Shown one piece after another: positions 1 to 64,000 of a stretch of DNA of 64,000 nucleotides. The notes under the pieces are model-generated. The model ran no database searches. It worked only from the letters and a program-made list of their open reading frames with translations, and was not told the DNA's origin. Position numbers and translations under genes: made by a program. Every line of letters begins with the position of its first letter. Positions within the stretch are counted from its first letter, which is position 1. The DNA comes from an uncultured Granulosicoccaceae bacterium (GTDB lineage Bacteria > Pseudomonadota > Gammaproteobacteria > Granulosicoccales > Granulosicoccaceae), in the NCBI GenBank assembly GCA_938020525.1, contig CALIHW010000003.1:1-64000 (forward strand), written 5' to 3'.

Positions 1-138
1 TGTTGCACTTGCTGTTCAGCTAGGGGTTCCTGTTATCAAGGCTCCCAGAGGACTTTCACCTCCAAGTCACTTCGTGGTTCGCTTTCACTTACCACTTATA
101 AACGCCAACCATGGCGCTTCGCGCCATGCTCGGCGCAC
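1..138 (-). mobile_element. 5' end of a group II intron (partial, runs off the left edge)
   Basis: Read on the minus strand, position 138 begins GTGCGCC, matching the GUGYG start of group II introns. It is followed by the hairpin ATGGCGC-GAA-GCGCCAT (111-127), the GGAGGTGAAAGTCCTC block typical of domain I of bacterial introns (about 48-63), and CCCCTAGCTGAACAGCAAG near the window edge. The remaining ribozyme and any intron-encoded reverse transcriptase would lie left of the window. The element sits a few bases after the T-tract of a terminator hairpin (142-173, same strand), which is the known insertion preference of group IIC introns. The intron call rests on recalled consensus features, not on a covariance search. 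Confidence 0.8.
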
Positions 139-141
139 CAA

Positions 142-173
142 AAAAAAACGGGATCACACTGATCCCGTTTTGT
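142..173. terminator. Rho-independent terminator, probably bidirectional
   Basis: A perfect stem CGGGATC / GATCCCG (149-155 and 161-167) with loop ACACT is flanked by an A-run on the left and TTTTGTT on the right. On the minus strand it follows the GFA-domain gene and ends in a run of nine T, after which the group II intron begins. Confidence 0.85.
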
Positions 174-209
174 TATGTGCCCGTTTCTCTGCTTAGCAGA
201 TGAATTAAA

Positions 210-1064
210 CTAAGACGGCATCTCTTCATGCTGCGGCACCTGATCAGATATTTCAAACCAGTTGGCCTTAGAGCCGACATAGATATTCGCCTTCGGCTGT
301 ATACCGGGATCATCATCAAGTGCGCCCGCTGGTATGTTCACCATTGGTGCATTCGATGCCTGCCTCGGCACAGATGATCCGCATCTTTTACAGAAGCTAT
401 TGCCAAAGCGTTCCGCCTCCGGCAGGTCATACATAACCACCTGATCCTCCCCTTTGAGCCACTCAAAATCATCAGGTGGTACAAACACATTGCTTGCATG
501 TGCTGCCCCTTTCACTTTACGACAACGCGTGCAGTGACACTGCATCATCAGTTTTGCGCTGCCTTTAGCAAAGCGGAAAGCGACATCCCCACAAAGGCAG
601 CTACCACCCACATGATCTTTATGTTGATTGCTACGATCAGCCTGTTCTATTGTGACCAAACCCTGATCTTCTGCAACGTCATCATATGAATCAACCTGTG
701 GCAGATCATCAGTGATCTGGTGCCAGTCTGCTTTAGAACTTGCAAAGATACGTTTTTCAGGCTGAATACCAACGTCACTATCCAAACCACCGGCAGGTAT
801 AAAATTATACTCTGCACCTTCCACCTGCTCTGGCAGTACAGAACCACACTGGCCGCAAAAGCAACGCTCAAATCCAGGTGAGGATTCATAACTCACCATC
901 AGGTCCTTTCCTTGTGTGATCTCAACATGCCGGGTTCTCAAGTAGCTGCCGAACAGTGAACCGTGAATCTTGCGGCACATCGAACAGTGACAGTGAGTGA
1001 AATTCTCCAGGGGTTCGGATATTTTGTAGGTAACACCACCGCACAGACAGGATCCGTCTAACAT
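210..1064 (-). CDS. Tandem GFA (CENP-V/GFA) domain zinc protein
   Basis: This 284-residue protein is two glutathione-dependent formaldehyde-activating (GFA) type zinc domains in a row. Domain 1 (about 1-120) has C6xC8, C25xC27xxC30 and C68xC70xxC73. Domain 2 (about 151-284) has C156xC158, C176xC178xxC181 and C225xxC228. Each domain ends in a similar stretch (PAG-LD-D-GIQP-IF/IY-SKA-W). Most family members are single domains of 120-160 residues, so this is an internal duplication or fusion. The family binds zinc; the original link to formaldehyde-glutathione chemistry is weak for many members, so the substrate is unknown. It stands alone, with its own terminator downstream. The second domain has CK instead of CFC in the last zinc motif. 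Confidence 0.88.
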   Translation of the reverse strand: MLDGSCLCGGVTYKISEPLENFTHCHCSMCRKIHGSLFGSYLRTRHVEITQGKDLMVSYESSPGFERCFCGQCGSVLPEQVEGAEYNFIPAGGLDSDVGIQPEKRIFASSKADWHQITDDLPQVDSYDDVAEDQGLVTIEQADRSNQHKDHVGGSCLCGDVAFRFAKGSAKLMMQCHCTRCRKVKGAAHASNVFVPPDDFEWLKGEDQVVMYDLPEAERFGNSFCKRCGSSVPRQASNAPMVNIPAGALDDDPGIQPKANIYVGSKANWFEISDQVPQHEEMPS

Positions 1065-1188
1065 ACACTAACCTCGCCTTCTTACTCATGTGAAAAGTAA
1101 CTGCGATCATAATCTACCAACCCGAAACAAGCTAATCGCAAGCAACTAAATCAGCTAGACTCTGAAAATCAAATTTAGGCAAGCCAGC

Positions 1189-1410
1189 ATGCGAAAAGTA
1201 CTGATCAACAAAGAACCGGTTGAGCTTTTTAAGCTGATCAAGTTCGAAGGGCTCGCGCAAAGCGGTGGTGAGGCCAAGATGATGATCGAGCAGGAAATGG
1301 TCTACGTTAACGGCGAGATCGAAACTCGCAAGCGCAAAAAAATAGTCGCTGGAGATGCTATCAAGATTGGTGATGACGAATTCATCACCGAGTTGGATAA
1401 AAGTATTTAG
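1189..1410 (+). CDS. S4-domain RNA-binding protein, YbcJ-like
   Basis: A 73-residue protein that is essentially one S4 RNA-binding domain: a helix-turn segment (LFKLIKFEGLAQSGGEAK) followed by the strand motif VYVNGEIETRKRKKI and a short C-terminal strand. Length and order match the YbcJ/RNA-binding S4 family of gammaproteobacteria. It probably binds structured RNA such as rRNA or tRNA; the target is not known from sequence. It converges with the downstream GspE-like gene, with only five bases between stop codons, and no separate terminator was seen there. Confidence 0.85.
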   Translation: MRKVLINKEPVELFKLIKFEGLAQSGGEAKMMIEQEMVYVNGEIETRKRKKIVAGDAIKIGDDEFITELDKSI

Positions 1411-1415
1411 GAAAC

Positions 1416-3248
1416 CTAATAATCCATCGGCGGAGGTGCAACACGCAGAATCTCTTCCATGGTAGTGACTCCTGCGGCCACTTTGCGCGCACCACTGACT
1501 CTAAGTGGCTCCATACCATCATTGATAGCCTGCTCTCGCAAAAGGCCAATATCACAATCAGGTAAAATCATCTTTTTTACACCGTAAGTCATCTGCATAA
1601 TTTCATACAAACCGATACGGCCTTTATAGCCAGTATCACGACAGACGTCACAACCACCTTTCTCATGAACCAGATCTGGCACTGGAATATCACAGGGTGT
1701 TACGAGGCCATGCCAGTCTTCCACATTAACCTGCGCTGTCCTTGCACAGCTGGCGCATAGTGTCCGAACGAGTCTCTGCGCAATGACACCAATCAATGTA
1801 TTGCGCAACAGATAGTAGGGTATGCCTAACTCAAGCAGGCGAGTAATTGCAGCCGGTGCATCGTTAGTGTGTAGGGTACTAATCACAAGGTGTCCGGTCA
1901 GCGCCGCCTGAATAGCCATCTGCGCAGTTTCAACATCACGAATCTCACCGATCATAATAATGTCAGGGTCTTGCCTTAACAGTGTCCTGACCCCTGTCGC
2001 AAAATCCAGATCAATATTGGACTGCACTTGCATCTGATTAAACGCCGGGACAATTAATTCGATAGGGTCTTCAATAGTGCAGAGATTAACTTGTGGTGTC
2101 GCAAGCTCTTGCAAACTGGTATACAACGTTGTGGTTTTACCGGAACCGGTTGGACCTGTTACTAGAATAATTCCGTGTGGTCTGGAAAGCATTTCTTCCC
2201 AGATTTGTTGTTCGTCTGACGTAAATCCCAGGTCAACCGGCTTTTTTACCAATACGTCAGGGTCAAAAACACGCATAACCAGCTTTTCACCAAACGCAGT
2301 TGGCATAGTAGATAAGCGCAGCTCTACCTCTCGACCCTCTTCATTACGTGTTTTGAGCCTGCCATCCTGCGGGCGGCGTTTTTCTGCAACATCCATTCGG
2401 CCCAAAATCTTTATACGACTGGTAATGGCCGCCATAACCGTCGCAGGTACTTCGTATACATGATGCAAAACGCCATCAATGCGAAAACGTACCGAGCTAT
2501 TCTCACGACCAGGCTCCAGATGAATATCACTGGCACGTTGTTCAAAGGCATATTGAAGCAACCAATCAACAATATTAACGACGTGTTGATCGTCGACATC
2601 AAGCTTGCCGCTTCTGCCAAGCTCCATCATCTGCTCGAGATTTTGCACTCCACTGACAGGTGCCTGGGCGTTTTGTTCTTTCTTGGCACCGAGAACTGAT
2701 TTTGAAACTGTATAAAATTCCTGCAGGTATCGTTCAATGTCTGATGAAGGCACCAACACTTTAACTATGTCTTTTTGCAATACCTGTGATAGCTCTTGCT
2801 GCCAACTTTCATCAAACGGCTCGCTGGTACCGACCACCACACTGGTTGCTGTAACTTCGAGTGCAATGATCTTAAAACGTTTGGCATATGCCAGAGACAT
2901 TACAGCGGTAACCGATTGAACATCAGTATTCAGCGGATCTACTTTTCTAACGGGTACGCCAATCTTGCTCGATAACCAGCTTATTAGCGTATTGATTGTG
3001 AGCTTCTGACCAGGCTGTAGCTGGTTGTCCCAACCGCTATCTGCGATAACCTGCAGCGCGTTTGTTTCACTACTACCGATACTGGTTCGAACGCTGGTCA
3101 GGATCTGGTGGTTTTCAATCGCAATCAATCCATCGGCCAGCAAACCATCCAGAATAGGCGCCAGCAGCAACTTGCCGGTTTCAGGATCAGCAAAACCATG
3201 CCCTGGTGCAGGGTTATCGTCTATAAAAAGCGCGCCGTTTGCACTCAT
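1416..3248 (-). CDS. GspE/PilB-family type II secretion / type IV pilus assembly ATPase
   Basis: A 610-residue cytoplasmic ATPase that would power pseudopilus or pilus assembly. Visible features are an N-terminal GspE/PilB domain (about 25-180), Walker A GPTGSGKT (365-372), the Asp box (around 392-395), Walker B with IIMIGEIRD (430-438), the His box STLHTND (457-463), and a four-cysteine zinc site (C498, C501, C533, C536) characteristic of GspE and PilB. Retraction ATPases of the PilT type are shorter and lack the N-terminal domain. No other secretion or pilus gene is adjacent, so whether it serves type II secretion, type IV pili or an MSHA-type pilus cannot be decided here. The copper radical oxidase at 25977 is a candidate type II cargo. 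Confidence 0.9.
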   Translation of the reverse strand: MSANGALFIDDNPAPGHGFADPETGKLLLAPILDGLLADGLIAIENHQILTSVRTSIGSSETNALQVIADSGWDNQLQPGQKLTINTLISWLSSKIGVPVRKVDPLNTDVQSVTAVMSLAYAKRFKIIALEVTATSVVVGTSEPFDESWQQELSQVLQKDIVKVLVPSSDIERYLQEFYTVSKSVLGAKKEQNAQAPVSGVQNLEQMMELGRSGKLDVDDQHVVNIVDWLLQYAFEQRASDIHLEPGRENSSVRFRIDGVLHHVYEVPATVMAAITSRIKILGRMDVAEKRRPQDGRLKTRNEEGREVELRLSTMPTAFGEKLVMRVFDPDVLVKKPVDLGFTSDEQQIWEEMLSRPHGIILVTGPTGSGKTTTLYTSLQELATPQVNLCTIEDPIELIVPAFNQMQVQSNIDLDFATGVRTLLRQDPDIIMIGEIRDVETAQMAIQAALTGHLVISTLHTNDAPAAITRLLELGIPYYLLRNTLIGVIAQRLVRTLCASCARTAQVNVEDWHGLVTPCDIPVPDLVHEKGGCDVCRDTGYKGRIGLYEIMQMTYGVKKMILPDCDIGLLREQAINDGMEPLRVSGARKVAAGVTTMEEILRVAPPPMDY

Positions 3249-3464
3249 TTGTATCTCTGCCTGATGTCAAAACTGGTTCAAGTGACAAATACCCACCACC
3301 ACGATAAAACCAGTAAATGTGTAAACCGATATTCAGCCGCGGGATTCTGCCAACACCGTCACTGTTTCTCCGCGATAGCGGGATGTACAGCGTTGATCCG
3401 CAATACATTGCACAGACCACACCGGTGTTACAATCCATGCACCTTTTTCACACACCGTAGAACA

Positions 3465-3824
3465 ATGGCTGACACAGCAACTATTTACCACAATCCCCGG
3501 TGCTCAAAGAGTCGCGCAGCACTCGAGTATCTTGAGCAAACCCGGCTAAAAATTGTCACTGTCGACTATCTACAATCCCCACCGGACAAAAATACTTTGC
3601 TCGAAATTCTTGCAGAGTTGCAGCTACAACCGAGGCAACTAATGAGACAAGGTGATGCAACTTACATAGAGCTTAACCTCAACGACGAAAGCCTGACCTA
3701 CGATCAGCTGATTGCAGCCATGATTGAGCACCCAATACTGATGGAAAGGCCAATCGTCAGATTCAACGGTGATGCCGCGATTGGCAGACCATTGGACAAA
3801 ATAATCGAACTACTGGACGAGTAA
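3465..3824 (+). CDS. ArsC-family arsenate reductase-like protein
   Basis: A 119-residue thioredoxin-fold protein. It begins MADTATIYHNPRCSKSR, which contains the N-P-R-C-S-K-S catalytic cysteine loop of glutaredoxin-coupled arsenate reductases, and ends with the ERPIVRFNGDAAIGRP motif that supplies the conserved arginine and the cis-proline region. The ATG at 3465 is chosen because the longer reading frame upstream is not family-like. Most chromosomal homologues of this type (YfgD-like) sit outside ars operons, as here, so arsenate may not be the main substrate. It lies nine bases before the WrbA-like gene and probably shares a transcript with it and the DUF2069 gene. Confidence 0.88.
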   Translation: MADTATIYHNPRCSKSRAALEYLEQTRLKIVTVDYLQSPPDKNTLLEILAELQLQPRQLMRQGDATYIELNLNDESLTYDQLIAAMIEHPILMERPIVRFNGDAAIGRPLDKIIELLDE

Positions 3825-3833
3825 GACCAGCCA

Positions 3834-4418
3834 ATGAAAAAAATAGTCGTCCTATACTACAGCCGCGATGGCAGCACTCAACGAATGGCTAACCAGATTG
3901 GCAGAGGAGTAAACTCTGTTCATGGCTTCGAAGCTCAAATCAGAACGGTTAATGAAATCTCCACATCCAACCAGGAAACAACTACTGGCAAAATAGACTC
4001 ACCTATTATTACCAAAGACGAACTTCGCAACGCCAGTGGTTTAATTGTTGGCAGCCCGACACGCTTTGGCAATATGGCCGCACCGCTGAAATATTTTTTC
4101 GACTCAACTACCGATATCTGGCTGGCAGGCGAACTAACAGACAAGCCGGCGGCGGTGTTTACATCATCTTCCACTATGCATGGCGGGCAGGAAAGCACGC
4201 TATTCACTATGATGCTGCCATTACTACACCACGGCATGCTCATGATCGGACTCCCTTATACTGAACCCTCCCTTTCTAAAACAGAGCGTGGTGGCACTCC
4301 GTATGGGGCAAGCCATGTTGCAAGCGAAAGTGGCAGACCTACACTGGAGCTTCATGAAAAAACCTTGTGCACAGCGCTTGGCAAAAGAGTCGCATCGATA
4401 GCTGCAAAACTAACATGA
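3834..4418 (+). CDS. WrbA-like flavodoxin-fold NAD(P)H:quinone oxidoreductase
   Basis: A 194-residue flavodoxin-fold protein. The FMN phosphate loop is YYSRDGSTQRMA (about 9-20), and the family signature GSPTRFGNMAAPLKYFFD follows (about 74-91). The block SSSTMHGGQESTL and the later G-PYGASH segment are typical of WrbA, which reduces quinones with two electrons and protects against redox cycling. It follows the ArsC-like gene closely and overlaps the start of the DUF2069 gene by ATGA, so the three are likely co-transcribed. This ArsC-WrbA-DUF2069 order recurs in gammaproteobacteria, as far as I recall. Confidence 0.88.
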   Translation: MKKIVVLYYSRDGSTQRMANQIGRGVNSVHGFEAQIRTVNEISTSNQETTTGKIDSPIITKDELRNASGLIVGSPTRFGNMAAPLKYFFDSTTDIWLAGELTDKPAAVFTSSSTMHGGQESTLFTMMLPLLHHGMLMIGLPYTEPSLSKTERGGTPYGASHVASESGRPTLELHEKTLCTALGKRVASIAAKLT

Positions 4419-4813
4419 ACAACACCAATAGAGTAAAAGTCACCAGAGCGCTGGCACTTATCGGCTACTTCGGCATCATGGCATTCCTGATGCTGTGGAT
4501 TATTAAAATATCTCCCCCGCAAATACCAAAAAGCATCGCGTTAGCAATTAGCTTACTACCACTGTTGCTACCGCTACGCGGAATGCTGCATGGCAGGGTG
4601 TATACACATTCCTGGGCAGGTTTTCTGGCCTTACCGTACTTTGCATTTGGCGTTGACGCAGCAATACACAGAACTGAAAAACCCTGGCTTGGCATTGTGC
4701 TTGTAATACTCAGCACGGTCTGGTTTCTCGCAAGTGCCTACTATGCCAAATTCAAGAAGATAGCCAACAGAGACCAGAATACTCAATCGCATACCCCAAC
4801 ACCGGAAGGCTAA
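4415..4813 (+). CDS. DUF2069 inner membrane protein
   Basis: A 132-residue membrane protein with about four hydrophobic segments (around residues 10-30, 38-53, 65-80 and 92-107 by eye) and a short hydrophilic C-terminal tail. The pattern, with the P-LLPLRG-LHGR-YTHSWAGFL segment, matches DUF2069. The ATG at 4415 overlaps the stop of the WrbA-like gene (ATGA), which indicates translational coupling; an earlier ATG in the same frame lies inside the upstream gene. Function is unknown. Confidence 0.85.
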   Translation: MNNTNRVKVTRALALIGYFGIMAFLMLWIIKISPPQIPKSIALAISLLPLLLPLRGMLHGRVYTHSWAGFLALPYFAFGVDAAIHRTEKPWLGIVLVILSTVWFLASAYYAKFKKIANRDQNTQSHTPTPEG

Positions 4814-4858
4814 CCTCAATCACGCAAAGTCATATCAAAACAACACACCTGACTATTT

Positions 4859-5713
4859 ATGAAAAAGATTCTGATCACCGGGGCAAGTGGCTATCTTGCA
4901 CAGACACTGATTCCAGTCGCAGCATCACAGGCAGAAGTTACTGGCGTGGCACGAAATACCGAATCGATTAGAGACGAAGCAACTAAAATATCACTTGACA
5001 TAGAGGATCGGACTTCTGTAATTGATGTTGTCAATAGTCTCAAACCTGATGCCATCATCCACTGCGCTGCATGCAACCCGGGTGGCAGTGAAACTGCCAT
5101 GTTTTCCGTCAATGAACACGGTACCGGTAATGTCGCTTTCTCTGCCGCAAAGTCAGGATGCCGTTTTGTTTCCGTTTCATCAGATACTGTATTCAATGGC
5201 AAAGATGCACCATTTGATGATAACGCTCAAGCCTCTCCACTATCGAAAAACCTCTATGCCGTAAGCAAAGCTCGTGGGGAATCAATTGTGAGATCGCTCG
5301 TACCGACAGCTGCTATCGTGCGCACCTCCTTGATTTATGGCACAGACAAAATTGATCGCGGTACAGAAGGCTTCGTCAAACGCCTTGCTGCCGGCGCACC
5401 GTTAAAACTATTCAATGATGTTATCCGACAGCCGGTCAGTAGCCGCGCTTTATCACAAAGCCTGTGCACTCTTGCGTTGAAGCTTGTCGACGAAAGCGGT
5501 TTTATTAATATTATGGGAAATGAAGCTATGAGTAGATACACTTTCGGTGTGCGAATGCTGGACTACTGGGGTATCGACTATAGTGATCAGATTGAATCCA
5601 TCAGTGGTGTTGGCATTGAAGGTTTGCCCATAGATTTGCGGGTAACAATGAACAGAGCCGCACTACTGAAACTTCCTACTCCCGGGTTATCAGAGGTTTT
5701 GCCTGCCTGCTAG
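4859..5713 (+). CDS. RmlD-like NAD(P)-dependent sugar-nucleotide reductase
   Basis: A 284-residue short-chain (extended SDR) protein. The Rossmann motif is ITGASGYLAQTL (about 6-17), and the catalytic YAVSKARGE supplies the Tyr-x-x-x-Lys pair (about 137-145), preceded by SSDTVFNG. The overall pattern is that of the RmlD/dTDP-4-dehydrorhamnose reductase substrate-binding family, but no other rhamnose gene is nearby, so the sugar nucleotide is unknown. The stop codon TAG overlaps the CTAG at the left end of the MITE at 5710-5955; the coding sequence is not disrupted. Confidence 0.82.
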   Translation: MKKILITGASGYLAQTLIPVAASQAEVTGVARNTESIRDEATKISLDIEDRTSVIDVVNSLKPDAIIHCAACNPGGSETAMFSVNEHGTGNVAFSAAKSGCRFVSVSSDTVFNGKDAPFDDNAQASPLSKNLYAVSKARGESIVRSLVPTAAIVRTSLIYGTDKIDRGTEGFVKRLAAGAPLKLFNDVIRQPVSSRALSQSLCTLALKLVDESGFINIMGNEAMSRYTFGVRMLDYWGIDYSDQIESISGVGIEGLPIDLRVTMNRAALLKLPTPGLSEVLPAC

Positions 5714-5955
5714 GCTGCATTATTCATGAGGATTCGCCGTTCAGAGGCAATGTGGCTAAACAGGTCGGCCAATCGTTCGAGAAACGTGGCTTGCCACGTG
5801 CCGAGGGGGATTGGCCGAGATGTGACGCCAGATTTTCTTCTGGCGTCGAATAGACACACTGCTAACTTCGCTGACGGGCCCACAGGAGTGTTTGGAGCTT
5901 TATGTATAGCCTTTCGTTCTATCCTGTTGGTCGCCTCGTAAATAGTGCAGGCTAG
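5710..5955. mobile_element. MITE copy 1 (246 bp, CTAG ends)
   Basis: A non-coding element bounded by CTAG on both sides. The inner ends GCTGCATTATTCATGAG and (reverse complement of the right end) CCTGCACTATTTACGAG form imperfect terminal inverted repeats. The body holds a 10-bp stem TCGGCCAATC / GATTGGCCGA (5765-5774 and 5809-5818) enclosing ACGTGGC-TT-GCCACGT (5784-5799), plus a GACGCCAGA / TCTGGCGTC hairpin. The first 155 bases are nearly identical to the reverse complement of the element at 25320-25565, which is also 246 bp. The CTAG pair can be read as a 4-bp target duplication. No transposase is encoded. Confidence 0.85.
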
Positions 5956-5992
5956 GCTAGGAATTAGAACAGCGCCCAAACCATCTCTCACA

Positions 5993-6700
5993 TCATCCAC
6001 CAGATTTGGAGAGACATGATTTTAGAAACGGAATCGTAATTCGGGCACGACCTGCTGCCAGTGATTCACGATCAAGCAACGCGACAGTTTCCAGCAAGCT
6101 TGTAAGATCGCGACTATGCCTTTTTAGCAGGTAGTCAGTTGTCTCATCCGGCATTTGCAAACCTTTGCTATCGACTGCCAGTAAAAATGCCTGTCGCACA
6201 TCTGAGTCACTTAAGACATCCATTTTTATAACCGGCCCCCAACCAAGACGCGATTGCAGATCCGCAAGCTGCCACTCTGCGCTGGCAGGTGCGGCTGATG
6301 CACCGAATAAAATCTTGCCAGACTGTTCCCGACTGAAATTAATCAGATTGAACAGCGCTTGCTCCCAATCTTTATTTCCTGCGATGGCATCTACATCATC
6401 AATCGCAAGCAGTGCATACCCATCCAGAGATTCAAGCAAATCTGATGACAGTGATTGATCTTTTAGCGAGACGTAAAATGATCGCAACCCCAGAGCAACA
6501 AACTCATTGTAGGCGGCGAGCAATAAATGTGTTTTTCCACTTTGCGATGAACCCCACAGGTACAACTGACTGGTATCGGTGGTCGCACTAAGCTGTTGCG
6601 CCATTTTAACCGCCAGACTATTTGCACCGTGAAAATAATTACTGTAAGCCGGCACCACAGTTGGCGATAGTGGTAATGGCAGCTGCCGATGTTTAGACAC
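5993..6700 (-). CDS. hda: Hda, regulatory inactivator of DnaA
   Basis: A 235-residue AAA+ protein related to DnaA domain III. Near the N-terminus it carries QLPLPL, the clamp-binding motif that ties Hda to the DNA polymerase sliding clamp. The P-loop is WGSSQSGKTHLLL, and Walker B is LLAIDDVDAI. With the clamp it stimulates ATP hydrolysis by DnaA and so prevents re-initiation of replication. It lacks the DNA-binding domain IV of DnaA. It lies 18 bases after the DUF2066 gene on the same strand, in the conserved neighbourhood with purM and purN. Confidence 0.92.
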   Translation of the reverse strand: MSKHRQLPLPLSPTVVPAYSNYFHGANSLAVKMAQQLSATTDTSQLYLWGSSQSGKTHLLLAAYNEFVALGLRSFYVSLKDQSLSSDLLESLDGYALLAIDDVDAIAGNKDWEQALFNLINFSREQSGKILFGASAAPASAEWQLADLQSRLGWGPVIKMDVLSDSDVRQAFLLAVDSKGLQMPDETTDYLLKRHSRDLTSLLETVALLDRESLAAGRARITIPFLKSCLSKSGG

Positions 6701-6718
6701 TGCAGTGATCCACCCGGA

Positions 6719-7852
6719 TTAGCGTGCCAGATACCGAAAGCTAATCTCACCACCGAACTGATCAACGCTTATCGGTTCAAAGCTATTGCTGGCCATCAGC
6801 GAATTGCGAACACTCTCTGCTCTCTGTTCGGTAGCGCGAAACACCATTGCGCTAAATTCAAGAGACTCAGTCAACACACCTGCGTCAAGCTGACGCAGGG
6901 TTGCAAGCACATTGTCATAGTCTGCAAGTGATGTGACATTCTCGACTCTAATAGCAACCCCGGAACGCTCGACACCATCAACTGAAGTATTGTCATAAGT
7001 GGGTGCAAGATAACCACCGTCCGGACTCAGTTGAGTCATTGCAGCAACCAGGGCTTCATCAAGAGTTGCAGTCGTTAAACTGAATGTCTGCACTTGCTGA
7101 TTTTGACCTGTAAAACTCCAATCTGATTGCCAGGTGGTTGGGGATAGACGATACATTGCACCGGTGAGCAATTCAGCACCCTCAAAACGGGTAACAAAAC
7201 GATTAATACGATCAGTATCTCGGTTAAAAATGTCTGCGGCATTAATCAATTCAAGATCTTCACTAGCGATCTCGGGAAACTGCAACTGCAAATTGTTAGC
7301 GGCTGCTAGCTGGGTTGCACGCTGCTGAAATTTACGCCCTCGATCTCCGCCTATAATATATTGGGTACCTTGTTGTTCGACTGCCACTAACGCGATGACA
7401 GGCGCTATAACCGGCGCTTCCGGTTCCTCAACAACCGGTATCAGCTGTTGCTGAATAATGGCCGCCAGATCGGTTGGAAAAGTCACTGAAATAACAGCGG
7501 CTGGATTCGATCCACCGCGAACACTCGGAGTTGCCAGACGGGAATTATCCGAACCCGGTATAAACCGCCGATAGCGAAAGCTTTGCACATACAAAGACGG
7601 ATCTCGCATCAATTGATCACGCTGGGTTGGTTCAACCCGTACGCGCGTCTCTACTTGTCTGCGCAGCACTCTATCAAAAGCCAGAAAATAAGCGCTCTCG
7701 CGCTCCTGGCTACTCTGATTCGCAACCTGCACCTCAATATTGAAATCCGCCGCAGACTGTGCCTGTAACTCGGCAAACAGACCGAAACACAACATCAGAG
7801 CAAAAACACTACCGACGATATTCCGGTTTCGGGTCATTGCAGAGACATACAT
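6719..7852 (-). CDS. DUF2066 exported protein
   Basis: A 377-residue protein with an N-terminal signal peptide (hydrophobic core around residues 13-29, cleavage after a QAQS-like site). The body matches DUF2066, a family that in gammaproteobacteria is found between hda and purM as it is here. No catalytic motif is visible. A start at the second methionine (7837) is equally possible and would give a more usual signal peptide. It is probably transcribed with hda and diverges from purM across a 94-bp spacer that should hold both promoters. Its molecular function is unknown. Confidence 0.85.
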   Translation of the reverse strand: MYVSAMTRNRNIVGSVFALMLCFGLFAELQAQSAADFNIEVQVANQSSQERESAYFLAFDRVLRRQVETRVRVEPTQRDQLMRDPSLYVQSFRYRRFIPGSDNSRLATPSVRGGSNPAAVISVTFPTDLAAIIQQQLIPVVEEPEAPVIAPVIALVAVEQQGTQYIIGGDRGRKFQQRATQLAAANNLQLQFPEIASEDLELINAADIFNRDTDRINRFVTRFEGAELLTGAMYRLSPTTWQSDWSFTGQNQQVQTFSLTTATLDEALVAAMTQLSPDGGYLAPTYDNTSVDGVERSGVAIRVENVTSLADYDNVLATLRQLDAGVLTESLEFSAMVFRATEQRAESVRNSLMASNSFEPISVDQFGGEISFRYLAR

Positions 7853-7946
7853 AACTCACCTTGAAAATATAAACTCCAAGAATTGTAACCTAGTCACTCC
7901 CTACATAGTAAAATCACCAATCCGCTACTCGCCGGATTAAAAATCC

Positions 7947-9032
7947 ATGTCAGATCTCGACTCAAATACCAGCACTGGCAGCAACTCCAGCAATAAAAAC
8001 AACTCCGGGCTGAGCTACCGCGACGCGGGTGTAGACATAGACGCTGGCAATCAACTGGTAGAATCGATCAAACCTCATATCAAACGCACAATGCGCCCTG
8101 GCGTACTTGGCGGAATAGGTGGTTTTGGCGGGCTCTTCGAGTTGCCAACTGAAAACTACGATCAGCCGGTGCTAGTGTCTGGCGCTGACGGTGTCGGCAC
8201 AAAGCTGATGCTGGCCAACCTGCTGAACGATCATACCGGCATCGGTACAGATCTGGTGGCGATGTGCGTTAACGACATTATCGTCTGCGGCGCTGAGCCA
8301 TTGTTCTTCCTTGACTATTATGCCACGGGCAAGCTTGATGTTCAGAAGTCACAACAGATCATTGCAGGCATTGCTGACGGCTGCGTACTGGCAGGAGCTG
8401 CACTGGTCGGCGGCGAAACTGCCGAGATGCCTGGCATGTACAGTAGCGATGACTACGATCTTGCCGGCTTCGCAGTAGGTATTGTGGAGAAGAAAAAAAT
8501 CCTGGATAAATCTAATGTTAAGCCGGGTGATTGTATTATCGGGCTGGCATCTTCCGGATTTCATTCAAATGGTTATTCATTGGTACGCAAGGTCATAACA
8601 GACAGCGGCGCCGACTTAAACACCACACTTGATGGTAAAGCAATCGCGACGCAACTTATGCAACCGACGCGCATCTATGTAAAGTCACTACTGCAGTTAA
8701 TGAACGATGCGTCGGTTAGCGCGTTCGCACACATCACAGGTGGTGGAATAACAGAGAACATTCCCAGATCACTTGCGCAATCTACCAAAGCGAGCCTTGT
8801 CAAAAACAGCTGGCCGCAGCCAGAAATTTTCAACTGGTTGCAAAAACTTGGCAATATCTCGGAGGATGAAATGCTACGCACTTTTAACTGTGGCATTGGT
8901 ATGGTTGTCATTGTACCGCCCGATCAAAAACAAGCAGCCATCAACTCACTTGAAGCCAGTGGCGAACAAGCTTTTGTCATCGGCCAGATTACAAACCATG
9001 ATTCAACTGAAGCTTGCGTGCACTGGAATTAA
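7947..9032 (+). CDS. purM: PurM, phosphoribosylformylglycinamidine cyclo-ligase (AIR synthetase)
   Basis: A 361-residue enzyme of the PurM/ATP-grasp-like AIR synthetase superfamily, which closes the imidazole ring of aminoimidazole ribotide using ATP. Recognisable blocks are [60 protein letters not shown] and [16 protein letters not shown]. The first 25 residues are a Ser/Asn-rich extension ([11 protein letters not shown]) not usually present. It overlaps purN by one base (TAATG), consistent with a purMN operon. Confidence 0.97.
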
Positions 9033-9679
9033 TGATTCCGGAAATTACAGTACTCATATCCGGGCGTGGCTCGAATATGCAGTCAATTCACCAAGCTTGT
9101 CTTCACGGAACACTAAAAGCTGCGGTTACCCATGTAGTAAGCAATACCATCGATGCTGCAGGGCTGGACTATGCAAAGCAGCACGACATTCACACCTCTG
9201 TTGTACCTCACCAGGAATTTGAAAAGCGCTCCGATTTTGATACCGAGCTTATAAGAACAATTCAACAACACGGAAACCCAGATCTAATTCTGCTCGCAGG
9301 TTTCATGCGTCGCCTGACACCGATTTTCACAACGAAGTTTGACGGCAGGCTAATCAATATCCATCCGTCACTATTGCCAAAATATCCGGGTCTGGACACA
9401 CACGCCAGAGCATTGAAGTCCGGAGACAAATGGCATGGGTGTAGTGTGCATTTTGTCAACGAAGCACTGGACGGCGGACCATTGATTGCAAGAGGTATTG
9501 TTCCCGTGTTAGAGACTGATACAGAATCCAGCCTCGCGGCACGGGTCTTGAAGGCAGAGCATCAGCTGTTTCCGCAGATAGCCCAGCTGGTTCTACACGG
9601 AGGTTTAGCGTGTCTGGATAGTCATATAAAACTTAACGATACGACCCTGAGCAGCCCTCTAGTCTACTACTATAACTAG
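9032..9679 (+). CDS. purN: PurN, phosphoribosylglycinamide formyltransferase
   Basis: A 215-residue GAR transformylase that uses 10-formyltetrahydrofolate. The ISGRGSNMQ loop binds the ribose-phosphate of GAR, and LAGFMRRL, INIHPSLLPKYPG (with the catalytic Asn-His pair) and the GCSVHFVNEALDGGP block with its Asp are all present. The ATG at 9032 overlaps the purM stop; a TTG 18 bases upstream is an unlikely alternative. The C-terminal end PLVYYYN is encoded inside a palindrome (9655-9683). Confidence 0.96.
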   Translation: MIPEITVLISGRGSNMQSIHQACLHGTLKAAVTHVVSNTIDAAGLDYAKQHDIHTSVVPHQEFEKRSDFDTELIRTIQQHGNPDLILLAGFMRRLTPIFTTKFDGRLINIHPSLLPKYPGLDTHARALKSGDKWHGCSVHFVNEALDGGPLIARGIVPVLETDTESSLAARVLKAEHQLFPQIAQLVLHGGLACLDSHIKLNDTTLSSPLVYYYN

Positions 9680-9683
9680 AGGG
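9655..9683. other. Palindrome spanning the purN stop codon
   Basis: CCCTCTAG (9655-9662) and CTAGAGGG (9676-9683) form a perfect 8-bp stem with a 13-base loop. It includes the purN stop codon. There is no T-tract, so it is at best a weak terminator or an mRNA-stabilising hairpin. Confidence 0.5.
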
Positions 9684-9804
9684 ATTCGCGCTAAGGGCGC
9701 TTATGGCACCCGGCACCGCATTCCAACATTTCAACCATCGAAGCCAAAAAATGAATCACACAATTCAAAAACTCTGAATATCTCATACTGGTTATTCAGC
9801 TTTT

Positions 9805-10608
9805 ATGCAGTTCCTGGAACCTATTATGGTTTATATGCCAATATTTATCCGACCGACGCTGACAGCGATGCTAATCGCCTGCAGCCTCGGTGTGTGCAGC
9901 CTTTCGGCAACATCGGCAAGTTCAGATCTGACCACGACGACTGAAGCCAACTCGACCATGCCGAAGTTTTCGATTAACTACATCGTTGAGAACGATTACG
10001 TCAAAGCGGGGGAAGCAGTTTTTAAACTGTCAAAAGCCGCCAATCGATATCAATTAGTATTAGAAACCAAACCAACCGGTATGTTTCGTTTTACGAAGAA
10101 GGGAAAGATACGTGAGATAGCTGAGTTGTCCTCACTCAATCCGCCATTCTTGTCTGAAAAATACTCCTACACAAACTTTGGCGATCAGAACAGAAGCTTC
10201 ACCTCTGTTTACGATCGCCAAACAGGCGAGGCGACTGTAGTCCGTGGTGGAAATCCCACAACCATACCTATAGATGCTGGTGCTGTAGACAGGCTTTCAA
10301 TGACTCTCGCCATCATGCACCAACTGCACAACACGCCAGAAATAAAAAAATTCGCTATTAATTCCGTAGACAATAACGGCATGCAAACTTTCAGCTTTGT
10401 TTCTCGCGGGCAAACCCAACTGAAAACCGATATCGGCACCCTCACCACGACGCGCATAGACCGACAACGCAGTAACAGCAATCGTAATACAATCACCTGG
10501 TTTGCAGCGCTGGAGCCAGGAACAATCCCGGTACCGGTTCAAATAGAACAATATAAACGTGGCAAATTAACCGCACGCTTGAAAATTACTCGCTATACCA
10601 GCGAATAA
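9805..10608 (+). CDS. DUF3108 exported protein
   Basis: A 267-residue protein with an N-terminal signal sequence (hydrophobic stretch about residues 17-37) followed by a periplasmic domain. The segment that runs Y-NFGDQNRSFTSVYDRQTGEA and the later D-LSMTLA- block match DUF3108, the family commonly found after purMN. It is predicted to be secreted to the periplasm; no catalytic residues are recognisable. In-frame starts at 9826 and 9835 are possible and would shorten the N-terminus by 7 or 10 residues. Confidence 0.82.
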   Translation: MQFLEPIMVYMPIFIRPTLTAMLIACSLGVCSLSATSASSDLTTTTEANSTMPKFSINYIVENDYVKAGEAVFKLSKAANRYQLVLETKPTGMFRFTKKGKIREIAELSSLNPPFLSEKYSYTNFGDQNRSFTSVYDRQTGEATVVRGGNPTTIPIDAGAVDRLSMTLAIMHQLHNTPEIKKFAINSVDNNGMQTFSFVSRGQTQLKTDIGTLTTTRIDRQRSNSNRNTITWFAALEPGTIPVPVQIEQYKRGKLTARLKITRYTSE

Positions 10609-10801
10609 ACCGTAGCACGGAGGGTGTTTTTCAAGACGACTAATGCCAATACCAAATCGTTATAAGAACAGCACCGAATTAAAACGACGCATTGCAGCAG
10701 GGTTTTTAGTGATTAGGCAAAGCAATTCTAGCTGAAGCACGTCTTGCCGCACTTCCTTTGCAGAAGTTCTTAAGGGCAATTAAGATTTAAGCAAACAACA
10801 A

Positions 10802-11629
10802 TCAGAAATTTTTCTGAATCTTGGCTCTCACGCGATAATCTGATTCATCTTCAAGCTCACCGGATTGCATAAACGGCATCAGAACATCCGCAGTCAATTT
10901 GAAGCTGTCACCCGCCCATTGCAGCCCGGGAGATACGTACCACTGTTGATTGTCCAATGCTTCATCAATGGTATCGTTTTCAGTAGTACTAAACTGACCT
11001 CGAAGAGAGACTGTCCAGAGCGGATCACTACTGTCCAGGCCGGTTAGCGCAAAGCGACGCCCAGTTGTGACTCCAAGGGACCAGAGTTCATTGTCTTCAG
11101 AAACTTCCTGACTGTTAGCTGAGTCATCGGTGTAATTGCGAAAACCCAAATCCACTGAGCTGTAGTTTTCCGGACCAAGGCGGCCGTAGTGAATCCCTAG
11201 CTGCCTGCTACTGACGAATTCGGACTGACTGTCAAAATCATCTGTGCTGGCGACTTCAATACCGGCAGAATATGAAAGCCCGTCAGTCAGTTCATTCATG
11301 CGAATTTCGCCAGGCTTTAAAAAATCAATCCGGTCAAAGGCGATGCCGCCCGACCAAACGGTGCTATCGTCATCAGAATCCTGATGCTCGCCTTCCCCAG
11401 CCGACAACTTGAACAGCAGTTCCTGACGAGCTTGATTCCGCACACCAGGGCCGAAGCTCACCTGGTCGGTACCGATAAGCCGGTATTGAGTGCCGGCAGC
11501 CAAGGCACCAGCGCTCGCGTCGAGAGCATGGCCTTTTCCTTGACTATCGTCTCGACCATATGCGTTGCTTGCGCACAACATAGCTGCTGCGAGGGTCGCT
11601 ACGGTTGGCAAATACCGTGGTGAATTCAT
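10802..11629 (-). CDS. Candidate outer membrane beta-barrel protein
   Basis: A 275-residue protein. The start at 11629 (ATG preceded by AGAGATAGAG) is chosen because it places a normal signal peptide at the N-terminus (MNSPRYLPTVATLAAAMLCA, then SNAYG). The rest is rich in alternating polar/aromatic strands, many short acidic loops (for example QDSDDDS and LEDESDY) and ends in K-I-Q-K-N-F, a C-terminal phenylalanine typical of BAM-assembled outer membrane barrels. I recognise no specific family. It has no cotranscribed neighbour on its strand. Confidence 0.6.
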   Translation of the reverse strand: MNSPRYLPTVATLAAAMLCASNAYGRDDSQGKGHALDASAGALAAGTQYRLIGTDQVSFGPGVRNQARQELLFKLSAGEGEHQDSDDDSTVWSGGIAFDRIDFLKPGEIRMNELTDGLSYSAGIEVASTDDFDSQSEFVSSRQLGIHYGRLGPENYSSVDLGFRNYTDDSANSQEVSEDNELWSLGVTTGRRFALTGLDSSDPLWTVSLRGQFSTTENDTIDEALDNQQWYVSPGLQWAGDSFKLTADVLMPFMQSGELEDESDYRVRAKIQKNF

Positions 11630-11864
11630 CTCTATCTCTTTACATCTGGCGCAAAACACGCCTCGGGGTTTAAACTCAGACCGCACTTCGTCGCTATGAT
11701 TCAACGATTGGCGGACGTCCATGTTGTAAAAATAAGACAACCGGTCACAATTGAGATAATAACGCAGTCGCACTGTCCAATTTGTTGTAGAACATTAACT
11801 TTTATACACAATCGATGTCAACTCAAGTTGTTACTTTCGCGCAACATGGAGACAATTATCTACA

Positions 11865-12524
11865 ATGAATTCCAGTACTGAAGACGGTCCGACGAGCCAA
11901 CACCCGGAAACTGAATCCGCCGAGCCCGAGAGCAAGTCGCAGCGCAAACGCAACGCTCAGCGGATTACTGAACTAGCCAGCCAGCTTGTACAAATGAAGC
12001 CAAAAGTTCTGGCAGCATTGCCGCTTGAGCCGGAAATCCACGAAGCTATCTCCCACTGCGCAGAGATTAAATCCCACGGTGCGCGGAAACGGCAGCTTCA
12101 TTTTGTCAGTAAGTTGCTACGGGAAACAGAAAACATTGAGCGACTACAGGCCCGGGTACTGCATCCGGACCTAACCAAAAAGAAGCAGGCGATTACCAAC
12201 CCGCATTTGGAATTCAGAGACAGATTGATAGAGGATTTTGCTGGCACCGCAGACGATCTGCGCGAGATTTATCCGACCATTGAGCTACAAAGAGTCCGAC
12301 AGTTGGTGCGCAATGCCCACGCGGAACACAAGAAAGTACAAGATGCAAACCAGAAAACCGGCACAGACAAAAGGCGCGAGGATACAGGCAGCGAGGACGC
12401 AAATACTCAACCCGGAATTCAGCCAGAGATTCAACCAAGGATTCATCCGGGCAATAACTCACAGACCGCCAACAACACTAAATCTGCCAAATCGCTATTA
12501 AAGCTTCTCACCAAAGGTCGATAA
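11865..12524 (+). CDS. darP: DarP (YjgA), ribosome maturation factor
   Basis: A 219-residue homologue of YjgA/DarP (DUF615), which binds late 50S precursors near the peptidyl transferase centre. Typical features are SKSQRKRNAQRITELASQL, the H-GARKRQLHF-SKLLR segment and FRDRLI-DFAG-A. E. coli DarP is about 180 residues; the extra length is a low-complexity insert at about 185-200 made of degenerate 12-bp units (QPGIQPEIQPRIHPG) just before the conserved C-terminal SAKSLLKLLTKG. Its stop lies two bases from the convergent yhdP stop. Confidence 0.9.
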   Translation: MNSSTEDGPTSQHPETESAEPESKSQRKRNAQRITELASQLVQMKPKVLAALPLEPEIHEAISHCAEIKSHGARKRQLHFVSKLLRETENIERLQARVLHPDLTKKKQAITNPHLEFRDRLIEDFAGTADDLREIYPTIELQRVRQLVRNAHAEHKKVQDANQKTGTDKRREDTGSEDANTQPGIQPEIQPRIHPGNNSQTANNTKSAKSLLKLLTKGR

Positions 12525-12526
12525 TT

Positions 12527-15500
12527 TTATCGGGAAGTCTCGCTGCGGGTTGTTACATTCACGGTCTTCCAGATTGGCTCCAACCAGCTCCCGGTCAGTG
12601 AATAACGCCGTCTGCCAATTTCATCAAGATTGACCCCGATACCCTTTAAAACACCATCAGCCAACAGTGCGGTAATGCCTGCCGCTGGCCCACCAGACAA
12701 CACACCCAGCAACGGCAAGGCTCCGCTGACACGCGGTAACACATCGATTGTCTGATCATAGGTTTTATCGACGAACCCGGTACTGCCATGAATAAGAATC
12801 TCAGCCACCGGACCACTCATAGCAATTGCGTTTGTGTGAGCCTGGCCATTGGCAATTGACAGATTACCGCCAACGCCCGAGTACTCTAAACCATTGTCAG
12901 TGAGATCGCGGAAGTCGAACGTCAGTCTTCTTGGCAAGGATTGCAACGCAAACAAGCCGAGTATACGACCAGCTCCTGGCTGTACCGATAAAATTCGACC
13001 ATCACGCAGATTAAACAACAGCCGCCCTTGCATCAGATTGAGATCGGGTGCGTAAGCAGGACTTGGCCAACTCAATGACAATGCCGCCTCACCGCTTCCA
13101 CCGGCAAATGAATTGACGTTGGCAATCTCTGTCATTGCAAGACCAAAATCATCAAAACTTGCGGTTAGATCCAGTACTGTTGAGTGGGATGCCACACCGG
13201 CATTCAGATCATGTTTCCAGAAACCGCGACCGCTGACCCGCATCGAATTCTGACGCGCGGAAAGTGCTGTAATCTGCATGCCCTGCTCATGCGGTTCAGT
13301 TCGCATAGCTACTTTTGAAAAGCGCCAATTATCCCATATCAATTCTGATACACGAATGTCTAACGGCGGAATATTACGCGGGTCAGCTAACGGAATTGTC
13401 ACCTCACCAGTGGTGCGCTTCGCCTTGCCCGTCTCCCCTAAAGCAATCAGCAATTTTTTGTCGAGCCGGTCGAGCGTCAACACCAACGGATCAGTCGGGC
13501 GACGATTTTGTCGCAGCGAAAACTCACCACTCAGCATAGAGCTTTCTACCCGATGCACCTGATTTGCACCGTCCCGGTAGGCGATATAGACAAGATCGTC
13601 GAATACTTTCTCACCTATGGCCATCTGATCGGTGCTGATTTTGGCGAACAATGGAAATGCCTCGCGCTCTTCGGCCTCCTTCGACTTAAAGCCCAATGCC
13701 AGCCGTACCCATCCACTGGCATCAAGACGATGTGTATCCCCGTGCAGCGCGATACCACGCCACGGCAACACATGGTTTTCAGAGCTGCCCAGTGCGATTG
13801 CCATACTTTCAAGCTTTGAATCAGCGCCAGCACGGACTCGTGCTTTCATCAACCCGGGCAACTCAACCCACCAGTCTTTCTCCTGTACACCAAAGTCACG
13901 ATAAACTTTTGCCTCTCGCAACTCGTTAGAAGACTTATTCAAAGGCACCGGAAACAGAAGTGCAGTTCCCGCCAGATCGCTGCTTGCGGTCAGCTCCACC
14001 CGCGCCTTCTTGCTGTTTACCGGACGCGTCACATCGATATCTATGTTCCAGTTCGATGTGCCTGCGAACTGATCAACCAACGGAATCCCATAGGATTGCA
14101 TAACACTCGCCAATGCCACCGGCCCGCTAATACGGATTCTATTGGTGTTGTTTTTTGCGTTGCTTTCCTGAATTGCATTGACTGCCAGAGGCAACCCTTG
14201 ATATCGCACAAGCATGTCATCAACAGTTACACCCTGACGATTGAATCCCAACTTGCCGGTTACTGATTCCAGATCAATTCCGTAATTACTGGAACTGATC
14301 TGTGCATTATCGAGAATCATTTCGCCATCAACTACCAGCATTTCTCGCAGCTCTTTCTTAAGCGGCACCCGCAAATCAAGAGCGAGCCGGGAAGTACCAC
14401 TACCGGTAGAGTTGCCGAATATCTTGCCAATCCTGGGCGCTAGCGGTCCGGTTTGAGCAAAATCGAGCATATCTACCACCGGGCCAATAGCATTAGCCTG
14501 TATCTCTAATATGGCTTGCCTAAAATTCGGCAGAAACAAGCGGGCATCACTAAAATCGGCTTCACGAATCGAGCCCTGATAAACGCGGCCTCGCATGGAG
14601 GTTGTGCTGAAACTAACGTTGCCATCCATTGCAGTCGCTGCAGGCCAGTCCGGCCTGAACTTCAAAGTTGTATCGACAAGGTCCGCCTCGGCATAGAAGT
14701 GGCCCTTGCCGTTAGCTGGTGAAAAATCACTGAGGTCTCCCTTGACTTCCACTCTGCCGCGAACGGCATCACCATCAACTATTGCAGTCTGCAACCAGTT
14801 ACGTAGCTTTGGTTTTATAATTCGTGTTGGTAGGTAATCTTTTAATCGAGCTATGTTGGCATTAAGAATTGATGTATGTGAGTCAAGCAGAGTCGATCCA
14901 TCTGAAAAACCACTCATCGAAAAAGCTGACACAGTTTCAAAGTCCCGTGAGGCTAATCGAAAGTCTTCAGTCACTATCTTCCATTGCAATCCTGAAGCTG
15001 CTTCAGCGCTCTCGGGGCGCGCTATACCGGGGTTTGCACTTCCAGGGTTCGCACTTGTTGCATTGGCTTTAACTCTCTGAGCATTTCCAATCGCATCAGA
15101 CGCATCATTACCACTATTAACTAAAAAGCCAAAAGCCCCGTCAATTGAAATTGCCGGTAGCGGTGCTTCATACAATTCAGGCAGCGCGAGAGAAACAATC
15201 TGATCATCAATGGATACCCTGCCAACCCCATCTTCAAAAACCACTGACGCTGTCAAATCACCAATACCTGGGGTTTTATCAAAGGGATCAACGGTAAGAT
15301 CCACAGCGTGAAATCGCAGCTCGGTCAAAGCATTTTTGTTTTCGGAAAGTATGCCGCTGGCTTGCCAGTCTGTCAGCATTCCGCGGCGCAACGCATGAGT
15401 TCTAATCGGAAGATCATTCGGTAACATGGCATCCGCAAATGAAAACAACGGCCGAAGAGACTGCAAATCGATATCGGGGCCAGTTATAGAAAAGTACTTT

Positions 15501-16633
15501 TCGCCTGAGTTCCGCGTTACCTGCATTTCAAGGCCATCAAGCCGTACTTCGCTACTATCCGGCTGCGCCAACAATCGATTGAAGGTTAGCTGCCAACCAG
15601 AATCCAGACGAAACCAATCGAGATCAACATCGAGCTGATCAGCTTCAATGCTGGTATTAAACGTGCCAGTAGATGAGGGTTGCTGCAAAGCGAGTTCAGT
15701 CGCCGTCGCGATCACCCGCATCTTGTTTATTCTTGTGCCATTCCAGGCTCCCCACACCTGCACGTCGGCAAGTCCCGCATAGGTTTGCTGCGGTTCTCTC
15801 CATAGTTCCGACAGCTCTGCAATGTTTAATCCTTTGGTGTTGACATAGAACTGCCCGTTCCATTCATCGATGCTGTCCGCCTGTCCGGTAAAGTCGAACG
15901 AGGCAAGACTGTTCTCACCAATGTCCCCTGGCAATGCATTGCTAACACGGATTTGATGCACATCGCCATCGTTAAACGCTCTAATATTTACATTGTCTAC
16001 TTTATATTCGCGATTCTTTAATGCATCAACTAATGTAATGTCACTATCGAGTATTGAGATACGCTCTGCATTAAATAACCAGCTCAGCACACTGTGACCG
16101 CGATCTGCAATATCCTCAGCTTTTTCTATTGATGCATTGCCCTGACTATCATTTTCTTGGTTGCTATCTGCCAGCGACTTATCCAAAGACTTATCATCGG
16201 GAGCGCTGCGTCGACGCAACTGTTTACCCAGCATACGCAACCGTCCCTGACCTTCGTAGCTCGCTTCCAGAGACAGATTGTTGAGCTCCACGCTTCGAAC
16301 ACTTAACCTGCGCTGCAGCAATATATCCCGCACGTTTAGTTGTAGCTCTATCTCGGGAAGCTCCAGTAGCGTCCCCGCACCATCCGCAGAGCGAACTTGC
16401 ACGTCTTTTAAGCTGGCATTGGCATCGAATCGATTCCAGACCAAATCGATTTCACCGATCTCTACCGGACTTCCCACATATGAGCTGACCAGACCTGCCA
16501 GCTCTTCGCTGTAGTCTTCACTGTAGAACACAGCAAGCCGGATACTCGCCGCAAGCAGCGCAATCAGAATGATAAGAGCTGCGAGCAGATAGAGTATCCA
16601 CTTACCGGTTTTAGTAAGTGCGTTAACTACCAT
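12527..16633 (-). CDS. yhdP: YhdP-type giant AsmA-like envelope protein
   Basis: A protein of about 1368 residues with one N-terminal membrane anchor (about residues 8-36) and a very long periplasmic region. AsmA-like/DUF3971 features include the segment near the N-terminus (SSYVGSPVEIGEIDLVWN) and the C-terminal AsmA-type block with GGNLSIANG, MSGPVAEI and the G-TGFVDKTYD region. In E. coli YhdP moves phospholipids between the membranes with TamB and YdbH. The start at 16633 is preferred over 16660 because it gives a compact anchor. There is a low-complexity insert of Ala/Asn/Pro/Gly repeats around residue 535-550 (S-A-N-P-G-S-A-N-P-G). It sits downstream of rng, the common order. Confidence 0.9.
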   Translation of the reverse strand: MVVNALTKTGKWILYLLAALIILIALLAASIRLAVFYSEDYSEELAGLVSSYVGSPVEIGEIDLVWNRFDANASLKDVQVRSADGAGTLLELPEIELQLNVRDILLQRRLSVRSVELNNLSLEASYEGQGRLRMLGKQLRRRSAPDDKSLDKSLADSNQENDSQGNASIEKAEDIADRGHSVLSWLFNAERISILDSDITLVDALKNREYKVDNVNIRAFNDGDVHQIRVSNALPGDIGENSLASFDFTGQADSIDEWNGQFYVNTKGLNIAELSELWREPQQTYAGLADVQVWGAWNGTRINKMRVIATATELALQQPSSTGTFNTSIEADQLDVDLDWFRLDSGWQLTFNRLLAQPDSSEVRLDGLEMQVTRNSGEKYFSITGPDIDLQSLRPLFSFADAMLPNDLPIRTHALRRGMLTDWQASGILSENKNALTELRFHAVDLTVDPFDKTPGIGDLTASVVFEDGVGRVSIDDQIVSLALPELYEAPLPAISIDGAFGFLVNSGNDASDAIGNAQRVKANATSANPGSANPGIARPESAEAASGLQWKIVTEDFRLASRDFETVSAFSMSGFSDGSTLLDSHTSILNANIARLKDYLPTRIIKPKLRNWLQTAIVDGDAVRGRVEVKGDLSDFSPANGKGHFYAEADLVDTTLKFRPDWPAATAMDGNVSFSTTSMRGRVYQGSIREADFSDARLFLPNFRQAILEIQANAIGPVVDMLDFAQTGPLAPRIGKIFGNSTGSGTSRLALDLRVPLKKELREMLVVDGEMILDNAQISSSNYGIDLESVTGKLGFNRQGVTVDDMLVRYQGLPLAVNAIQESNAKNNTNRIRISGPVALASVMQSYGIPLVDQFAGTSNWNIDIDVTRPVNSKKARVELTASSDLAGTALLFPVPLNKSSNELREAKVYRDFGVQEKDWWVELPGLMKARVRAGADSKLESMAIALGSSENHVLPWRGIALHGDTHRLDASGWVRLALGFKSKEAEEREAFPLFAKISTDQMAIGEKVFDDLVYIAYRDGANQVHRVESSMLSGEFSLRQNRRPTDPLVLTLDRLDKKLLIALGETGKAKRTTGEVTIPLADPRNIPPLDIRVSELIWDNWRFSKVAMRTEPHEQGMQITALSARQNSMRVSGRGFWKHDLNAGVASHSTVLDLTASFDDFGLAMTEIANVNSFAGGSGEAALSLSWPSPAYAPDLNLMQGRLLFNLRDGRILSVQPGAGRILGLFALQSLPRRLTFDFRDLTDNGLEYSGVGGNLSIANGQAHTNAIAMSGPVAEILIHGSTGFVDKTYDQTIDVLPRVSGALPLLGVLSGGPAAGITALLADGVLKGIGVNLDEIGRRRYSLTGSWLEPIWKTVNVTTRSETSR

Positions 16634-16714
16634 GTTGCTATGTGGAAATCTCCGCCACAATTGGATCGATGGCGTTCAGGTTAGTACAGTTAGAGAGATA
16701 TAGACTTAACGCAA

Positions 16715-18184
16715 TTATACAATGACTACATCATACTGATCGCGATTATACATAGACTCGGCCTGCAGCCGAATGGGCTTGTCTACAAAGGATTCCAGCT
16801 CGGCAAAATAGTCAGATTGCTCATCCAGAAACATTTCTACAACGTCGGGTGCTGCAACCACCGTGAGAGATTTAACATCAAACTGGCGAACCTGACGGAT
16901 AATCTCCCGTGAAATTTCGTAACAAACTGTCTCGGCAGTGCGCAGCAACCCTCGGCCGGAGCACGTAGGGCACTCAGAACAAAGCGTTTGCTCAAGACTC
17001 TCGCGCGTTCGCTTACGTGTCATCTCCACCAGTCCAAGTGATGAAACTGCACAGACCTGGGTCTTGGCGTGATCCATATCCAACGCCTTCTCCATCGCGC
17101 GCATTACCTGTCGCTTATGTTCGTCGACAGTCATGTCGATGAAATCAATGATCACGATACCGCCGAGATTACGCAGTCGTAATTGACGGCAAAGGGCTTG
17201 CGCCGCCTCCAGGTTGGTTTTGAAAATGGTTTCCTCAAGATTGCGATGGCCGACAAATGCCCCGGTATTGACATCGATCGTGGTCATCGACTCTGTCTGA
17301 TCAAATACCAGATGACCACCTGATTTCAATTGTACTTTGCGTTCAAGTGCCTTTTGAATTTCATCTTCCACACCATACAGATCAAAAATCGGGCGCTCGC
17401 CTGGGTAGTGTTCAATGCAATCCAGAATTTCAGGCAGATACTCCTCTGAAAAATCCCGCGCTGATACAAAAGTCTCGCGCGAATCAATTCGGATTCGTTC
17501 AACTGACACGCCAACCAGATCCCGCAGTGTTCTCTTTACCAACGGCAGGTCTGCGTACACCAGATCACAAGGCTTGGCTGCACTGATTCGGGTTTGAATT
17601 GATGCCCAGAGCTTTTTTAGAAAAACCACTTCACCGGCAAGTATCTCTTCGTTCACTCCTTCAGCCGCAGTACGAACGATAAAACCATTTTCAGATTCTT
17701 CTGATTCTTTTAACCGCTCGACGATACGACGCAGTCGTTCGCGCTCTTCTTGGTCTTCAATCTTCGCAGAAACACCAACTGAATCGTCGCCAGGCATGTA
17801 GACAAGATACCTTGATGGAACAGTCAGATTGGATGTTAGTCGCGCGCCTTTGCTACCGAGCGGGTTCTTAATAACCTGCACCAGTATGCTCTGGTTTTCA
17901 CGCAATAATTCTCTTATTGGCTTGTGCGATTTTTCACCATTGTCATCAATCGACGCCGCACCGGCAATATCAGACGCATGTAAAAATGCCGCGCGATCCT
18001 CGCCGACATCAACAAACGCTGCGTCCATACCCGGCAGCACCCGCACAACGTTGCCAAGATACACATTGCCAATCAGTGTTTTCTTGGCCCGCCTCTCGAT
18101 ACAAACTTCTGTCAGTACGCCATTCTCGACGTTGGCAACGCGGGTTTCCTGCGGGGTAATATTGATCAGGATTTCTTCAGACAT
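16715..18184 (-). CDS. rng: RNase G
   Basis: A 489-residue endoribonuclease of the RNase E/G family. It has the N-terminal S1 domain (G-V-L-x-V-x-V-E to about residue 120), the catalytic aspartates in TTIDVNTGAF and IVIIDFIDM, and the zinc-link CPTCSGRG. It lacks the long C-terminal scaffold of RNase E, so it is RNase G. It processes 5S/16S rRNA precursors and decays mRNAs. It lies between maf and yhdP as in many gammaproteobacteria. Confidence 0.95.
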   Translation of the reverse strand: MSEEILINITPQETRVANVENGVLTEVCIERRAKKTLIGNVYLGNVVRVLPGMDAAFVDVGEDRAAFLHASDIAGAASIDDNGEKSHKPIRELLRENQSILVQVIKNPLGSKGARLTSNLTVPSRYLVYMPGDDSVGVSAKIEDQEERERLRRIVERLKESEESENGFIVRTAAEGVNEEILAGEVVFLKKLWASIQTRISAAKPCDLVYADLPLVKRTLRDLVGVSVERIRIDSRETFVSARDFSEEYLPEILDCIEHYPGERPIFDLYGVEDEIQKALERKVQLKSGGHLVFDQTESMTTIDVNTGAFVGHRNLEETIFKTNLEAAQALCRQLRLRNLGGIVIIDFIDMTVDEHKRQVMRAMEKALDMDHAKTQVCAVSSLGLVEMTRKRTRESLEQTLCSECPTCSGRGLLRTAETVCYEISREIIRQVRQFDVKSLTVVAAPDVVEMFLDEQSDYFAELESFVDKPIRLQAESMYNRDQYDVVIV

Positions 18185-18384
18185 ACAGCATCATAGTTTG
18201 TTTGTCTGAGGTTGCCTACGATAAGTGTTAATTATGTGCAGCGGCACTGTTCGCACAGCTGGATTTTCAGGTTTCGGCCAGAATTTTTCTGCCAGCGCTT
18301 TTCCGCCTGAGCGCTCCACGGACTGAATCCTGCGATAGCGGAAATCCCTTGAGACCTGTTGAGCAGGATCCGGCGAGGGACCAC

Positions 18385-19002
18385 TTAGCTGGCGGTATCG
18401 GACCCTGACAACACAGGCATACCAAAGTGCTTCAGCAGTACTGCCACCTCATGCAGCGGCAGGCCCACTACATTGCTGTAAGAGCCATGAATCGCTTTGA
18501 CGAATGTTGCACCAATGCCCTGAATGGCATAGCACCCGGCCTTTCCTTGCGCTTCGCCACTATTCCAGTAGGCGCGTATTTCGCTATCTGTCAGCAGACC
18601 GAACTCGACCCGTGTTTCGCACACTACGCTTTTCGGCTTACCACCGGTCGACACAGTAACCCCGGTGAGCACAGAGTGTTCTGTTCCGGAAAGTCGTGAC
18701 AGGGTTTCTATGGCCTGCTCGAGACTATCCGCCTTGCCCAGTACCAGATCATCAATTGAAATTGTCGTGTCCGAACCGATAACTACAGCATCGGGATAGG
18801 CATCTGCCACCACCTGACATTTCTCAAAAGATAGTCGTCGCACATAATCAAAAGCAGTTTCCCCAACGTGACGTGTCTCATCAATGTCTGCAGGCATGCA
18901 TTCGGGATCAAAACCAATTTGTTGCAACAAAGCTTTGCGCTGCGGTGACGATGAGGCGAGTATCAGTGCGCGTTCAGTCATTGGAATTGGATTGTCCTGC
19001 AA
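18385..19002 (-). CDS. maf: Maf-family nucleoside triphosphate pyrophosphatase (YhdE-like)
   Basis: A 205-residue Maf protein; these hydrolyse dTTP, UTP and modified NTPs to the monophosphate. The SSSPQRKALLQQ loop, the IGSDTTISID motif and the LSGTEHSVLTGVTV block are diagnostic. The start at 19002 gives seven more residues than the usual family start (MTERALILASSS at 18981); the latter may be the true start. Its neighbour order rng-maf-rlmH is conserved. Confidence 0.92.
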   Translation of the reverse strand: MQDNPIPMTERALILASSSPQRKALLQQIGFDPECMPADIDETRHVGETAFDYVRRLSFEKCQVVADAYPDAVVIGSDTTISIDDLVLGKADSLEQAIETLSRLSGTEHSVLTGVTVSTGGKPKSVVCETRVEFGLLTDSEIRAYWNSGEAQGKAGCYAIQGIGATFVKAIHGSYSNVVGLPLHEVAVLLKHFGMPVLSGSDTAS

Positions 19003-19021
19003 AGGTTCATGCGTTTACTAT

Positions 19022-19492
19022 TTAAGCCCGATGATATGGATGATTATTCAAAAGGCTTATTGCTCGATAGATCTGCTCTGCAACAATCACTCTTACCATT
19101 GCATGCGGAAAAGTCATCTTCGATAAAGACCATTTCTCGTTGCACTGATTCAATACCAGATCAGACAGTCCATCCGCGCCACCGATTATCAATGCCAGTG
19201 ACTGTGAAGACTCTTTAAATTGTTGAAATTTATCCGCAACGCTCTGAGTACTTTGAAGCTTACCGTGTTCATCCAGTGCAACCACATAAGCGCCTTTGGG
19301 AATCGACGCAAGCAACAATTCCGCTTCTTTTCTACACACAGTAGTGCTGTCTTCAGAGTTGCTTCGTCGTGGAGATGAAATTTCTTTTAAGGTCAGTTTG
19401 CAATCACGACCAAGGCGTCTGGCATACTCTTGGTAACCGTCGTTGACCCAATTCGGCATTTTAGTGCCTATAGCCAGCAAGGTGACATCCAT
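19022..19492 (-). CDS. rlmH: RlmH, 23S rRNA pseudouridine-1915 N3-methyltransferase
   Basis: A 156-residue SPOUT methyltransferase acting on pseudouridine 1915 in helix 69 of 23S rRNA with S-adenosylmethionine. The knot segment IIGGADGLSDLV and the C-terminal block SLSKMTFPHAMVRVIVAEQIYRA with HPYHRA are family hallmarks. The gene follows rsfS with a spacer containing three degenerate repeats (19497-19558). Confidence 0.95.
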   Translation of the reverse strand: MDVTLLAIGTKMPNWVNDGYQEYARRLGRDCKLTLKEISSPRRSNSEDSTTVCRKEAELLLASIPKGAYVVALDEHGKLQSTQSVADKFQQFKESSQSLALIIGGADGLSDLVLNQCNEKWSLSKMTFPHAMVRVIVAEQIYRAISLLNNHPYHRA

Positions 19493-19496
19493 CGCT

Positions 19497-19558
19497 ATTT
19501 TTCTACGATGCCCAGGTTTTTACGACAATGCCCGGGTATTTTACTAAGATGCCCAGGG
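19497..19558. repeat. Degenerate 20-21-bp tandem repeat, 3 units, between rsfS and rlmH
   Basis: Three consecutive units on the plus strand end in ATGCCCAGG, ATGCCCGGG and ATGCCCAGG, each preceded by a T-rich stretch of 11-12 bases. The repeats fill most of the spacer upstream of the rlmH start codon. No promoter, operator or coding role is evident. Confidence 0.7.
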
Positions 19559-19560
19559 CT

Positions 19561-19965
19561 CTATACCGCAGCCTGACCATCTTTAATGGCCATATCTGCT
19601 GTATACGTGGTTTCTTTGTTGCCATTTTCTTCGGGATCGGCCACGCCCCACAGCTTTTCCAGTGCATAGAACTCGCGACTGTCTTCAGTCATCACATGAG
19701 CAAGTACATCACCGAGATCAACAAGAATCCAGTTGCCATCAGTCTCCCCTTCCATACCCAAAGGCCGGACGCCTGCCTCTTTAGATTTTTCCACTACCTC
19801 GTTAGCGAGCGACTTTACATGGCGCTGCGAGGTACCGGTGACAACAATCATCCAGTCCGTGACTGTGGTACGGTCAGACACATCGAGTACAACGATGTCC
19901 GTTCCCTTCATATCTTCCAGTGATTCAACAGTGAGTTTTTGTAATTCCAGTGCTTTCAATGGCAA
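19561..19965 (-). CDS. rsfS: RsfS, ribosomal silencing factor
   Basis: A 134-residue YbeB/RsfS protein that binds L14 and keeps 50S and 30S subunits apart in starved cells. The core DIVVLDVSDRTTVTDWMIV, the GTSQRHVKSLANEV helix and the DGNWILVDLGDVLAHVM segment are typical. The C-terminus is about 20 residues longer than many homologues (after LEKLW). It starts three bases after the nadD stop, so coexpression with nadD is expected. Confidence 0.95.
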   Translation of the reverse strand: MPLKALELQKLTVESLEDMKGTDIVVLDVSDRTTVTDWMIVVTGTSQRHVKSLANEVVEKSKEAGVRPLGMEGETDGNWILVDLGDVLAHVMTEDSREFYALEKLWGVADPEENGNKETTYTADMAIKDGQAAV

Positions 19966-19968
19966 CCC

Positions 19969-20622
19969 TCAAGATTGATAAAGTTTGTGTTCCGAGATGT
20001 ATTGTCGCACAGCGTGAGGCACCAAAAACTGAATATCCGCCGCCTGATTCAATTCGCTCCTGATTCTGGTGGATGAAATATCCAATTGTGTGACCTGGCA
20101 CAGCGTGATTTTTGATGCATATTCACAGCTCACAAGCGACTTTGCGAAGTCAGACAGCACCTCTCCGGGTCGTTCCATCACCGCCAGATTCGCCATTCCG
20201 AGCAGTTCTTCCCACCTGTGCCAGGTGTCAAACACACTGAACTGATCCGTACCGATCACAAGCGTCAGTTCAGCCTGCGGAAACTCGCCCTGCATCTCTA
20301 CAAGCGTATCGAAAGTATAGGAAGTTGTCCGCCTTTGGATCTCACGCGGATCAATAATCAAACCCGGGCTTTTGGCAATAGCAAGCTCGAGCATATTGAT
20401 TCTATCTGCAGCACTTGCTTGCGGACCTTCTTTGTGTGGCGGATCAGCAGACGGGATAAATCGTATTTCATCTAATCGAAGTTGCTGATACACCTCAAGC
20501 GCTGTGCGCAAATGACCAAAGTGCACTGGATCAAAAGATCCGCCATACATCCCGATCGATTTTACCAACCCCTTCTTAAGCGATCCGGTCTGCACTACTT
20601 TGGCTGACACTGGCTCACTCAA
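19969..20622 (-). CDS. nadD: NadD, nicotinate-nucleotide adenylyltransferase
   Basis: A 217-residue nucleotidyltransferase making deamido-NAD from nicotinate mononucleotide and ATP. The GMYGGSFDPVHFGHL motif with its HxGH signature, the PPHK-like DPPHKEG loop and SSTRIRSEL are all present. The first 19 residues precede the usual family start, so a start slightly downstream is possible. It is followed immediately by rsfS. Confidence 0.95.
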   Translation of the reverse strand: MSEPVSAKVVQTGSLKKGLVKSIGMYGGSFDPVHFGHLRTALEVYQQLRLDEIRFIPSADPPHKEGPQASAADRINMLELAIAKSPGLIIDPREIQRRTTSYTFDTLVEMQGEFPQAELTLVIGTDQFSVFDTWHRWEELLGMANLAVMERPGEVLSDFAKSLVSCEYASKITLCQVTQLDISSTRIRSELNQAADIQFLVPHAVRQYISEHKLYQS

Positions 20623-20655
20623 AGCCAGGGCTTGAAAAAATTAATGACTGTGACA

Positions 20656-21927
20656 TCAACGAGTCGCACCTTCGCCATACACAACGTATTTCTGAGTCGT
20701 CAGCCCTTCAAGACCCACCGGGCCACGCACATGCAGTCTGTCAGTACTGATGCCAATCTCTGCACCTAAGCCATATTCATATCCGTCTGCGAAACAAGTT
20801 GCCGCATTAACCATCACAGAACTCGAATCGACCTGCCTGGTGAATTTGCGCGCACGCTCGAGGTTGGAAGTTATGATCGCATCAGTATGACCCGAGCCAT
20901 AACTTTTTATGTGATCTATAGCCTGCTCCATAGAATCTACGGTTCGAATTGACAAAACCGGTGCGAGATACTCCGTCACCCAATCTTCATCTGTGGCGTC
21001 AATCGCATCCGGCAATAATGATTTAGTCTTATTACAAACACGCACCTCTACGCCTTTTTCTATCAGTTTTTTATTCAATGCCGGTAGAACATCTGCAGCT
21101 ACGGTTTCATTCACCAGCAATGTTTCCATCGCACCGCAAATACCATAACGATAGGTCTTTGCATTAAAAGCTACGCTCACTGCCATTTCCAGATCAGCGA
21201 ATTCATCAATATAGATATGACATAACCCTTCAAGATGTTTTATCACAGGCACGCGTGCATCTTCACTGATTCGCTTTACCAAACCTTTACCACCACGTGG
21301 TATCACTACATCAATGTGATTCTGCATTTGGATTAGTTCGAGTACTGCAGCACGATCAGTGGTCTCGACAAACTGAACAGATTCATCTGGCAAGCCCGCA
21401 GCAGCCAAACCCTGCTTTATACAAGCAGCTATTGCGATATTTGAATTAATCGCTTCAGACCCCCCGCGCAGCACAGTGGCATTGCCAGACTTCAAACACA
21501 ATGCAGCTGCATCTGCTGTGACATTAGGGCGAGACTCATAGATGATTCCAATTACTCCTATTGGCACACGCATCTTGCCTATCTGCAAACCCGATGGCTG
21601 AAACTTCATGTCACTAATTTCACCGATCGGATCAGGCAGCGCGGCAATCTGGTGCAAACCAGTAACCATGCCTTCGATTCTTTTAGGTGTCAGTTCAAGC
21701 CGGTCAAGCAGTGCTGCAGCCAAGCCGGAATCACGCCCTGCCTGCATGTCTTTTTGATTGGCATCCACAAGGCTTGAAGATGAATCCTGAATTGCCTGGG
21801 CTATTGAGTTCAGCGCTTGATTTTTTGTTCGCCCGTCAGCATCAGCCACAAGCTGGCTCGCTTTACGCGCCTGCACACCCAGCGCCTGCATATACTCTTT
21901 GACTGATAAGTCTGTTGCTTTATTCAC
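20656..21927 (-). CDS. proA: ProA, gamma-glutamyl phosphate reductase
   Basis: A 423-residue aldehyde-dehydrogenase-fold enzyme of proline biosynthesis, which reduces gamma-glutamyl phosphate with NADPH. Clear blocks are [29 protein letters not shown] (in pieces), [11 protein letters not shown], the catalytic cysteine in [12 protein letters not shown] and the C-terminal [19 protein letters not shown]. No proB is in the window. It lies between holA and nadD on the same strand, a common gammaproteobacterial arrangement. Confidence 0.97.
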
Positions 21928-22013
21928 GTTGATTCACTTTCGTCAAAACTATTGCTACGGGTAGCTTAAGCACCTACAACTAATTAATGCCAGCCTGGTT
22001 AATCTCGCCCTGG

Positions 22014-22058
22014 TTGATATCACTTTAGTTGATATCACTTTAGTTGATATCACTAACG
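22014..22058. repeat. 15-bp tandem repeat, 3 units, across the holA stop codon
   Basis: TTGATATCACTTTAG occurs at 22014-22028 and 22029-22043, and TTGATATCACTAACG at 22044-22058. Read on the minus strand in the holA frame each unit is AGT GAT ATC AAC TAA (Ser-Asp-Ile-Asn-stop), the last copy changed to end CAG. So the final codons and stop of holA are repeated downstream. Confidence 0.9.
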
Positions 22059-23083
22059 CGCATCAATGGCCAGCGCGAACCGCTCAAACGGGTAACAAAC
22101 CCGGCAATTTCAGTCCACAAATCACCGTGCGCCATACCTTTTGACAGGAGATCAAGGTAGCTGCAATCCGCACTGGCTCGCAGCCAGAAGAGTCGTTTGC
22201 GCTCACGAATGATCTTGCCAACCAGAGGCTGCTTGTTTTTCCAGACACCAGATTTAAACATTGCCTGCGACGGGTTCTCTCCCTGATCAATCTTGCTTAA
22301 TACCGAATTGATTTTGCGTACTTCACTGCCCAAATGCCAACAGATCAATACAGGTGAATCACCCGCGGATCGCAGACCATTGAGTACTTTTATAGCACGG
22401 GTTGTTTCACTACCGAGTGCGGCATCGATTAAGTCAATGATGGTGTATCTCGAACTGTCTGTCACACTAGCGAGTACCTGTTGCGGACCAACTTTCTGGT
22501 CTGCATAGAGAATTGCGAGCTTTTCAATCTCTTGTTTGGCAGCCAGCAAGTTACCCTCCACCCGCTCAACCAGTAATTCAACTGCAGTCGCTTCTGCCTG
22601 TACACCGCAAGCCCGTAGTCGATGTTCAATCCAGCTACGTGTTTTGGCAGGTGACAACGGCCAGACTTGCATAGTGACCCCGGCTTTATCAATTGCTTTA
22701 AACCAGGCGCTGGTTTGGAAGCGCCCTTCCGGCCTGCCGGTGGTAATCAACAACACAGTATCTTCCGGAGGTGACTCGCACCAATTTTTTAACGCTTTGG
22801 CGCCTTCAGTACCAGGCTTACCAGAAGGGATATGCAATCCGACAATTTTTTTATCACCGAACAAAGACATTGTGTTGCCGGACATCGCGAGCGATTGCCA
22901 GTCAAACGACCGAGCGTTATCGACTTGATATCGTTCCGTGCCTGTAAAACCAGCTTCGCGGCAGGCAGCCCGAATTTGATCCGCAGCTTCCATCAACTGT
23001 AGCGGCTCCTCGCCACTGATCATATAAACTGGCGCAATACCCTTTGCGAGGGCCTTTGGTAGTGTGTCTGGGTATACGTTCAC
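22040..23083 (-). CDS. holA: HolA, DNA polymerase III delta subunit
   Basis: A 347-residue clamp-loader subunit that opens the sliding clamp. The N-terminal PVYMISGEEPLQLMEAADQIR, the LPSGK-like LHIPSGKPG region, and the following AAA+-like domain without a Walker A lysine motif match the delta family. The C-terminus ends L-M-R-V-S-D-I-N and the stop lies inside a 15-bp tandem repeat. LptE is usually upstream of holA, but here pyrD diverges from it instead. Confidence 0.93.
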   Translation of the reverse strand: MNVYPDTLPKALAKGIAPVYMISGEEPLQLMEAADQIRAACREAGFTGTERYQVDNARSFDWQSLAMSGNTMSLFGDKKIVGLHIPSGKPGTEGAKALKNWCESPPEDTVLLITTGRPEGRFQTSAWFKAIDKAGVTMQVWPLSPAKTRSWIEHRLRACGVQAEATAVELLVERVEGNLLAAKQEIEKLAILYADQKVGPQQVLASVTDSSRYTIIDLIDAALGSETTRAIKVLNGLRSAGDSPVLICWHLGSEVRKINSVLSKIDQGENPSQAMFKSGVWKNKQPLVGKIIRERKRLFWLRASADCSYLDLLSKGMAHGDLWTEIAGFVTRLSGSRWPLMRVSDIN

Positions 23084-23198
23084 GCCGCTATTTTACGCTT
23101 AAATTTGCGCGCCAGTGGCTAAATATGTTCCACGATGTCGTTGTAATGATCGGAACGCGAAATTCCAGAAACCACAGATCACCCGGCATGTGCAAGCG

Positions 23199-24269
23199 AT
23201 GGACATTGCAAGTACACTCGCACAGATTCAAAACCGACTCGCGCCCAACTTGATCTACCCGACACTCAGAAAGCTTTTTTTTAAACTCCCCGCAGAACGT
23301 TCACACGACCTTGCTCTCAAAGCAATTGCCAAAACTCCTGCTCCGATTCTACGGGCCATGAAAAACGGCAAAGCTGCGGACACATCCGCCCGTGTCATGG
23401 GCATCGATTTTCCGAATGCTGTCGGACTGGCAGCGGGTCTCGATAAAAACGCGGACTATTTCAGCGGACTCTCACAATTTGGCTTTGGCTTTATCGAAGT
23501 CGGCACGATAACTCCGAGGCCTCAAAAAGGTAACGAAAAGCCCCGCATGTTTCGTCTGCAGGAAGACAGTGCCGTAATAAACCGAATGGGATTTAACAAT
23601 AGAGGTGTGGCGTATTTAAAAGCTCAAATCAGCAACACTGAGTACAACGGTATCCTCGGTATAAACATCGGTAAAAACAAAGACACACCTCTGCAAAGCG
23701 CTCATGAGGACTATCAGCAATGCATGCAACAAATCTACACACTGGCTGACTATATTACCGTCAATATTTCATCACCTAACACTCCCGGCCTTCGCGATTT
23801 ACAAGTCGGTGAAGCAACCAGAAAACTGCTGTCAGAAGTCAAAGCCACCCAGCAAACACTGACCGACAAACACGGTCGCTATGTTCCTGTAGCGGTAAAA
23901 GTCGCACCAGATATGGATCCGCAAGACATAAATGACTTTTGTGACACCGCCAGAGCGTTGCAAATAGATGCAATCATCGCTACTAACACCACGCTCTCAC
24001 GACCAGACCTCACCTCCGATCATGCAGATGAAACCGGCGGACTGAGTGGCAAACCAGTGACAGATCTAAGCCGATCAACCATTGCGCAACTGGCGCAACG
24101 GTTGCAGCAAGAGATACCAATCATTGGCTGTGGTGGCATATTTTCCGGTGATGATGCGGTGGCACATCTTAGCGCCGGCGCATCACTGGTACAGATCTAC
24201 ACCGGATTCATCTATCGCGGCCCCGAGCTGGTTACTGAAATCCGACAGTCAATAACTGACGCACAATAA
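23199..24269 (+). CDS. pyrD: PyrD, quinone-dependent dihydroorotate dehydrogenase (class 2)
   Basis: A 356-residue FMN enzyme oxidising dihydroorotate to orotate with quinone as acceptor. It has GLAAGLDKNADY, GTITPRPQKGNEKPR, NRMGFNNRG, NISSPNTPGLRDLQ (serine active-site region) and GCGGIFSGDDA. The N-terminal LIYPTLRKLFFKLPAE is the membrane-associating segment of class 2. The ATG at 23199 gives about 20 extra residues before it; a TTG at 23250 would give the usual length. It diverges from holA. Confidence 0.95.
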   Translation: MDIASTLAQIQNRLAPNLIYPTLRKLFFKLPAERSHDLALKAIAKTPAPILRAMKNGKAADTSARVMGIDFPNAVGLAAGLDKNADYFSGLSQFGFGFIEVGTITPRPQKGNEKPRMFRLQEDSAVINRMGFNNRGVAYLKAQISNTEYNGILGINIGKNKDTPLQSAHEDYQQCMQQIYTLADYITVNISSPNTPGLRDLQVGEATRKLLSEVKATQQTLTDKHGRYVPVAVKVAPDMDPQDINDFCDTARALQIDAIIATNTTLSRPDLTSDHADETGGLSGKPVTDLSRSTIAQLAQRLQQEIPIIGCGGIFSGDDAVAHLSAGASLVQIYTGFIYRGPELVTEIRQSITDAQ

Positions 24270-24288
24270 AAAGGTTAAAACAACAGCA

Positions 24289-25248
24289 ATGGCTGACTAC
24301 GATATATTCAATGGTGATGCAGACGGCATCTGCGCGTTGCTGCAATTACGCCTGGCCGAACCGCGTGATTCAAAGTTGATCACCGGTGTAAAACGCGACA
24401 TTGACCTTCTGAAACAAGTATCAGCTAAATCCGGAGATCGAGTAACAGTTCTGGATGTATCGATGGACAAAAACCACGATGCATTGGTTTCAACGCTCGA
24501 TGCAGGTGCTGATGTCATTTACTTTGACCATCACTTCCCCGGTGACATACCATCCACTGAAAATCTGAGCGCCTACATAGACACAGATGCTGAGATCTGC
24601 ACGGGTTTGCTTGTGAACAAATATCTGGACGGTGCCCATCTGCGTTGGGCAGTAACTGCAGCTTATGGTGACAATCTACACAAAGTCGCAGAAGCTGCAG
24701 CTGCCCCTCTTAAACTTTCAAAATCTGAACTATCCCAGCTTGAAGAGCTAGGCACACTGCTTAACTACAATGGTTATGGCGCTACTGTTGATGACCTGTT
24801 TTTTGCACCAGATGTTCTATTCAAAAAATTACTGCCCTATGAAAACCCGTTTGATTTCATTGCAAGTGATGAGAACTTCAAAGCCTTAAAGCTGGGTTAT
24901 GAACAGGATATGGCAAATGCCAAAGCAATTAGCCCGTCACTTGAAACAAAGGATTGCGCACTCTACATGTTCCCGGAGGAGAGCTGGTCACGCCGTGTTG
25001 GCGGGGTTTACGGCAATGAACTCGCACGTGAAAATCCCGATCGTGCACATGCTTTATTAAGCGACATTGGCAATGATAGTTACCAGGTAAGCGTCAGAGC
25101 ACCTGTCAATCGACGTGACGGCGCTGATGAGCTGTGCCGACAGTTTGAAACCGGAGGCGGACGTAAGGCTGCTGCTGGCGTGAACAAACTACCATTGACC
25201 GAGCTCGATAGATTCAAGCAAGCCTTTGAAACACAGTTTCAAGTCTGA
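24289..25248 (+). CDS. DHH-family phosphoesterase
   Basis: A 319-residue protein with the DHH superfamily motifs: D-I-F-N-G-D-A-D-G (about 4-12), VLDVSMDKNH, and DHH in IYFDHHFPG (about 79-87), with GGGRKAAAGV as the DHHA1-type C-terminal motif (about 297-306). Relatives hydrolyse phosphodiesters in oligonucleotides or cyclic dinucleotides, or are single-strand nucleases; which one applies is not decidable here. It starts 20 bases after pyrD on the same strand and may be cotranscribed. Confidence 0.8.
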   Translation: MADYDIFNGDADGICALLQLRLAEPRDSKLITGVKRDIDLLKQVSAKSGDRVTVLDVSMDKNHDALVSTLDAGADVIYFDHHFPGDIPSTENLSAYIDTDAEICTGLLVNKYLDGAHLRWAVTAAYGDNLHKVAEAAAAPLKLSKSELSQLEELGTLLNYNGYGATVDDLFFAPDVLFKKLLPYENPFDFIASDENFKALKLGYEQDMANAKAISPSLETKDCALYMFPEESWSRRVGGVYGNELARENPDRAHALLSDIGNDSYQVSVRAPVNRRDGADELCRQFETGGGRKAAAGVNKLPLTELDRFKQAFETQFQV

Positions 25249-25319
25249 GCACACTATCGATTACGGAACAAATCACTGTATCGAATTAAGCACTCATATG
25301 CACAATCTAACTTTACCTA

Positions 25320-25565
25320 CTAGCCTGGATAATTTATCAGGCGACAGGTAAATATTGGCGAAATACTATGTATACAGTTCCAAACCACTTTATTAGCACC
25401 TTTTTCAAAATAGCAGTGTGTCTATTCGACGCCAGAAGAAAATCTGGCGTCACATCTCGGCCGATCCTCCTCGGCACGTGGCGGGCCACGTTTCTCAGAC
25501 GATTGGCCGACCTGTTTAGCCAGATTTCCTCTGGACGCCGAATCCTCATGAATAATCCAGGCTAG
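25320..25565. mobile_element. MITE copy 2 (246 bp, CTAG ends), inverted relative to copy 1
   Basis: CTAGCCTGGATAATTTATC at the left and GAATAATCCAGGCTAG at the right are inverted repeats bounded by CTAG. Reverse-complemented, its first ~155 bases match copy 1 (5710-5955) nearly base for base, including the ACGTGGC-CC-GCCACGT hairpin and the TCGGCCAATC outer stem, which differs at one position. Between the copies the loop changed (TT to CC) while the stem stayed. The remainder is diverged. No coding capacity is credible. Confidence 0.85.
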
Positions 25566-25976
25566 ATGTCGAAAAGCTCCCAACCCATAGAATAAGGACC
25601 GCATAATTCAGACAAGCACTCATCTGGTGATTTTATTCCTCGCATAATTTACCGGTGGTTTACTGTTTAACTACCATCAACTTCAAGATATTCCGACGGC
25701 TGACTATCAGGAACACCGTATCCGAAAATAGCCTGATAACTTCAAGCAATCGTTATCAGTTCAATACCTCACAGGTCAGCGTTGGGGCACTTGTTCAACG
25801 CCGGTTCAGCCTTCAAAACAGTGTGCGGTTCTCGTTTCTCAAAAGAGATGAGATACACTGCCGATCACACCCGTTATTTCGCTACAGAAGTTACACTTTG
25901 CACTCAGATTCCAAGCCTGCAATCGGATATGATCGTCGAATCATCATTTTTACAGCACCTTATTTTGAGAACAGTA
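25566..25976. other. Non-coding spacer upstream of the copper radical oxidase gene
   Basis: No convincing gene or RNA was seen. A frame open upstream of the oxidase (to 25782) encodes a stretch without a signal peptide and is judged to be an extension by chance. Promoter elements are presumably here, but I could not place them with confidence. Confidence 0.5.
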
Positions 25977-28097
25977 ATGACGAATTCTCTCAACCAGTGC
26001 CACGGCCGTTCAGCAACAGTTGGATTTTTACTCCTATGTTCACCGGCTCTGTACGCAAACGGCGCGGGCTACCATCCTGCAACCGCGATACCCAACCTGC
26101 AGGAAATGCTTGAAGAGGCAGCAGGCCTTGCAGCGAGCGAAGAAAATCTTGTACTGCGTCGCAACACACAAGCAGCACCGGTAACCCTTGGCCAACCCGC
26201 GCTTTTTGGCCAATGGTCAGACGTTGTTGACTGGCCAGTCATTGCAGTACATGCGAACCTGCTTCCAAATGGCAAAGTACTGGCCTGGGACGCCACGCCG
26301 GATGACTTTGACGATGATCCTCACACGGCAGAGATATTCACTACCCGTGTCACATTGTGGGATCCAATAACTGGTACGCACAGACAAACCAACAATGACA
26401 CCAACTCGGATCTTTTCTGCGCAGGATCTGCACAAATGTGGGATGGTCGAGTGCTATTCGCAGGTGGCGACAGCGGACGCGCAGGTCTTAATGGCCCACT
26501 GATGAACACCAGTATTTACGACCCTGACACCAACAGCTGGCGGCAGGTAACTAACATGGCAGCTCCCCGGTGGTATTCATCAGTAGCCGCTCTTGGTAAC
26601 GGTGAGTTACTGACCTACGCCGGAACATACTTTCCCGACCCGATTGCAGAAGTATTCCAGCTCGACGAAACATGGCGCTCATTGTCCTCTGTTCCCCTGA
26701 CTGATGGTTTATCCGAATACTATCAGTGGATGCAGACAACACCGGATGGCAGCGTTATGACCTTTGGTCCGCAAAACCGGATTGCGACCATAGAGACCAA
26801 TGGTAACGGTCAGCTTACGGAAGGGCCGTTGCGAGACAGCTTCCCGGAACGTTGGTATGGCAGTTATGCGATGTACGATGTCGGTAAAGTTCTGGTAACC
26901 GGTGGCACAGAAAGAGACGGTGGCGACTTCTCATACGACTCATCCGTCATTATAGATACCGCAACCAGTCAGACCACAGATACCAGCGCGATGATCCACC
27001 CGCGCTCACAACATAACCTGACAATTCTCGCAGATGGGTCTGTACTTGCAACCGGTGGTAATACAGATGGCGAGACGCTGATCAGCTTGGATGCTGGTGT
27101 TTATCAACCCGAGATCTGGTCCCCGGACACAGGTCAGTGGCGGGAAATGAACGATATGCAGATCAACCGTCAATATCACTCAATAGCACTCCTTTTACCT
27201 GACGGACGAGTTCTTTCTGCCGGTGGGGGTTATTGCGGTGATTGCACACAGGTCGGATACCACGAGCAAAACGCAGAAATTTTTTCTCCGCCCTATTTGT
27301 TTGCTACTGGAGATACGCCCGCCGTAAGACCTACAGCCTCTGGCGTACCAGCATCCATCGACTACAGCCAAACATTTGAAGTCTCCAGTGATCAAGCAAC
27401 ACGAATAAATAAAGCACACCTGATTAAGCTCGGTGCTGTTACCCACTCACAGAATCAGGATCAACGCCTGGTACCGTTAACTTTCAGTGAATCTAACGGT
27501 AGTCTGCAATTGCAGACACCCGACAACCGAAACATCGCACCACCAGGTAACTATTTGCTGTTTCTGGTGAATGACGATGGCGTTCCATCTACAGGTCACA
27601 CGATCAAACTCGGCCAGCCACTGCTCACATCCGGCCAGGTAGTGAGCAAGCCTATGGGAAGCAATCAAACTGATGAGTATGTTATCAACGCCGCGGGCGC
27701 TGACAGAAACCTGCTGGTAACGCTCGATACGGCCGATGTGAATGGCTCTCTACAAGTTTCCGGCGTCGATAACAACAATCAAAACACAGCAGCCTGCTCT
27801 GTTTCTATTGTTGCCGGCCAAACGACCGAATGCATGTTAGAAAATGTCGCTGCTACCCGATGGAAAATCCGTTATACCTCACCAGTCGATAGCACCTATA
27901 CCCTGACTGCAAACCTCAGCACCACACCCAATTCAAGCGCTATACCTGCAATCAATACCGGAGCAACCCCTACTGGCAGTGGAGGTGTAGTTACTAACGG
28001 TGGTGGTGGAGCAATATATACAGGTGGCGGCTGGTCTCTGTTGCTGTTAAGCAGTCTGTTGGTATTTACACAGCGACGTAGACGAAACCTTAACTAG
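25977..28097 (+). CDS. Secreted copper radical oxidase (galactose/glyoxal oxidase-like) with GlyGly-CTERM-like tail
   Basis: A 706-residue exported protein. It has an N-terminal signal peptide (hydrophobic core about 14-27), a kelch-repeat propeller (about 75-440) and a DUF1929-type C-terminal domain. The copper-radical site of the galactose/glyoxal oxidase family appears complete: Cys148 in DLFCAGSA, Tyr200 in RWYSS, Tyr400-His401 in NRQYHSIALLLPDG, and His490 in VTHSQNQDQR. Such enzymes oxidise alcohols or aldehydes with O2 and give H2O2. The end GGGWS, a hydrophobic stretch and QRRRR is a GlyGly-CTERM-like sorting signal used by rhombosortase, found on type II secreted proteins. The start at 25977 is preferred over one at 25782 that adds 65 residues without a signal peptide. 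The substrate is unknown. Confidence 0.88.
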   Translation: MTNSLNQCHGRSATVGFLLLCSPALYANGAGYHPATAIPNLQEMLEEAAGLAASEENLVLRRNTQAAPVTLGQPALFGQWSDVVDWPVIAVHANLLPNGKVLAWDATPDDFDDDPHTAEIFTTRVTLWDPITGTHRQTNNDTNSDLFCAGSAQMWDGRVLFAGGDSGRAGLNGPLMNTSIYDPDTNSWRQVTNMAAPRWYSSVAALGNGELLTYAGTYFPDPIAEVFQLDETWRSLSSVPLTDGLSEYYQWMQTTPDGSVMTFGPQNRIATIETNGNGQLTEGPLRDSFPERWYGSYAMYDVGKVLVTGGTERDGGDFSYDSSVIIDTATSQTTDTSAMIHPRSQHNLTILADGSVLATGGNTDGETLISLDAGVYQPEIWSPDTGQWREMNDMQINRQYHSIALLLPDGRVLSAGGGYCGDCTQVGYHEQNAEIFSPPYLFATGDTPAVRPTASGVPASIDYSQTFEVSSDQATRINKAHLIKLGAVTHSQNQDQRLVPLTFSESNGSLQLQTPDNRNIAPPGNYLLFLVNDDGVPSTGHTIKLGQPLLTSGQVVSKPMGSNQTDEYVINAAGADRNLLVTLDTADVNGSLQVSGVDNNNQNTAACSVSIVAGQTTECMLENVAATRWKIRYTSPVDSTYTLTANLSTTPNSSAIPAINTGATPTGSGGVVTNGGGGAIYTGGGWSLLLLSSLLVFTQRRRRNLN

Positions 28098-28180
28098 TGT
28101 AGTGTGACGCTCAAAGCACACTAGTGGCATCCACTGCAAATCACCGCTAGTATTAAGTGACTTGTTGGTGGAGATAACGA

Positions 28181-28822
28181 TTGGGCATCTGGCTGATCTA
28201 CTACGGTGTTACAAGCGAACACCACGAAGAATACCTCCACTGGTTTGAAGGCCAGCATATCGAGGAAAAACTGGCCCGCCCCGGATATGACTGGGCCTGC
28301 CACTACGAAGTAACACCGCAGGGTGTACCAGACACAGCAGATCACGCATACCTTGCCCTATTTGGTGCAGACTCTACTCGCGTTTTCTTTGATCCCAGTC
28401 CTGCACAAATAAAACCCAAACAAGATGAACTCACGCGAACTATGATCAGCTATCGGGTAACACCGTTGGCAACAATAGTATCGCAGGAGTGGTGTGAGTA
28501 TTCCGCCTCACCTGACAGTCAGCAAACCACGCCAGATGTGGTTAATTCCGAGTACATTCGACTTGGAATTTTTAAACATACTGTAGATGATCAAACTATT
28601 GTCGCTTGGTGTGCACAGGACCATTTTCCAAAACTCGCCAGTTCAGAAGAATTAGTAGTCGCACGAAAATGTCTGGCATCTTTCGGTAAAAATAGACATA
28701 TGGTGCTTGAGGAGTACGCAAGTGCTATCAAATCGACCGGACCATGGCAGGAACTGCCGAAAGATAATCTCTTAAAAGAACCGTTGACTGCCAAACTTAG
28801 AGTATTCAGGCGATCAAGCTAA
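28181..28822 (+). CDS. Unrecognised protein, possible dimeric alpha/beta-barrel (EthD-like) fold
   Basis: A 213-residue protein starting at a TTG (MGIWLIYYGV) after a GGTGGAG-like ribosome site. The segment HHEEYLHWFEGQHIEEKLARPGYDWACHYE (in pieces) resembles the H-x-EY-W-x-H pattern of small dimeric alpha/beta-barrel proteins, and a second, weaker copy may follow in AWCAQDHFPKLAS. That is an inference from spacing, not a firm family assignment. It follows the copper oxidase gene by 84 bases on the same strand. No signal peptide or membrane segment is visible. Confidence 0.5.
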   Translation: MGIWLIYYGVTSEHHEEYLHWFEGQHIEEKLARPGYDWACHYEVTPQGVPDTADHAYLALFGADSTRVFFDPSPAQIKPKQDELTRTMISYRVTPLATIVSQEWCEYSASPDSQQTTPDVVNSEYIRLGIFKHTVDDQTIVAWCAQDHFPKLASSEELVVARKCLASFGKNRHMVLEEYASAIKSTGPWQELPKDNLLKEPLTAKLRVFRRSS

Positions 28823-29066
28823 AGCCGGTACATTTTCGTAGGGGGCATAAGTGTATAGCGCATCCACCAAATTTCCGCACGGAACGCCACCTAACTTACA
28901 ACGAATAAATTCGCTTGATAGACTGAGAGTTACGTATCTGACGTGCTGCACATTGGTAGATGCGCTTTATGCTTATCTTCCCTACGATGACACTCTGCAC
29001 CATACAGATCTGCATGCAACTGGTAACTATCAGCCCTTGCCGTAAGAAGAGGTTCACAACACACCG

Positions 29067-29990
29067 TTAGGTTAATAACTCACCAACATGTGCTGCAGCA
29101 CTACGGCCCAACGCCGCCAGGTTATAACCTCCTTCAAGCATAGACACAATTCTACCATTACTGAACTCTTTAGCGATTGCCTTTAGCTCGGAAGTTATCC
29201 ATACAAAGTCTTCTTCTAACAGGTTCAGACCACCCAATGGATCATCCCGGTGCGCATCAAAGCCGGCTGAGATAAAAATCATATCGGGTGCAAACGCCTT
29301 GAGTGCCGGCAGACAATCGGCCTGCATTTTCTTTTTGAAAACCTCGCCGTCGCTGCCGGTATCCAATGGGATATTGATTTTACGGCCCGGTACATTCGGA
29401 CCAAACTTACCTGGATAAAGCGGATGTTGAAATGATGAACAGAAAAACGCATCTTCGTTGTCACCGATTAAATCTTCAGTGCCGTTACCATGATGCACAT
29501 CAAAGTCGATTATCGCGACTTTGCTAATGCCTTTTTTCTGCAACGCATAAAGGGCTGCGATTGCTATGCTGCCGAAAAAACAAAACCCCATTGCTGTAGT
29601 TTTCTCTGCATGATGACCGGGTGGGCGAACGCAGCAGAAGCTGCTTTCAAATTCCCCGTCTGTCACCAAATCAACCGATTTAATACCTGCCCCTGCTGCG
29701 AGCAATGAGGCACGAAGGGAATGCTCATTCATTGCGGTGTCAGCATCCAACTGTACAGAGCCGCTCGCCGGTGAGGCATCAAAAATACTTTGCACATACG
29801 CTTGTGGATGCGCCAGTATAAGGTGGGACTCTTCAGCCTCCGGTGCTTCGAACTGCTCTAGTGACTCAAGCAAACCAGCAGATGACAGCGCATCGAGAAT
29901 AGCCCCGATTCGGGCAGGCTGCTCCGGGTGCCCGGGTGCAATTTCGTGCTTGACACAATCCTGGTGGGTAAGTAGCGCGGTCCTGGTCAT
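29067..29990 (-). CDS. Class II-type histone deacetylase-family (acetylpolyamine/acetoin) amidohydrolase
   Basis: A 307-residue zinc deacetylase of the arginase/deacetylase fold. Key motifs are H-x-HPEQPARI (about 17-26), CVRPPGHHAE (catalytic HH), IIDFDVHHGNGTED (zinc-binding D-x-H) and FISAGFDAHRDDPLGG (second Asp). Bacterial members deacetylate acetylpolyamines, acetoin-related or protein substrates; the substrate here is not evident. The gene diverges from rdgC with a 180-bp spacer and has no operon partner. Confidence 0.9.
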   Translation of the reverse strand: MTRTALLTHQDCVKHEIAPGHPEQPARIGAILDALSSAGLLESLEQFEAPEAEESHLILAHPQAYVQSIFDASPASGSVQLDADTAMNEHSLRASLLAAGAGIKSVDLVTDGEFESSFCCVRPPGHHAEKTTAMGFCFFGSIAIAALYALQKKGISKVAIIDFDVHHGNGTEDLIGDNEDAFFCSSFQHPLYPGKFGPNVPGRKINIPLDTGSDGEVFKKKMQADCLPALKAFAPDMIFISAGFDAHRDDPLGGLNLLEEDFVWITSELKAIAKEFSNGRIVSMLEGGYNLAALGRSAAAHVGELLT

Positions 29991-30169
29991 GACGAACTCC
30001 GATTTGGGAATCTAAAAACACAGATTACTTTATTAGGCGGATCGAATCAGCCCATCGATCAGATCAATCCGGTACAATCTCCACCCGTTTCAGGCAACTG
30101 CCTGCGGGCGAATTCACCTGCCGATCTTCCTGATCCAGGCAAGTCAATAACTCACCGGGATTTATCCAC

Positions 30170-31081
30170 ATGTGGTTCAAGTCTGCCAGCGTTTTTCACT
30201 TTCTAAGCAAATGCAAGCTCACACCCGAATCACTGGAAGAATCGTTGCAGGCGCACGCTTTTCAGACAGTTAACAGCCGCCAGTTGGCAAGCTATGGCTG
30301 GGTACCGCCGATGGGTGAAGGCAGTGAACAGCTGGTGCATACCACTTCCGGATTTATGTTGATCAAAGCGCGTCGTGAAGAACGCATTCTGCCGTCCAGT
30401 GTTATTGCAGAGCACATGGCAGAGCGAATCCAGGCATTGGAGGAAAAGCTCGATCGAAAAATTCGCGGCAAGGAAAAGCTGGATATACGCGACAACGTAG
30501 TGATGGAACTAACACCACAGGCTTTTACTCGATCAAGCTACGAGCAGGTGCTCATCATGCCGGAACAGGGACTGATGATTGTGGACAACGCGAGTGCCAA
30601 GAAGGTCGATCAATGCACTTCTCTACTGAGAGAGTCTGTTGATAAATTACCGATCAAACCGGTCCAGACAGACGTCGGCCAGGCACCACTTTTTACCCGT
30701 TGGCTAAAGGGTACGCGCAAGGTACCAAAAGACCTCGTGCTCGGTGATGAATGTGTGCTGCAGGACGACAACGAGATTGCCGGCTACATTCGCTGCAATA
30801 AGCAGGACTTAACCAGTGATGAAATCAAAGCCTTGTCAACGACAGGCAAACAGGTTACACGCATGGCACTGGAATCACAGGAAACACTTTCATTTGTACT
30901 GGATGAAGAATTCGTATTTCATAAAATTAAATTCACTGACACAGCCCCGGATGATGGCGCTGATGTCACCGATCTCGATGCTCGTGCAGTTTTCGATAGC
31001 AATGTGACTCTGATGGCACTGGAATTTTCGACGCTGTTTCCCGCTATGATTGAAGTATTCGGCGGCATAAAAGAAGACTGA
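30170..31081 (+). CDS. rdgC: RdgC, recombination-associated protein
   Basis: A 303-residue RdgC protein, a ring-forming DNA-binding inhibitor of RecA. Length and pattern fit the family: MWFKSASVFHF, the conserved SYGWVPPMG (about 40-48), PSSVIAEHM and the R-D-N-VMELTPQAF region. The family acts on double-stranded DNA and limits RecA filament growth. The next gene, a small flavodoxin-like protein, starts nine bases after the stop with GTG and may be cotranscribed. Confidence 0.95.
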   Translation: MWFKSASVFHFLSKCKLTPESLEESLQAHAFQTVNSRQLASYGWVPPMGEGSEQLVHTTSGFMLIKARREERILPSSVIAEHMAERIQALEEKLDRKIRGKEKLDIRDNVVMELTPQAFTRSSYEQVLIMPEQGLMIVDNASAKKVDQCTSLLRESVDKLPIKPVQTDVGQAPLFTRWLKGTRKVPKDLVLGDECVLQDDNEIAGYIRCNKQDLTSDEIKALSTTGKQVTRMALESQETLSFVLDEEFVFHKIKFTDTAPDDGADVTDLDARAVFDSNVTLMALEFSTLFPAMIEVFGGIKED

Positions 31082-31089
31082 CTACTGCC

Positions 31090-31554
31090 GTGAACAAGCA
31101 TCTCCTCATTGTTGCTAATACACCTTCGGAGAATACCCGGGCACTCGCCCATGCCACACTCACCGGTTGCAATCATCCAGATATAGAATCAGTAGATGCG
31201 ATACATATTCCTCCACTTGAAGTAACTGCTGATGATGTGCTCCGGGCAGACGGAATCATTCTTGGCACCACGGAAAACTTCGGCTATATGTCGGGTGAAT
31301 TGAAGACCTTCTTTGATCGAATATACTATCCGGTCATTGAGCAAAAGCAGGGCACTCCGTATGCGCTGTATGTACGTGCAGGGCTCGACGGCACTGGCAC
31401 ACTCTCGGCCGTTCAAAGAATCGTTACAGGACTAAGGTGGAAATCAATTTGCGAGCCGGTATTGCTGCACGGCAAGTATCAGGCTGACTTTGTCAGTCAG
31501 TGCGAGTCCCTAGGCACACTAATGGCAGCCAGCCTGGATGCAGGCATCGCATAG
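31090..31554 (+). CDS. Small flavodoxin-fold FMN reductase-like protein
   Basis: A 154-residue protein starting with GTG. It has the flavodoxin-like N-terminus LLIVANTPSENTRALA (FMN phosphate loop), then DGIILGTTENFGYMSGELKTFFDRIYYP, the typical ring loop and helix, and a C-terminal helix. NAD(P)H-dependent FMN reductases and flavodoxin-like quinone reductases share these features. The partner and substrate are unknown. It is nine bases after rdgC. Confidence 0.8.
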   Translation: MNKHLLIVANTPSENTRALAHATLTGCNHPDIESVDAIHIPPLEVTADDVLRADGIILGTTENFGYMSGELKTFFDRIYYPVIEQKQGTPYALYVRAGLDGTGTLSAVQRIVTGLRWKSICEPVLLHGKYQADFVSQCESLGTLMAASLDAGIA

Positions 31555-31644
31555 ACTGAATCTTGTAAGCTTACGGTATTGTCGATGTATCAAGACCACT
31601 GCAGGCGGTAAACTCCGGCTATCTACAACTAGCAGGAGCACAGC

Positions 31645-32661
31645 ATGCACTGCCAAAAATTAGCTACAGCCTGTATAGCAGCAATTATTACTACTGCAGT
31701 ACGACGCACCTCTCAATCATTTGCTTTAGTTATAGCGGTACTGCTGTCACTTAGCGCGTGCAGCACTGCTGAAAAAATTACTGAAGATAACTTACAGAGC
31801 GAATTTCCGGCAACGGATAACGAATATCCGACAACTGACAACCTCGGCGTCGAACCTTCTGTCGGCGCTGAGCTGGACGAATCTCCAACGCTAAAGTCTG
31901 TAAAAATTACAGATTTCCTGGCACCGGCAGACCCTGCAAAGGATACCGGCCCAGAGCCACTAAACATTACGCTTGCAACTTGGCGTGCAGAGCGAGGCCA
32001 TGTTGAGTCGCAAGTTGCTCTCGGTTTGGCCTACGCCAGCGGAACACCACGTGTTGAAAAAGATATGCAACAGGCAAAGCTGTGGTTTGAACTGGCGTCA
32101 CTCAAAGGTGACAGTCGGGCTCAATATGAATTAGGCAAGCTCTTCTACATCGGCCAGGGTACCGACAAGGACTACTTCAACGCGCGAGAATGGTGGATAG
32201 AATCTGCACTGAAAGGCAACCTTGATGCACAACAACGGCTTGGGTATCTATATAGCGAGGGACTGGGTGTAGAGCGCGACTTCGAAAAAGCCAAATTCTG
32301 GTACAGCAAAGCCGCAAGAGAAGGTCATGCAGAAGCTCAAACACTACTTGGATCTCTTTACCATGAAGGTAATCGCATACCCACAGACTATAGCGAGGCA
32401 TTCAAGTGGTACAAACTTGCTGCAGAGCAAGGACATCCGCACGCGCAATACACGCTTGCGACACTATACCATGACGGACTCGGCACTCAGGTTGACTACA
32501 TCCAATGCGCTGCCTGGGTGGATGTAGCGATAGCCAATGGGTTCGATGATGAGTACCAGGCCAAAGCCAACTGTCGCAGTAATTTGGATGAGTTGTCTAA
32601 TCGCACTGCGACGCATCTGGCAGACGTGTGGAAAAAACGCTACCTGACTACTGGCATATAG
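31645..32661 (+). CDS. Sel1-repeat lipoprotein
   Basis: A 338-residue protein with an N-terminal lipobox LSLSAC (Cys39), so it is a predicted lipoprotein. After an acidic linker it carries about five Sel1-like/TPR repeats (from about residue 110), each with an A-LGLAYASG or LG-LYH-G core followed by the W-Y-AA pattern. Sel1 repeats mediate protein-protein contacts. The long N-terminal stretch before the lipobox contains two hydrophobic runs; the true start may be downstream. A terminator at 32731 follows the gene. Confidence 0.85.
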   Translation: MHCQKLATACIAAIITTAVRRTSQSFALVIAVLLSLSACSTAEKITEDNLQSEFPATDNEYPTTDNLGVEPSVGAELDESPTLKSVKITDFLAPADPAKDTGPEPLNITLATWRAERGHVESQVALGLAYASGTPRVEKDMQQAKLWFELASLKGDSRAQYELGKLFYIGQGTDKDYFNAREWWIESALKGNLDAQQRLGYLYSEGLGVERDFEKAKFWYSKAAREGHAEAQTLLGSLYHEGNRIPTDYSEAFKWYKLAAEQGHPHAQYTLATLYHDGLGTQVDYIQCAAWVDVAIANGFDDEYQAKANCRSNLDELSNRTATHLADVWKKRYLTTGI

Positions 32662-32725
32662 TCACATCATGAAAGTAGTCGGTTCATCCACCCAGTGAAA
32701 ACAACCTGGTGGACACAGCTAATCC

Positions 32726-33625
32726 TTAAAAGCCAACATTACTGTTGGCTTTTTGCTTTTCTAATGCATTGAAAACGTAGCCAGCTGCATCGGATGGGTG
32801 CTCCTGCATAAAACAATGACCACCAGGCACTACAGCAAACTCAATTGCAGGGTTAACCCGTTCAGCCTGTCGAGCAGCTCGAAGAGAAAACGGATAAGTA
32901 TCCTGCCCCATAAAAATGCTGACTGGCCCCGCCAATTCTCTTACAGACGGCCAGAGTTTTTCAGGTAGCGATGAGAACCATTCTGCCTCCAACGCCGGAT
33001 CACAACATAGAACCATCTCTGATCCTTCTTCTTTCAACGCATGCTGCACGTAACTACTAAGAGATTGATCAGTCCAGTCTTTAAATATTTTTCTGTTGTG
33101 AAAATATCTAAATGCTTCCTGTCGATCAGACCAGCCATTGCGGCGACGCAGAGTAGGTTTAACATACGGATGGAAGGCAGCAGTTAGCCCAAATTTTTTA
33201 ACAACATGCATAAAAAACAGCAACGGCTGCGGAAACATGATCGGATCAAGCAACACCATTGACCTGAAGGTATCAGGATGTCTACTTGCGACCAACATCG
33301 CCAACATACCACCGAGACTATGACCGACAGAATGTAAGTCACGATCATCAATAACATCAGCCGCGGCATGTATTCCCTGCCATAAATATTCTGCTGTTTG
33401 ATTCCAACCGACAAACTCAGTTGCTGGCGTGCCACCATGACCTGGCAGATCAAACATCAACAAGTCATACTGCTGTGCAAGTAACTCATGCATTGGCTGA
33501 TAGACACGACCACAGAATCCATTGCCATGCGTGAATAACAAGACAGATTGGTGACCTTCTCTGGTGCACCAGCCAGTTAGCACCGGCCCATTTTCAATAT
33601 CTATTTCTACTGGGTGGAGTTGCAA
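32726..33625 (-). CDS. Alpha/beta-hydrolase fold protein
   Basis: A 299-residue cytoplasmic hydrolase. FTHGNGFCGRVYQP supplies the HGNG oxyanion loop, VGHSLGGMLA the nucleophile elbow Ser (about 107-116), and a late Asp/His pair is expected around FMGQDTYPFS and GGHCFMQEHP. The substrate cannot be inferred. The C-terminal codons and stop overlap the terminator hairpin at 32731-32750. It converges with the Sel1 lipoprotein gene. Confidence 0.85.
   Translation of the reverse strand: MQLHPVEIDIENGPVLTGWCTREGHQSVLLFTHGNGFCGRVYQPMHELLAQQYDLLMFDLPGHGGTPATEFVGWNQTAEYLWQGIHAAADVIDDRDLHSVGHSLGGMLAMLVASRHPDTFRSMVLLDPIMFPQPLLFFMHVVKKFGLTAAFHPYVKPTLRRRNGWSDRQEAFRYFHNRKIFKDWTDQSLSSYVQHALKEEGSEMVLCCDPALEAEWFSSLPEKLWPSVRELAGPVSIFMGQDTYPFSLRAARQAERVNPAIEFAVVPGGHCFMQEHPSDAAGYVFNALEKQKANSNVGF
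32728..32757. terminator. Terminator inside the 3' end of the hydrolase coding sequence
   Basis: AGCCAAC (32731-32737) and GTTGGCT (32744-32750) with loop ATTACT are followed by TTTT on the plus strand and preceded by AAA, so it can end transcripts from both sides. It follows the Sel1 gene, and it is coding for the last residues of the convergent hydrolase. Confidence 0.8.
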
Positions 33626-33674
33626 GCTGCTATCATTCGGTTATTTCGATTTATCTTTTGCTTTTACGGCTGTT

Positions 33675-34454
33675 TTATGACTGTTTTTTGGGGCTTGCAA
33701 CAAGCTTGTTCATCACACGAGCAGCCGCGATAAACCCGAAGCTCGCAGTAACATTCACCAAAGAACCATAGCCAGTATCGCAATCAAGTGTGGCACCCCG
33801 TACACCTGGCTTCTTATAACTTACTTCACCATCACCAGTCGGGTAGCGAGCCTGCTCAGTTGAAAAAACACATTCCACACGAAATCTCTGTCGAATTTTG
33901 AATCCATGTTTAGCGCGCAGTCTGTGGCGTACTTTGGCGGCAAGTGCATCGTTCCAGGTTTTACTCAAATCGTTGATGGCTATTTTGGTCGGGTCTGTTC
34001 GCCCACCGGCACCACCGATCGTGATTATCTGAATTTTATTGCGCTTGCAGTAGTTGATCAGTGCAGCCTTGAACATAATCGAATCCATCGCATCAACAAC
34101 AAAATCAAACTGCCGGCCGATATATTTTTCTATGTTATTTGTGACCAGCATATCGTCGATGGCATGACAGATACACTCAGGATTAATCAATGACAGGCGC
34201 TGCGCCATTACCTCTACTTTTGACTGACCCACAGTAGTGATATCTGCATGCACTTGTCTATTTATATTGGTAGCGGCTACATCGTCGTGATCAATTAACG
34301 TTAGCTCGCCTATACCACTTCGCGCCAGCGCTTCAGCTACCCACGATCCCACTCCACCTATTCCAACCACGCAGATATGGGATTGCCTAAGCTGCTCAAA
34401 AGCTGCAGCGCCATAGACTCTGCCTACTGCAGAAAACGCAACATCGTCTGTCAT
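33675..34454 (-). CDS. tcdA: TcdA, tRNA threonylcarbamoyladenosine dehydratase
   Basis: A 259-residue E1-like/ThiF-fold ATP-dependent enzyme that cyclises t6A37 in tRNA. It has GIGGVGSWVAEALARSGIG (the nucleotide-binding glycine loop), TLIDHDDVAATNINRQ and IITIGGAGGRTDPTKI, the last typical of TcdA rather than of ThiF or MoeB. It ends with an alanine-rich helix. Upp follows on the same strand. Confidence 0.93.
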   Translation of the reverse strand: MTDDVAFSAVGRVYGAAAFEQLRQSHICVVGIGGVGSWVAEALARSGIGELTLIDHDDVAATNINRQVHADITTVGQSKVEVMAQRLSLINPECICHAIDDMLVTNNIEKYIGRQFDFVVDAMDSIMFKAALINYCKRNKIQIITIGGAGGRTDPTKIAINDLSKTWNDALAAKVRHRLRAKHGFKIRQRFRVECVFSTEQARYPTGDGEVSYKKPGVRGATLDCDTGYGSLVNVTASFGFIAAARVMNKLVASPKKQS

Positions 34455-34490
34455 TTGTCTTGCTGGTCTGATCCAGGCCTATAACTATTA

Positions 34491-35126
34491 TTATCGGGTT
34501 CCGTAGATCCGATCCCCGGCGTCACCAAGACCTGGCACAATATAGCTGTGATCATTCAAGTGATCATCAACGGCGGCAGTATAGATCGGCACATCAGGAT
34601 GCGCTTTCTGAAATGCTTCTATTCCTTCCGGTGCTGCAAGCAAGCAAACAAAGCGCATATTATTAGCACCACCTTCTTTAAGACGGGTTACCGCAGCGAT
34701 AGAAGAGTTTGCCGTCGCCAGCATGGGATCAACAACAATCACCAAACGCTGATCCAGCTCAGACGGCATTTTGTAATAATACTCTACCGCCTCAAGGGTG
34801 TCGGGATCGCGGTATAGACCGATATGACCCACTCGTGCCGATGGAATCAAATCGAGAATACCTTCAAGCAGACCATTGCCGGCGCGCAGAATAGAAACCA
34901 GGCACAACTTTTTGCCAGACAACACAGGTGCTTGTGTTTTTGTCAGCGGTGTTTCTATTTCAATATTCTGCAATGGTAAATCGCGCGTCACTTCGTAGGC
35001 CAGCAAGTGGCTGATTTCGCGCAATAATGTCCTGAAGGTAGAAGACGACGCTTCGGTGCTTCGCATTAGCGTCAGCTTGTGCTGAACCAGCGGGTGATCT
35101 ATTACTGTAACATTAGTGACAGACAT
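34491..35126 (-). CDS. upp: Upp, uracil phosphoribosyltransferase
   Basis: A 211-residue UPRT that salvages uracil to UMP using PRPP. It carries [15 protein letters not shown], the PRPP loop [13 protein letters not shown] and the C-terminal uracil site with [11 protein letters not shown]. The order upp then tcdA is not obviously functional. A short AT-rich spacer follows, before the zinc-ribbon gene. Confidence 0.95.
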
Positions 35127-35225
35127 AAAAGGTATTCCCGAATTACTTTGCTGGATTTTACCCTGTCACCACATACCGCGCGACTGTAAATACACTTAAG
35201 AGATTCTGTCTCTGATAGTTCGCAG

Positions 35226-36503
35226 TCAGTAGCGAGGATTTGTCAGATCACGAAACGAATCGTTAAAGCGAGGACGTTCGTAGCGATCATCATAGAAAAT
35301 GGGTCGATCTACCACGTACCCACCCATTGAGCCAGACTGAAAAGTAACCACCGCTGTACCCATGACTGCCGCCGCTGCAACACCTGCAATAGCGATTTTT
35401 ATAATGCTATAGGGTCGCTCACCGCGAGTTTTACCGTTACGGCCATTGACCACAAAGCGAAAAGTCTTGCCTTTGAAAGTAAAAGCAGCTGTCCACAGGG
35501 GTAACAGTACATGCTTGAAGGTAGTGTTGGAATGGTTGGTGTTCAGACGATGAATTCGTTGTTGATCACCGCCAATTGCCTGAGACACATCACGACGTAT
35601 AGTCTGCTGCATAACACGTTGCGCGTGAGTAAAACCCTCGTCCAGTGCTACCTGATAAACCTCACTCTGAAAACCACTAAGATATTCTTCTGTATAGGGC
35701 ACCAGCTTTTCAAGATCCCAGGGCTCAAGCCAGTCAGTGATCTTGCGCGGCAGTGTTTTAGTCGCACCAATTAACAGATCATCAAAGTGTCTGTCTGTTC
35801 TGCCACTAACCGGAGTCCAGCGAACTTTGGGCACCATGCGGGAACGTCGGACATAACGACCATTCTCCATCACTGTCACCATACGTCTTACGTAGTAAAC
35901 ATCACCTCGCTGTCCGGTGTAGGAAGTTGCCGTGTCGCTGTCATATGTCCAGTAGGGTATGTAGACGCCTTTAAGGCTTTTGCCCTCTCGAGCATGATCT
36001 TTAAGTTTAGATGGAGCAAACCAGCGGCTTTTTATCCACTTGCTGTAGGCTGCAAACGCCTCGTCCCGATTGATCGCAAACGGCAGCAGAGCTTGAGGTG
36101 AAAACTCGTGAACCTCACCGGTACTGGTGACAACACTGGTACCACAAAAGGGACAGTCTCCAGAGTGCAGACTTTCATCAAGGTCAAACTGAGCGGCACA
36201 GTTTGGGCACTTCAGAAGCTGTTCCGTCTTTCCGAGATCACGTGTTCGCTCTAGTTTCTCAAGCCCCTTTGGCAGCGAGAGTTCGTCTATTGCGACATCC
36301 GGTATTTCTATCTCGTGGTGACGGCCACAGTAGGTGCACTTGAGGTCATCTGTGCCAATGGCATAAGCCAGATGACCACCGCAATTTGTACAGGGAAAGC
36401 GCGATTCTGCCCTGGAAGATGGTGCGTCAACAGGCGCTCCGACGCTGCCTTCAGCGTCGGGTACCTGCTTGTACGTCAGATAATCTTCGAACGGGTTACT
36501 CAA
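35226..36503 (-). CDS. Membrane-anchored double zinc-ribbon protein of an XpaC/TelA cluster
   Basis: A 425-residue protein with two N-terminal zinc ribbons (C38, C41, C56, C59 and C99, C102, C117, C120), each CxxC-CxxC. The middle has a large conserved region with W-K-SRWFAPSKLKD and KGVYIPYWTYD, then R-L-N-T-NHS. A single membrane segment lies near the C-terminus (about residues 370-388). The zinc ribbons resemble those of RNA polymerase or primosome proteins but no enzymatic site is visible. It is the last gene of the minus-strand series 39988 to 35226, 40 bases after the SPFH gene, and likely belongs to the same operon. Confidence 0.8.
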   Translation of the reverse strand: MSNPFEDYLTYKQVPDAEGSVGAPVDAPSSRAESRFPCTNCGGHLAYAIGTDDLKCTYCGRHHEIEIPDVAIDELSLPKGLEKLERTRDLGKTEQLLKCPNCAAQFDLDESLHSGDCPFCGTSVVTSTGEVHEFSPQALLPFAINRDEAFAAYSKWIKSRWFAPSKLKDHAREGKSLKGVYIPYWTYDSDTATSYTGQRGDVYYVRRMVTVMENGRYVRRSRMVPKVRWTPVSGRTDRHFDDLLIGATKTLPRKITDWLEPWDLEKLVPYTEEYLSGFQSEVYQVALDEGFTHAQRVMQQTIRRDVSQAIGGDQQRIHRLNTNHSNTTFKHVLLPLWTAAFTFKGKTFRFVVNGRNGKTRGERPYSIIKIAIAGVAAAAVMGTAVVTFQSGSMGGYVVDRPIFYDDRYERPRFNDSFRDLTNPRY

Positions 36504-36543
36504 CCGGTCTGCTTCCCATTGCCTGGCTATTGGTAACTAACTA

Positions 36544-37719
36544 TTAGCTAAGCGGCAACGGAGGCGGTGCTCCAAACAGTTCACTCAGTTCTTCTACGTC
36601 ACTGGCCATCTGCCAGTCCGCCATGCCACTTGCCCAAACCAGTGAGCTCGGTGCGAGATCACCATTCGCCAATTGCTGCTGCAGACCTTCAACACTGTAA
36701 GGCCCGGTGGCATCGCCATTAACCGCAACATGATAACGAGTGCCTCCTGGCAGCGGCGGTGGCCCGCCTCTGCCCGCGTTGCCTTGAGGTGCACTCTGAT
36801 AGTTACTCTGGTTTTGACTCTGGCCTTGACCGGGGCGTTGATAGTTGCCTTGTGGTAACTGTTGCTGACCCATGTTATTGGCCATTTGCTGACCCATTGC
36901 CAGACCTGCACCCATACCGATACCAGCACCTGCAGCACCACCTTCACTACTGGCACCCGCTTCAAGAGCAACACCAGTCTGGTAAGTCATATATCTATCA
37001 AGGTTACCGACCATACCTGCACTGGTCCGCTTATCAAGCGCTTCTTCGACTGAAGGGGGCACTGAGATATTTTCTACCAGCAGCTTGGTCAATTCCAGAC
37101 CGTACTCACCAAACTCAGGCTCAATACGTTTACCGATGATGTCACCGAGTTGTTCATAGTTAGCCGCCATATCCAGTACCGGAATACCCGCGGCACCGAC
37201 TGCCGATGAAAAGCGCGAGGTAATCAGGTTGCGCAGCTGGTCACTGATCTCTTCAACCTGAAAGTTACCATCGGTTCCAACAATCTCACGGATGAACTTC
37301 AACGGATCTGTTACCCGCACTCCGTAGGTACCAAAAGCACGCACCCGTGCAGCGCCAAATTCAGCATCGCGAATCATCAGTGGGTTTTTGGTACCCCACT
37401 TCAAATCAACAAAACGCTTGGTATTGACGAAATAAACTTCAGCCTTAAAAGGGCTGCTGAAGCCGTGATCCCAATTTAATATGGTGGACAGCACTGGCAG
37501 GTTTCGAGTCTCAAGCTCGTACATACCGGGACTGAGGACATCAGCTACCTCACCTTCATTAACAAAAACCGCAGCCTGACCTTCACGGACAGTCAGCTTG
37601 GCGCCGTACTTTATTTCGTTACCATAGCGCTCAAAGCGATAAACCATTGTGTCACTGGTGTCATCAGTCCACTCAATGATGTCTATAAATTCGCCAAATA
37701 GTTTGTCAAACAAACCCAT
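36544..37719 (-). CDS. SPFH-domain (virion core protein-like, YdjI-type) protein with C-terminal GYF_2 domain
   Basis: A 391-residue protein. The N-terminal part (about 1-230) matches the SPFH/band-7-like virion core protein group: MGLFDKLFGEFIDIIEWTDDT, REGQAAVFVNEGEVADV and a late AAN-YEQLGDIIGKRI. A Gly/Gln/Asn-rich linker (about 255-325) leads to a GYF_2/DUF4339 domain (about 329-388) with YSVEGLQQQL and W-ASGMADWQ. SPFH proteins organise membrane domains; GYF domains bind proline-rich segments. It starts two bases after telA, so cotranscription is near certain. Confidence 0.85.
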   Translation of the reverse strand: MGLFDKLFGEFIDIIEWTDDTSDTMVYRFERYGNEIKYGAKLTVREGQAAVFVNEGEVADVLSPGMYELETRNLPVLSTILNWDHGFSSPFKAEVYFVNTKRFVDLKWGTKNPLMIRDAEFGAARVRAFGTYGVRVTDPLKFIREIVGTDGNFQVEEISDQLRNLITSRFSSAVGAAGIPVLDMAANYEQLGDIIGKRIEPEFGEYGLELTKLLVENISVPPSVEEALDKRTSAGMVGNLDRYMTYQTGVALEAGASSEGGAAGAGIGMGAGLAMGQQMANNMGQQQLPQGNYQRPGQGQSQNQSNYQSAPQGNAGRGGPPPLPGGTRYHVAVNGDATGPYSVEGLQQQLANGDLAPSSLVWASGMADWQMASDVEELSELFGAPPPLPLS

Positions 37720-37721
37720 TT

Positions 37722-38906
37722 TTATGCTCCTGTAGATGTTGCGCGTGCTTGCGAGCTAGCAGATACGAGTTTGCTCTTCAGTTCGCTTTCAAGTTGTTGC
37801 AGTGTGCGTTCTGCTTCCTTTCGCTTAACCTTGCCTTCATCCGCAATACGCAGACTTTCTTCAATTGTCGCGATCAGATTCTCATTAGCACGCTTCACGG
37901 ATTCGATATCAAACACCCCGCGCTCCATTTGTTCGCGGACTTCACGATTGGCAGTGCGCAGAGTCTCTGCATTTTTCTCCAGCAGATCATTTGTTAAGTC
38001 TGTAGCGGACTTTACACTCTTCGCTGCCTCCTGTGACCGAAACACTGTCACAGACTGAGCTAACTGTTGACGCCATAATGGCACGGTGTTGACAAGGGTG
38101 GAGCTAATCTTCGATACCAGCCCTTTGTCGTTTTCTTGCACCATACGAATACTCGGCAGGCTTTGCATTGCCACCTGACGTGTAAGCATTAGATCGTGAA
38201 TACGTCGCTCAAGATCGTCGCGAGCAGTGCGCATGTCACGCAACTCCTGCGCTTTGAGCACGTCGTCAGTGTTTTCTGCCGATTTGGCAAGCGCTGGTAA
38301 CTCGACAGTGTCCAGCAGCTTGAGCTTTTCTTCACCTGCGGCAATATAAAGCTCCAATGAGTGGTAGTAGTCGAGGTTGGCATCGTATAAACGATCAAGA
38401 CTGGCAATGTCAGTTAGCAGTTTGGTTTTGTGGTCTTCAAGGTTATCTGTGATGGTATCAATCTGACGCCGCACCCCTTCGTACTTTTGCACAAACTGCA
38501 CTGCAGGTGAGGCGCGTTTGAACAATCTTGCGAAGAACCCCTGCTTCTTATTCGGATCGAGACCGGCAACATCAAAACCTCGTAGCACAGTAACCATGTC
38601 GTTGAGCTCCTGACCTGCGGGACCGACATCTTTGTTGCGCACACCTTCCAGCATGTTGTCACTGATAGTAGTCAACTGCTCCTGAGCACCACTACCATAA
38701 AAAAGAATGCTGTTCGAATCACCGAGATCAATGTCGTTCATCAGTTCTGTGATACGGGCGCGATCAGTCTGATTGGCGCTCTCCATCGTCACCATTTCAT
38801 ATTTGAGATCCGGTGATAACATTGCATCGAGCTTGGCAACATCTTCCTTTAAGGACTCATCTGTCATTGTGGTTATTGATCTGTTTTCAGAATCTGGCAT
38901 ATTCAC
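37722..38906 (-). CDS. telA: TelA-family (toxic anion resistance) protein
   Basis: A 394-residue, largely helical cytoplasmic protein. The pattern matches TelA/KlaA (toxic anion resistance): I-T-D-N-L-E-D-H, A-TEE-like coiled helices (about residues 150-250), the core LPSIRMVQENDKGLVSKISSTLVNTVPLWRQQL and the long heptad helix ATDLTNDLLEKNAETLRTANREVREQMERGVFDIE (in pieces), then a C-terminal helix. Its name comes from tellurite resistance, but on chromosomes it commonly pairs with XpaC, as it does here. It is 81 bases downstream of xpaC and two bases upstream of the SPFH gene. Confidence 0.9.
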   Translation of the reverse strand: MNMPDSENRSITTMTDESLKEDVAKLDAMLSPDLKYEMVTMESANQTDRARITELMNDIDLGDSNSILFYGSGAQEQLTTISDNMLEGVRNKDVGPAGQELNDMVTVLRGFDVAGLDPNKKQGFFARLFKRASPAVQFVQKYEGVRRQIDTITDNLEDHKTKLLTDIASLDRLYDANLDYYHSLELYIAAGEEKLKLLDTVELPALAKSAENTDDVLKAQELRDMRTARDDLERRIHDLMLTRQVAMQSLPSIRMVQENDKGLVSKISSTLVNTVPLWRQQLAQSVTVFRSQEAAKSVKSATDLTNDLLEKNAETLRTANREVREQMERGVFDIESVKRANENLIATIEESLRIADEGKVKRKEAERTLQQLESELKSKLVSASSQARATSTGA

Positions 38907-38987
38907 TCCCCTGATTAATCTCGGGCTCGGTTACGGTTAATGCTGCTATACAAGTCGCTTGTACATCTGCGGTGTTTGATAAAAAAA

Positions 38988-39845
38988 TCAAACACCCTCT
39001 TTTTCAAGTTGCATTTGTAAAACTTCAATCTGAACATCAAGCTCAGTCAGGTTATTTTCCAGCAACTTGCCCTTCTGTTCTTCAATCACAGTTTCTATGG
39101 TTTGCAGTACATTGCGAAAATTATCTTCAAGCTCGCCGTTGTCACCGTACTTATGGGTATCAGCGTATCCCTCAGTGACTCGTTGAGCACCGTCCAGATA
39201 GGTTCTTAGAAACTTTCTTGCACGCCTTAGATCACGCGGATCATCTTCGACGATATCAGTTATCTCACGCACGCCTTTAACGATATTCTTGAGCCGATCT
39301 TTCATTTCCACATTGTGGATACGATCTCTCGCCGCCTCTATTGCCAGTATCTTTTGATCTGCCTCATCAAGTATCTCAATAACTTCTTCTGACGTTACTC
39401 CAACCGCTGGCATGTCAGGCGCATTACGAGAAGGGTCTGTTCCGTAGGTGAGAACTGCACCCACTCCCGCTGCAACCCCCAGTAGCAGGCTGCTGAAAAG
39501 TGTGATTTTTGCACCGAGTAACGCACCGACAAAGATCGCTATCCCTACAATCCCTGCACCAATCATTTTATAAGGCACTGTACTGCTGCGACGAACAATT
39601 TTGCGCCGTTTCGCTTCCTGCTCAATCGCGAGCCCATTGCGCACCATGGTGGCGGCCAGCATACAAAGTGCAAAGCACACTGCAAAACCCAACGCGCTAG
39701 AGCTATTACCTCCAAGCATTCGCCACAGAGCCAGAAACAGCATTGGCATCGGCAGCAGGTACAAAAGAAAACCCCTCGCTGTTGGCACTCTCACTGGATT
39801 GTCAGGGTCGTATTTTTTCGCCCCGCCTCGTTTCAGCTGACTCAC
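38988..39845 (-). CDS. XpaC-family (5-bromo-4-chloroindolyl phosphate hydrolysis) membrane protein
   Basis: A 285-residue protein starting with GTG, with several hydrophobic segments (about residues 25-40, 50-66, 95-130) followed by a helical cytoplasmic half (about 140-285). The family name comes from a B. subtilis gene, and enzymatic activity is doubtful. XpaC and TelA are known to be genomic neighbours. The GTG overlaps the stop of the 48-residue gene upstream by GTGA, which suggests coupled translation. Confidence 0.85.
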   Translation of the reverse strand: MSQLKRGGAKKYDPDNPVRVPTARGFLLYLLPMPMLFLALWRMLGGNSSSALGFAVCFALCMLAATMVRNGLAIEQEAKRRKIVRRSSTVPYKMIGAGIVGIAIFVGALLGAKITLFSSLLLGVAAGVGAVLTYGTDPSRNAPDMPAVGVTSEEVIEILDEADQKILAIEAARDRIHNVEMKDRLKNIVKGVREITDIVEDDPRDLRRARKFLRTYLDGAQRVTEGYADTHKYGDNGELEDNFRNVLQTIETVIEEQKGKLLENNLTELDVQIEVLQMQLEKEGV

Positions 39846-39988
39846 TTAATCACCTTCACGTTCGGTCCGTCACCGCCGGAACCCATTACCCTCTCAACCG
39901 AAGGGCCTAATAAGCCAACACAGGAAACACCGCCGATCGAGCACACGAGCATCACTACACCGATCATTTTTTTCAATTTTTCAGGCAT
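39842..39988 (-). CDS. Small predicted membrane protein (48 residues) leading the XpaC operon
   Basis: ATG at 39988 to TGA at 39842 gives 48 residues: an N-terminal charged stretch MPEKLKK, a hydrophobic segment (about residues 8-28, MIGVVMLVCSIGG-VSC-VGLL) and a Gly/Asp-rich C-terminus. The TGA overlaps the xpaC start (GTGA). The spacing and its place at the head of the operon argue that it is a real gene, but no homology is recognised. A cysteine near the end of the hydrophobic segment (V-S-C) could be a lipobox-like site; this is weak. Confidence 0.6.
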   Translation of the reverse strand: MPEKLKKMIGVVMLVCSIGGVSCVGLLGPSVERVMGSGGDGPNVKVIK

Positions 39989-40097
39989 TCAAAAGATCCA
40001 CTTCAAACCTGCATTTAGATGCGGTCAGACTCAATATTTTCAAGTGATTTCAGGTAGATGTACGGTTAGGCTACCAACAATTACAAGCGGCATTTTA

Positions 40098-40772
40098 TCA
40101 GGTTTCAGAGGCCGCTTTTGGTCGCAATACATAGCTTGATTCAGAAACAGTTTTAAGACCCCGTTGCCTAAGGTTACCGAGCTGTTCCTCGCCACTTAAG
40201 GATTCCAGTAAATCAACCTCAAACCATTCTTCATAATGGTCTCTGACTTCAGATTCCGGCACTGAAAAAGGCGGTCCCTTCATTTCTTCCTGATCGTAAG
40301 CTATTGTAATTAAGAATATTTCTGACCCACCCGGTAAAATCGATCGCAAGTGATCAGCGTAGGATTTTCGCATTAACGGCGGTAAGGCGATTAACGCTGC
40401 TCTGTCATAAATACGGCTTACTCGAGTCAGATGCTCAGATTGCAGCTTGAAAAAATCCCCGGCATACAGAGTCCAGCCAGGAGCTCGAAAAACAGTTAAA
40501 TCGCCATCCCGCTCACAAACGGCATCTATTGACTGTTGTTTACAAAATTCTTCAAGCGCTGAAATGCTTAGATCGATTCCTATGACATGGTGGCCATACT
40601 CATGCAGCCACATCATGTCGTGGCTTCTGCCACACAGCGGTACAAACACAGTTTCACCTGATGCAGCACCGGCAGCAGTCCAGTGCTTCCTGAGAAAAGG
40701 ATTGATGTCTTGTTGCTGCCATCCGGGCTGATCTGATTTAGACCAGGCCTCGTGCCAAAAATCATGTTCCAT
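40098..40772 (-). CDS. tpm: Thiopurine S-methyltransferase (Tpm)
   Basis: A 224-residue SAM-dependent methyltransferase of the TPMT family, which methylates thiols such as selenite, tellurite or thiopurines. It starts MEHDFWHEAWSKSDQPGWQQ (split here: the FWHE/W motif), then VPLCGRSHDMMWL (SAM loop), IGIDLS, LYAGDFF and YDRAALIALPP. It lies between the XpaC operon and galE, on its own. Confidence 0.93.
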   Translation of the reverse strand: MEHDFWHEAWSKSDQPGWQQQDINPFLRKHWTAAGAASGETVFVPLCGRSHDMMWLHEYGHHVIGIDLSISALEEFCKQQSIDAVCERDGDLTVFRAPGWTLYAGDFFKLQSEHLTRVSRIYDRAALIALPPLMRKSYADHLRSILPGGSEIFLITIAYDQEEMKGPPFSVPESEVRDHYEEWFEVDLLESLSGEEQLGNLRQRGLKTVSESSYVLRPKAASET

Positions 40773-40983
40773 AAAGTAAGCCTCCCATCAGCCGATATCC
40801 GAGACGTTCAGTTGAAGCCAGGATGCGGACTGTCACCACCTTCTCGCCGTTTGGGGCTATTTTAACAGATTGGCTGGTGTCACATTTTTTGAGGTATATT
40901 GAATGCGGATAACGTCTGCATTCAAAGTACTACATTCAGTGTGTGTTTCAGGCACACGGTAATCGAACATAAAGGCAAAGCAA

Positions 40984-41979
40984 ATGTCGAAATCAATTCT
41001 CGTCACAGGTGGTGCCGGCTACATAGGCAGCCACACAGTCAAACAACTCGGCCAACAAGGCGAGAAAATCGTAGTACTCGACGATCTCTCTACCGGCTTT
41101 GAAGACAGTGTTTTATTCGGTGAACTTGTGGTCGGTAAAACCGGTGATATGGAACTTGTCGATCGCATCATGACCGAGCATGGCATTGATACAGTGATGC
41201 ACTTTGCTGCTCATACAATCGTACCAGAGTCAGTGGAAAATCCACTCAAGTACTACAACAACAATACTGCAAGCACACGCAACCTGCTTGAGTGTTGCCA
41301 GAACAACAAGGTTAGTAACTTTATTTTCTCATCTACTGCTGCCACCTACGGCGATGGTGATGGCAACCCATGCACTGAAGAATCCGCAACAGCACCAATC
41401 AATCCGTACGGCATGTCAAAACTGATGTCTGAGTATATGATTGAAGATCTCGCCAAAGCCTGCGATATGAAGCATGTGATTTTGCGCTACTTCAATGTAG
41501 CCGGTTGTGATCCCGACGGTGAGATCGGTCAGTCAACTGTCGGTGCGACTTTGCTGGTTAAGGTTGCGGCAGAAGTAGCTGTAGGCAAACGACCGGAAAT
41601 ATATGTATACGGCACAGACTATCCGACAGCAGATGGCACTGGTGTACGTGATTATATCCATGTTGCAGATCTTGCCTCAGCACACATTCATGCACTGGAC
41701 TATCTGCGAAAAGGTGGCGAGTCAACCCGTCTTAACTGTGGTTATGGTCACGGCTACAGTGTTCGCGATGTTCTGAACACAGTTCAGAAAGTAAACGGTG
41801 CAGACATTAAAATCGTAGAGCATCCACGTCGCGCAGGCGATCCGCCAGAACTGATTGCGAATGTAGATAAAATTCACCGAACTCTCGACTGGACACCGAA
41901 GTACGATGATCTGGAAAAGATTGTCGCAACCGCAATCAATTGGGAAAAACATCTTTTGAAAAAAAGCAAAGCTGCTTAA
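40984..41979 (+). CDS. galE: GalE, UDP-glucose 4-epimerase
   Basis: A 331-residue NAD-dependent epimerase interconverting UDP-glucose and UDP-galactose. The Rossmann motif VTGGAGYIGSHT starts near residue 6, SSTAATYG and the catalytic PYGMSKLMSEYM (Tyr-x-x-x-Lys) follow, then RYFNVAGCDPDG-IG and the C-terminal RAGDPP block. A terminator follows at 42009-42066. Confidence 0.95.
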   Translation: MSKSILVTGGAGYIGSHTVKQLGQQGEKIVVLDDLSTGFEDSVLFGELVVGKTGDMELVDRIMTEHGIDTVMHFAAHTIVPESVENPLKYYNNNTASTRNLLECCQNNKVSNFIFSSTAATYGDGDGNPCTEESATAPINPYGMSKLMSEYMIEDLAKACDMKHVILRYFNVAGCDPDGEIGQSTVGATLLVKVAAEVAVGKRPEIYVYGTDYPTADGTGVRDYIHVADLASAHIHALDYLRKGGESTRLNCGYGHGYSVRDVLNTVQKVNGADIKIVEHPRRAGDPPELIANVDKIHRTLDWTPKYDDLEKIVATAINWEKHLLKKSKAA

Positions 41980-42008
41980 TGATTAATTAACACACCGCTC
42001 TTAATTGG

Positions 42009-42066
42009 TAAAAAAACCGCGCCCAGAGGCTGTACTGCGTACAGAGACAGCCGCGGTATTTTTTTC
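42009..42066 (+). terminator. Terminator after galE
   Basis: ACCGCG at the left pairs with CGCGGT at the right; inside it GGCTGT / ACAGCC and CTGTAC-TGC-GTACAG can also pair, giving a long hairpin, followed by TTTTTTT. It sits between the galE stop and MITE copy 3. Confidence 0.75.
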
Positions 42067-42071
42067 TACAA

Positions 42072-42253
42072 CTAGCCCGGTTTATTCATGAAAATGACGG
42101 CATCCCGCTTGATCCTTGATTCCACAGCGAATTTTTTCTCTTGTAAATATCAGTAAGCCAAGTAAATGAAAACATGGAACGCGAGAAGGAAATGCCCTGT
42201 GAAACCAATGCGCTGCGCGCTATGCTCGCCATTTCACGAATAAACCGGGCTAG
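42072..42253. mobile_element. MITE copy 3 (182 bp, CTAG ends)
   Basis: CTAGCCCGGTTTATTCATGA at the left and (reverse complement of the right end) CTAGCCCGGTTTATTCGTGA form nearly perfect terminal inverted repeats of about 20 bases. The CTAG at both outer edges repeats the pattern of copies 1 and 2. The internal sequence is unrelated to theirs, so this is a different subfamily driven by the same kind of ends. No coding sequence is inside. Confidence 0.82.
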
Positions 42254-42272
42254 AGCAACACAGTATTGAAAC

Positions 42273-43694
42273 TTACAGGGCAAGATCCAACATCAAATCT
42301 TCTGTGTGATTTCTTCGCTGTACAATACTGTTAGAAATCATCTGATAGTGCGCTAGCTGATCTGCCTCCGGTAAAGCTCTAACATCCGCTGACTTTACTT
42401 TAAGCGCTACAATATCTGTCATTACTTCAACGTCGCTATCACACCTGTTAGCGTGCAGGAAACCTATCTCACCAAAGCAATCACCAGGGCCTATAACAGC
42501 GCTTAGGTTGTTGTGCCCTGAAATACTGGCGACTCCTTCGATGATTACGTATAGATGATTGTCAATCGTACCTTTACCAAGCGCTGTCGTGCCGGCATTG
42601 AATCGAACGATCTCGCTAACCGATGCAAAGCATGCAATCTTGCGCTCACTGAACTTTGAAAAGAATTTAAGTTGAGAAATTACCGGCACCCAGCCAGCCA
42701 GTTCAGGCTTCAGCATATCGGGTGGCGCCATCTTATCAAGCACGTCTCCAAGAGCTTCCGCCATTTCGGCACCACTCGAGTATCGCTTGCTCGGGTTCTT
42801 GGCAAGACTCCGAGCGACCACCTTCTCCAGTTCCGAAGGCAGATCTTTGCGAATAGAAGTCAACAACGGTGCAGGCTCATTAAGAATAGCTTTGAACAAT
42901 TCTTTAACTTCTCGAGCCTTAAAGACTTGCTGGCCTGTGAGCATTTCGAATAAAACTGTACCAAGCGAATAAATATCGCTGCGTGGCCCAAGCTCCGAAC
43001 CGCTCACCTGTTCCGGCGACACATAATTTGGCGTGCCAAGTGCTGGTCTGCCAGTACCGGCGGCCTCATCAGCAGTGGTGCTGATAGCAATTCCGAAGTC
43101 CAGCAGTTTTACCGATCCATTGTTAGCTATCATAATATTTGCAGGCTTTATATCGCGATGAACGATGCCTTTGTTGTGCGAAAAATCGATCGCTTTGCAG
43201 ACTTCCGCAATCACGCTGACCACTCTATGTGGAGACAGTTGATCTTTGCCACGTCCATACTGTTTCAGCGATACACCCTCCACATACTCCATAACGAGGT
43301 AGTTGAGTGGCCCATCGATTCCTGCATCATAAACAGTGACAATATTCGGGTGAGATAGCCGACCGGCAGACAAAGTCTCTGTGATAAATGCTTTCTGAGC
43401 ACCGGGCATTTTTCCGCTCTGCTGGTCAAGCGTTCCGACCTGGGAAATTTTTATCGCTACATCACGTGACAGGATTGCGTCGTAGGCACGGTACACCACA
43501 CCGCAGGTGCCACTGCCAATTCGTTCCAGCAGTTGATACTTTCCAACCTTTGCCGGTACTTCGAAATCTACCGGTGCTGTTTGCTGGACAGGTGCTGCTT
43601 GTTGGGCGGAAACCAGGCCCGCGTCCAATCGATCGGAATCCAATGCCTCCGGAGCGACTGAGTCAGGGTTTACTGAAAGTGTATTTTGCATCAT
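42273..43694 (-). CDS. Hanks-type Ser/Thr protein kinase with C-terminal cyclic-nucleotide-binding domain
   Basis: A 473-residue protein. The kinase domain (about 52-320) has the glycine loop IGSGTCGVVYR (59-69), Lys82 in VAIKIS, HRD at 179-181 (IVHRDIKPANIMI), and DFG at 199-201 (LLDFGIA); all three motifs are intact. The activation-loop GTPNYVSPEQ follows. A cyclic-nucleotide-binding domain (about 345-455) contains GPGDCFGEIGFL with the glutamate of the phosphate-binding cassette, but the following residues are HANRCDSD rather than the R-A-A of cAMP-binding proteins. No transmembrane segment was seen. Confidence 0.9.
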   Translation of the reverse strand: MMQNTLSVNPDSVAPEALDSDRLDAGLVSAQQAAPVQQTAPVDFEVPAKVGKYQLLERIGSGTCGVVYRAYDAILSRDVAIKISQVGTLDQQSGKMPGAQKAFITETLSAGRLSHPNIVTVYDAGIDGPLNYLVMEYVEGVSLKQYGRGKDQLSPHRVVSVIAEVCKAIDFSHNKGIVHRDIKPANIMIANNGSVKLLDFGIAISTTADEAAGTGRPALGTPNYVSPEQVSGSELGPRSDIYSLGTVLFEMLTGQQVFKAREVKELFKAILNEPAPLLTSIRKDLPSELEKVVARSLAKNPSKRYSSGAEMAEALGDVLDKMAPPDMLKPELAGWVPVISQLKFFSKFSERKIACFASVSEIVRFNAGTTALGKGTIDNHLYVIIEGVASISGHNNLSAVIGPGDCFGEIGFLHANRCDSDVEVMTDIVALKVKSADVRALPEADQLAHYQMISNSIVQRRNHTEDLMLDLAL

Positions 43695-44107
43695 CTATTT
43701 CTTCTTTTGTTCTGTATCGCAGATGTCATCGGAGGCCATGCCAATCCGCTATCCGGACCCTGCTCCACTTTTATCCTTATAAGCATAGTCAAAAATTGGT
43801 TGTACACAGGTGCAAATAACTCTTTTGACATGCAAAAGCGCTTTTTGAGGCAAATTGACCCGCATTCATCACACAAAACCATCTTTCGGGTACTGCCAGC
43901 GCGGAGCCGATCAACTACAAATTCTGTGCCAATATTTTAGTCAGAAACATCTCAACGGAAGAAAGGGCTGAGGATAGAAAGGTCCGGAGGAGATGAACCT
44001 CTTAAAAGGCAGGCTGACGAGAAATACCAAAGAAAATGTAGGGCGACCATCAAATTTAGTCGACACGGAAGCCGGCTCTACCGATTAACAGCGCAAATGA
44101 CTTACAA
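43695..44107. other. Non-coding spacer upstream of the kinase gene (413 bp)
   Basis: No gene or known RNA was recognised. It contains an AT-rich region near 43780-43810 that could carry the kinase promoter, but no confident -35/-10 pair. The stretch 43960-44060 is purine-rich and holds no clear hairpin. Confidence 0.4.
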
Positions 44108-44671
44108 CTATTCGCTAACCCTGCTCGATATGTCCTGTCCATCTGATACAGGCTTTGCGGATGGCGAAATACTTTCAATCACGATCAGGGTCAACAGCAC
44201 CAGCACAACTGCGAGACTAATTCCTGTAGCAAAACCAACATTCACAGCATGCTTAAGAATGTACGCAATTACTGCCACTGACCATAAATCCAGCGCAATT
44301 ATAAGATACACAGAAAGCTCATACTGAGCAGTATCGGTTGCTGCAAAAAAAGCAGGCAAAATGGGTAGTGCAATCGAGTAAATAACCGCGCCACTGCCAC
44401 AGATGGCGGCGAATGTCTGTTGGAACCGATTGGGCATCTTAAAAAACAACAACAACAAATAGACCAGTACAGCTGGCACAATAAGTTCCAGAACTACGCG
44501 AAAGATCGAGTAATACTCGGAGCTGACAATCGCAAATTTCAACAAACCGACAAGTAGTGCAAACACAACCGAAATCAACAGTACGATTTCAGACGCCGGT
44601 AAATTTTGCGGTGGCGTTTTAAACGTCGCCACAGACAAGAACAATAAAAAAATATCTTTTAAATTGTGCAT
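44108..44671 (-). CDS. Yip1-like integral membrane protein
   Basis: A 187-residue protein with five hydrophobic segments (about residues 28-48, 57-78, 88-110, 120-138 and 146-168). The arrangement resembles Yip1-domain proteins, which are mostly of unknown function in bacteria. The assignment is by topology and by a feel for sequence, not by motif. It is flanked by the kinase gene and rnt, and converges with neither in an obvious operon. Confidence 0.6.
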   Translation of the reverse strand: MHNLKDIFLLFLSVATFKTPPQNLPASEIVLLISVVFALLVGLLKFAIVSSEYYSIFRVVLELIVPAVLVYLLLLFFKMPNRFQQTFAAICGSGAVIYSIALPILPAFFAATDTAQYELSVYLIIALDLWSVAVIAYILKHAVNVGFATGISLAVVLVLLTLIVIESISPSAKPVSDGQDISSRVSE

Positions 44672-44803
44672 GTAATTTTCTGACCTGGTATCGACCAGAA
44701 AACAACTTTCCGGAAGTTCGCGACCGCATCATAAATCCGCCTGGTACACGGTAGCAACAATGTTACTATAAACAGACACCCTGCTCCGCGACCGAAGCGT
44801 TAT

Positions 44804-45451
44804 ATGAGTGAAGAAAAAATTGTCTACACAGCAGGTGGTGCTACCCCTCTGCACACACGCTTTCGGGGGTTCCTGCCAGTTGTAGTCGACGTCGAGACGG
44901 GTGGTTTTAATTGTCAGACCGACGCTTTGCTTGAAGTCGCGGCAAGCATTATTTCGCAGGATGAGAACGGCCTACTTATACCTGAGCCTGTCATCAGCAC
45001 ACACGTCATTCCATTTGACGGTGCGAATATGGATCCAAAATCAATGGAGGTCAATGGCATCGATCCGTATCATCCTTTGCGCGCAGCTCGCAAAGAACAG
45101 GACGCGCTGGGACACATATTTACACCCATCAGAAAGGCTGTAAAAGACGCTGGCTGTAATCGCGCCATTCTGGTTGGCCACAATGCATTTTTTGATTTGA
45201 GCTTCATCAACGCATGTGTGGAAAGAAACGGTATCAAACGAAACCCGTTTCATCCATTCAGTAACTTCGACACCGTATCCCTGTGCGGAATGGCATATGG
45301 CCAGACCGTCCTGGCTCGTTCAGCTCAAGCAGCAAATCTTGGCTGGAGCACCGCAGACGCCCACTCGGCGGTTTATGATACGCAAATGACCGCGCAACTA
45401 TTTTGCGCTGTTATCAATCGCTGGGAAGAACTACACCACCAGCCCAAATGA
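44804..45451 (+). CDS. rnt: RNase T, DEDD 3'-exoribonuclease
   Basis: A 215-residue exonuclease that trims tRNA and rRNA 3' ends. DEDD motifs are present: [10 protein letters not shown] (about 26-35) with D and [12 protein letters not shown] (third Asp) and [10 protein letters not shown] with the general-base His and last Asp (about 184-193). The motif order and length match the RNase T family rather than DnaQ. Confidence 0.94.
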
Positions 45452-45463
45452 GCTAGCCCTCAC

Positions 45464-45519
45464 TCTACCATCTTGGCTCTACCACCCTGGCTCTACCGGC
45501 CTGGTTCTAGCAGCTTAGT
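45464..45519. repeat. Degenerate 14-bp tandem repeat, 4 units
   Basis: TCTACCATCTTGGC, TCTACCACCCTGGC, TCTACCGGCCTGGT and TCTAGCAGCTTAGT follow each other from 45464, and a fifth diverged unit may come next. It lies just downstream of the rnt stop. Confidence 0.75.
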
Positions 45520-45568
45520 TCAGCCAGTACGGTAAAGACTCAGCTGGATTTAAAGTACGACCTGCGAA

Positions 45569-45889
45569 TTACTGATTCGCAGATTCTTCAACCATACGGC
45601 TAAGTTCACCGCTCTCATTGAGTTCCATCACGATATCGCAACCACCAACCAACTCACCATTTACATAGAGCTGAGGGAAAGTCGGCCAGTCTGAAAACGC
45701 TGGCAGCGCTTCACGAATTTCAGAGTCCTGAATGACATTGACATAGGCGAACTCGCGGCCGATGGTTTTCAATGCTTCCGATGTTCTGCTGGAAAACCCG
45801 CACATGGGCATTTGCGGTGTACCCTTCATGAACAATACAACCGGATTCGATTCAATATGCTGCTTTATTCTGTCATTAACGTCGGACAC
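45569..45889 (-). CDS. grxD: GrxD, monothiol glutaredoxin (Grx4-type)
   Basis: A 106-residue monothiol glutaredoxin involved in Fe-S cluster transfer. The active site is CGFS in PQMPMCGFSSRT (about residue 31), and the TVPQLY-like WPTFPQLYVNGELVGGCDI region binds glutathione. No partner such as a BolA gene is adjacent. Confidence 0.95.
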   Translation of the reverse strand: MSDVNDRIKQHIESNPVVLFMKGTPQMPMCGFSSRTSEALKTIGREFAYVNVIQDSEIREALPAFSDWPTFPQLYVNGELVGGCDIVMELNESGELSRMVEESANQ

Positions 45890-46051
45890 GATTATCTCTC
45901 TGGGTTAGTCATTCCCGACGATTTCTCGCCAGTGGTGAATTGCACGCTTTTGAAAAATTGCTGTCCCATAAGCATGGGGTAAGTTATCACCAGATTCAAG
46001 ATTAACAGGGTGTATTTTGGTCACTGTGTGATGAAACCAGCCATGCTCCAT

Positions 46052-46095
46052 GCTACACCCGGGAACGTAGCACCGGGAAAGCGCTTTAGCGCTAC
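46052..46095. repeat. Short overlapping palindromes (REP-like) between grxD and argD
   Basis: GCTAC (46052-46056) pairs with GTAGC (46067-46071), and that same GTAGC can pair with GCTAC (46091-46095) through a loop containing AGCGCTTTAGCGCT. A stretch of open reading frame covers this on the minus strand but looks random. REP-like is a guess from the nested inverted repeats; no other copy is in the window. Confidence 0.35.
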
Positions 46096-46211
46096 AGAAT
46101 ACAGCAGCGCCCTTGCCAACAATCGCAGCCAAATTTACGCCTGGTTTGATTTATATCGGGTACTTCCATAATCTACATCTGTAATTTACTCCTCAACCTT
46201 CAGGAAAATTG

Positions 46212-47420
46212 ATGTCCACCAGCAACCCGTCTTCATCGTTGATTCCAGCTTACGCACGATTGCCAGTGTCGTTTGAACGCGGCGACGGTGTGCGTATGTG
46301 GGACCGTGAAGGCAATGAGTACATGGATGCACTTGGTGGTATCGCGGTATGTGGTCTCGGCCACAGTCACCCATCTATCACGGCAGCAATCACTGAGCAG
46401 GCAAATACCTTGCTGCATACATCCAATTTGTTTGCGATTACTCATCAGGAAAACCTTGCGCAGAAACTGTGTAGTGTCTCCGGCATGGACGCTGTGTTTT
46501 TTGGCAACTCCGGCGCTGAAGCAAATGAAGCTGCGATCAAACTAACCCGTCTCCACGCCCGAAAAAAGAACATAGAAAATCCCGTTGTTATTACGTTCAA
46601 TGGCAGTTTTCATGGCCGAACCATGGCGACACTCGCCGCCACCGGTAACGAGAAAGTACACAACGGTTTTTCGCCATTGGTGAGCGAGTTTTTACATTTG
46701 CCTTATAACGATCTCGCGGCAATCAGGAAACACACAGACAACAAAAACATTGTTGCCATAATGGTTGAACCAATTCTTGGCGAAGGCGGCATCGTAGTAC
46801 CGGACGATGGTTACTTAAAAGAGATCAGAGAAATCTGTAACGAGCAAAACTGGTTAATGGTTTGCGATGAAATACAAACTGGCATGGCAAGAACAGGTCA
46901 TTGGTTTGCCTCTCATGCAGAGAACATCACCCCAGACGTAATCACCAGCGCTAAAGCACTGGGCAATGGCATTCCAATTGGTGCATGTCTGACCTCAGGC
47001 AGTGCCGCATCATTAATACAGCCCGGCCATCACGGCTCAACTTTTGGCGGTAATCCATTCTCCTGCAGAGTTGCTCTGGCAGTGCTTGAAACCATGCAAC
47101 AGGAAAACATCCCCGACAACGCAAAAACCACCGGAGAGATTCTTAAAACGACACTCACCGAAGCTCTGCACAACAGGCCCGAATTCAAAGAGATCAGAGG
47201 TCGCGGCATGATGATCGGCATTGAGCTGGATACCGACTGTACAGGCCTGGTAAATAAGGGTCTTGAAAATCGCGTTATATTCAATGTCACCGCTGGCAAC
47301 ACAGTAAGACTGCTACCACCGTGCAATCTCACAGAAGATGAAACCAACGAAATCGCAAGACGCGTTGCGGACTCTATAGTGCAGCACTGCGAGGCAAAAC
47401 CTAGGGTTGCTGAAGCATGA
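46212..47420 (+). CDS. argD: ArgD/AstC-type acetylornithine (succinyldiaminopimelate) aminotransferase
   Basis: A 402-residue PLP aminotransferase of arginine biosynthesis. Motifs are the LGGIAVCGLGHSHP N-terminus, GNSGAEANEAAIKL, FNGSFHGRTMATLAAT, VEPILGEGGI, LMVCDEIQTGM and the PLP-lysine region TSAKALGNGIPIG. The start is the ATG at 46212, three bases after a TTG. It overlaps argF by ATGA at 47417, which suggests translational coupling in an argDF operon. Confidence 0.93.
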   Translation: MSTSNPSSSLIPAYARLPVSFERGDGVRMWDREGNEYMDALGGIAVCGLGHSHPSITAAITEQANTLLHTSNLFAITHQENLAQKLCSVSGMDAVFFGNSGAEANEAAIKLTRLHARKKNIENPVVITFNGSFHGRTMATLAATGNEKVHNGFSPLVSEFLHLPYNDLAAIRKHTDNKNIVAIMVEPILGEGGIVVPDDGYLKEIREICNEQNWLMVCDEIQTGMARTGHWFASHAENITPDVITSAKALGNGIPIGACLTSGSAASLIQPGHHGSTFGGNPFSCRVALAVLETMQQENIPDNAKTTGEILKTTLTEALHNRPEFKEIRGRGMMIGIELDTDCTGLVNKGLENRVIFNVTAGNTVRLLPPCNLTEDETNEIARRVADSIVQHCEAKPRVAEA

Positions 47421-48343
47421 GTCAAGACATAAACAAGAACGCACCGAGGCATTTCCTTGCTGAGGATGACCTGACACGCGACGAATTTATCTCCCTTATA
47501 AAGAATGCTATCGAGCTAAAGGCCTCATGGAAGCGTGGTGAAATTCGTGAAAGCTTGCAGAATCGAACACTGGCGATGATTTTCGAGAAAGCCTCTACCC
47601 GCACACGCACCTCTTTCGAAGCGGGCATGGTACAGCTGGGAGGGCATGCATTGAATCTGTCACCATCAGATTCGCAGTTGGGGCGTGGTGAACCTATCGA
47701 AGATACTTCACGGGTGTTGTCACAGATGGTCGACGTTGCGATGCTTCGCACACATAGCCATAGCACTATTGAACAGTTCGCTAAAGTCTCTTCTATTCCC
47801 GTGATTAACGGCTTGTCTGACAAACTACACCCCTGCCAACTACTCGCAGACATGCAAACATTTTTTGAAGTTCGCGGCCACATCGAAGGCGCAAAGATCG
47901 CCTGGCTTGGTGCTGGCAATAACAACATGTGTAACTCTTTTATTAACACCGCAAGGCTGCTGGATTTCAAACTTAATGTTGCCTGCCCAAAGGATCTCGC
48001 ACCAGATGATGACCTGATGCAAAAATGCGCCAGCCACATTGAATTGATAGACGATGTTAAAGCTGCATGTGAGGGAGTAGATGTTGTTGTAACAGATGTA
48101 TGGGCCAGCATGGGTCAAGAGCAGAATTCGGCACAGCTCGCCAAAATCCTGAGTCCATATCAGGTCAACGATGCACTGATGACACTTGCTCACAAAGACG
48201 CGATCTTCATGCATTGCCTACCAGCACATCGTGGCGAAGAAGTCACTGCCTCCGTTATAGATGGACCGCAGAGTGTTGTCTGGCAGGAGGCGGGAAACCG
48301 TTTGCACGCCCAAAAAGCACTGCTGGAGATGTTGGTCGCCTAA
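47417..48343 (+). CDS. argF: ArgF, ornithine carbamoyltransferase
   Basis: A 308-residue anabolic OTCase making citrulline. The carbamoyl-phosphate motif STRTRTSFEAG (with S-T-R-T), the LHPCQLLADM and FMHCLPAHRGEEVT blocks are diagnostic. It overlaps argD by four bases (ATGA). No argG or argH is in the window. Confidence 0.95.
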   Translation: MSQDINKNAPRHFLAEDDLTRDEFISLIKNAIELKASWKRGEIRESLQNRTLAMIFEKASTRTRTSFEAGMVQLGGHALNLSPSDSQLGRGEPIEDTSRVLSQMVDVAMLRTHSHSTIEQFAKVSSIPVINGLSDKLHPCQLLADMQTFFEVRGHIEGAKIAWLGAGNNNMCNSFINTARLLDFKLNVACPKDLAPDDDLMQKCASHIELIDDVKAACEGVDVVVTDVWASMGQEQNSAQLAKILSPYQVNDALMTLAHKDAIFMHCLPAHRGEEVTASVIDGPQSVVWQEAGNRLHAQKALLEMLVA

Positions 48344-48521
48344 GTCGCGCTTTGATACCACCTTCAGTCACGAAGGGCAGCTTTGTCAGGTTGGCAACGG
48401 TTAGAAAATGCGGATCAACACACACTGTGAAAAGATAATCAAAGCCTTGCAGCATCACTAACACTTCGCTGGAAAGAATTTTGCAGCGCTCGTCGATGAA
48501 TAACCAACACCCTTCTTCTCG

Positions 48522-49322
48522 ATGAGCAAAATGAAATTACCCTCTGTCAGGAAGGCATTCCTGATCCACTTCGGCATTAGCCTGATTATTTTTATCGCCC
48601 TAGCAGCAATAATGAGAGTCATCTGGTACCCGGATGAACTCTTCTGGATGGATGGCGGCTGGCAAGGACTGCAGATTATCGCCCCGATAGATCTTGTTTT
48701 GGGCCCCGCTTTAACTCTCTGTTTCTACCGCCCATGGAAGAAAAACCTTAAATTCGACATGGCTGTCATCGCAACTGTCCAGATTGCAGCACTCGGCTAC
48801 GGCATCTATGCCGCTTACAACCAACGACCTGCAGCATTAGTGTTTGCGGAAAATCGTTTCGAAACGCTTTCATTGGCCGCGTACCGCGCCGCCACAAAGG
48901 ACATGCAAGAAAATGATCTCAAGCCTTTGTCCTTACGCGATTTTGGCAGACGCATGCCGGTCGTGGTGCATGCAGAGGCGTTTGTTGGAGATGACTTCGG
49001 CAACTACCTCGCGGACATATTGAATGGATTACCTGAACTTCGCGAACGCAGTGACCGATATCGCGCCATTGCAGATGCACGCGATGAAATTGCCAAATAC
49101 CGACTCAGTGCCGGACAAGATGGCACAAGCATTGCCACTGACGACAATACCGGTGAGACAATTGAAATCCGTGCTAGCAGCCAATCTGACAGCACTAAGG
49201 AAGGTCAGACCGAGCAGAATCCGCCTGAAATCTACACCCTCAAAGCAAAGTTTGAATTCGGCACCATCGAATTTGATCCAGATACATTTAAATGGACCAG
49301 CATTGCCCGTGACGCAAAGTAG
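48522..49322 (+). CDS. TfpX/TfpZ-like type IV pilin accessory protein
   Basis: A 266-residue protein with an N-terminal membrane segment (about 13-33) and two more hydrophobic stretches (about 48-66 and 78-97), followed by a periplasmic region rich in charged residues. The sequence DELFWMDGGWQGLQII-PIDLVLGPALTL matches the TfpX/TfpZ family, which helps assemble minor pilins in some type IVa systems. The normal partner pilin gene is not next to it; the closest pilus-like gene in the window is the GspE/PilB ATPase at 1416. Confidence 0.75.
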   Translation: MSKMKLPSVRKAFLIHFGISLIIFIALAAIMRVIWYPDELFWMDGGWQGLQIIAPIDLVLGPALTLCFYRPWKKNLKFDMAVIATVQIAALGYGIYAAYNQRPAALVFAENRFETLSLAAYRAATKDMQENDLKPLSLRDFGRRMPVVVHAEAFVGDDFGNYLADILNGLPELRERSDRYRAIADARDEIAKYRLSAGQDGTSIATDDNTGETIEIRASSQSDSTKEGQTEQNPPEIYTLKAKFEFGTIEFDPDTFKWTSIARDAK

Positions 49323-49531
49323 CAGCCAGTGAAGAACCTCATTCAAAGCAGGAATGTAAAGTCCAACACAGCACATGATTCAGGTGCTAAACTTGCGACA
49401 TTCTTCCTTTGTTTACCACGTCAGTCCGTGGCTGTTTTACAACCCTCTGGGGCAGCAGCAAACAGGAAGCAGTAAAAAGATGAACCCAACCGTAATCCGG
49501 ATGCACTAGCCTCGCTGCGGCCTTTAACTCT

Positions 49532-51208
49532 ATGAATTTTCTCTTCCTAATCGCTGCTGCGACCATGATCAGCCTTGCTGTGATCCCGATAATGGTCCGG
49601 CTAGCACCGAAGCTGGGCATGATGGACGATCCGAACGAAGATCGGAAAGTCCACGTCACGCCAATCCCGCGAGTGGGTGGCTGGGGCATTATTATCGGAG
49701 CACTGATTCCGGTAATCACGCTTGCAGAGCTGGATAAAACAGCACTTTGTTACTTATTCGGCTGCATCATTTTGTTGATTTTTGGCGCGTTGGACGATAT
49801 CCGCGAGATGGGCCACTACACCAAATTTATCGGCCAGATCATCGCCGTGATACCTATGATCTACTATGCCGGCCTGCACGTTACAGAATTTCCATTCTTA
49901 AGCTACGAATTCCCGACCTGGTTTCTTCAGGCATTCACAATGGTTGCCATGATCGGAGTGATTAACGCGATAAACCACTCCGACGGACTGGACGGTTTAG
50001 CCGGGGGAGAAACTTTGATTTCGCTCGGCGCTATTGCACTGATCGCCTATCTGGCACCAGGAAACGACCTGACAATTGTCATCGCACTGGCAGCCATTGG
50101 TGGTTTGGTTGGCTTCCTTCGTTATAACACTCACCCTGCAATCGTTTTCATGGGTGACGGTGGCAGCCAGTTTCTCGGATTCACGCTTGGATTTCTCGCA
50201 GTACTGCTTGTTGAGCAATCGTCATCAGGTATCAGCAAGACCGTGGTGCTCCTGCTCCTTGGTTTGCCGGTTATAGATATTCTGACTGTACTGAAAAAAC
50301 GCGCCAAATCAGGAAACAATATTTTTAAGGCGACGCGTAATCACATGCATCATCGGCTGCTGGAAGTCGGCTTCGCCCACAAAGAATCTGTGGTTGTGAT
50401 CTACAGCATCCACACCGTGATGGTGTGTTTTGGCATCTGGTTACAAAACAATAGTGACTGGCTGATCACCGGACTCTATGTCGTCATGTGTGCAGGCACC
50501 TACTATATGCTCAATATGGCGGAGAACAAGGGCTGGCGTCCCGGTGACACCAAAGCACTGAAAATGCTCTCCAGCGGGCTCGATGCAATTGAGCAAAACC
50601 AGCTACTGATGCACGGTTCAAGACGCTTTCTGGAAATAGCGATTCCAGGCTATCTGATTGCACTGGCTGTGTGGATCAATGATATACCTCGCGATTTCGG
50701 CATAGTTGCAGCTGTTCTGGCACTGCTTCTAGCACTGCAGAATTTCAATGTTCATCCGTTCAAAGTCAATGCACGCCGCGGCATTATCTACATCACTGTT
50801 GTTTTTGCTATCTATCTTTCAACCATTGATCGACTTACATGGCAGAACGAATATGCGGTAGTACTTGAGAGGCTGTTCTATGTATCCGTGTGCATTGCTA
50901 TTTTTCTGGCAATCCGGTTTTCACCGGGGCGTCGAAAAGAAGAATTCAAAGTTACCTCTTTTGACTGGCTGCTGCTGTTCCTGATTGTCGGTGCTTTATT
51001 GTTTGCCAAAGACCCGATCTTATTCGGCACCTTCAACGTCAATATCTTTATAGTGGTACTGGCTATTATTCTCTATGGGGCTGAGCTACTACTGGTAGAA
51101 AGACGAGAACGAATTGATTTACTCGGCGGTGCTGCATTGATAACGCTATTGATAATAGCGGTTCGTGGTCTTGATTTAATTCAGTTCAACATTGGCTTAC
51201 AACCCTGA
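49532..51208 (+). CDS. MraY/WecA-family phosphoglycosyl transferase with a long C-terminal membrane extension
   Basis: A 558-residue integral membrane protein. Residues 1-290 have the family motifs: DDPNEDRKVH (32-41), DD (88-89), NHSDGLDGLAGGE (148-160), MGDGGSQFLGF (207-217) and the H-x-H-H motif in RNHMHHRLLE. This family transfers a phospho-sugar from a UDP-sugar to undecaprenyl phosphate, starting O-antigen, enterobacterial common antigen or capsule. Ordinary WecA has about 350 residues; here residues 345-558 add another group of hydrophobic segments. Whether the extra part is functional is not known. Confidence 0.85.
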   Translation: MNFLFLIAAATMISLAVIPIMVRLAPKLGMMDDPNEDRKVHVTPIPRVGGWGIIIGALIPVITLAELDKTALCYLFGCIILLIFGALDDIREMGHYTKFIGQIIAVIPMIYYAGLHVTEFPFLSYEFPTWFLQAFTMVAMIGVINAINHSDGLDGLAGGETLISLGAIALIAYLAPGNDLTIVIALAAIGGLVGFLRYNTHPAIVFMGDGGSQFLGFTLGFLAVLLVEQSSSGISKTVVLLLLGLPVIDILTVLKKRAKSGNNIFKATRNHMHHRLLEVGFAHKESVVVIYSIHTVMVCFGIWLQNNSDWLITGLYVVMCAGTYYMLNMAENKGWRPGDTKALKMLSSGLDAIEQNQLLMHGSRRFLEIAIPGYLIALAVWINDIPRDFGIVAAVLALLLALQNFNVHPFKVNARRGIIYITVVFAIYLSTIDRLTWQNEYAVVLERLFYVSVCIAIFLAIRFSPGRRKEEFKVTSFDWLLLFLIVGALLFAKDPILFGTFNVNIFIVVLAIILYGAELLLVERRERIDLLGGAALITLLIIAVRGLDLIQFNIGLQP

Positions 51209-51357
51209 CAAAGGGCGAATGATAAGTACGGGCGCAGCGCAAGTATGCGGCCTGACGTTATATCGATTGTAGCGCAACTAAACTACTACGCATCGCACGC
51301 GCTACGTTAGATAGCAGGTAACTTCCAACCCAAGCTATCATCTTGATAGCTAAATCT

Positions 51358-54300
51358 TTATAGATCACTCACTGCAACAACCACTGCAGCATCCTGGGCA
51401 ACTGACACATCAACAGTAGCTGAACTCATCGCACCTGATATATCAACGATTCCGTAATCAAAAGAGTCATCACCGAAAAAACCTGCAGCAGGTGTATAGG
51501 TAAGCACATCTGAGTCATCTACAGTCACTGTGCCATTCGTTGGCTGCAAAACAAAGTCAATCGCCAACACATCACCATCCGGATCTGAATCGTTGGCTAG
51601 TACGTCAATTACTACTGGCTCATCCTGATTAGTCACCGCCATGTCGTTCGCGGCAACCGGTGCTTGATTCGCAACAACCGGTGGCGCTGTCACTGTAATA
51701 CTCACTGCAGCCAGGTCTGTTGCAGCGCCATCACTGATTTCATAGACAAAGCTGTCTGGTCCGCTAAAACCCGCTGCAGGTACATACGTCACCGTGTTAT
51801 CCGCAGCCACAGTGGCAGTTCCATCAGTGGGGTCTGTGTCTATTGCCACCGTCAATACATCACCATCCGGATCAGTATCATTGGTAAGTACGTTTATTAG
51901 TATCGGTTCATCCTGATCAGTAACCGCAGTGTCGTTTGCTGCAACTGGTGCTTGATTAGTAACAACTGGTGGTGCTGTCACTGTAATACTCACTGTGGCC
52001 TGGTCCGTTGCAGTGCCATCACTGATTTCATAGACAAAGCTGTCAGATCCGCTAAAACCCGTTGCAGGTACATACGTCACCGTGTTATCCGCAGCCACAG
52101 TGGCAGTTCCACCGGAAGGGCCAGTATCTATAGTTACCGTCAAAGCATCACCATCTAGATCAGTATCATTGGCAAGCACGTTTATTTGTACCGGCTGATC
52201 CTGATCAACAATCGCAGTGTCGTTCGCGGCAACTGGTGAGCTATTTGTAGATGCAACAGTAATAGAAACAATAGCAGCGTCTGTCCCACCGTTGCCATCA
52301 TCTACCGTGTAGCCGATGCTGTCTGCACCACTAAAGTTTACATCCGACGTATATTGTATACGGTTGTCCGGTAATACGGTGGCGACACCATTAACCGGTG
52401 GAGTGGTCACTGTTACGGTTAAAGGATCACCATCCGTATCCGAATCATTTGCCAGTACGTTAAAGTTAACAACAACCCCCTGGGTTGCTTGAGCACTATC
52501 ATCACCAGCGGACGGCGGATTGTTTACTACCACAGCTGCTACCGTGATAGTTACAGTGGCAGTGTCGGTTCCACCGTTTCCATCTGCAACCGAATAGGTG
52601 AGCACATCAACCCCTGAAAATGTTGCATCCGGTGTATAGGTGATTTCGTTATCAGCCTGCACCGTCGCCGTGCCATCTGATGGAGGCGTGACAATAGATA
52701 CAGTCAAAGTATCACTATCAGGGTCCAAGTCATTGGCAAGCACGGCAATAGTAACCACCCCTCCCTGACTTACCTGAACAGCATCCGCCTGAGCTTGCGG
52801 GGCAACATTGACACTGGCGACACTATTTACTGTCACTGTAACTGTCGCAACAGCTACACCACCGTTTCCATCACTGATTTGATAAGTAAAACTATCGGTG
52901 CCGGAAAAACCAGCATCCGGGCTATAGACAATAACTTCACCTTGCGCGGTAATTGAAGCCGAACCGTTTGAAGGTTGTGTCAACACAGACAATGTCAGCG
53001 AATCACCATCCGGATCGGAGTCATTTTGCAACACCTGCACGCCAACCGGGTCACCCTCTTCAGTAGATCGAGTATCGTCCACTGCAACCGGTGCAGCGTT
53101 GGTATCACTTACCAAAACTGTTACAGCACCTGTATCAGTACCACCATTACCATCGTCTATGACATAACTGAAACCGGCTGTACCGCTAAAGGAGTCTGCC
53201 GGCACGAAGGTCACCGTATTATTAGCATTAATAGTCGCGCTGCCGGAGCGGGTATCCACAACACTTGTTACTGAAAGACTGTCACCATCCGGATCACTAT
53301 CATTGCTCAACACATCAATTACTACCGATGTCTCTTCACTTGTGCTGGCGTTATCATCATTGGCAACCGGTGCAGCGTTGGTGTCACTTACCAAAACTGT
53401 TACAGCACCTGTATCAGTGCCACCGTTACCATCATCTATGACATAACTGAATTCAGCTGTGCCACTGAAAGAGTCCGCCGGCACGAAGGTCACGGTATTA
53501 TCACTGTTTATAGTGGCACTTCCGGAGCGAGCATTGCTAATAGATGCGACAGTAAGATCGTCTCCATCGGGATCCGTGTCATTGCTTAGTACATCAATAA
53601 CTACCGGGTTGTCCTCGTCAGTGCTTGCGTTATCATCATTAGCATTAGGCGCATCGTTAACCGAACTCACATTAACAGTTACCTGATCCGTGGTTTCAAC
53701 TGTGCCATCACTAACGGTATAACTAAATCCATCACTGCCACTGAATCCATCGTTCGGGGTATAGCGGACTTCACCACTCGACAGCAACACCACCACACCG
53801 TTAGAAGCATCACCAACACTGACGATACTTAGTGCATCGCCATCATCATCTGCATCGTTGGCAAGCAAATTAAAAACACCACTGGTATCTTCCGGTACAG
53901 ATATTTGATCTACACCAATAACTGGCGCGACGTTAACAAATACCACGTTCACCACAACAGTAGCAGTTGCGCTATCAGCGCCATCGGTGATTGTGTACTC
54001 AAAGGAATCCGGTCCAAAGAAACCGGCTTCCGGTGTATAACGAACTGTACCACCAGAAATAACAGTGGCAGTTCCACGCAAAGGGCTCGCTACAGATTCC
54101 ACAGATAATGTGTCGCCTTCAGCATCTGAATCATTCGCCAACACCTGCACCACAACTGATGCATTTCTATTGACAGAGATATTGTCGTTAACAGCAACAG
54201 GAGCATCATTCACATTGACAACGTTGATCGTCACGTTTGCATTTACAGTCAGACCACCTGAGTCTTGTACAGTATAAGTAAAGTTGTCCTGACCAATAAA

Positions 54301-55356
54301 ATCCGCCCTAGGACGATATTCAATCAGCGCGCCATTACGAATATTGGCGACACCATTACCAGGACCATTACTTATACTGATTACATTCAGAGGCAGCGCA
54401 TCCGGATCGAAGTCATTATTCAAAACCGCAAGTTCCTGAACACCGGAATCTTCATTTACGGTGAAGCTGTCGTCTACGGCCACAGGGCCGGCATTTTCAC
54501 TATCAACAAAAACTATTTCCACTCTCACAGGGTCACTAACCGGGTTCACACCATCAGTCACCCGGTAGGTGAAGGTGTCTATGCTCAACCCGGAGCTGTC
54601 CTCCGGCGGCAGTTCATTGAAAGCCTCGTAGACAAAACTGCCATCAGCCCCAAATGTTGACCGAAAAGTCGATAGGTTGGAGGCATAGGTCGGTAACTCG
54701 ACTAATTCAGCGCGCAGGCAAGTATTAGTTATGTGCTCATCATCCTCATCGTTGGCAAGCACACCCTGGCTTCCATCAGCTTTAAAACATCGATCATCAT
54801 ATCGAACACCCGTTCTTTCTATTCTGCTTGGATAAGTTAGCTGAAAAGTATCTGGCGCTGTTACCGGGGGTGCATTAAGGCCAACATCGAAACAGAACAC
54901 AGCACGCACGGGCTCGGTAATTGATCCGTCCCGGTCAACCAGACTGACATCATATTCAACACCGATCGGCGCAAATAGCGGCGGTGGAATCACCTCCAGT
55001 GCATCTCCGACCGGCTGAAATGTTACCGAGCAGGATGGCTGGTCGAGCAGACAGGCTGCAACCAGGGAAGTAGCTACGAGTGAGTCATCAGCAAATAACC
55101 CGGCGCACTCAGGCAGACTGCCTTGCCGGACAATGTTATTGCTGACCCGCACTATGCCAGTGTCATCACCGGCAGGAATTCGGATAATCGAACTGTCACC
55201 ACCAAGCACGTCGCCGTCATTGAGCTGCAGGTTCGGCAGGGTGTTGCTATTCCGATCGGCGGAATCATCGTCAGACGCGCCACCACCATTACTGCAGGCA
55301 GCGAGGACGGTGGCCGCCGCCAGCAGGATACCGGCTCTCAACAAAATTAATGACAT
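51358..55356 (-). CDS. Tandem-95 repeat lipoprotein (cadherin/Ig-like repeats)
   Basis: A 1332-residue protein beginning with a lipobox signal (TVLAAC, Cys21) and a Gly/Ser/Asp linker. Twelve repeats of roughly 90 residues follow, each starting with an NxxP-like N-A-P-V-A-x-D-D / N-D-A-P motif and containing DPDGD (or similar acidic turn), S-G-S-x-T, V-x-Y-x-P and F-S-G-x-D-S-F-x-Y-x-x-x-D. These are the tandem-95/cadherin-like repeats of adhesins and surface proteins; the acidic loops likely bind calcium. Two adjacent central repeats (near 53100-53700) are almost identical, as is a pair nearer the C-terminus, pointing to recent duplication. No LPxTG or membrane-spanning tail is visible. Confidence 0.9.
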   Translation of the reverse strand: MSLILLRAGILLAAATVLAACSNGGGASDDDSADRNSNTLPNLQLNDGDVLGGDSSIIRIPAGDDTGIVRVSNNIVRQGSLPECAGLFADDSLVATSLVAACLLDQPSCSVTFQPVGDALEVIPPPLFAPIGVEYDVSLVDRDGSITEPVRAVFCFDVGLNAPPVTAPDTFQLTYPSRIERTGVRYDDRCFKADGSQGVLANDEDDEHITNTCLRAELVELPTYASNLSTFRSTFGADGSFVYEAFNELPPEDSSGLSIDTFTYRVTDGVNPVSDPVRVEIVFVDSENAGPVAVDDSFTVNEDSGVQELAVLNNDFDPDALPLNVISISNGPGNGVANIRNGALIEYRPRADFIGQDNFTYTVQDSGGLTVNANVTINVVNVNDAPVAVNDNISVNRNASVVVQVLANDSDAEGDTLSVESVASPLRGTATVISGGTVRYTPEAGFFGPDSFEYTITDGADSATATVVVNVVFVNVAPVIGVDQISVPEDTSGVFNLLANDADDDGDALSIVSVGDASNGVVVLLSSGEVRYTPNDGFSGSDGFSYTVSDGTVETTDQVTVNVSSVNDAPNANDDNASTDEDNPVVIDVLSNDTDPDGDDLTVASISNARSGSATINSDNTVTFVPADSFSGTAEFSYVIDDGNGGTDTGAVTVLVSDTNAAPVANDDNASTSEETSVVIDVLSNDSDPDGDSLSVTSVVDTRSGSATINANNTVTFVPADSFSGTAGFSYVIDDGNGGTDTGAVTVLVSDTNAAPVAVDDTRSTEEGDPVGVQVLQNDSDPDGDSLTLSVLTQPSNGSASITAQGEVIVYSPDAGFSGTDSFTYQISDGNGGVAVATVTVTVNSVASVNVAPQAQADAVQVSQGGVVTIAVLANDLDPDSDTLTVSIVTPPSDGTATVQADNEITYTPDATFSGVDVLTYSVADGNGGTDTATVTITVAAVVVNNPPSAGDDSAQATQGVVVNFNVLANDSDTDGDPLTVTVTTPPVNGVATVLPDNRIQYTSDVNFSGADSIGYTVDDGNGGTDAAIVSITVASTNSSPVAANDTAIVDQDQPVQINVLANDTDLDGDALTVTIDTGPSGGTATVAADNTVTYVPATGFSGSDSFVYEISDGTATDQATVSITVTAPPVVTNQAPVAANDTAVTDQDEPILINVLTNDTDPDGDVLTVAIDTDPTDGTATVAADNTVTYVPAAGFSGPDSFVYEISDGAATDLAAVSITVTAPPVVANQAPVAANDMAVTNQDEPVVIDVLANDSDPDGDVLAIDFVLQPTNGTVTVDDSDVLTYTPAAGFFGDDSFDYGIVDISGAMSSATVDVSVAQDAAVVVAVSDL

Positions 55357-55517
55357 TTTGGCACTCTTGTTTGATCTTTAATTGTCATGACGCAATATAG
55401 CCTCAATTGCGGATAATACAAAGCAGATGTGGTGAAAACTTTCGTGTCTGGAATGAGAGCTAAATCTCGTTCACAAAGCAAGGAAACAGGCCACACAGCA
55501 ACTTTGTATTACCTTAT

Positions 55518-56312
55518 TCAGTCATTTTCTGGCCGAACTGACACATCTGCCGAATTCAGGCAGCATATGCCATCTGCTGTATCGATCCGCAAATTGCCGT
55601 TTGTATCAATGCCGGCTGCACGACCGTGAATACATTCACTCGCCACTTTCGCCATCACCCAGGTACCGTTCAGCGCATCGTACTCCTGCCAGCGAGCAGA
55701 CAGCTGAATCAACGCACCGGGAACATCCTCAGACACCACAGACAGCAGCCGGGTGGCGATATCGCCGATCAGCACCGACCGGTCTGGCAATTCACCTGAC
55801 CCGCAAAGTGCGTCCAGATCTGTGCTCGCCTGATCAATTAAACGCGCTTCCTTTCCACGTTTGTAGTTCACTCCTATGCCGACAACCAGAACCGTTTCCT
55901 TGTTCAACCCGGTGGTACGTGACTCAATCAAAATACCCGCGAGCTTTGAACCATGGACTAATACATCATTCGGCCATTTCACCATCGCGTCCACAACACC
56001 AAGGCCTCGCAAGCTATCACACAAGATAGCACCGACCAGTAAAGACAAGCCATTAAACCGGCTCACCGACTCGCTCAGATTGAAGCGCATAGAAAACGTC
56101 ACACCGCTCTCGGGTGAATACCAGACTTTACCACGCCTGCCACGACCAACAGTCTGACGTTCCGCAGCACAAAGAAATACCGGTGACGAAATATCTGCTT
56201 CGAGTAGTCGGGAGTTGGTCGAATCAACTGTGTCAAGCACTTCTACTTCGACCTCAAAACCCTCGCTTCGACAACGCTCAAAGATTAACGAACTATTTAA
56301 CGGTGTCGGCAT
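55518..56312 (-). CDS. birA: BirA-type biotin--protein ligase lacking the N-terminal DNA-binding domain
   Basis: A 264-residue biotin ligase. The catalytic core has the DSTNSRLLE start, TVGRGRRGKVWYSP (the biotinyl-AMP loop) and VKWPNDVLVHGSKLAGILIE, followed by the C-terminal SH3-like domain (about 215-264). E. coli BirA adds about 60 N-terminal residues with a helix-turn-helix that represses the biotin operon; that part is absent, so this protein should be a ligase only. The start at 56312 is preferred; one at 56330 adds six residues. Confidence 0.9.
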   Translation of the reverse strand: MPTPLNSSLIFERCRSEGFEVEVEVLDTVDSTNSRLLEADISSPVFLCAAERQTVGRGRRGKVWYSPESGVTFSMRFNLSESVSRFNGLSLLVGAILCDSLRGLGVVDAMVKWPNDVLVHGSKLAGILIESRTTGLNKETVLVVGIGVNYKRGKEARLIDQASTDLDALCGSGELPDRSVLIGDIATRLLSVVSEDVPGALIQLSARWQEYDALNGTWVMAKVASECIHGRAAGIDTNGNLRIDTADGICCLNSADVSVRPEND

Positions 56313-56473
56313 ATTGTCGTTCCATGTCATTTGTACGACTGCTCTCTTAAATATGGGGACGAAAAAATATTAAGTAGGTCAAAATAAAAACACATACCGA
56401 GTAAATTTGAAGTCAAACTGATCCATCTGATACTGGCTCAAGTGCTGCACAGGTAACGGTTAATCGTTCTTCA

Positions 56474-57226
56474 TTGTATCAGTCACTTATCAGGCAATCT
56501 GCGATTGTGCAAAACCAAATAATCACCCTTTCATGCCTTGCACTGTTGATATCCTTCAGTCATCAGTTGCTGGCACAAAAAACTTACGTCTACAAAGAAT
56601 CTGACGGTACCGTTTGGTTTACCAACGTAAAACCAACGGCACAAGACTCTTCCCGGTATAAACTGATCGAAGTCAAAGGCCGCGAGACAGCCACTAAAAG
56701 CTGCCACGGCATGAACGACAGCAAACTTGCCGAACGCGCAAGCAACTACGAAAAAGTCATTACAGAGCTCTCAAAGGAATTCCGCGTAGATTCGAAGCTG
56801 ATCATGGCGGTGATTAGAAACGAATCATGTTTTGACAGATCAGCAGTATCCTCAGCTGGTGCTGAAGGGTTAATGCAACTTATGCCAGCCACTGCAAAGT
56901 CACTCGGCGTATCTGACTCTTTTAACCCGCAAGAAAATATTCGCGGTGGCACACAATACCTCTCAGAACTAATCAAAAAATACCACAATAATATGTCACT
57001 GGCGCTCGCCGCTTACAATGCAGGCCCAGGTGCGGTCGCAAAATACGATGGTGTTCCTCCCTACCCCGAGACGAAAAAGTACATCAAACGCGTCATGAAA
57101 TCCTACCGCGGCTATTTGCAAAATTATCTCGTAGCAGAAACTCAGTCCGAAACAGGTTTGATCGACACTAAACCGCACGAAAATAACCTGACCGAGACCG
57201 GCCTGAAAAACACTGACCGGCAGTAG
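56474..57226 (+). CDS. Exported lytic transglycosylase (DUF4124 plus SLT domain)
   Basis: A 250-residue periplasmic protein. An N-terminal signal (hydrophobic core about 17-33) is followed by a DUF4124 domain (about 36-75, with V-Y-K-E-S-DGTVWFTN) and an SLT-type transglycosylase domain (about 88-215). The catalytic glutamate lies in VIRNESCFDRSAVS, and the ES-x-GLMQLMPATA, NIRGGTQYLSEL and ALAAYNAGPGAV motifs complete the fold. It would cleave glycan strands of peptidoglycan with anhydro-MurNAc products. It has no obvious operon partner; the following deaminase-like gene is 143 bases away. Confidence 0.9.
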   Translation: MYQSLIRQSAIVQNQIITLSCLALLISFSHQLLAQKTYVYKESDGTVWFTNVKPTAQDSSRYKLIEVKGRETATKSCHGMNDSKLAERASNYEKVITELSKEFRVDSKLIMAVIRNESCFDRSAVSSAGAEGLMQLMPATAKSLGVSDSFNPQENIRGGTQYLSELIKKYHNNMSLALAAYNAGPGAVAKYDGVPPYPETKKYIKRVMKSYRGYLQNYLVAETQSETGLIDTKPHENNLTETGLKNTDRQ

Positions 57227-57368
57227 CCTGCTACAGGTAGCCTGCAATAGAAGGAGATCAAGCTCCAGCCCGCTTTCCAGCCTGGAACCTGCTACCAACT
57301 GGTTAGACCACTGCGAGATATTTAGCTAGACTTACATGGCAATTCTGCTGCTCTGTGAGATAAGCCCA

Positions 57369-57953
57369 ATGCACGACCCCGATGTTCTTGCCAAACGGCT
57401 ACTTGACGTAATCGAGTCCGAAATTCTGCCATTGACCGAAGCAGGTGTTGCAGCAGGTAACAAGATTTTTGGTGCCGCACTCCTGCACAAAGAATCATTG
57501 AAGACTGTGGTTGCTGAAACCAACAATGAAATGGAAAATCCATTGTGGCACGGTGAAATGCACGCTTTGAAGAAGTTCTATGAAATACCCCAGGATCTGC
57601 GGCCCGTTACTGAGGATCTGTTATTCCTTTCCACTCACGAGCCGTGCAGCCTGTGCTTATCTGCAATTACATGGTGTGGCTTTGATAACTTTTATTACTT
57701 TTTCAGTCACGAAGACTCGCGAGACTCTTTCGCAATTCCTCATGACTTGAAAATTCTAAAAGAAGTCTTTGGTCGCGAGGATTATCGCACTGAGAATGAA
57801 TTCTGGACCAGCCAGTCTGTACACAAGCTGATTCAAGACTCCAGCAATGCCGAGGCACTAAATACCCGGGCCAGCAGGCTAAATCTGAAGTACAGCGAAT
57901 TGTCAGAGTCCTACCAGTCGGATAAATCAGCCAACAATATCCCGTTAAATTAA
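57369..57953 (+). CDS. Cytidine/deoxycytidylate deaminase-fold protein
   Basis: A 194-residue protein with deaminase motifs: H61-G-E63 (H-x-E, zinc ligand and catalytic Glu) and P-C93-S-L-C96 (PCxxC, zinc ligands), separated by 30 residues with a predicted alpha/beta layout. The family includes cytidine, guanine and tRNA-adenosine deaminases. The order HGE then PCSLC is usual, but the surrounding sequence is not close to a named group and the long C-terminal half (about 105-194) is not typical. The ATG at 57369 is chosen over an upstream ATG at 57336. Confidence 0.72.
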   Translation: MHDPDVLAKRLLDVIESEILPLTEAGVAAGNKIFGAALLHKESLKTVVAETNNEMENPLWHGEMHALKKFYEIPQDLRPVTEDLLFLSTHEPCSLCLSAITWCGFDNFYYFFSHEDSRDSFAIPHDLKILKEVFGREDYRTENEFWTSQSVHKLIQDSSNAEALNTRASRLNLKYSELSESYQSDKSANNIPLN

Positions 57954-58108
57954 TTTCCAAGATTTATTTGGTAATACAATGTGTGCGCTGGAAAATACCA
58001 GTGACAATCAGATTTAGAATTTTTTGTAACAGGCATCTACAGCAGGAACTATATTCGACCGATTTCGTCTTAACGATCAACTTCACTTTAATTAGCGCAA
58101 TATCGATC

Positions 58109-58654
58109 ATGCAAAAACATCTACTCAAATCAGTAATCCTTTCATCCGCTCTGTCTCTCTTCTCCATTGCCGGCATCGCCGGACCTCAGTACATAGATGA
58201 GAGCGGCTATGCAGCAAGCGGTTATGATGTTGTTGCATTCCGTGACCTGGTACAGGCAGCACCAGGCTCGGAACAACCAGAAGCGATCCCTGGAAAAGCA
58301 TCTATAACTGCAGAGTATAATGATTCTGTATGGGCATTCTCGACAGAAGAAAACAGAGATAAATTTCTCGCAAACCCTGCAAAGTATGCTCCCGCTTACG
58401 ATGGCCACTGCGCTTAAGGTGTTGCCCAGGGTGCTAAAGTTCCAGGCAACCCGAACCTTTGGCGAATTGTCGACGACACTTTATACCTCAACATTCATCC
58501 ACAGGTAGTCGCTCTTTGGGAACCTGATATCGCAGGGCAGATTGAAACAGCAGATCAAGAATGGTCGAAAGCCGAGAATAAAAAGCCATCGAAGAAAAGC
58601 TGGCGCAAAATAAGGCAAAACAAAGATACCTTTAGCACCGCTGCTCCTCTATAG
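58109..58654 (+). pseudogene. YHS-domain exported protein, interrupted by an in-frame TAA
   Basis: A signal peptide (hydrophobic core about 8-24) leads into a YHS-type domain. The frame is intact from ATG 58109 to a TAA at 58415-58417 (after DGHCA, 102 residues), and continues in the same frame after it with G-V-A-Q-G-A-K, NPNLWRIVDDTLYLNIHPQV and ALWEPDIAGQIETAD to a stop at 58652-58654. The downstream part is exactly the expected continuation of the family (its members read CAYGVAQGAK where this has CA-stop-GVAQGAK). So a Tyr codon has become TAA by a single change. Other copies of this family are called (seleno)protein because of a UGA; this one is UAA, so selenocysteine is not an option. 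It may be a pseudogene, a readthrough case, a real polymorphism or a sequencing error. Confidence 0.85.
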
Positions 58655-58675
58655 ACAAAAAAATTTGAGCGAAGC

Positions 58676-58710
58676 GCTCGCACTGGCATCAAACAGTGCG
58701 AGCTTAATTA
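58676..58710. terminator. Convergent terminator between the YHS gene and the aconitase X small subunit
   Basis: GCTCGCACTG (58676-58685) and CAGTGCGAGC (58694-58703) form a perfect 10-bp stem with loop GCATCAAA. TTAATTATTT follows on the plus strand; on the minus strand a run of seven T lies about a dozen bases beyond the stem. It ends both convergent transcripts. Confidence 0.75.
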
Positions 58711-59135
58711 TTTATCATCGGTTCCTGGCCTTTAATCGATACCTGACCATTTTCCGGATCCACTACTAAGCGATCACCGTTTTTAATCAACGTAGTTATA
58801 TCGCCATCCGCAAACCGATCACACAAAGGCAACTCCGCCAGGGCCGCACCCTGAGCTAAGATTGTATTGGCTGAATTTAACAAAATTGCTGCTGGCGCCA
58901 TGCCACGCGAGGCCATTTCATACAGCATCCACGCAGTCGCAACTCCGCCTTTAGCTGTATTCAAAACCAATATCTTCTCTACATAGCTTTGACCAGCCAG
59001 CGCATGCTGCGGTCGTGAAAAAACACCCTTTAGTCGATCAAGGTCGTAACGGGCTGAAAAATTATCATTCGCAACCAGTGCAACACCCTCTACCTTTGAA
59101 CCGATACCTACATGACATTTGAGTACACGAGACAT
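58704..59135 (-). CDS. Aconitase X small (swivel) subunit, AcnX-S
   Basis: A 143-residue protein of the DUF126/aconitase X swivel family: starts MSRVLKCHVGIGSKVEGVAL, then LVLNTAKGGVATAWMLYEM and a C-terminal NGDRLVVDPENGQVSIKG. It lies on the same strand directly after the large subunit and overlaps it by one base (TAATG). The two-subunit form (type II) in bacteria acts as a cis-3-hydroxy-L-proline dehydratase, but archaeal AcnX acts on phosphomevalonate, so the substrate is an inference. The start at 59135 is chosen over a codon at 59171 inside the large-subunit gene. Confidence 0.88.
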   Translation of the reverse strand: MSRVLKCHVGIGSKVEGVALVANDNFSARYDLDRLKGVFSRPQHALAGQSYVEKILVLNTAKGGVATAWMLYEMASRGMAPAAILLNSANTILAQGAALAELPLCDRFADGDITTLIKNGDRLVVDPENGQVSIKGQEPMINN

Positions 59136-60376
59136 TAGATTATCTCCCCTGCAACTGCCGCGTCGACACATTCGGTCATAGAAGCTAATGCTGGTTTGTA
59201 TCCGTATCCACCAAGTATGTTTACTATTTTCGTTGAGTTGGATAACAAACGAGTCCAGCCATTGGCCTCACCAATCTCACGCGCGTACTGTTGATAGAAG
59301 CAGGTGCCTTGCAGCACTCGCGCTCCAAAGGTTTCGATATCCTCTATATAGCCAGCCGCTTTGGCATCAACGTATACACTTGCCGGTGTACAAACCAGCA
59401 TTGATGTATCCGGGTGCTTTTTTCTGCCACGACAAAGCTTCGCAACACTTTGCATTTCAACCAGAGACAACTGCGGTGCTGCAAAAACGACAACATCCAC
59501 CTTTTCACCGGCAGCTCCAAATGATCCACGTAAATCCGCCGCTTCATTTTCAGTGATTCTTTCAACAGGTAATTCTGCACCACCAACATCTGCCAGACTG
59601 TCACACTCGGGTGTCACACCCACAATATGAAACAATGGCGTTGACCCATAGCTCGCCATGGCAGCTCCCATGTGCTTTGCTTCATCAGAGGTTGGAACAC
59701 GTTCAATCCCTTCTATTACGGGTACTTCCCAGTAAGACCCGGCGCGTCTGCCAATGACTGCACCAAGCACTCCCCATTCGGTTAACTCCTCAGGCTGCTT
59801 TTCAACCAGAAATCGCCGGGTGGCCACCCGATTCTCATCAAGGTGCAATCCGTATCTTGGTGTGTAACCGGTTAATCCTGCAGCAAGCGCTGATGGGCCA
59901 CCTTCAAAGTTCGAGCGTGCTCCACAAAAACTGTTTGAATAAATCACTACACCGGTATCACCGTATGCCACATGTTCACCGCGTACCGGTGGCATGACCG
60001 TTTGATAGTTGATGCAAGTGTTAGTCATGATTATTCCCATAGCTCGACAGGCAAATATAAAGCGCCTTTCAAGTTCCGCCATCTCTTCAGTCTGCCCAAG
60101 CGGATCATAATAATTAAGATCAACGCCACGCGGGTCTGTAATCATTGGTATCACTACACGCCGTTCTACGTCAGACAAGGCTGCAAACTTTTCAACCAGT
60201 TCAACACCGGCCAACCCGATCGACTCCGGATCAGCCATCATATGTGCCTGACTGACTTCCACCATATCGACTGCGTCAAACATGCGACCGATCTGTATTT
60301 GATGCTCCACAGCCCACTGTCGCGCCGAACCGTACTCACCATCTAACATTGCTTGCGCTTTTGAAGTCAGTTTCAT
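59135..60376 (-). CDS. Aconitase X large (catalytic) subunit, AcnX-L
   Basis: A 413-residue protein of the DUF521/aconitase X family, which binds a [2Fe-2S] (or 4Fe-4S) cluster. Recognisable segments are MITDPRGVDLNYY, TNTCINYQ (cluster cysteine), YGDTGVVIYSNSFCGARSN (second cysteine), ARSNFEGGPSALAAGLTGYTPRYG and the C-terminal cysteine region in VLQGTCFYQ. The most likely reaction is dehydration of cis-3-hydroxy-L-proline to a pyrroline carboxylate. No other hydroxyproline gene is adjacent in the window. It is followed by its small subunit. Confidence 0.9.
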   Translation of the reverse strand: MKLTSKAQAMLDGEYGSARQWAVEHQIQIGRMFDAVDMVEVSQAHMMADPESIGLAGVELVEKFAALSDVERRVVIPMITDPRGVDLNYYDPLGQTEEMAELERRFIFACRAMGIIMTNTCINYQTVMPPVRGEHVAYGDTGVVIYSNSFCGARSNFEGGPSALAAGLTGYTPRYGLHLDENRVATRRFLVEKQPEELTEWGVLGAVIGRRAGSYWEVPVIEGIERVPTSDEAKHMGAAMASYGSTPLFHIVGVTPECDSLADVGGAELPVERITENEAADLRGSFGAAGEKVDVVVFAAPQLSLVEMQSVAKLCRGRKKHPDTSMLVCTPASVYVDAKAAGYIEDIETFGARVLQGTCFYQQYAREIGEANGWTRLLSNSTKIVNILGGYGYKPALASMTECVDAAVAGEII

Positions 60377-60391
60377 AGTTTGTGTCTTGTG

Positions 60392-60916
60392 CTATCGAGC
60401 AATGATCCCACTTTCAATAGAGAATACATGGTCGTCTTCTATTTTATGTCGTCTTAGCGCGTCCGCCAGGTTTCGCAAATATTCTTCATTGGAACCACTT
60501 GGCCCGTGTGAACGTTTTATTTGTGCAGCGATTTTTTCAATAGGTGCCGGACCAAGGTAGGCATGGTTATCCTCATTGGCGACATAGAAAACCCCTTCAA
60601 CCTGGTTGCCGTCATCAAAATATAATGGCGCTTGAAATCGCTCGTAACCATTCTTTTCACGATAATCCAGTTGATCAAAAATCCTGACTGCACTTTCGGC
60701 ATCAATTTCAAACGCCATTCCGCCACATCGCTCACCGATCAGCGGAATTAATGTCGCCACCCTGCCGGGCGCTTCCGGCACACCGCGGTGATCATGCGAA
60801 CCCTGCCAGAACCTGCGTGACCAGCCATCAACCCACGCGATCCGGCTCGAGTTAAAATCAAAGTCCGGTCGCCAGATTAGCGAACCGTAGCCAAACAGCC
60901 ATATCGATGATGTCAT
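60392..60916 (-). CDS. ChaC-type gamma-glutamylcyclotransferase
   Basis: A 174-residue gamma-glutamylcyclotransferase of the ChaC family. FGYGSLIWRPDF is the GGCT signature (Y-G-S-L), and G-MAFEID followed by the D-Y-REKNGYERF segment carries the catalytic glutamate region. Members open glutathione to 5-oxoproline and Cys-Gly. The gene lies upstream of the aconitase X pair on the same strand with a 15-base gap, so cotranscription is possible. Confidence 0.88.
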   Translation of the reverse strand: MTSSIWLFGYGSLIWRPDFDFNSSRIAWVDGWSRRFWQGSHDHRGVPEAPGRVATLIPLIGERCGGMAFEIDAESAVRIFDQLDYREKNGYERFQAPLYFDDGNQVEGVFYVANEDNHAYLGPAPIEKIAAQIKRSHGPSGSNEEYLRNLADALRRHKIEDDHVFSIESGIIAR

Positions 60917-61063
60917 CAGGACCCAACCAAATACGCCAAGTCTACCGCAGGCACAATATCAGGCGCAGATGCAAAATAGGGGTTTGCATTTTCAGTCGTA
61001 TCCAGCCACCGTTAAATCGTTTAAAATCGCACAGCATTCCATCAATTTAAAGAGAGTAAACAA

Positions 61064-61672
61064 ATGGCTTTCGAACTACCCGATCTCCCTTATGCGCATG
61101 ATGCGCTGGCATCCAACGGCATGTCTAAGGAAACTCTCGAGTTTCACCACGACCTGCACCATAACGCCTACGTCGTCAACGGCAACAAGCTGATTGCCGG
61201 CACCGAGTGGGAAAGCAAATCACTGGAAGACATCATCACCGGCACTTACGACAAGAACGCTGTGGCTCAGAGCGGCATATTCAACAATGCCTCTCAGCAC
61301 TGGAACCATGCGCAGTTCTGGGAAATGATGGGTCCGAAGGGCCGGCAAATGCCGTCCGAACTGGAATCCAGAATAACTGATGCATTCGGTTCAGTCGACA
61401 AGTTCAAAGCTGAGTTCAGCGCTGCAGGTGCAGGTCAGTTCGGTTCTGGCTGGTGCTGGCTGGTAGTCGACACTGACGGCACGCTTAAAGTCACCAAAAC
61501 TGAAAACGGCGTTAACCCGCTTTGCTTCAACCAGACCGCGCTGCTCGGCTGTGACGTATGGGAACATTCGTACTACATTGATTACCGTAACAAGCGACCA
61601 GACTATCTGAGCAACTTCCTTGATAACCTGGTTAACTGGGAAAATGTTGCCTCACGACTGGCATCTGCTTAA
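61064..61672 (+). CDS. sodB: Iron superoxide dismutase (SodB-like)
   Basis: A 202-residue Fe/Mn-type superoxide dismutase. The metal ligands are expected as His27-type in LEFHHDLHHNAYV, His in NNASQHWNHAQFW, Asp in DVWEHSYYIDYRNKRPDYL and His within that same segment. The signature DVWEHSYY is present; QFGSGWCWLV with an N-terminal ALASNGMS suggests the iron form, but Fe versus Mn is not settled by eye. A terminator follows directly. Confidence 0.93.
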   Translation: MAFELPDLPYAHDALASNGMSKETLEFHHDLHHNAYVVNGNKLIAGTEWESKSLEDIITGTYDKNAVAQSGIFNNASQHWNHAQFWEMMGPKGRQMPSELESRITDAFGSVDKFKAEFSAAGAGQFGSGWCWLVVDTDGTLKVTKTENGVNPLCFNQTALLGCDVWEHSYYIDYRNKRPDYLSNFLDNLVNWENVASRLASA

Positions 61673-61674
61673 AG

Positions 61675-61706
61675 CAAAAAAAACCCCGCAATGCGGGGTT
61701 TTTTTT
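61675..61706. terminator. Strong bidirectional terminator after sodB
   Basis: CCCCGC (61684-61689) and GCGGGG (61693-61698) with AAT loop are flanked by a long A-run and a run of eight T. It ends sodB on the plus strand and the modC-like gene on the minus strand. Confidence 0.92.
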
Positions 61707-61739
61707 GCCTTTGTTAATCGTGCTCTAAATCCTCTGCAC

Positions 61740-62891
61740 CTAAACACTTCTGCTGCGACCTAGTCGATCCGGCAGCATCAGATGAATGCTGTCAGCCAAC
61801 AATGAAAAGCTGATTTCTACACCCGTGGATACCTCATTACGCTCTGCGACATGTAATGGCACAGACAAAAATACCGGTGGTCTGTGGGGGTTACCGACCT
61901 GCACCCCAACCAATGCGTTATCACCCATACGCAGCACTTCAGACACGCGGCCACTAATCGGGTTCTCGCGCTCACCTCTTGATGGTCTGGACTGTCGATG
62001 CAACACAACATGTGACTGCGGTATGCACCAATGTACAGCATCTCCTCTATTAAATTGAATCGCCGCCGCCACTTCCAGCTTTTGACCACGCCACTCAATC
62101 ACCGCCTGACCATCTTTAACATCTATCACGGTTGCCCGAAATACATTTTTAAATCCAACCAACCGTGCGACCAGAACAGAGGCAGGCTTTGTCGTCACCT
62201 CTTGTACGGTACCGGACTGCAACGTAGCGCCTTTAGAAAGCATAGACAAACGGTCTGAAAGAATAGTTGCCTCATGCAAATCATGTGTAACGAGCACCGC
62301 AGGAATTTTAAGATCACGTCTTAACGCTGCCAACTCTGTATACAAACGATCACGCGTCGCACTATCTACTGATGAGAATGGTTCATCCAGTAACAGCACT
62401 GACGGCTCACGCGCTAACGCACGGGCAAGGCCAACCCGTTGCTTCTGACCGCCTGATAGTTGCGCAGGTCGCCTGTGTTCAAGACCCTCGAGGTTAACCC
62501 GTCGTAGCCAGTGATCTGACAGCTCTCGTCTCTTTGCAGAGTTCAGGTGTCGTAAAGACTGCTCAACATTTTGCCTGGCGGTAAGATGTGGAAACAGGGC
62601 ATGCTGTTGAAACACATAGCCAACTCGGCGTTGCTGCGCTTTCACAAACGTACGACTGGACGAATCAAACCAGACTTTACCACTACATCGAATACTGCCA
62701 GTCGCAGGTTTTGATAAACCTGCAATCGCACGCAGCACCGTGGTTTTACCGGCACCGGAAGGTCCGACTAAAGAAAGAAGCTCACCGGCCTCACAAGTTA
62801 AATCGGCATTGATCGATACAGGCACCTCCTGCTTCATTTCGACCCTTAGTGCGGACGAGGGTGCGGACGAGGGTGCAGGCGGGTTACTCAT
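61740..62891 (-). CDS. ModC-like (molybdate-type) ABC transporter ATPase with TOBE-like C-terminus
   Basis: A 383-residue ABC ATPase. Walker A is GPSGAGKTTVLRA, the Q-loop VFQQHALFP, signature LSGGQKQRVGLARALA and Walker B VLLLDEPFSSVD, followed by a C-terminal TOBE-like region (about 290-383). The family includes molybdate, sulfate and spermidine importers; molybdate is favoured because the next gene upstream is a molybdopterin hydroxylase subunit. Residues 1-20 contain a duplicated APSSAPSS coding repeat. No membrane or binding-protein gene is beside it. Confidence 0.75.
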   Translation of the reverse strand: MSNPPAPSSAPSSALRVEMKQEVPVSINADLTCEAGELLSLVGPSGAGKTTVLRAIAGLSKPATGSIRCSGKVWFDSSSRTFVKAQQRRVGYVFQQHALFPHLTARQNVEQSLRHLNSAKRRELSDHWLRRVNLEGLEHRRPAQLSGGQKQRVGLARALAREPSVLLLDEPFSSVDSATRDRLYTELAALRRDLKIPAVLVTHDLHEATILSDRLSMLSKGATLQSGTVQEVTTKPASVLVARLVGFKNVFRATVIDVKDGQAVIEWRGQKLEVAAAIQFNRGDAVHWCIPQSHVVLHRQSRPSRGERENPISGRVSEVLRMGDNALVGVQVGNPHRPPVFLSVPLHVAERNEVSTGVEISFSLLADSIHLMLPDRLGRSRSV

Positions 62892-62906
62892 GATCGACAG
62901 GTTTTA

Positions 62907-63722
62907 TCAAATCACTCTACTAATTGATTCGACGGCACGCCTTGCCATCACCCCAACCAGATGTGCACGGTATTCAGCACTGGCATGGATGTCTTCATTG
63001 AAATCAACATCAAATTCATCTGGGTTAACCTCAACACCCGCAACGCTCGATGCAACAAAATTATCATCGAGAGCAGCCTCCATTGACTCTGCTCGAAACA
63101 CACTCCCGGCTGCACCAGTCACGGCAACCCTTGAAGAACCCTCCAGCCGCGCTACAAACACACCGACTATTGCATATCCGGAAGCCGGGTTAGGGAACTT
63201 TTGATAAGCCGCCTTTTCAGGAACCGGAAATGACACTTGCGTTATCAACTCACCGTCTTCCAGTGCAGTCTCAAACAGATCTATGAAAAACTCGTCTGCT
63301 GGTATCGCTCTTTGATTGGTATGTATTGTTGCATTGAGACCAACGATCGCGGCAGGATAATCAGCAGCCGGGTCAGCATTGGCGATCGATCCACCGAGCG
63401 TACCGCGATTCCTTACCTGTGGGTCACCGATAACTGCGGCAAGATTAGCAAGTGCTGGAATATTCTCTCGCACCACAGATGATGCAGCTACCTGTGCATG
63501 TGTCGCCAGGGCTCCAATCACCAACTTATCATTTTGCTTTTCAATTGCTTTTAGTGTGACGATACCATTTAGATCAATTAACACGTCCGGCGACGCCAGC
63601 CGTTGCTTCATTGTCGGCAGCATAGTCATACCACCCGCCAGATACTTGGGGTCAGATGCAGCGCCAAATATTAAGACTGCCTCATCAACAGACTCGCTCT
63701 TTCTATAGGTAAACTCGTACAT
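62907..63722 (-). CDS. FAD-binding subunit of a xanthine-dehydrogenase/CO-dehydrogenase-type molybdoenzyme (CoxM-like)
   Basis: A 271-residue protein of the CoxM/CutM family. LAGGMTMLPTMKQRL is the FAD pyrophosphate loop region (about 31-45), and GDPQVRNRGTLGGSIANADPAADYPAA is the second FAD site (about 98-124). It would pass electrons between a molybdopterin subunit and an Fe-S subunit, neither of which is visible in the window. The ModC-like gene lies 15 bases downstream on the same strand, a sensible partner for a molybdenum enzyme. Confidence 0.88.
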   Translation of the reverse strand: MYEFTYRKSESVDEAVLIFGAASDPKYLAGGMTMLPTMKQRLASPDVLIDLNGIVTLKAIEKQNDKLVIGALATHAQVAASSVVRENIPALANLAAVIGDPQVRNRGTLGGSIANADPAADYPAAIVGLNATIHTNQRAIPADEFFIDLFETALEDGELITQVSFPVPEKAAYQKFPNPASGYAIVGVFVARLEGSSRVAVTGAAGSVFRAESMEAALDDNFVASSVAGVEVNPDEFDVDFNEDIHASAEYRAHLVGVMARRAVESISRVI

Positions 63723-63880
63723 TTCTCAACTCAATTGTTCCCTGAAGAGCAGCATAACTGCAACCGACAAAATTATTCAAATTCTTAATCCCGCTAAAAA
63801 GGGTTTTGACGACTACCGGGTTAGACAAGCTGCACGTCCGCGCCGTACCATGCAATATCGCAAGTCACTATTCCAGTCTA

Positions 63881-64000
63881 ATGCATGATCTCGAAGGTAT
63901 TACCGTTGTCAGTGTAGAACAAGCGGTCGCAGCACCCTATGCGTCTGGTCGCATGGCACAGGCCGGCGCTCGTGCCATTAAGATTGAACGACCCGAGGGC
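63881..64000 (+). CDS. CaiB/BaiF-type CoA-transferase, partial (cut by the window end)
   Basis: The first 40 codons of a class III CoA-transferase: [20 protein letters not shown], then [20 protein letters not shown], with the segment [19 protein letters not shown] typical of family III. It begins with an ATG at 63881. The substrate is unknown, and the gene runs off the window. Confidence 0.85.

Follow-up and report, generated by a model that had tools for sequence, protein, structure and literature searches.

What is the 246-bp sequence that begins within a stop codon in an uncultured Granulosicoccaceae bacterium, what moves it, and is its conserved body maintained as DNA or as RNA? The sequence lies in a contiguous stretch of 64,000 nucleotides (the whole of the DNA analysed, hereafter the window), which comes from a metagenome-assembled genome (MAG) of 4.53 Mb in 224 contigs, 93% complete. 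It consists of CTAG, 238 bp and a second CTAG, exactly 246 bp in total (positions 5710-5955; Table 1). The first CTAG overlaps the end of an RmlD-like gene (4859-5713, to the end of the open reading frame; Pfam RmlD_sub_bind), and the element sits in the gap ahead of a convergent Hda-like gene.

Elements in the window and in the genome

A preliminary description of the window reported two elements of 246 bp, inverted relative to each other and sharing about 155 bp, and a third element of 182 bp with the same ends. All of these are present. The copy at 25320-25565, also exactly 246 bp long, is inverted relative to 5710-5955 and has 155 nt in common with it at 92%; the copy at 42072-42253 combines the ends of the 246-bp copies with a different body. 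With lengths of 246 or 182 bp, terminal inverted repeats of 16-18 bp and no plausible internal gene, these elements are MITEs in size and layout.

Table 1. Coordinates of the window element, its parts and the other two copies in the window
Feature	Position	Strand	Evidence or remark
Left target duplication, CTAG	5710..5713	.	Sequence; TAG at 5711-5713 is the stop codon of the RmlD-like gene
Left terminal inverted repeat, GCTGCATTATTCATGA (consensus CCNGGNTTATTCATGA)	5714..5729	+	
Conserved hairpin of the long family, putative RNA read from the + strand	5732..5851	+	Alignments, covariance model
UAA/GAC internal loop in the window hairpin	~5757-5759/5824-5826	+	
Tandem G.A in the window hairpin	~5779-5780/5803-5804	+	
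Right terminal inverted repeat, CCTGCACTATTTACGA	5936..5951	-	
Right target duplication, CTAG	5952..5955	.	Sequence
Second long-family copy, CTAG to CTAG	25320..25565	-	Hairpin ~25424-25543 on the - strand; long-family covariance model, 154 bits
Short-family copy, CTAG to CTAG	42072..42253	-	Hairpin on the - strand within 42092-42233; short-family covariance model, 127 bits

A BLAST search of the same genome started with the window element yields 41 matches (best E-value 4e-136), and the pattern of the ends is found 193 times, whereas its reversed control gives 26. With a covariance model built on the long core, 52 copies are identified, and there are about 25 short ones, so that the elements are dispersed in the manner of MITEs, with copy number and end matches far above chance. 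Thus, the genome-wide search with the end consensus that had been proposed as a check recovers many copies with CTAG flanks, and the suggestion of a non-autonomous family is borne out by many-copy elements that contain no plausible gene.

Alignment was carried out separately for the long family (20 copies from this genome, 238-269 bp inside the duplications) and the short family (25 copies, 159-174 bp). The length steps of 15-16 bp are largely accounted for by tandem duplication of GTCTGAGAAACGTGG or by a small 5' insertion. One long element (L051:1064-1354, G000:C62) has a doubled end, CCTGGATTATTCTAGCTGGATTATTCATGAG, which looks as though the end of one element had landed beside or within that of another. 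MITE repeats such as these two families disrupt MAG assemblies and can now be annotated with the covariance models. Elsewhere in the window, tandem direct repeats of 288 and 279 nt that are 60-85% alike (51562-53630) probably belong to a gene with repeated domains.

Target site

CTAG is palindromic, so that this sequence alone does not separate a target duplication from a part of the end repeat. Among intact copies with non-palindromic flanks, the flanks are direct repeats in seven of seven cases and inverted repeats in none (two TTAG cases in the genome studied here, two TTAG and two CTAA in genome G007, and TTAG at an insertion sequence (IS) in genome G060). In a complete genome (G040), four near-identical IS copies are flanked by CTAG, CTAG, CTAA and TTAG. 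Since the TTAG and CTAA flanks repeat directly, CTAG is a 4-bp target duplication located outside the terminal repeat, as the preliminary description considered probable. The flank variants further imply that the target is YTAR with a strong preference for CTAG, rather than CTAG only as originally put.

At one site (L047), relatives are contiguous at the gene ends with a single CTAGTTAA containing one CTAG, and the genome studied here has about 170 bp of further DNA, so that the comparison does not give a clean empty site. This segment (L047:1776-1950, G000:C53) is bordered by CTAG on both sides, adjoins a long element, and is absent at the same place in two relatives; it is possibly a second insertion without recognisable ends. 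Although CTAG is the preferred target, the window contains few such sites: 45, when trinucleotide counts predict about 107 and base composition predicts 247.

Conserved hairpins

Both families encode a hairpin of 115-130 nt with strong covariation. In an alignment of 60 long elements from the genus, compensating changes occur throughout the core, and the consensus derived from 37 cores contains 39 pairs. The nested hairpin noticed earlier is therefore real and is far larger than described, its consensus pairs extending over 5732-5851. The long family shows 151 double-change cells compared with 54 +/- 7 after shuffling and at most 36 when the partners are slid; 94.5% are paired, compared with 34-50% when slid. 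The alifold value is -42.5 compared with -3.1 +/- 1.9 for shuffled columns, and the complementary strand gives -21.5. The long-core model detects 2-53 copies in each of 14 members of the genus; two genomes from a second genus contain 88 and 4. For this second genus, which was outside model building, the same hairpin is obtained de novo (-68.5, complementary strand -41.4) with different stem sequences. Both genera retain two internal loops, UAA opposite GAC and a tandem G.A, which are recurrent RNA loop motifs.

The short family, which is on the minus strand in the window, can be aligned with elements from Sedimenticola and from Dokdonella, in which the species Dokdonella immobilis has a short copy (L132). 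Its covariance model has matches in 22 of the 229 genomes sampled evenly over the class, representing 20 genera, and most of these matches show CC ends with CTAG-like flanks. In a set of 20 sequences from outside the family of the source organism, covering about 20 genera, 32 of the 42 pairs show compensatory changes, with 133 double-change cells compared with 41 +/- 5 after shuffling. The alifold value for the short family is -57.5; the complement gives -23.9 and column shuffles give -0.1. Thus, covariation in both families exceeds that of the shuffled controls (and, for the long family, of the slid ones), as expected of a structured RNA.

A search of Rfam gives no match at or above the gathering score and only sub-threshold microRNA and snoRNA hairpins. 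The two families accordingly add two uncatalogued, strongly covarying folds, probably of RNA, with recurrent internal-loop motifs. Around the window copy, no promoter-like or terminator-like site was found in 5600-6100, and an independent small RNA gene with its own promoter and terminator is unsupported in this interval.

The same CTAG and CC ends enclose other MITE bodies in Planctomycetota (L105, L136, L156, L200), Nitrospira (L145, L151) and Verrucomicrobia (L149). Each of these elements folds as a whole-element hairpin.

Selection on RNA or on DNA

These hairpins could also be read as features of an ordinary MITE: selection or mutation would act only on a DNA palindrome or cruciform, template switching between the arms would mimic covariation, and RNA would be irrelevant. 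Whole-element hairpins are indeed common in these families, and long stem-loops have been described for all bacterial MITE families (PMC2229807). In single elements examined in a strand-neutral register, the excess of G.T is weak, mostly not significant, and too weak alone to decide. However, G.U outnumbers A.C by 34 to 11 in the class set (about 20 genera) and by 115 to 16 in the second genus; the counts in the first genus are 48 and 31. Because the G.U count on the given strand is biased by folding, these pairs were instead selected on a fold of the opposite strand, which works against the RNA hypothesis. Furthermore, the tandem G.A and the UAA/GAC loop are kept in two genera in which the surrounding stems have changed, and the complementary strand folds much more weakly. 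The purely DNA-based explanation is thus rather unlikely, although mutations that correct DNA palindromes could have produced part of the covariation. The strand asymmetry suggests that selection likely acts on RNA, which provides a testable case of a bacterial transposon with an RNA shape under selection.

Insertion sites and stop codons

The association with stop codons was assessed by counting genes of at least 100 codons that end exactly at the target, with other CTAG sites as the control. A stop coincides with the target at 13 of 83 half-sites in the genome studied here (14 of 269 control CTAGs, p 0.004), at 12 of 50 in relatives (3 of 130, p 2e-5) and at 26 of 68 in other phyla (90 of 665, p 2e-6). 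Gene interiors are avoided: six elements of this genome are inside genes and 34 elsewhere, compared with 91 and 33 control sites (p 7e-11), and the excess at stop codons is mostly due to this avoidance. Among permitted sites, a preference for stops is significant in relatives (p 0.002), with p 0.08 in other phyla. For the genome studied here, a true stop preference beyond avoidance of interiors is not significant (12 stop and 22 intergenic sites compared with 8 and 25 in the control, p 0.43). The duplication restores TAG or TAA, so that, judging from the sequence, insertion at a stop codon would leave the protein unchanged, which accounts for the harmless placement of such elements.

Flanking genes mostly face the antisense side of the hairpin, in 22 of 31 cases for the long family (22 vs 9, p 0.03) and in 17 of 28 for the short family (17 vs 11). 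A simple sense role at the 3' end is therefore not favoured, and a function of the hairpin in the sense 3'-UTR was rejected, the orientation of flanking genes being biased the opposite way.

The probable transposase

The ends were initially thought to recall those of IS1380, and a search for a full IS with matching ends was suggested. Such an IS, 1695 bp long with the same ends and CTAG on both sides, is found in a congeneric Granulosicoccaceae genome (L202:1196-2890). Its transposase belongs to the IS1380 family (PF13701, E-value 5e-121; NF033539, 360 bits, the cut-off being 180), in agreement with that guess. A cyanobacterial IS (L101:3386-5003) has CTAG at the left end and TTAG at the right end, and its transposase matches PF13701 with an E-value of 2e-129 and scores above the NCBIfam IS1380 cut-off. 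The MITE and the IS are identical at 18 of 18 terminal base pairs, and the agreement is confined to the terminal 16-18 bp; the idea that the MITE is an internally deleted IS is therefore rejected.

When 84,980 species genomes were scanned for the end pattern, carriers were identified, among the matches listed, in Planctomycetota, Myxococcota, Nitrospira, Cyanobacteria, Armatimonadota, Acidobacteria and many Proteobacteria. In 11 of 24 other carrier genomes there are IS1380-type genes (9 above the cut-off), several of which adjoin CTAG and CC ends; IS1380 genes beside such ends occur in Nitrospira, Mesorhizobium and Lentisphaerae. These results tie a very widespread bacterial repeat family to one transposase family. 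A literature search with the end sequence gave no useful match.

In the MAG studied here (93% complete; repeats are lost in MAGs), there is no match to PF13701 and none to the L123 protein. Given that no IS1380 transposase is present in the assembly, we infer that the elements would be mobilised in trans. Genome G014, from another genus of the family, has 88 long RNA cores in 4.5 Mb and no IS1380 transposase that could be found, a burst without a visible mobiliser.

The structure accompanies IS1380-type ends and persists in more than 20 genera, and might thus be an RNA that works within the mobile system, as a regulator or cofactor of the transposase or of a nuclease. The IS copies searched lack the long RNA, however, and to our knowledge no RNA use is known for IS1380 transposases, so that we regard such a role as unlikely. 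The lack of a transposase in the assembly, together with the intergenic and stop-codon sites and the conserved structure, would likewise suit a domesticated regulatory repeat of the NEMIS/ERIC kind, with a host function and no longer mobile. This too has a low probability, as recent mobility fits the intact ends and target duplications, the varied sites of the 2-53 copies in each genome of the genus, and the occurrence of both orientations. Duplication of CTAG or YTAA is not enough to identify the family: MITEPsy1 of Pseudomonas syringae shows it too, and its assignment, given with a query mark, is to IS5 (PMC3189936). Mobilisation here by an IS5-type or other YTAR-targeting family, with the IS1380 match a convergence of short ends, is nevertheless highly improbable, given that the ends of MITEPsy1 start with GGAAGG and those described here with CC, and that exact matches over 16-18 bp lie on either side of IS1380 genes in a congeneric genome and a cyanobacterium, with similar ends in other phyla.

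Proposed mechanism

Taken as a whole, the observations are very probably best explained by a non-autonomous IS1380-type MITE with a selected hairpin body. The enzyme would be a DDE transposase of the IS1380 family, which related genomes encode and which this genome either lacks or has in an unassembled part; it would recognise the 16-18-bp ends (CCNGGNTTATTCATGA) and insert the element at YTAR, nearly always CTAG, duplicating the 4 bp. The target contains a TAG or TAA stop, and copies would survive at gene stops and intergenic sites. The body is a hairpin of about 120 nt rather than a shrunken IS, its pairing apparently kept by selection. Most likely the pairing matters in an RNA made from one strand, with selection acting on this RNA and not on the DNA. 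Possible roles of such an RNA include, for example, a target of RNase III or of another protein, or a modulator of read-through.

More tentatively, IS1380-type mini-transposons might spread structured RNAs that are outside Rfam through Gammaproteobacteria, and via analogous elements through Planctomycetota, Nitrospirota, Verrucomicrobiota and others, with the fold being selected because it aids movement, regulates the element or makes insertion at gene ends harmless.

Comparison with known systems

Published IS1380 elements have ends of 16-21 bp and repeats of 4-5 bp; for example, ISPa33 is 1561 bp long with 16-bp ends and a 4-bp repeat (PMC4133298). Members of this family (ISPa33, ISPsp9; PF13701/NF033539) resemble the MITEs described here in the ends starting with CC and the 4-bp duplication, and their transposase is of the same family as that of the partner IS. 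Unlike these IS, the MITEs are geneless and have in common with them only 16-18 bp, the structured body being unrelated. The eukaryotic piggyBac elements, for which IS1380 is an outgroup, duplicate TTAA and have ends that start with CCC (PMC10813416). The 4-bp target of the TTAA type and the CCC start are thus similar, whereas the MITEs are bacterial, their target is CTAG/YTAR, and the body is an RNA-like hairpin.

The Correia/NEMIS, ERIC/IRU and RUP repeats are likewise 100-250 bp long, with end repeats, a duplicated target that contains TA, and a long stem-loop, but they differ in the ends and the transposase; for the elements described here, deep covariation and the retention of non-Watson-Crick loops were measured over a whole class. 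MITEPsy1 is also a MITE that duplicates CTAG/YTAA, but it is 100 bp long, with GGAAGG ends of the IS5 type (PMC3189936). The Coxiella QMITEs are similarly gammaproteobacterial, with stable stems and one copy at a gene 3' end; they differ in that no link to IS1380 is made in PMC5896051 and in that the direct repeat of QMITE2 varies from copy to copy.

In a search of open-access papers, neither an IS1380-type MITE family nor such a structured RNA was found. All bacterial MITE families have been described as forming long stem-loops in transcripts, with a role of RNase III proposed for NEMIS (PMC2229807), so that the kind of element is already known; a transposon-borne RNA family with a selected fold is what may, with some reservation, prove to be new beyond it.

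Follow-up and report, generated by a model that had tools for sequence, protein, structure and literature searches.

Bacterial members of the AA5 copper radical oxidases have been described, among them GlxA of Streptomyces, encoded by a gene linked to cslA, which is cellulose-synthase-like, and FbfB of Stigmatella aurantiaca, a galactose-oxidase-like protein of myxobacterial fruiting-body development (PMC3543389). Pseudarthrobacter siccitolerans has a further bacterial member, a galactose oxidase (PDB 9g43 and 9g8h). Within AA5_2 the residue pair equivalent to Trp290 and Arg330 of galactose oxidase (GalOx) is a key indicator of galactose 6-oxidase activity, and the physiological substrates of AA5 enzymes are unknown in general (PMC11267884); sequence is known to be a poor guide to the substrate scope of AA5. 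The other described systems that matter here are proteins with a GlyGly-CTERM, defined as a tripartite C-terminus of a Gly signature without Cys, a hydrophobic stretch and a basic end (PMC3237569). The serine protease VesB of Vibrio cholerae ends in this way, and its genome holds both a rhombosortase and a type II secretion system (T2SS). Such a tail and its processing are enough for membrane association, and crossing of the outer membrane needs a separate secretion signal (PMC13393428). The named Vibrio cargo of rhombosortase comprises proteases, a DNase and one protein of unknown function, with no copper oxidase among them. A literature search that covered only a minority of subscription journals found no publication on galactose oxidase together with rhombosortase, nor any on galactose oxidase in Granulosicoccus.

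The window analysed here is a stretch of 64,000 nucleotides from an uncultured Granulosicoccaceae bacterium, in which an uninterrupted open reading frame with an ATG start (25977..28097, forward strand, as are all features of the gene given below) encodes 706 amino acids. Pfam, profile and fold matches, together with its catalytic residues, identify the product as an AA5 copper radical oxidase with the galactose-oxidase fold. As predicted for a copper enzyme of this kind, it very probably oxidises alcohols or aldehydes with release of H2O2. A putative Sec signal peptide ending in ALYA (residues 1-27, 25977..26057) was delimited from the sequence and an alignment with the orthologue L048. A lipoprotein signal was considered and rejected because Cys21 is preceded by Leu, with no lipobox, and is lost in the closest orthologue. 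The kelch beta-propeller catalytic domain (residues 76-450, 26202..27326) was assigned by Pfam kelch (Kelch_6, 47.6 bits) and Glyoxal_oxid_N matches together with superposition on 9g43 and 1gof, and is followed by a GO-like_E_set domain (PF09118, 86 bits; residues 451-544, 27327..27608). Residues 551-648 (27627..27920) are modelled as a PPC-type (bacterial pre-peptidase C-terminal) beta-sandwich with conserved Cys607 and Cys619, mostly at a pLDDT of about 90 or above; the Pfam PPC model hits four among 15 orthologues, at best with E 6e-10, and gives no match on the window protein itself. A family profile compared with galactose oxidases returned E values of 1e-90 to 1e-76, the best solved relatives being 9g8h and 9g43 together with fungal galactose oxidases.

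An AlphaFold2 model built with 14 orthologues has a mean pLDDT of 76, a value lowered by the tail and by the first 75 residues; within the domains pLDDT is mostly 70-95. The best fold match is 9g43 (Z 48.8; 2.1 Å over 455 residues), and Z is 46.6 for 1gof, 44.6 for the fungal AA5_2 enzyme CgrAAO (6ryv), 43.6 for GlxA (4unm) and 38.8 for the Fusarium glyoxal oxidase 9n3u. Unrelated propellers (lectins, YncE and others), which share the propeller alone, stay near Z 23. The superposition on the galactose oxidases (Z 46-49) spans residues 64-547 at about 2.1 Å and contains all five catalytic residues; Cys148 and Tyr200 thereby fall where the solved enzymes have their thioether, so that these two residues, on whose proximity a previous sequence-only reading of the gene had staked its case, would be expected to be neighbours in the predicted structure.

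That reading had also named the copper radical oxidase residues, and every position proved right. Cys148 (26418..26420) aligns with the thioether partner Cys228 of GalOx, Tyr200 (26574..26576) with Tyr272, the crosslinked radical tyrosine and copper ligand, Tyr400-His401 (27174..27179) with the axial tyrosine and histidine copper ligands Tyr495-His496, and His490 (27444..27446) with the further copper ligand His581. The residues fall on the motifs DMFC, RGY, YHS and THT-N-DQR of the three references used, namely the bacterial galactose oxidase 9g8h, the Fusarium galactose oxidase variant 8tx5 and the Colletotrichum aryl alcohol oxidase 6ryv. All five are kept in the three references and in 45 of 45 aligned AA5 sequences, the window protein included. 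Because the pattern aligns with solved enzymes and is missing from none of the 45 sequences, it is real and by no means a chance resemblance.

Among the described enzymes, that of P. siccitolerans is the best match in both sequence and fold and has the same Cys, Tyr, Tyr-His and His. It differs in having only 33% identity, in carrying Trp and Arg at GalOx positions 290 and 330 and in belonging to another well-supported clade; moreover, its matched chain stops after the E-set domain, and neither a PPC domain nor a sorting tail is seen there. GlxA is likewise a bacterial AA5 oxidase, but identity is down to 25-26%, the window protein reaches 198 bits with the GlxA equivalog model NF052501, whose cut-off is 800, and the window gene adjoins no counterpart of cslA. 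FbfB was set beside the window oxidase by description, as a galactose-oxidase-like bacterial protein with, in contrast, a developmental role. CgrAAO shares the catalytic set and a Tyr in place of GalOx Trp290, but it is fungal, has other N-terminal domains and retains GalOx Arg330. The argument that copper radical oxidases are mainly fungal, and that a bacterial one is notable for that reason, overstates the novelty because GlxA, FbfB and 9g43 are already established; distant relatives also lie on Streptomyces, Cupriavidus and Burkholderia plasmids.

The substrate pocket departs from that of galactose 6-oxidases. The Trp290 position, a second-sphere site with a role described for related enzymes (PMC11267884), is occupied by Tyr218 (26628..26630), which alignments show to be invariant in the clade, and the Arg330 position by Leu245, with Arg in none of the aligned orthologues. 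Since Tyr218 and Leu245 replace the marker pair, galactose is, as judged from sequence, an unlikely substrate. In CgrAAO, exchange of the corresponding Tyr for Trp lowered aryl alcohol activity and raised galactose activity (PMC11267884). A clade-specific, near-invariant Asp-rich motif, WDATPDDFDDDPHT (residues 104-117, 26286..26327), takes the place of the loop near Phe194 of GalOx; W104, D105, A106, T107, P108, D109, D110, D112, D114, P115, H116 and T117 are invariant in 15 sequences, and the motif is missing from the aligned AA5 references and paralogues. Our best guess from these residues is a primary alcohol or an aldehyde. A glyoxal-oxidase-type (AA5_1-like) enzyme, acting on aldehydes rather than primary alcohols, is a possible alternative, though on balance an unlikely one. 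In its favour, Glyoxal_oxid_N scores above its cut-off on the window protein (40.8 against 37.5 bits) and matches 15 of 15 orthologues, and Trp199 stands directly before the radical Tyr200 where GalOx has Gly. However, GalOx-type enzymes score higher in fold and profile than the glyoxal oxidase 9n3u. In addition, a maximum-likelihood tree assigns the window protein to a 28-member clade (support 100/100) that lies apart from the GalOx-type references, from other AA5 proteins of the same genomes and from a glyoxal-oxidase-annotated Nostoc protein, whose own placement is unsure. The clade does not reveal the substrate, since galactose oxidases and general alcohol oxidases occur here and there across the clades of AA5_2 (PMC11267884).

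The C-terminus of the oxidase reads GGGGAIYTGGGWSLLLLSSLLVFTQRRRRNLN. Residues 675-706 (27999..28094) form a tail with a Gly-rich signature, a hydrophobic run and RRRR, delimited by sequence, family conservation and a predicted helix (residues 690-704 in the model). All three parts of the GlyGly-CTERM definition were found in it, by sequence and by rule scans, and it shares with VesB the Gly-rich signature, hydrophobic stretch and basic end, VesB being a protease and not an oxidase. The NCBIfam model TIGR03501 (GlyGly_CTERM) gave no match on the window protein at E up to 5 or 10 and matched 1 of 15 orthologues weakly (E 0.17). Because the window tail falls below the TIGR03501 cut-off, we call it GlyGly-CTERM-like and not a scored member of the class. 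A tripartite tail is present in 21 of 26 orthologues with closed C-termini as against 5 of 165 unrelated open reading frames of at least 250 amino acids, counted with a looser rule that was set after the tails had been seen and with reading frames from the fetched loci only; under a stricter rule 12 of the 26 pass, the window protein included. The Fisher p of 8e-19 for this enrichment is not to be taken literally, because the rule was loosened afterwards and the orthologues are mutually related. Five of the 26 fail the rule; three of these have a different C-terminal extension, and one has SSGS replacing GG. A tail HMM trained on the tails of seven unrelated proteins of the same genome recovers several orthologue tails (E 8e-7 to 4e-4; best tail-less reading frame E 0.63) and misses that of the window protein. 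The earlier assignment to rhombosortase sorting is thus supported by the tripartite architecture and by the tails of the orthologues, whereas neither TIGR03501 nor the HMM recognises the window tail itself.

Two tail variants were also observed. Three orthologues of one related genus (L035, L037 and L039; 932-1118 amino acids) have another C-terminal extension and no Gly-rich tail, a natural swap of the sorting end. A distant AA5 protein outside the clade (L088 of genome G216; 846 amino acids, 31% identity) carries a similar GlyGly-CTERM-like tail, which suggests an independent gain.

A rhombosortase gene, the presence of which the tail assignment had called for, is encoded in the same genome (TIGR03902, 141 bits against a cut-off of 84) and has both the rhomboid GLSG serine and the VNAH histidine motif. 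In keeping with the proposed tie to type II secretion, GspD and GspE were found above their cut-offs on one contig. Co-occurrence is weak evidence, because 47 of 48 Granulosicoccaceae genomes have a rhombosortase above cut-off. An active oxidase whose tail is a mere anchor or degenerate, so that the enzyme is kept on the periplasmic side of the inner membrane or is shed by another rhomboid, for instance GlpG, appears quite unlikely to us. The failure of both tail models speaks for it, as do other rhomboids in the genome, which score below the rhombosortase cut-off, and the finding that GlpG can cut VesB if rhombosortase is absent (PMC6219818). Against it, close sisters at 72-77% identity keep the GG, hydrophobic and Arg elements although the linker diverges, the rhombosortase and T2SS genes are intact, and the window tail has the tripartite structure.

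We therefore consider it likely that the gene encodes a catalytically competent AA5 oxidase destined for the cell exterior. The sequence, the aligned catalytic residues, the predicted fold, the tails of most orthologues and the rhombosortase and T2SS genes are observed; that the enzyme is active, which class of substrate it uses, how it is cleaved and anchored and what it does for the cell we infer, and the working of the tail is taken by analogy from Vibrio VesB (PMC6219818; PMC13393428). On this route the protein would be exported by Sec through its N-terminal signal, fold, load copper and form the Cys148-Tyr200 thioether by itself, while the C-terminal tail would park it in the inner membrane. 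The genome's rhombosortase would then cut inside the Gly-rich stretch, the new C-terminal Gly would probably receive a lipid-type modification, and the T2SS would export the oxidase, which would be retained at the surface. There it may turn over a primary alcohol or aldehyde (not galactose, by its second-sphere residues) while reducing O2 to H2O2. A kelch protein that lacks catalysis or acts in another way, such as an adhesin or a surface glycan binder with active-site residues kept by descent only, is a very improbable reading: kelch propellers often serve as binding modules, and Tyr218, Leu245 and the Asp-rich loop are unlike the pocket residues of characterised oxidases, but neither the five catalytic residues nor Cys420 and Cys423 vary among the 28 members of the clade, whose identity falls as low as 47%, a constancy that drift would not maintain.

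The relatives of the window oxidase belong to Granulosicoccaceae. AA5 matches occur in 34 of the 48 genomes of this family, each with a best E below 1e-60, and number up to 8 in a single genome, fragments among them; with the family profile at E 1e-60, matches outside the family are limited to 4 of 231 genomes sampled in the class and to 3 of 396 sampled in the phylum. The window organism itself encodes three further AA5 oxidases of 1300-2507 amino acids with lipobox N-termini and intact catalytic residues (L066:2808-6857, L067:609-8132 and L068:4198-8100, on contigs C63, C69 and C120). As one genome holds a tailed oxidase and three lipobox copies, the organism apparently has two ways of displaying copper radical oxidases, by tail and by lipoprotein signal.

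The enzyme and the tail are each known; their pairing, and its abundance in one family of marine-type bacteria, appear to be undescribed. What is new is a well-supported AA5 clade joined to a rhombosortase-type tail, together with the AA5 expansion in Granulosicoccaceae, and it is this surface tail and family-wide expansion, rather than the bacterial origin, that make the locus notable. If the reading is true, the cargo of the rhombosortase/GlyGly-CTERM system extends to copper radical enzymes, and Granulosicoccaceae are a bacterial family rich in such oxidases (34/48 genomes versus 3/396 others in the phylum). Those in search of alcohol oxidases would also profit from a prokaryotic AA5 clade whose pocket is unusual. 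Granulosicoccus, relatives within the family of the window organism, have been reported from kelp, so surface H2O2 could bear on bacterium-alga contact. A more far-reaching proposal is speculative and, taken as a whole, rather unlikely: that the family possesses a surface AA5 system with two anchoring routes and a new pocket marked by WDATPDDFDDDPHT, and that it serves in oxidising or crosslinking the alcohol groups of surface glycans, either algal or the bacterium's own, with H2O2 produced at the cell-host interface.

Genes of housekeeping type (dihydroorotate dehydrogenase, DHH phosphoesterase, HDAC-like deacetylase, RdgC) surround the oxidase gene, which holds the same chromosomal position in a congener, where holA, dihydroorotate dehydrogenase and DHH genes lie upstream. 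Its GC content of 51.4% and GC3 of 48.4%, looked at with regard to recent foreign origin, are near the values of its neighbours. Given these neighbours and a gap of about 2 kb to the next downstream gene (DUF4286-like) in the nearest congener, an operon is not indicated; in the genome context examined, the adjoining genes gave no clue to the substrate or to a use of H2O2. An Rfam search of the window returned no match. Upstream of the gene and outside the enzyme lies one copy of a MITE- or REP-like repeat of about 166 bp (25400..25565, forward strand), which is able to form a hairpin (-63 kcal/mol over 181 nt) and is dispersed over the genome, where 43 matches share 78-98% identity; a second copy lies at 5710-5864 on the reverse strand of the window. 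Further downstream, 51358-55356 (reverse strand) encodes a protein of 1332 amino acids with about 11 Big_9/cadherin-like repeats, which is probably a surface adhesin.

Follow-up and report, generated by a model that had tools for sequence, protein, structure and literature searches.

XpaC and TelA are widespread proteins with known links to bacterial resistance against nisin and further agents that act on the envelope. In the window analysed here, a stretch of 64,000 nucleotides from an uncultured Granulosicoccaceae bacterium, their genes lie in a run of five that also encodes a small membrane protein, an SPFH protein and a zinc-ribbon protein (Table 1), raising the question of whether these genes constitute a single system and what such a system might do. 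A reading of the sequence alone had proposed a multi-part membrane-remodelling or envelope-stress module, and a candidate for an undescribed system. We find that the five genes form a real, conserved operon that is a new combination of known parts. The XpaC-TelA and SPFH-zinc ribbon pairs are each of a known kind, the second having been noted beside PspA (PMC11237479), and homology places both halves in membrane stress (PMC3498285, PMC8581546, PMC12791056); thus, the connection to envelope stress stands, while the claim of a wholly undescribed system does not. What is new to the literature that we found is the full five-gene operon; no paper joining XpaC, TelA and SPFH was recovered from the open-access literature, which is weak evidence.

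Table 1. Genes of the operon, in order of reading, and the gene upstream of it
Feature	Position	Strand	Evidence
Small membrane protein with one predicted span, 48 aa, first of five	39842..39988	-	no Pfam/NCBIfam match
XpaC family (PF10112, Halogen_Hydrol/XpaC) membrane protein, 285 aa, GTG start	38988..39845	-	Pfam 7e-31
TelA family (PF05816), 394 aa from GTG 38906	37722..38906	-	Pfam 3e-114
SPFH (Band_7_1, PF13421) protein with C-terminal GYF_2	36544..37719	-	Pfam 8e-99, 2e-17
Double zinc-ribbon, beta-rich, YdjG-like protein, TTG start	35226..36503	-	eight invariant Cys; Enterococcus homologue
TPMT-family methyltransferase (PF05724)	40098..40772	-	Pfam 7e-62

A conserved five-gene operon

All five open reading frames are on the minus strand, with the first gene at the high-coordinate end (39988 to 35226). 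The small gene ends in a TGA that forms a 4-nt overlap (GTGA, 39845-39842) with the GTG at which xpaC starts. The gap between xpaC and telA is 81 or 87 nt, as set by the choice of the telA start, for which the ATG at 38900 (392 aa) is better conserved than the GTG at 38906. The telA and SPFH genes are separated by 2 nt (37721-37720), a junction of 1-4 nt in most loci, and the SPFH and zinc-ribbon genes by 40 nt; the TTG start of the latter at 36503 is kept in near relatives. The arrangement described from the sequence alone, including the GTGA overlap and the 2-nt gap, was thus seen as described, and its calls of XpaC, TelA, SPFH and GYF were upheld by Pfam: the PF10112 and PF05816 genes, both over the Pfam cut-offs, are adjacent in the conserved order XpaC to TelA.

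A TelA match was present in 43 of the 48 genomes of the window's family. About 60 neighbourhoods were searched with models derived from the window's own proteins, and these searches recovered the five-gene order in nearly all Granulosicoccaceae loci with enough sequence. The same order is seen in further families of the class (f44, f52, f63, f75 and f180); in f37 the order is present and the small gene was not detected, and in f10 the locus is cut by the contig end. The fixed order is seen in six or more families of the Gammaproteobacteria, among them those of Granulosicoccaceae and Thiothrix, and its carriers include marine and filamentous bacteria. Certain genomes display split versions: in f69 the first four genes stand together with the zinc-ribbon gene elsewhere in the genome, and in G295 the small gene-xpaC-telA group is about 300 kb from the zinc-ribbon gene. 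Genomes with split clusters (G295, G115 and G245) still contain the separated genes.

A scan of a genome collection, the figures of which concern the best 80 loci and are no census, named Granulosicoccaceae, Thiothrix, Leucothrix, Methylococcaceae, Competibacteraceae and many Rhodobacteraceae as carriers. The complete small protein-XpaC-TelA-SPFH-zinc ribbon order was present in 22 of these best 80 named loci, and a roseobacter variant, XpaC-TelA-DUF2927-SPFH-zinc ribbon, in more than 30, which make up most of the loci without the five-gene order. TelA was encoded upstream of the zinc-ribbon gene in 59 of the 66 loci, among the best 80, with at least 3.3 kb of upstream sequence. Across 369 genomes of the class, 18 of the 21 with the zinc-ribbon gene also had the close type of TelA (Fisher P about 1e-20, phylogeny not corrected for). 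The domain calls and the conservation of gene order are well beyond chance. The co-occurrence in fixed order that the sequence-only reading had set as its check is hence borne out, and rather than being unlinked in other genomes the genes retain a widely conserved linkage.

Immediately upstream, 109 nt from the operon and on the shared strand, lies the TPMT gene. It is found on the same strand 12-292 nt upstream in most loci of the Granulosicoccaceae and was not detected upstream of the operon in other families; in the Granulosicoccaceae alone, the operon may thus have a sixth member. Scans for sigma-70 promoters and terminators gave no excess over shuffled sequences, an RpoE-like promoter upstream of the operon was rejected (1 of 41 cases against 0.8 expected, hence no excess over shuffles), and Rfam gave no match. 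A hairpin at the 3' end of xpaC was considered as part of the system and rejected, with similar hairpins in two other loci only.

Two self-standing units and their proteins

Examination of the gene contexts revealed that the operon has two constituent parts that also occur alone. The small protein-XpaC-TelA genes are found without the remaining genes at six loci (L065, L069, L072, L075, L081 and L082), and the SPFH-zinc ribbon genes without XpaC-TelA at others (L158, L173, L174 and more); among the best 80 named loci, two with complete upstream sequence have the SPFH-zinc ribbon pair only. The operon is hence a repeated union of two units that can each stand alone, and, as each is found in genomes or loci without its partner, neither unit needs the other. 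While TelA lies within a few kb of SPFH in all 24 sampled genomes of one family (f223), genomes of f211 and f231 and the genome G745 have SPFH-GYF and zinc-ribbon genes with TelA absent. Hence the GYF tail goes with SPFH and its unit; it has no fixed tie to TelA, and a role for GYF as a TelA-docking domain is weakened.

The small protein has a single hydrophobic segment (residues 5-32 by hydropathy). We found its homologues as 39 open reading frames in the fetched loci, directly 5' of xpaC and in many families, sharing a core motif MPxxL(K/Q)(K/R)xIGxxxLxxxxGxxSC; none was detected in roseobacters. In close relatives pS (0.40-0.77) exceeds pN (0.04-0.15). These sequence comparisons indicate that the small open reading frame is a real gene under purifying selection and a part of the XpaC-TelA unit, and that its product forms a conserved family. 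Its conserved cysteine was considered as a lipobox, and this was rejected as a general feature, since W, V, L and other residues substitute for it in several copies. In XpaC, hydropathy points to several hydrophobic segments within residues 22-135 followed by a hydrophilic C-terminal part; TelA has no membrane segment by the same criterion. The TelA model is all-helical (mean pLDDT 77) and recovered no fold match in the PDB at E <= 0.001, PspA and ESCRT-III included, and accordingly we claim no mechanism from its fold.

The SPFH protein also lacks a membrane segment by hydropathy. Its GYF_2 domain (residues 329-378) is flanked on both sides by PPPLP motifs, and among complete copies from the gammaproteobacterial clusters a PPP(L/I/V/F) motif falls in the last 20 residues of 35 out of 35, against a rate of 0.0005 in shuffled sequences; a PP-containing motif just before GYF is present in 34 of the 35. 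Proline-rich peptides are the ligands of GYF domains, and given the conserved PPP tail it is a reasonable inference that SPFH self-associates through binding of GYF to the tail. Other SPFH cores of the family bear SHOCT, HTH-like or zinc-ribbon tails instead. By sequence, the nearest solved relative of the GYF_2 domain is Myxococcus GltJ/AgmX (7z3c, E 6e-7), which combines GYF_2 and zinc-ribbon domains; however, GltJ/AgmX is a gliding-motility protein and the match is confined to the GYF region.

The zinc-ribbon protein scored above the cut-off of no Pfam family. Its eight cysteines (C38, C41, C56, C59, C99, C102, C117 and C120) are invariant in 24 homologues, and hydropathy places one membrane segment near the C-terminus (364-390). 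The structural model (pLDDT 78) shows the ribbons, a beta domain of long strands and a C-terminal helix; a fold search gave no significant match, only spurious ones to the long strands of pore toxins and secretins (TM about 0.1). Homology to a protein of Enterococcus gallinarum is full-length, with 328 aligned columns (hhalign 99.9%, E 1e-33; BLASTP 1e-39), and the gene of that protein lies between an SPFH gene and a TPM gene. This SPFH-zinc ribbon-TPM arrangement is the YdjI-YdjG-YdjH component set.

Relationship to known membrane-stress operons

In Bacillus subtilis both units have counterparts: the sigma-W regulon includes xpaC-yaaN and pspA-ydjGHI as separate operons (PMC3498285). YdjG, together with YdjH, is required for the membrane localisation of YdjI and PspA (PMC8581546). 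A paper that leaves TelA unmentioned describes YdjG as a membrane-spanning protein in which a pair of zinc ribbons is joined to one further domain, and notes the adjoining of SPFH and zinc-ribbon genes to PspA (PMC11237479). The likeness of the SPFH-zinc ribbon unit to pspA-ydjGHI is threefold: 1) the SPFH protein of both is soluble, belongs to PF13421 and has no membrane segment, the Band_7_1 model matching in B. subtilis too; 2) the SPFH gene adjoins one for a membrane protein that has two zinc ribbons at its N-terminus and is homologous to that of the window, where YdjG was compared by its published architecture; 3) membrane anchoring in envelope stress is the known role of the B. subtilis proteins (PMC8581546, PMC11237479). 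However, the window operon is without PspA and without a TPM-domain protein, its SPFH protein has GYF and PPPLP in place of a C-terminal zinc ribbon, it adds XpaC-TelA and the small membrane protein, and the gene order is unlike. A search for a TPM domain in the five proteins and in those of the TPMT, UPRT, ThiF-like, hydrolase and epimerase genes that flank them gave no match.

The first unit resembles Firmicute xpaC-yaaN, with which it shares two families, adjacent and in like order (PMC3498285, PMC12791056, PMC10269926), but in the Gammaproteobacteria a conserved membrane protein of 30-60 residues leads the group and the SPFH-zinc ribbon pair follows directly 3'. Disruption of Listeria telA makes cells 2-fold more sensitive to tellurite and has a larger, 4-fold effect with nisin (PMC12791056), and in Enterococcus faecium xpaC rises upon LiaR activation (PMC10269926). 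By tying XpaC and TelA to an SPFH scaffold whose homologues have been studied, the fixed operon gives them a concrete set of partners that can be tested, to which it adds a small membrane protein that belongs to no named family. It also suggests that in B. subtilis xpaC-yaaN and pspA-ydjGHI may act in a single pathway of membrane maintenance. A third group, with DUF350, SPFH-SHOCT and DUF4178 proteins, shares the PF13421 SPFH core and a downstream zinc-ribbon gene (L162, L164); it differs in its SHOCT or HTH-like tails, its DUF4178 partners and the lack of an adjacent XpaC-TelA. This group is related to polyamine-linked PspA operons (PMC11237479).

PspA (PF04012) had no match in the window's genome, which is 93% complete, and was also not found in three others (G019, a single contig, G026 and G047). 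Thus, the operon does not need PspA. Some members of the window's family encode PspA elsewhere in the genome. Among 15 sampled genomes in which the genes are linked, PspA occurs in 6, as against 76 of 369 (21%) class-wide (Fisher P 0.09), a trend opposite to that expected of a genome-wide replacement of PspA, which is accordingly not supported.

Candidate function and alternatives

The reading that we favor, with a probability of about one half, is that the operon builds a membrane-bound envelope-stress scaffold from two fused older units. The small protein and XpaC would form an inner-membrane platform, with TelA kept at the cytoplasmic face. The tail-anchored zinc-ribbon protein would draw SPFH, which is soluble, to the membrane, by analogy with the action of YdjG and YdjH on YdjI, and SPFH would oligomerise there; the link to stress is likewise drawn from the homologues. 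GYF would take hold of PPP(L/I/V)P tails, most probably those of neighboring SPFH subunits, so as to cross-link the assembly, and the two units would be in physical contact. Upon membrane damage, such as by cationic peptides, alkaline shock or toxic oxyanions, the assembly would concentrate TelA, the presumptive effector, at the damaged membrane, where it would stabilise the membrane as PspA does in B. subtilis. Weighing against this reading are the occurrence of each unit alone, the presence of PspA in some genomes with the linked genes, the lack of TPM (a key partner in YdjGHI), the want of a significant fold match for TelA and the promoter scans, which found no envelope-stress promoter.

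The near-fixed order in two classes and the 1-4 nt telA-SPFH junction suggest selection for co-production, which is not in itself proof of contact between the products. They also bear on a somewhat unlikely alternative, that the operon holds two independent modules under a shared promoter because both answer envelope stress, with no single complex. Such independence would account for each unit being found alone, for the two named loci noted above and for the separate B. subtilis operons of one regulon, but it fits less well with so constant an order and so tight a junction.

An extension of the scaffold reading hypothesises that TelA stands in PspA's place. The operon would then encode a PspA-free machine for membrane repair: TelA, a helical membrane effector replacing PspA, would be recruited via XpaC and the small protein by the scaffold of SPFH and zinc-ribbon proteins, and GYF-PPPLP contacts would lock SPFH rings to one another; we consider this fuller version unlikely.

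A role in resistance to toxic oxyanions such as tellurite or selenite, with SPFH and the zinc ribbon as accessories to TelA, TPMT and the roseobacter TerC, which would detoxify metalloid anions or confer tolerance of them, is decidedly unlikely. Bacterial TPMT may have a role with tellurite, and the proximity of its gene in the Granulosicoccaceae, the name of the TelA family, the tellurite effect of the Listeria disruption and the presence of TerC 5' of XpaC-TelA in 10 named loci (among the best 80; roseobacters) are in line with this proposal. However, the TPMT linkage is confined to one family and that of TerC to another, and the conserved core is without a reductase or transporter. Moreover, the effect of the Listeria mutation with tellurite is smaller than that with nisin (PMC12791056). 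The partners of TelA (KlaB) in the kla/tel tellurite-resistance operon of IncP plasmids, KlaA and KlaC, are absent among the immediate neighbors, which belong to other families.

The invariant cysteines, and the scores of Firmicute and Comamonas relatives of the zinc-ribbon protein on TFIIB-type zinc-ribbon models, could instead point to a regulatory device, with the tail-anchored double zinc ribbon as a sensor of metal or redox state, or as a binder of nucleic acid, and with SPFH and TelA relaying or holding the signal. This is very improbable, as the core has no linked transcription factor and a conserved, beta-rich domain with no DNA-binding match makes up most of the zinc-ribbon protein. 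Least probable is an anti-phage defence system, raised by the sequence-only reading as a phage-sensitivity phenotype: PADLOC matches to TPMT and to the zinc ribbons are weak, and both are partial (of a methyltransferase and of a zinc-ribbon stretch) with none full-length in the five proteins, XpaC, TelA, SPFH and the small protein matched no PADLOC model, and the locus sits stably in the chromosome with flanks conserved within the genus.

Flanks of the operon

Directly upstream of the operon, and on the same strand, lies a gene for a TPMT-family methyltransferase, whose position is kept solely among the Granulosicoccaceae. The 3' end of xpaC carries a perfect 10-bp hairpin with the arms GGTGTTTGAT/ATCAAACACC and a short A/T loop; hairpins of 8-9 bp occur at about the same spot in just two other loci.

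Positions of features in the window and in neighborhood loci from other genomes (locus-internal coordinates)
Sequence	Coordinates	Feature
Window	40098-40772	TPMT-family methyltransferase
Window	38971-38996	Hairpin
L083	5510-6361	Divergent SPFH protein
L153	5520-6446	DUF2927 gene
L154	1560-2390	Weakly XpaC-like gene

Variant SPFH clusters and a second TelA type

In a locus from another lineage (L083), which lacks the zinc-ribbon gene, XpaC and TelA precede an SPFH protein whose sequence has diverged strongly but retains the GYF_2 tail. A separate cluster type (L162 and L164) combines DUF350, an SPFH protein whose tail is SHOCT-like, and a zinc-ribbon gene, with DUF4178 also found in L162; it is related to the operons linked to polyamines in PMC11237479. 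Within the Gammaproteobacteria we also observed a more distant, second type of TelA (L088-L101), whose neighbors include no XpaC, SPFH or zinc-ribbon gene, except in L095, where the complete five-gene cluster is present and its TelA scores lower on the Pfam model.

Roseobacter clusters

In Rhodobacteraceae the direct junction of telA and the SPFH gene is replaced by an intervening DUF2927 gene (L153 and most roseobacter loci). Some roseobacter clusters have an extra, weakly XpaC-like gene preceding xpaC (as in L154), which has no Pfam match. About 10 of the loci with DUF2927 carry a TerC-family gene upstream of xpaC.
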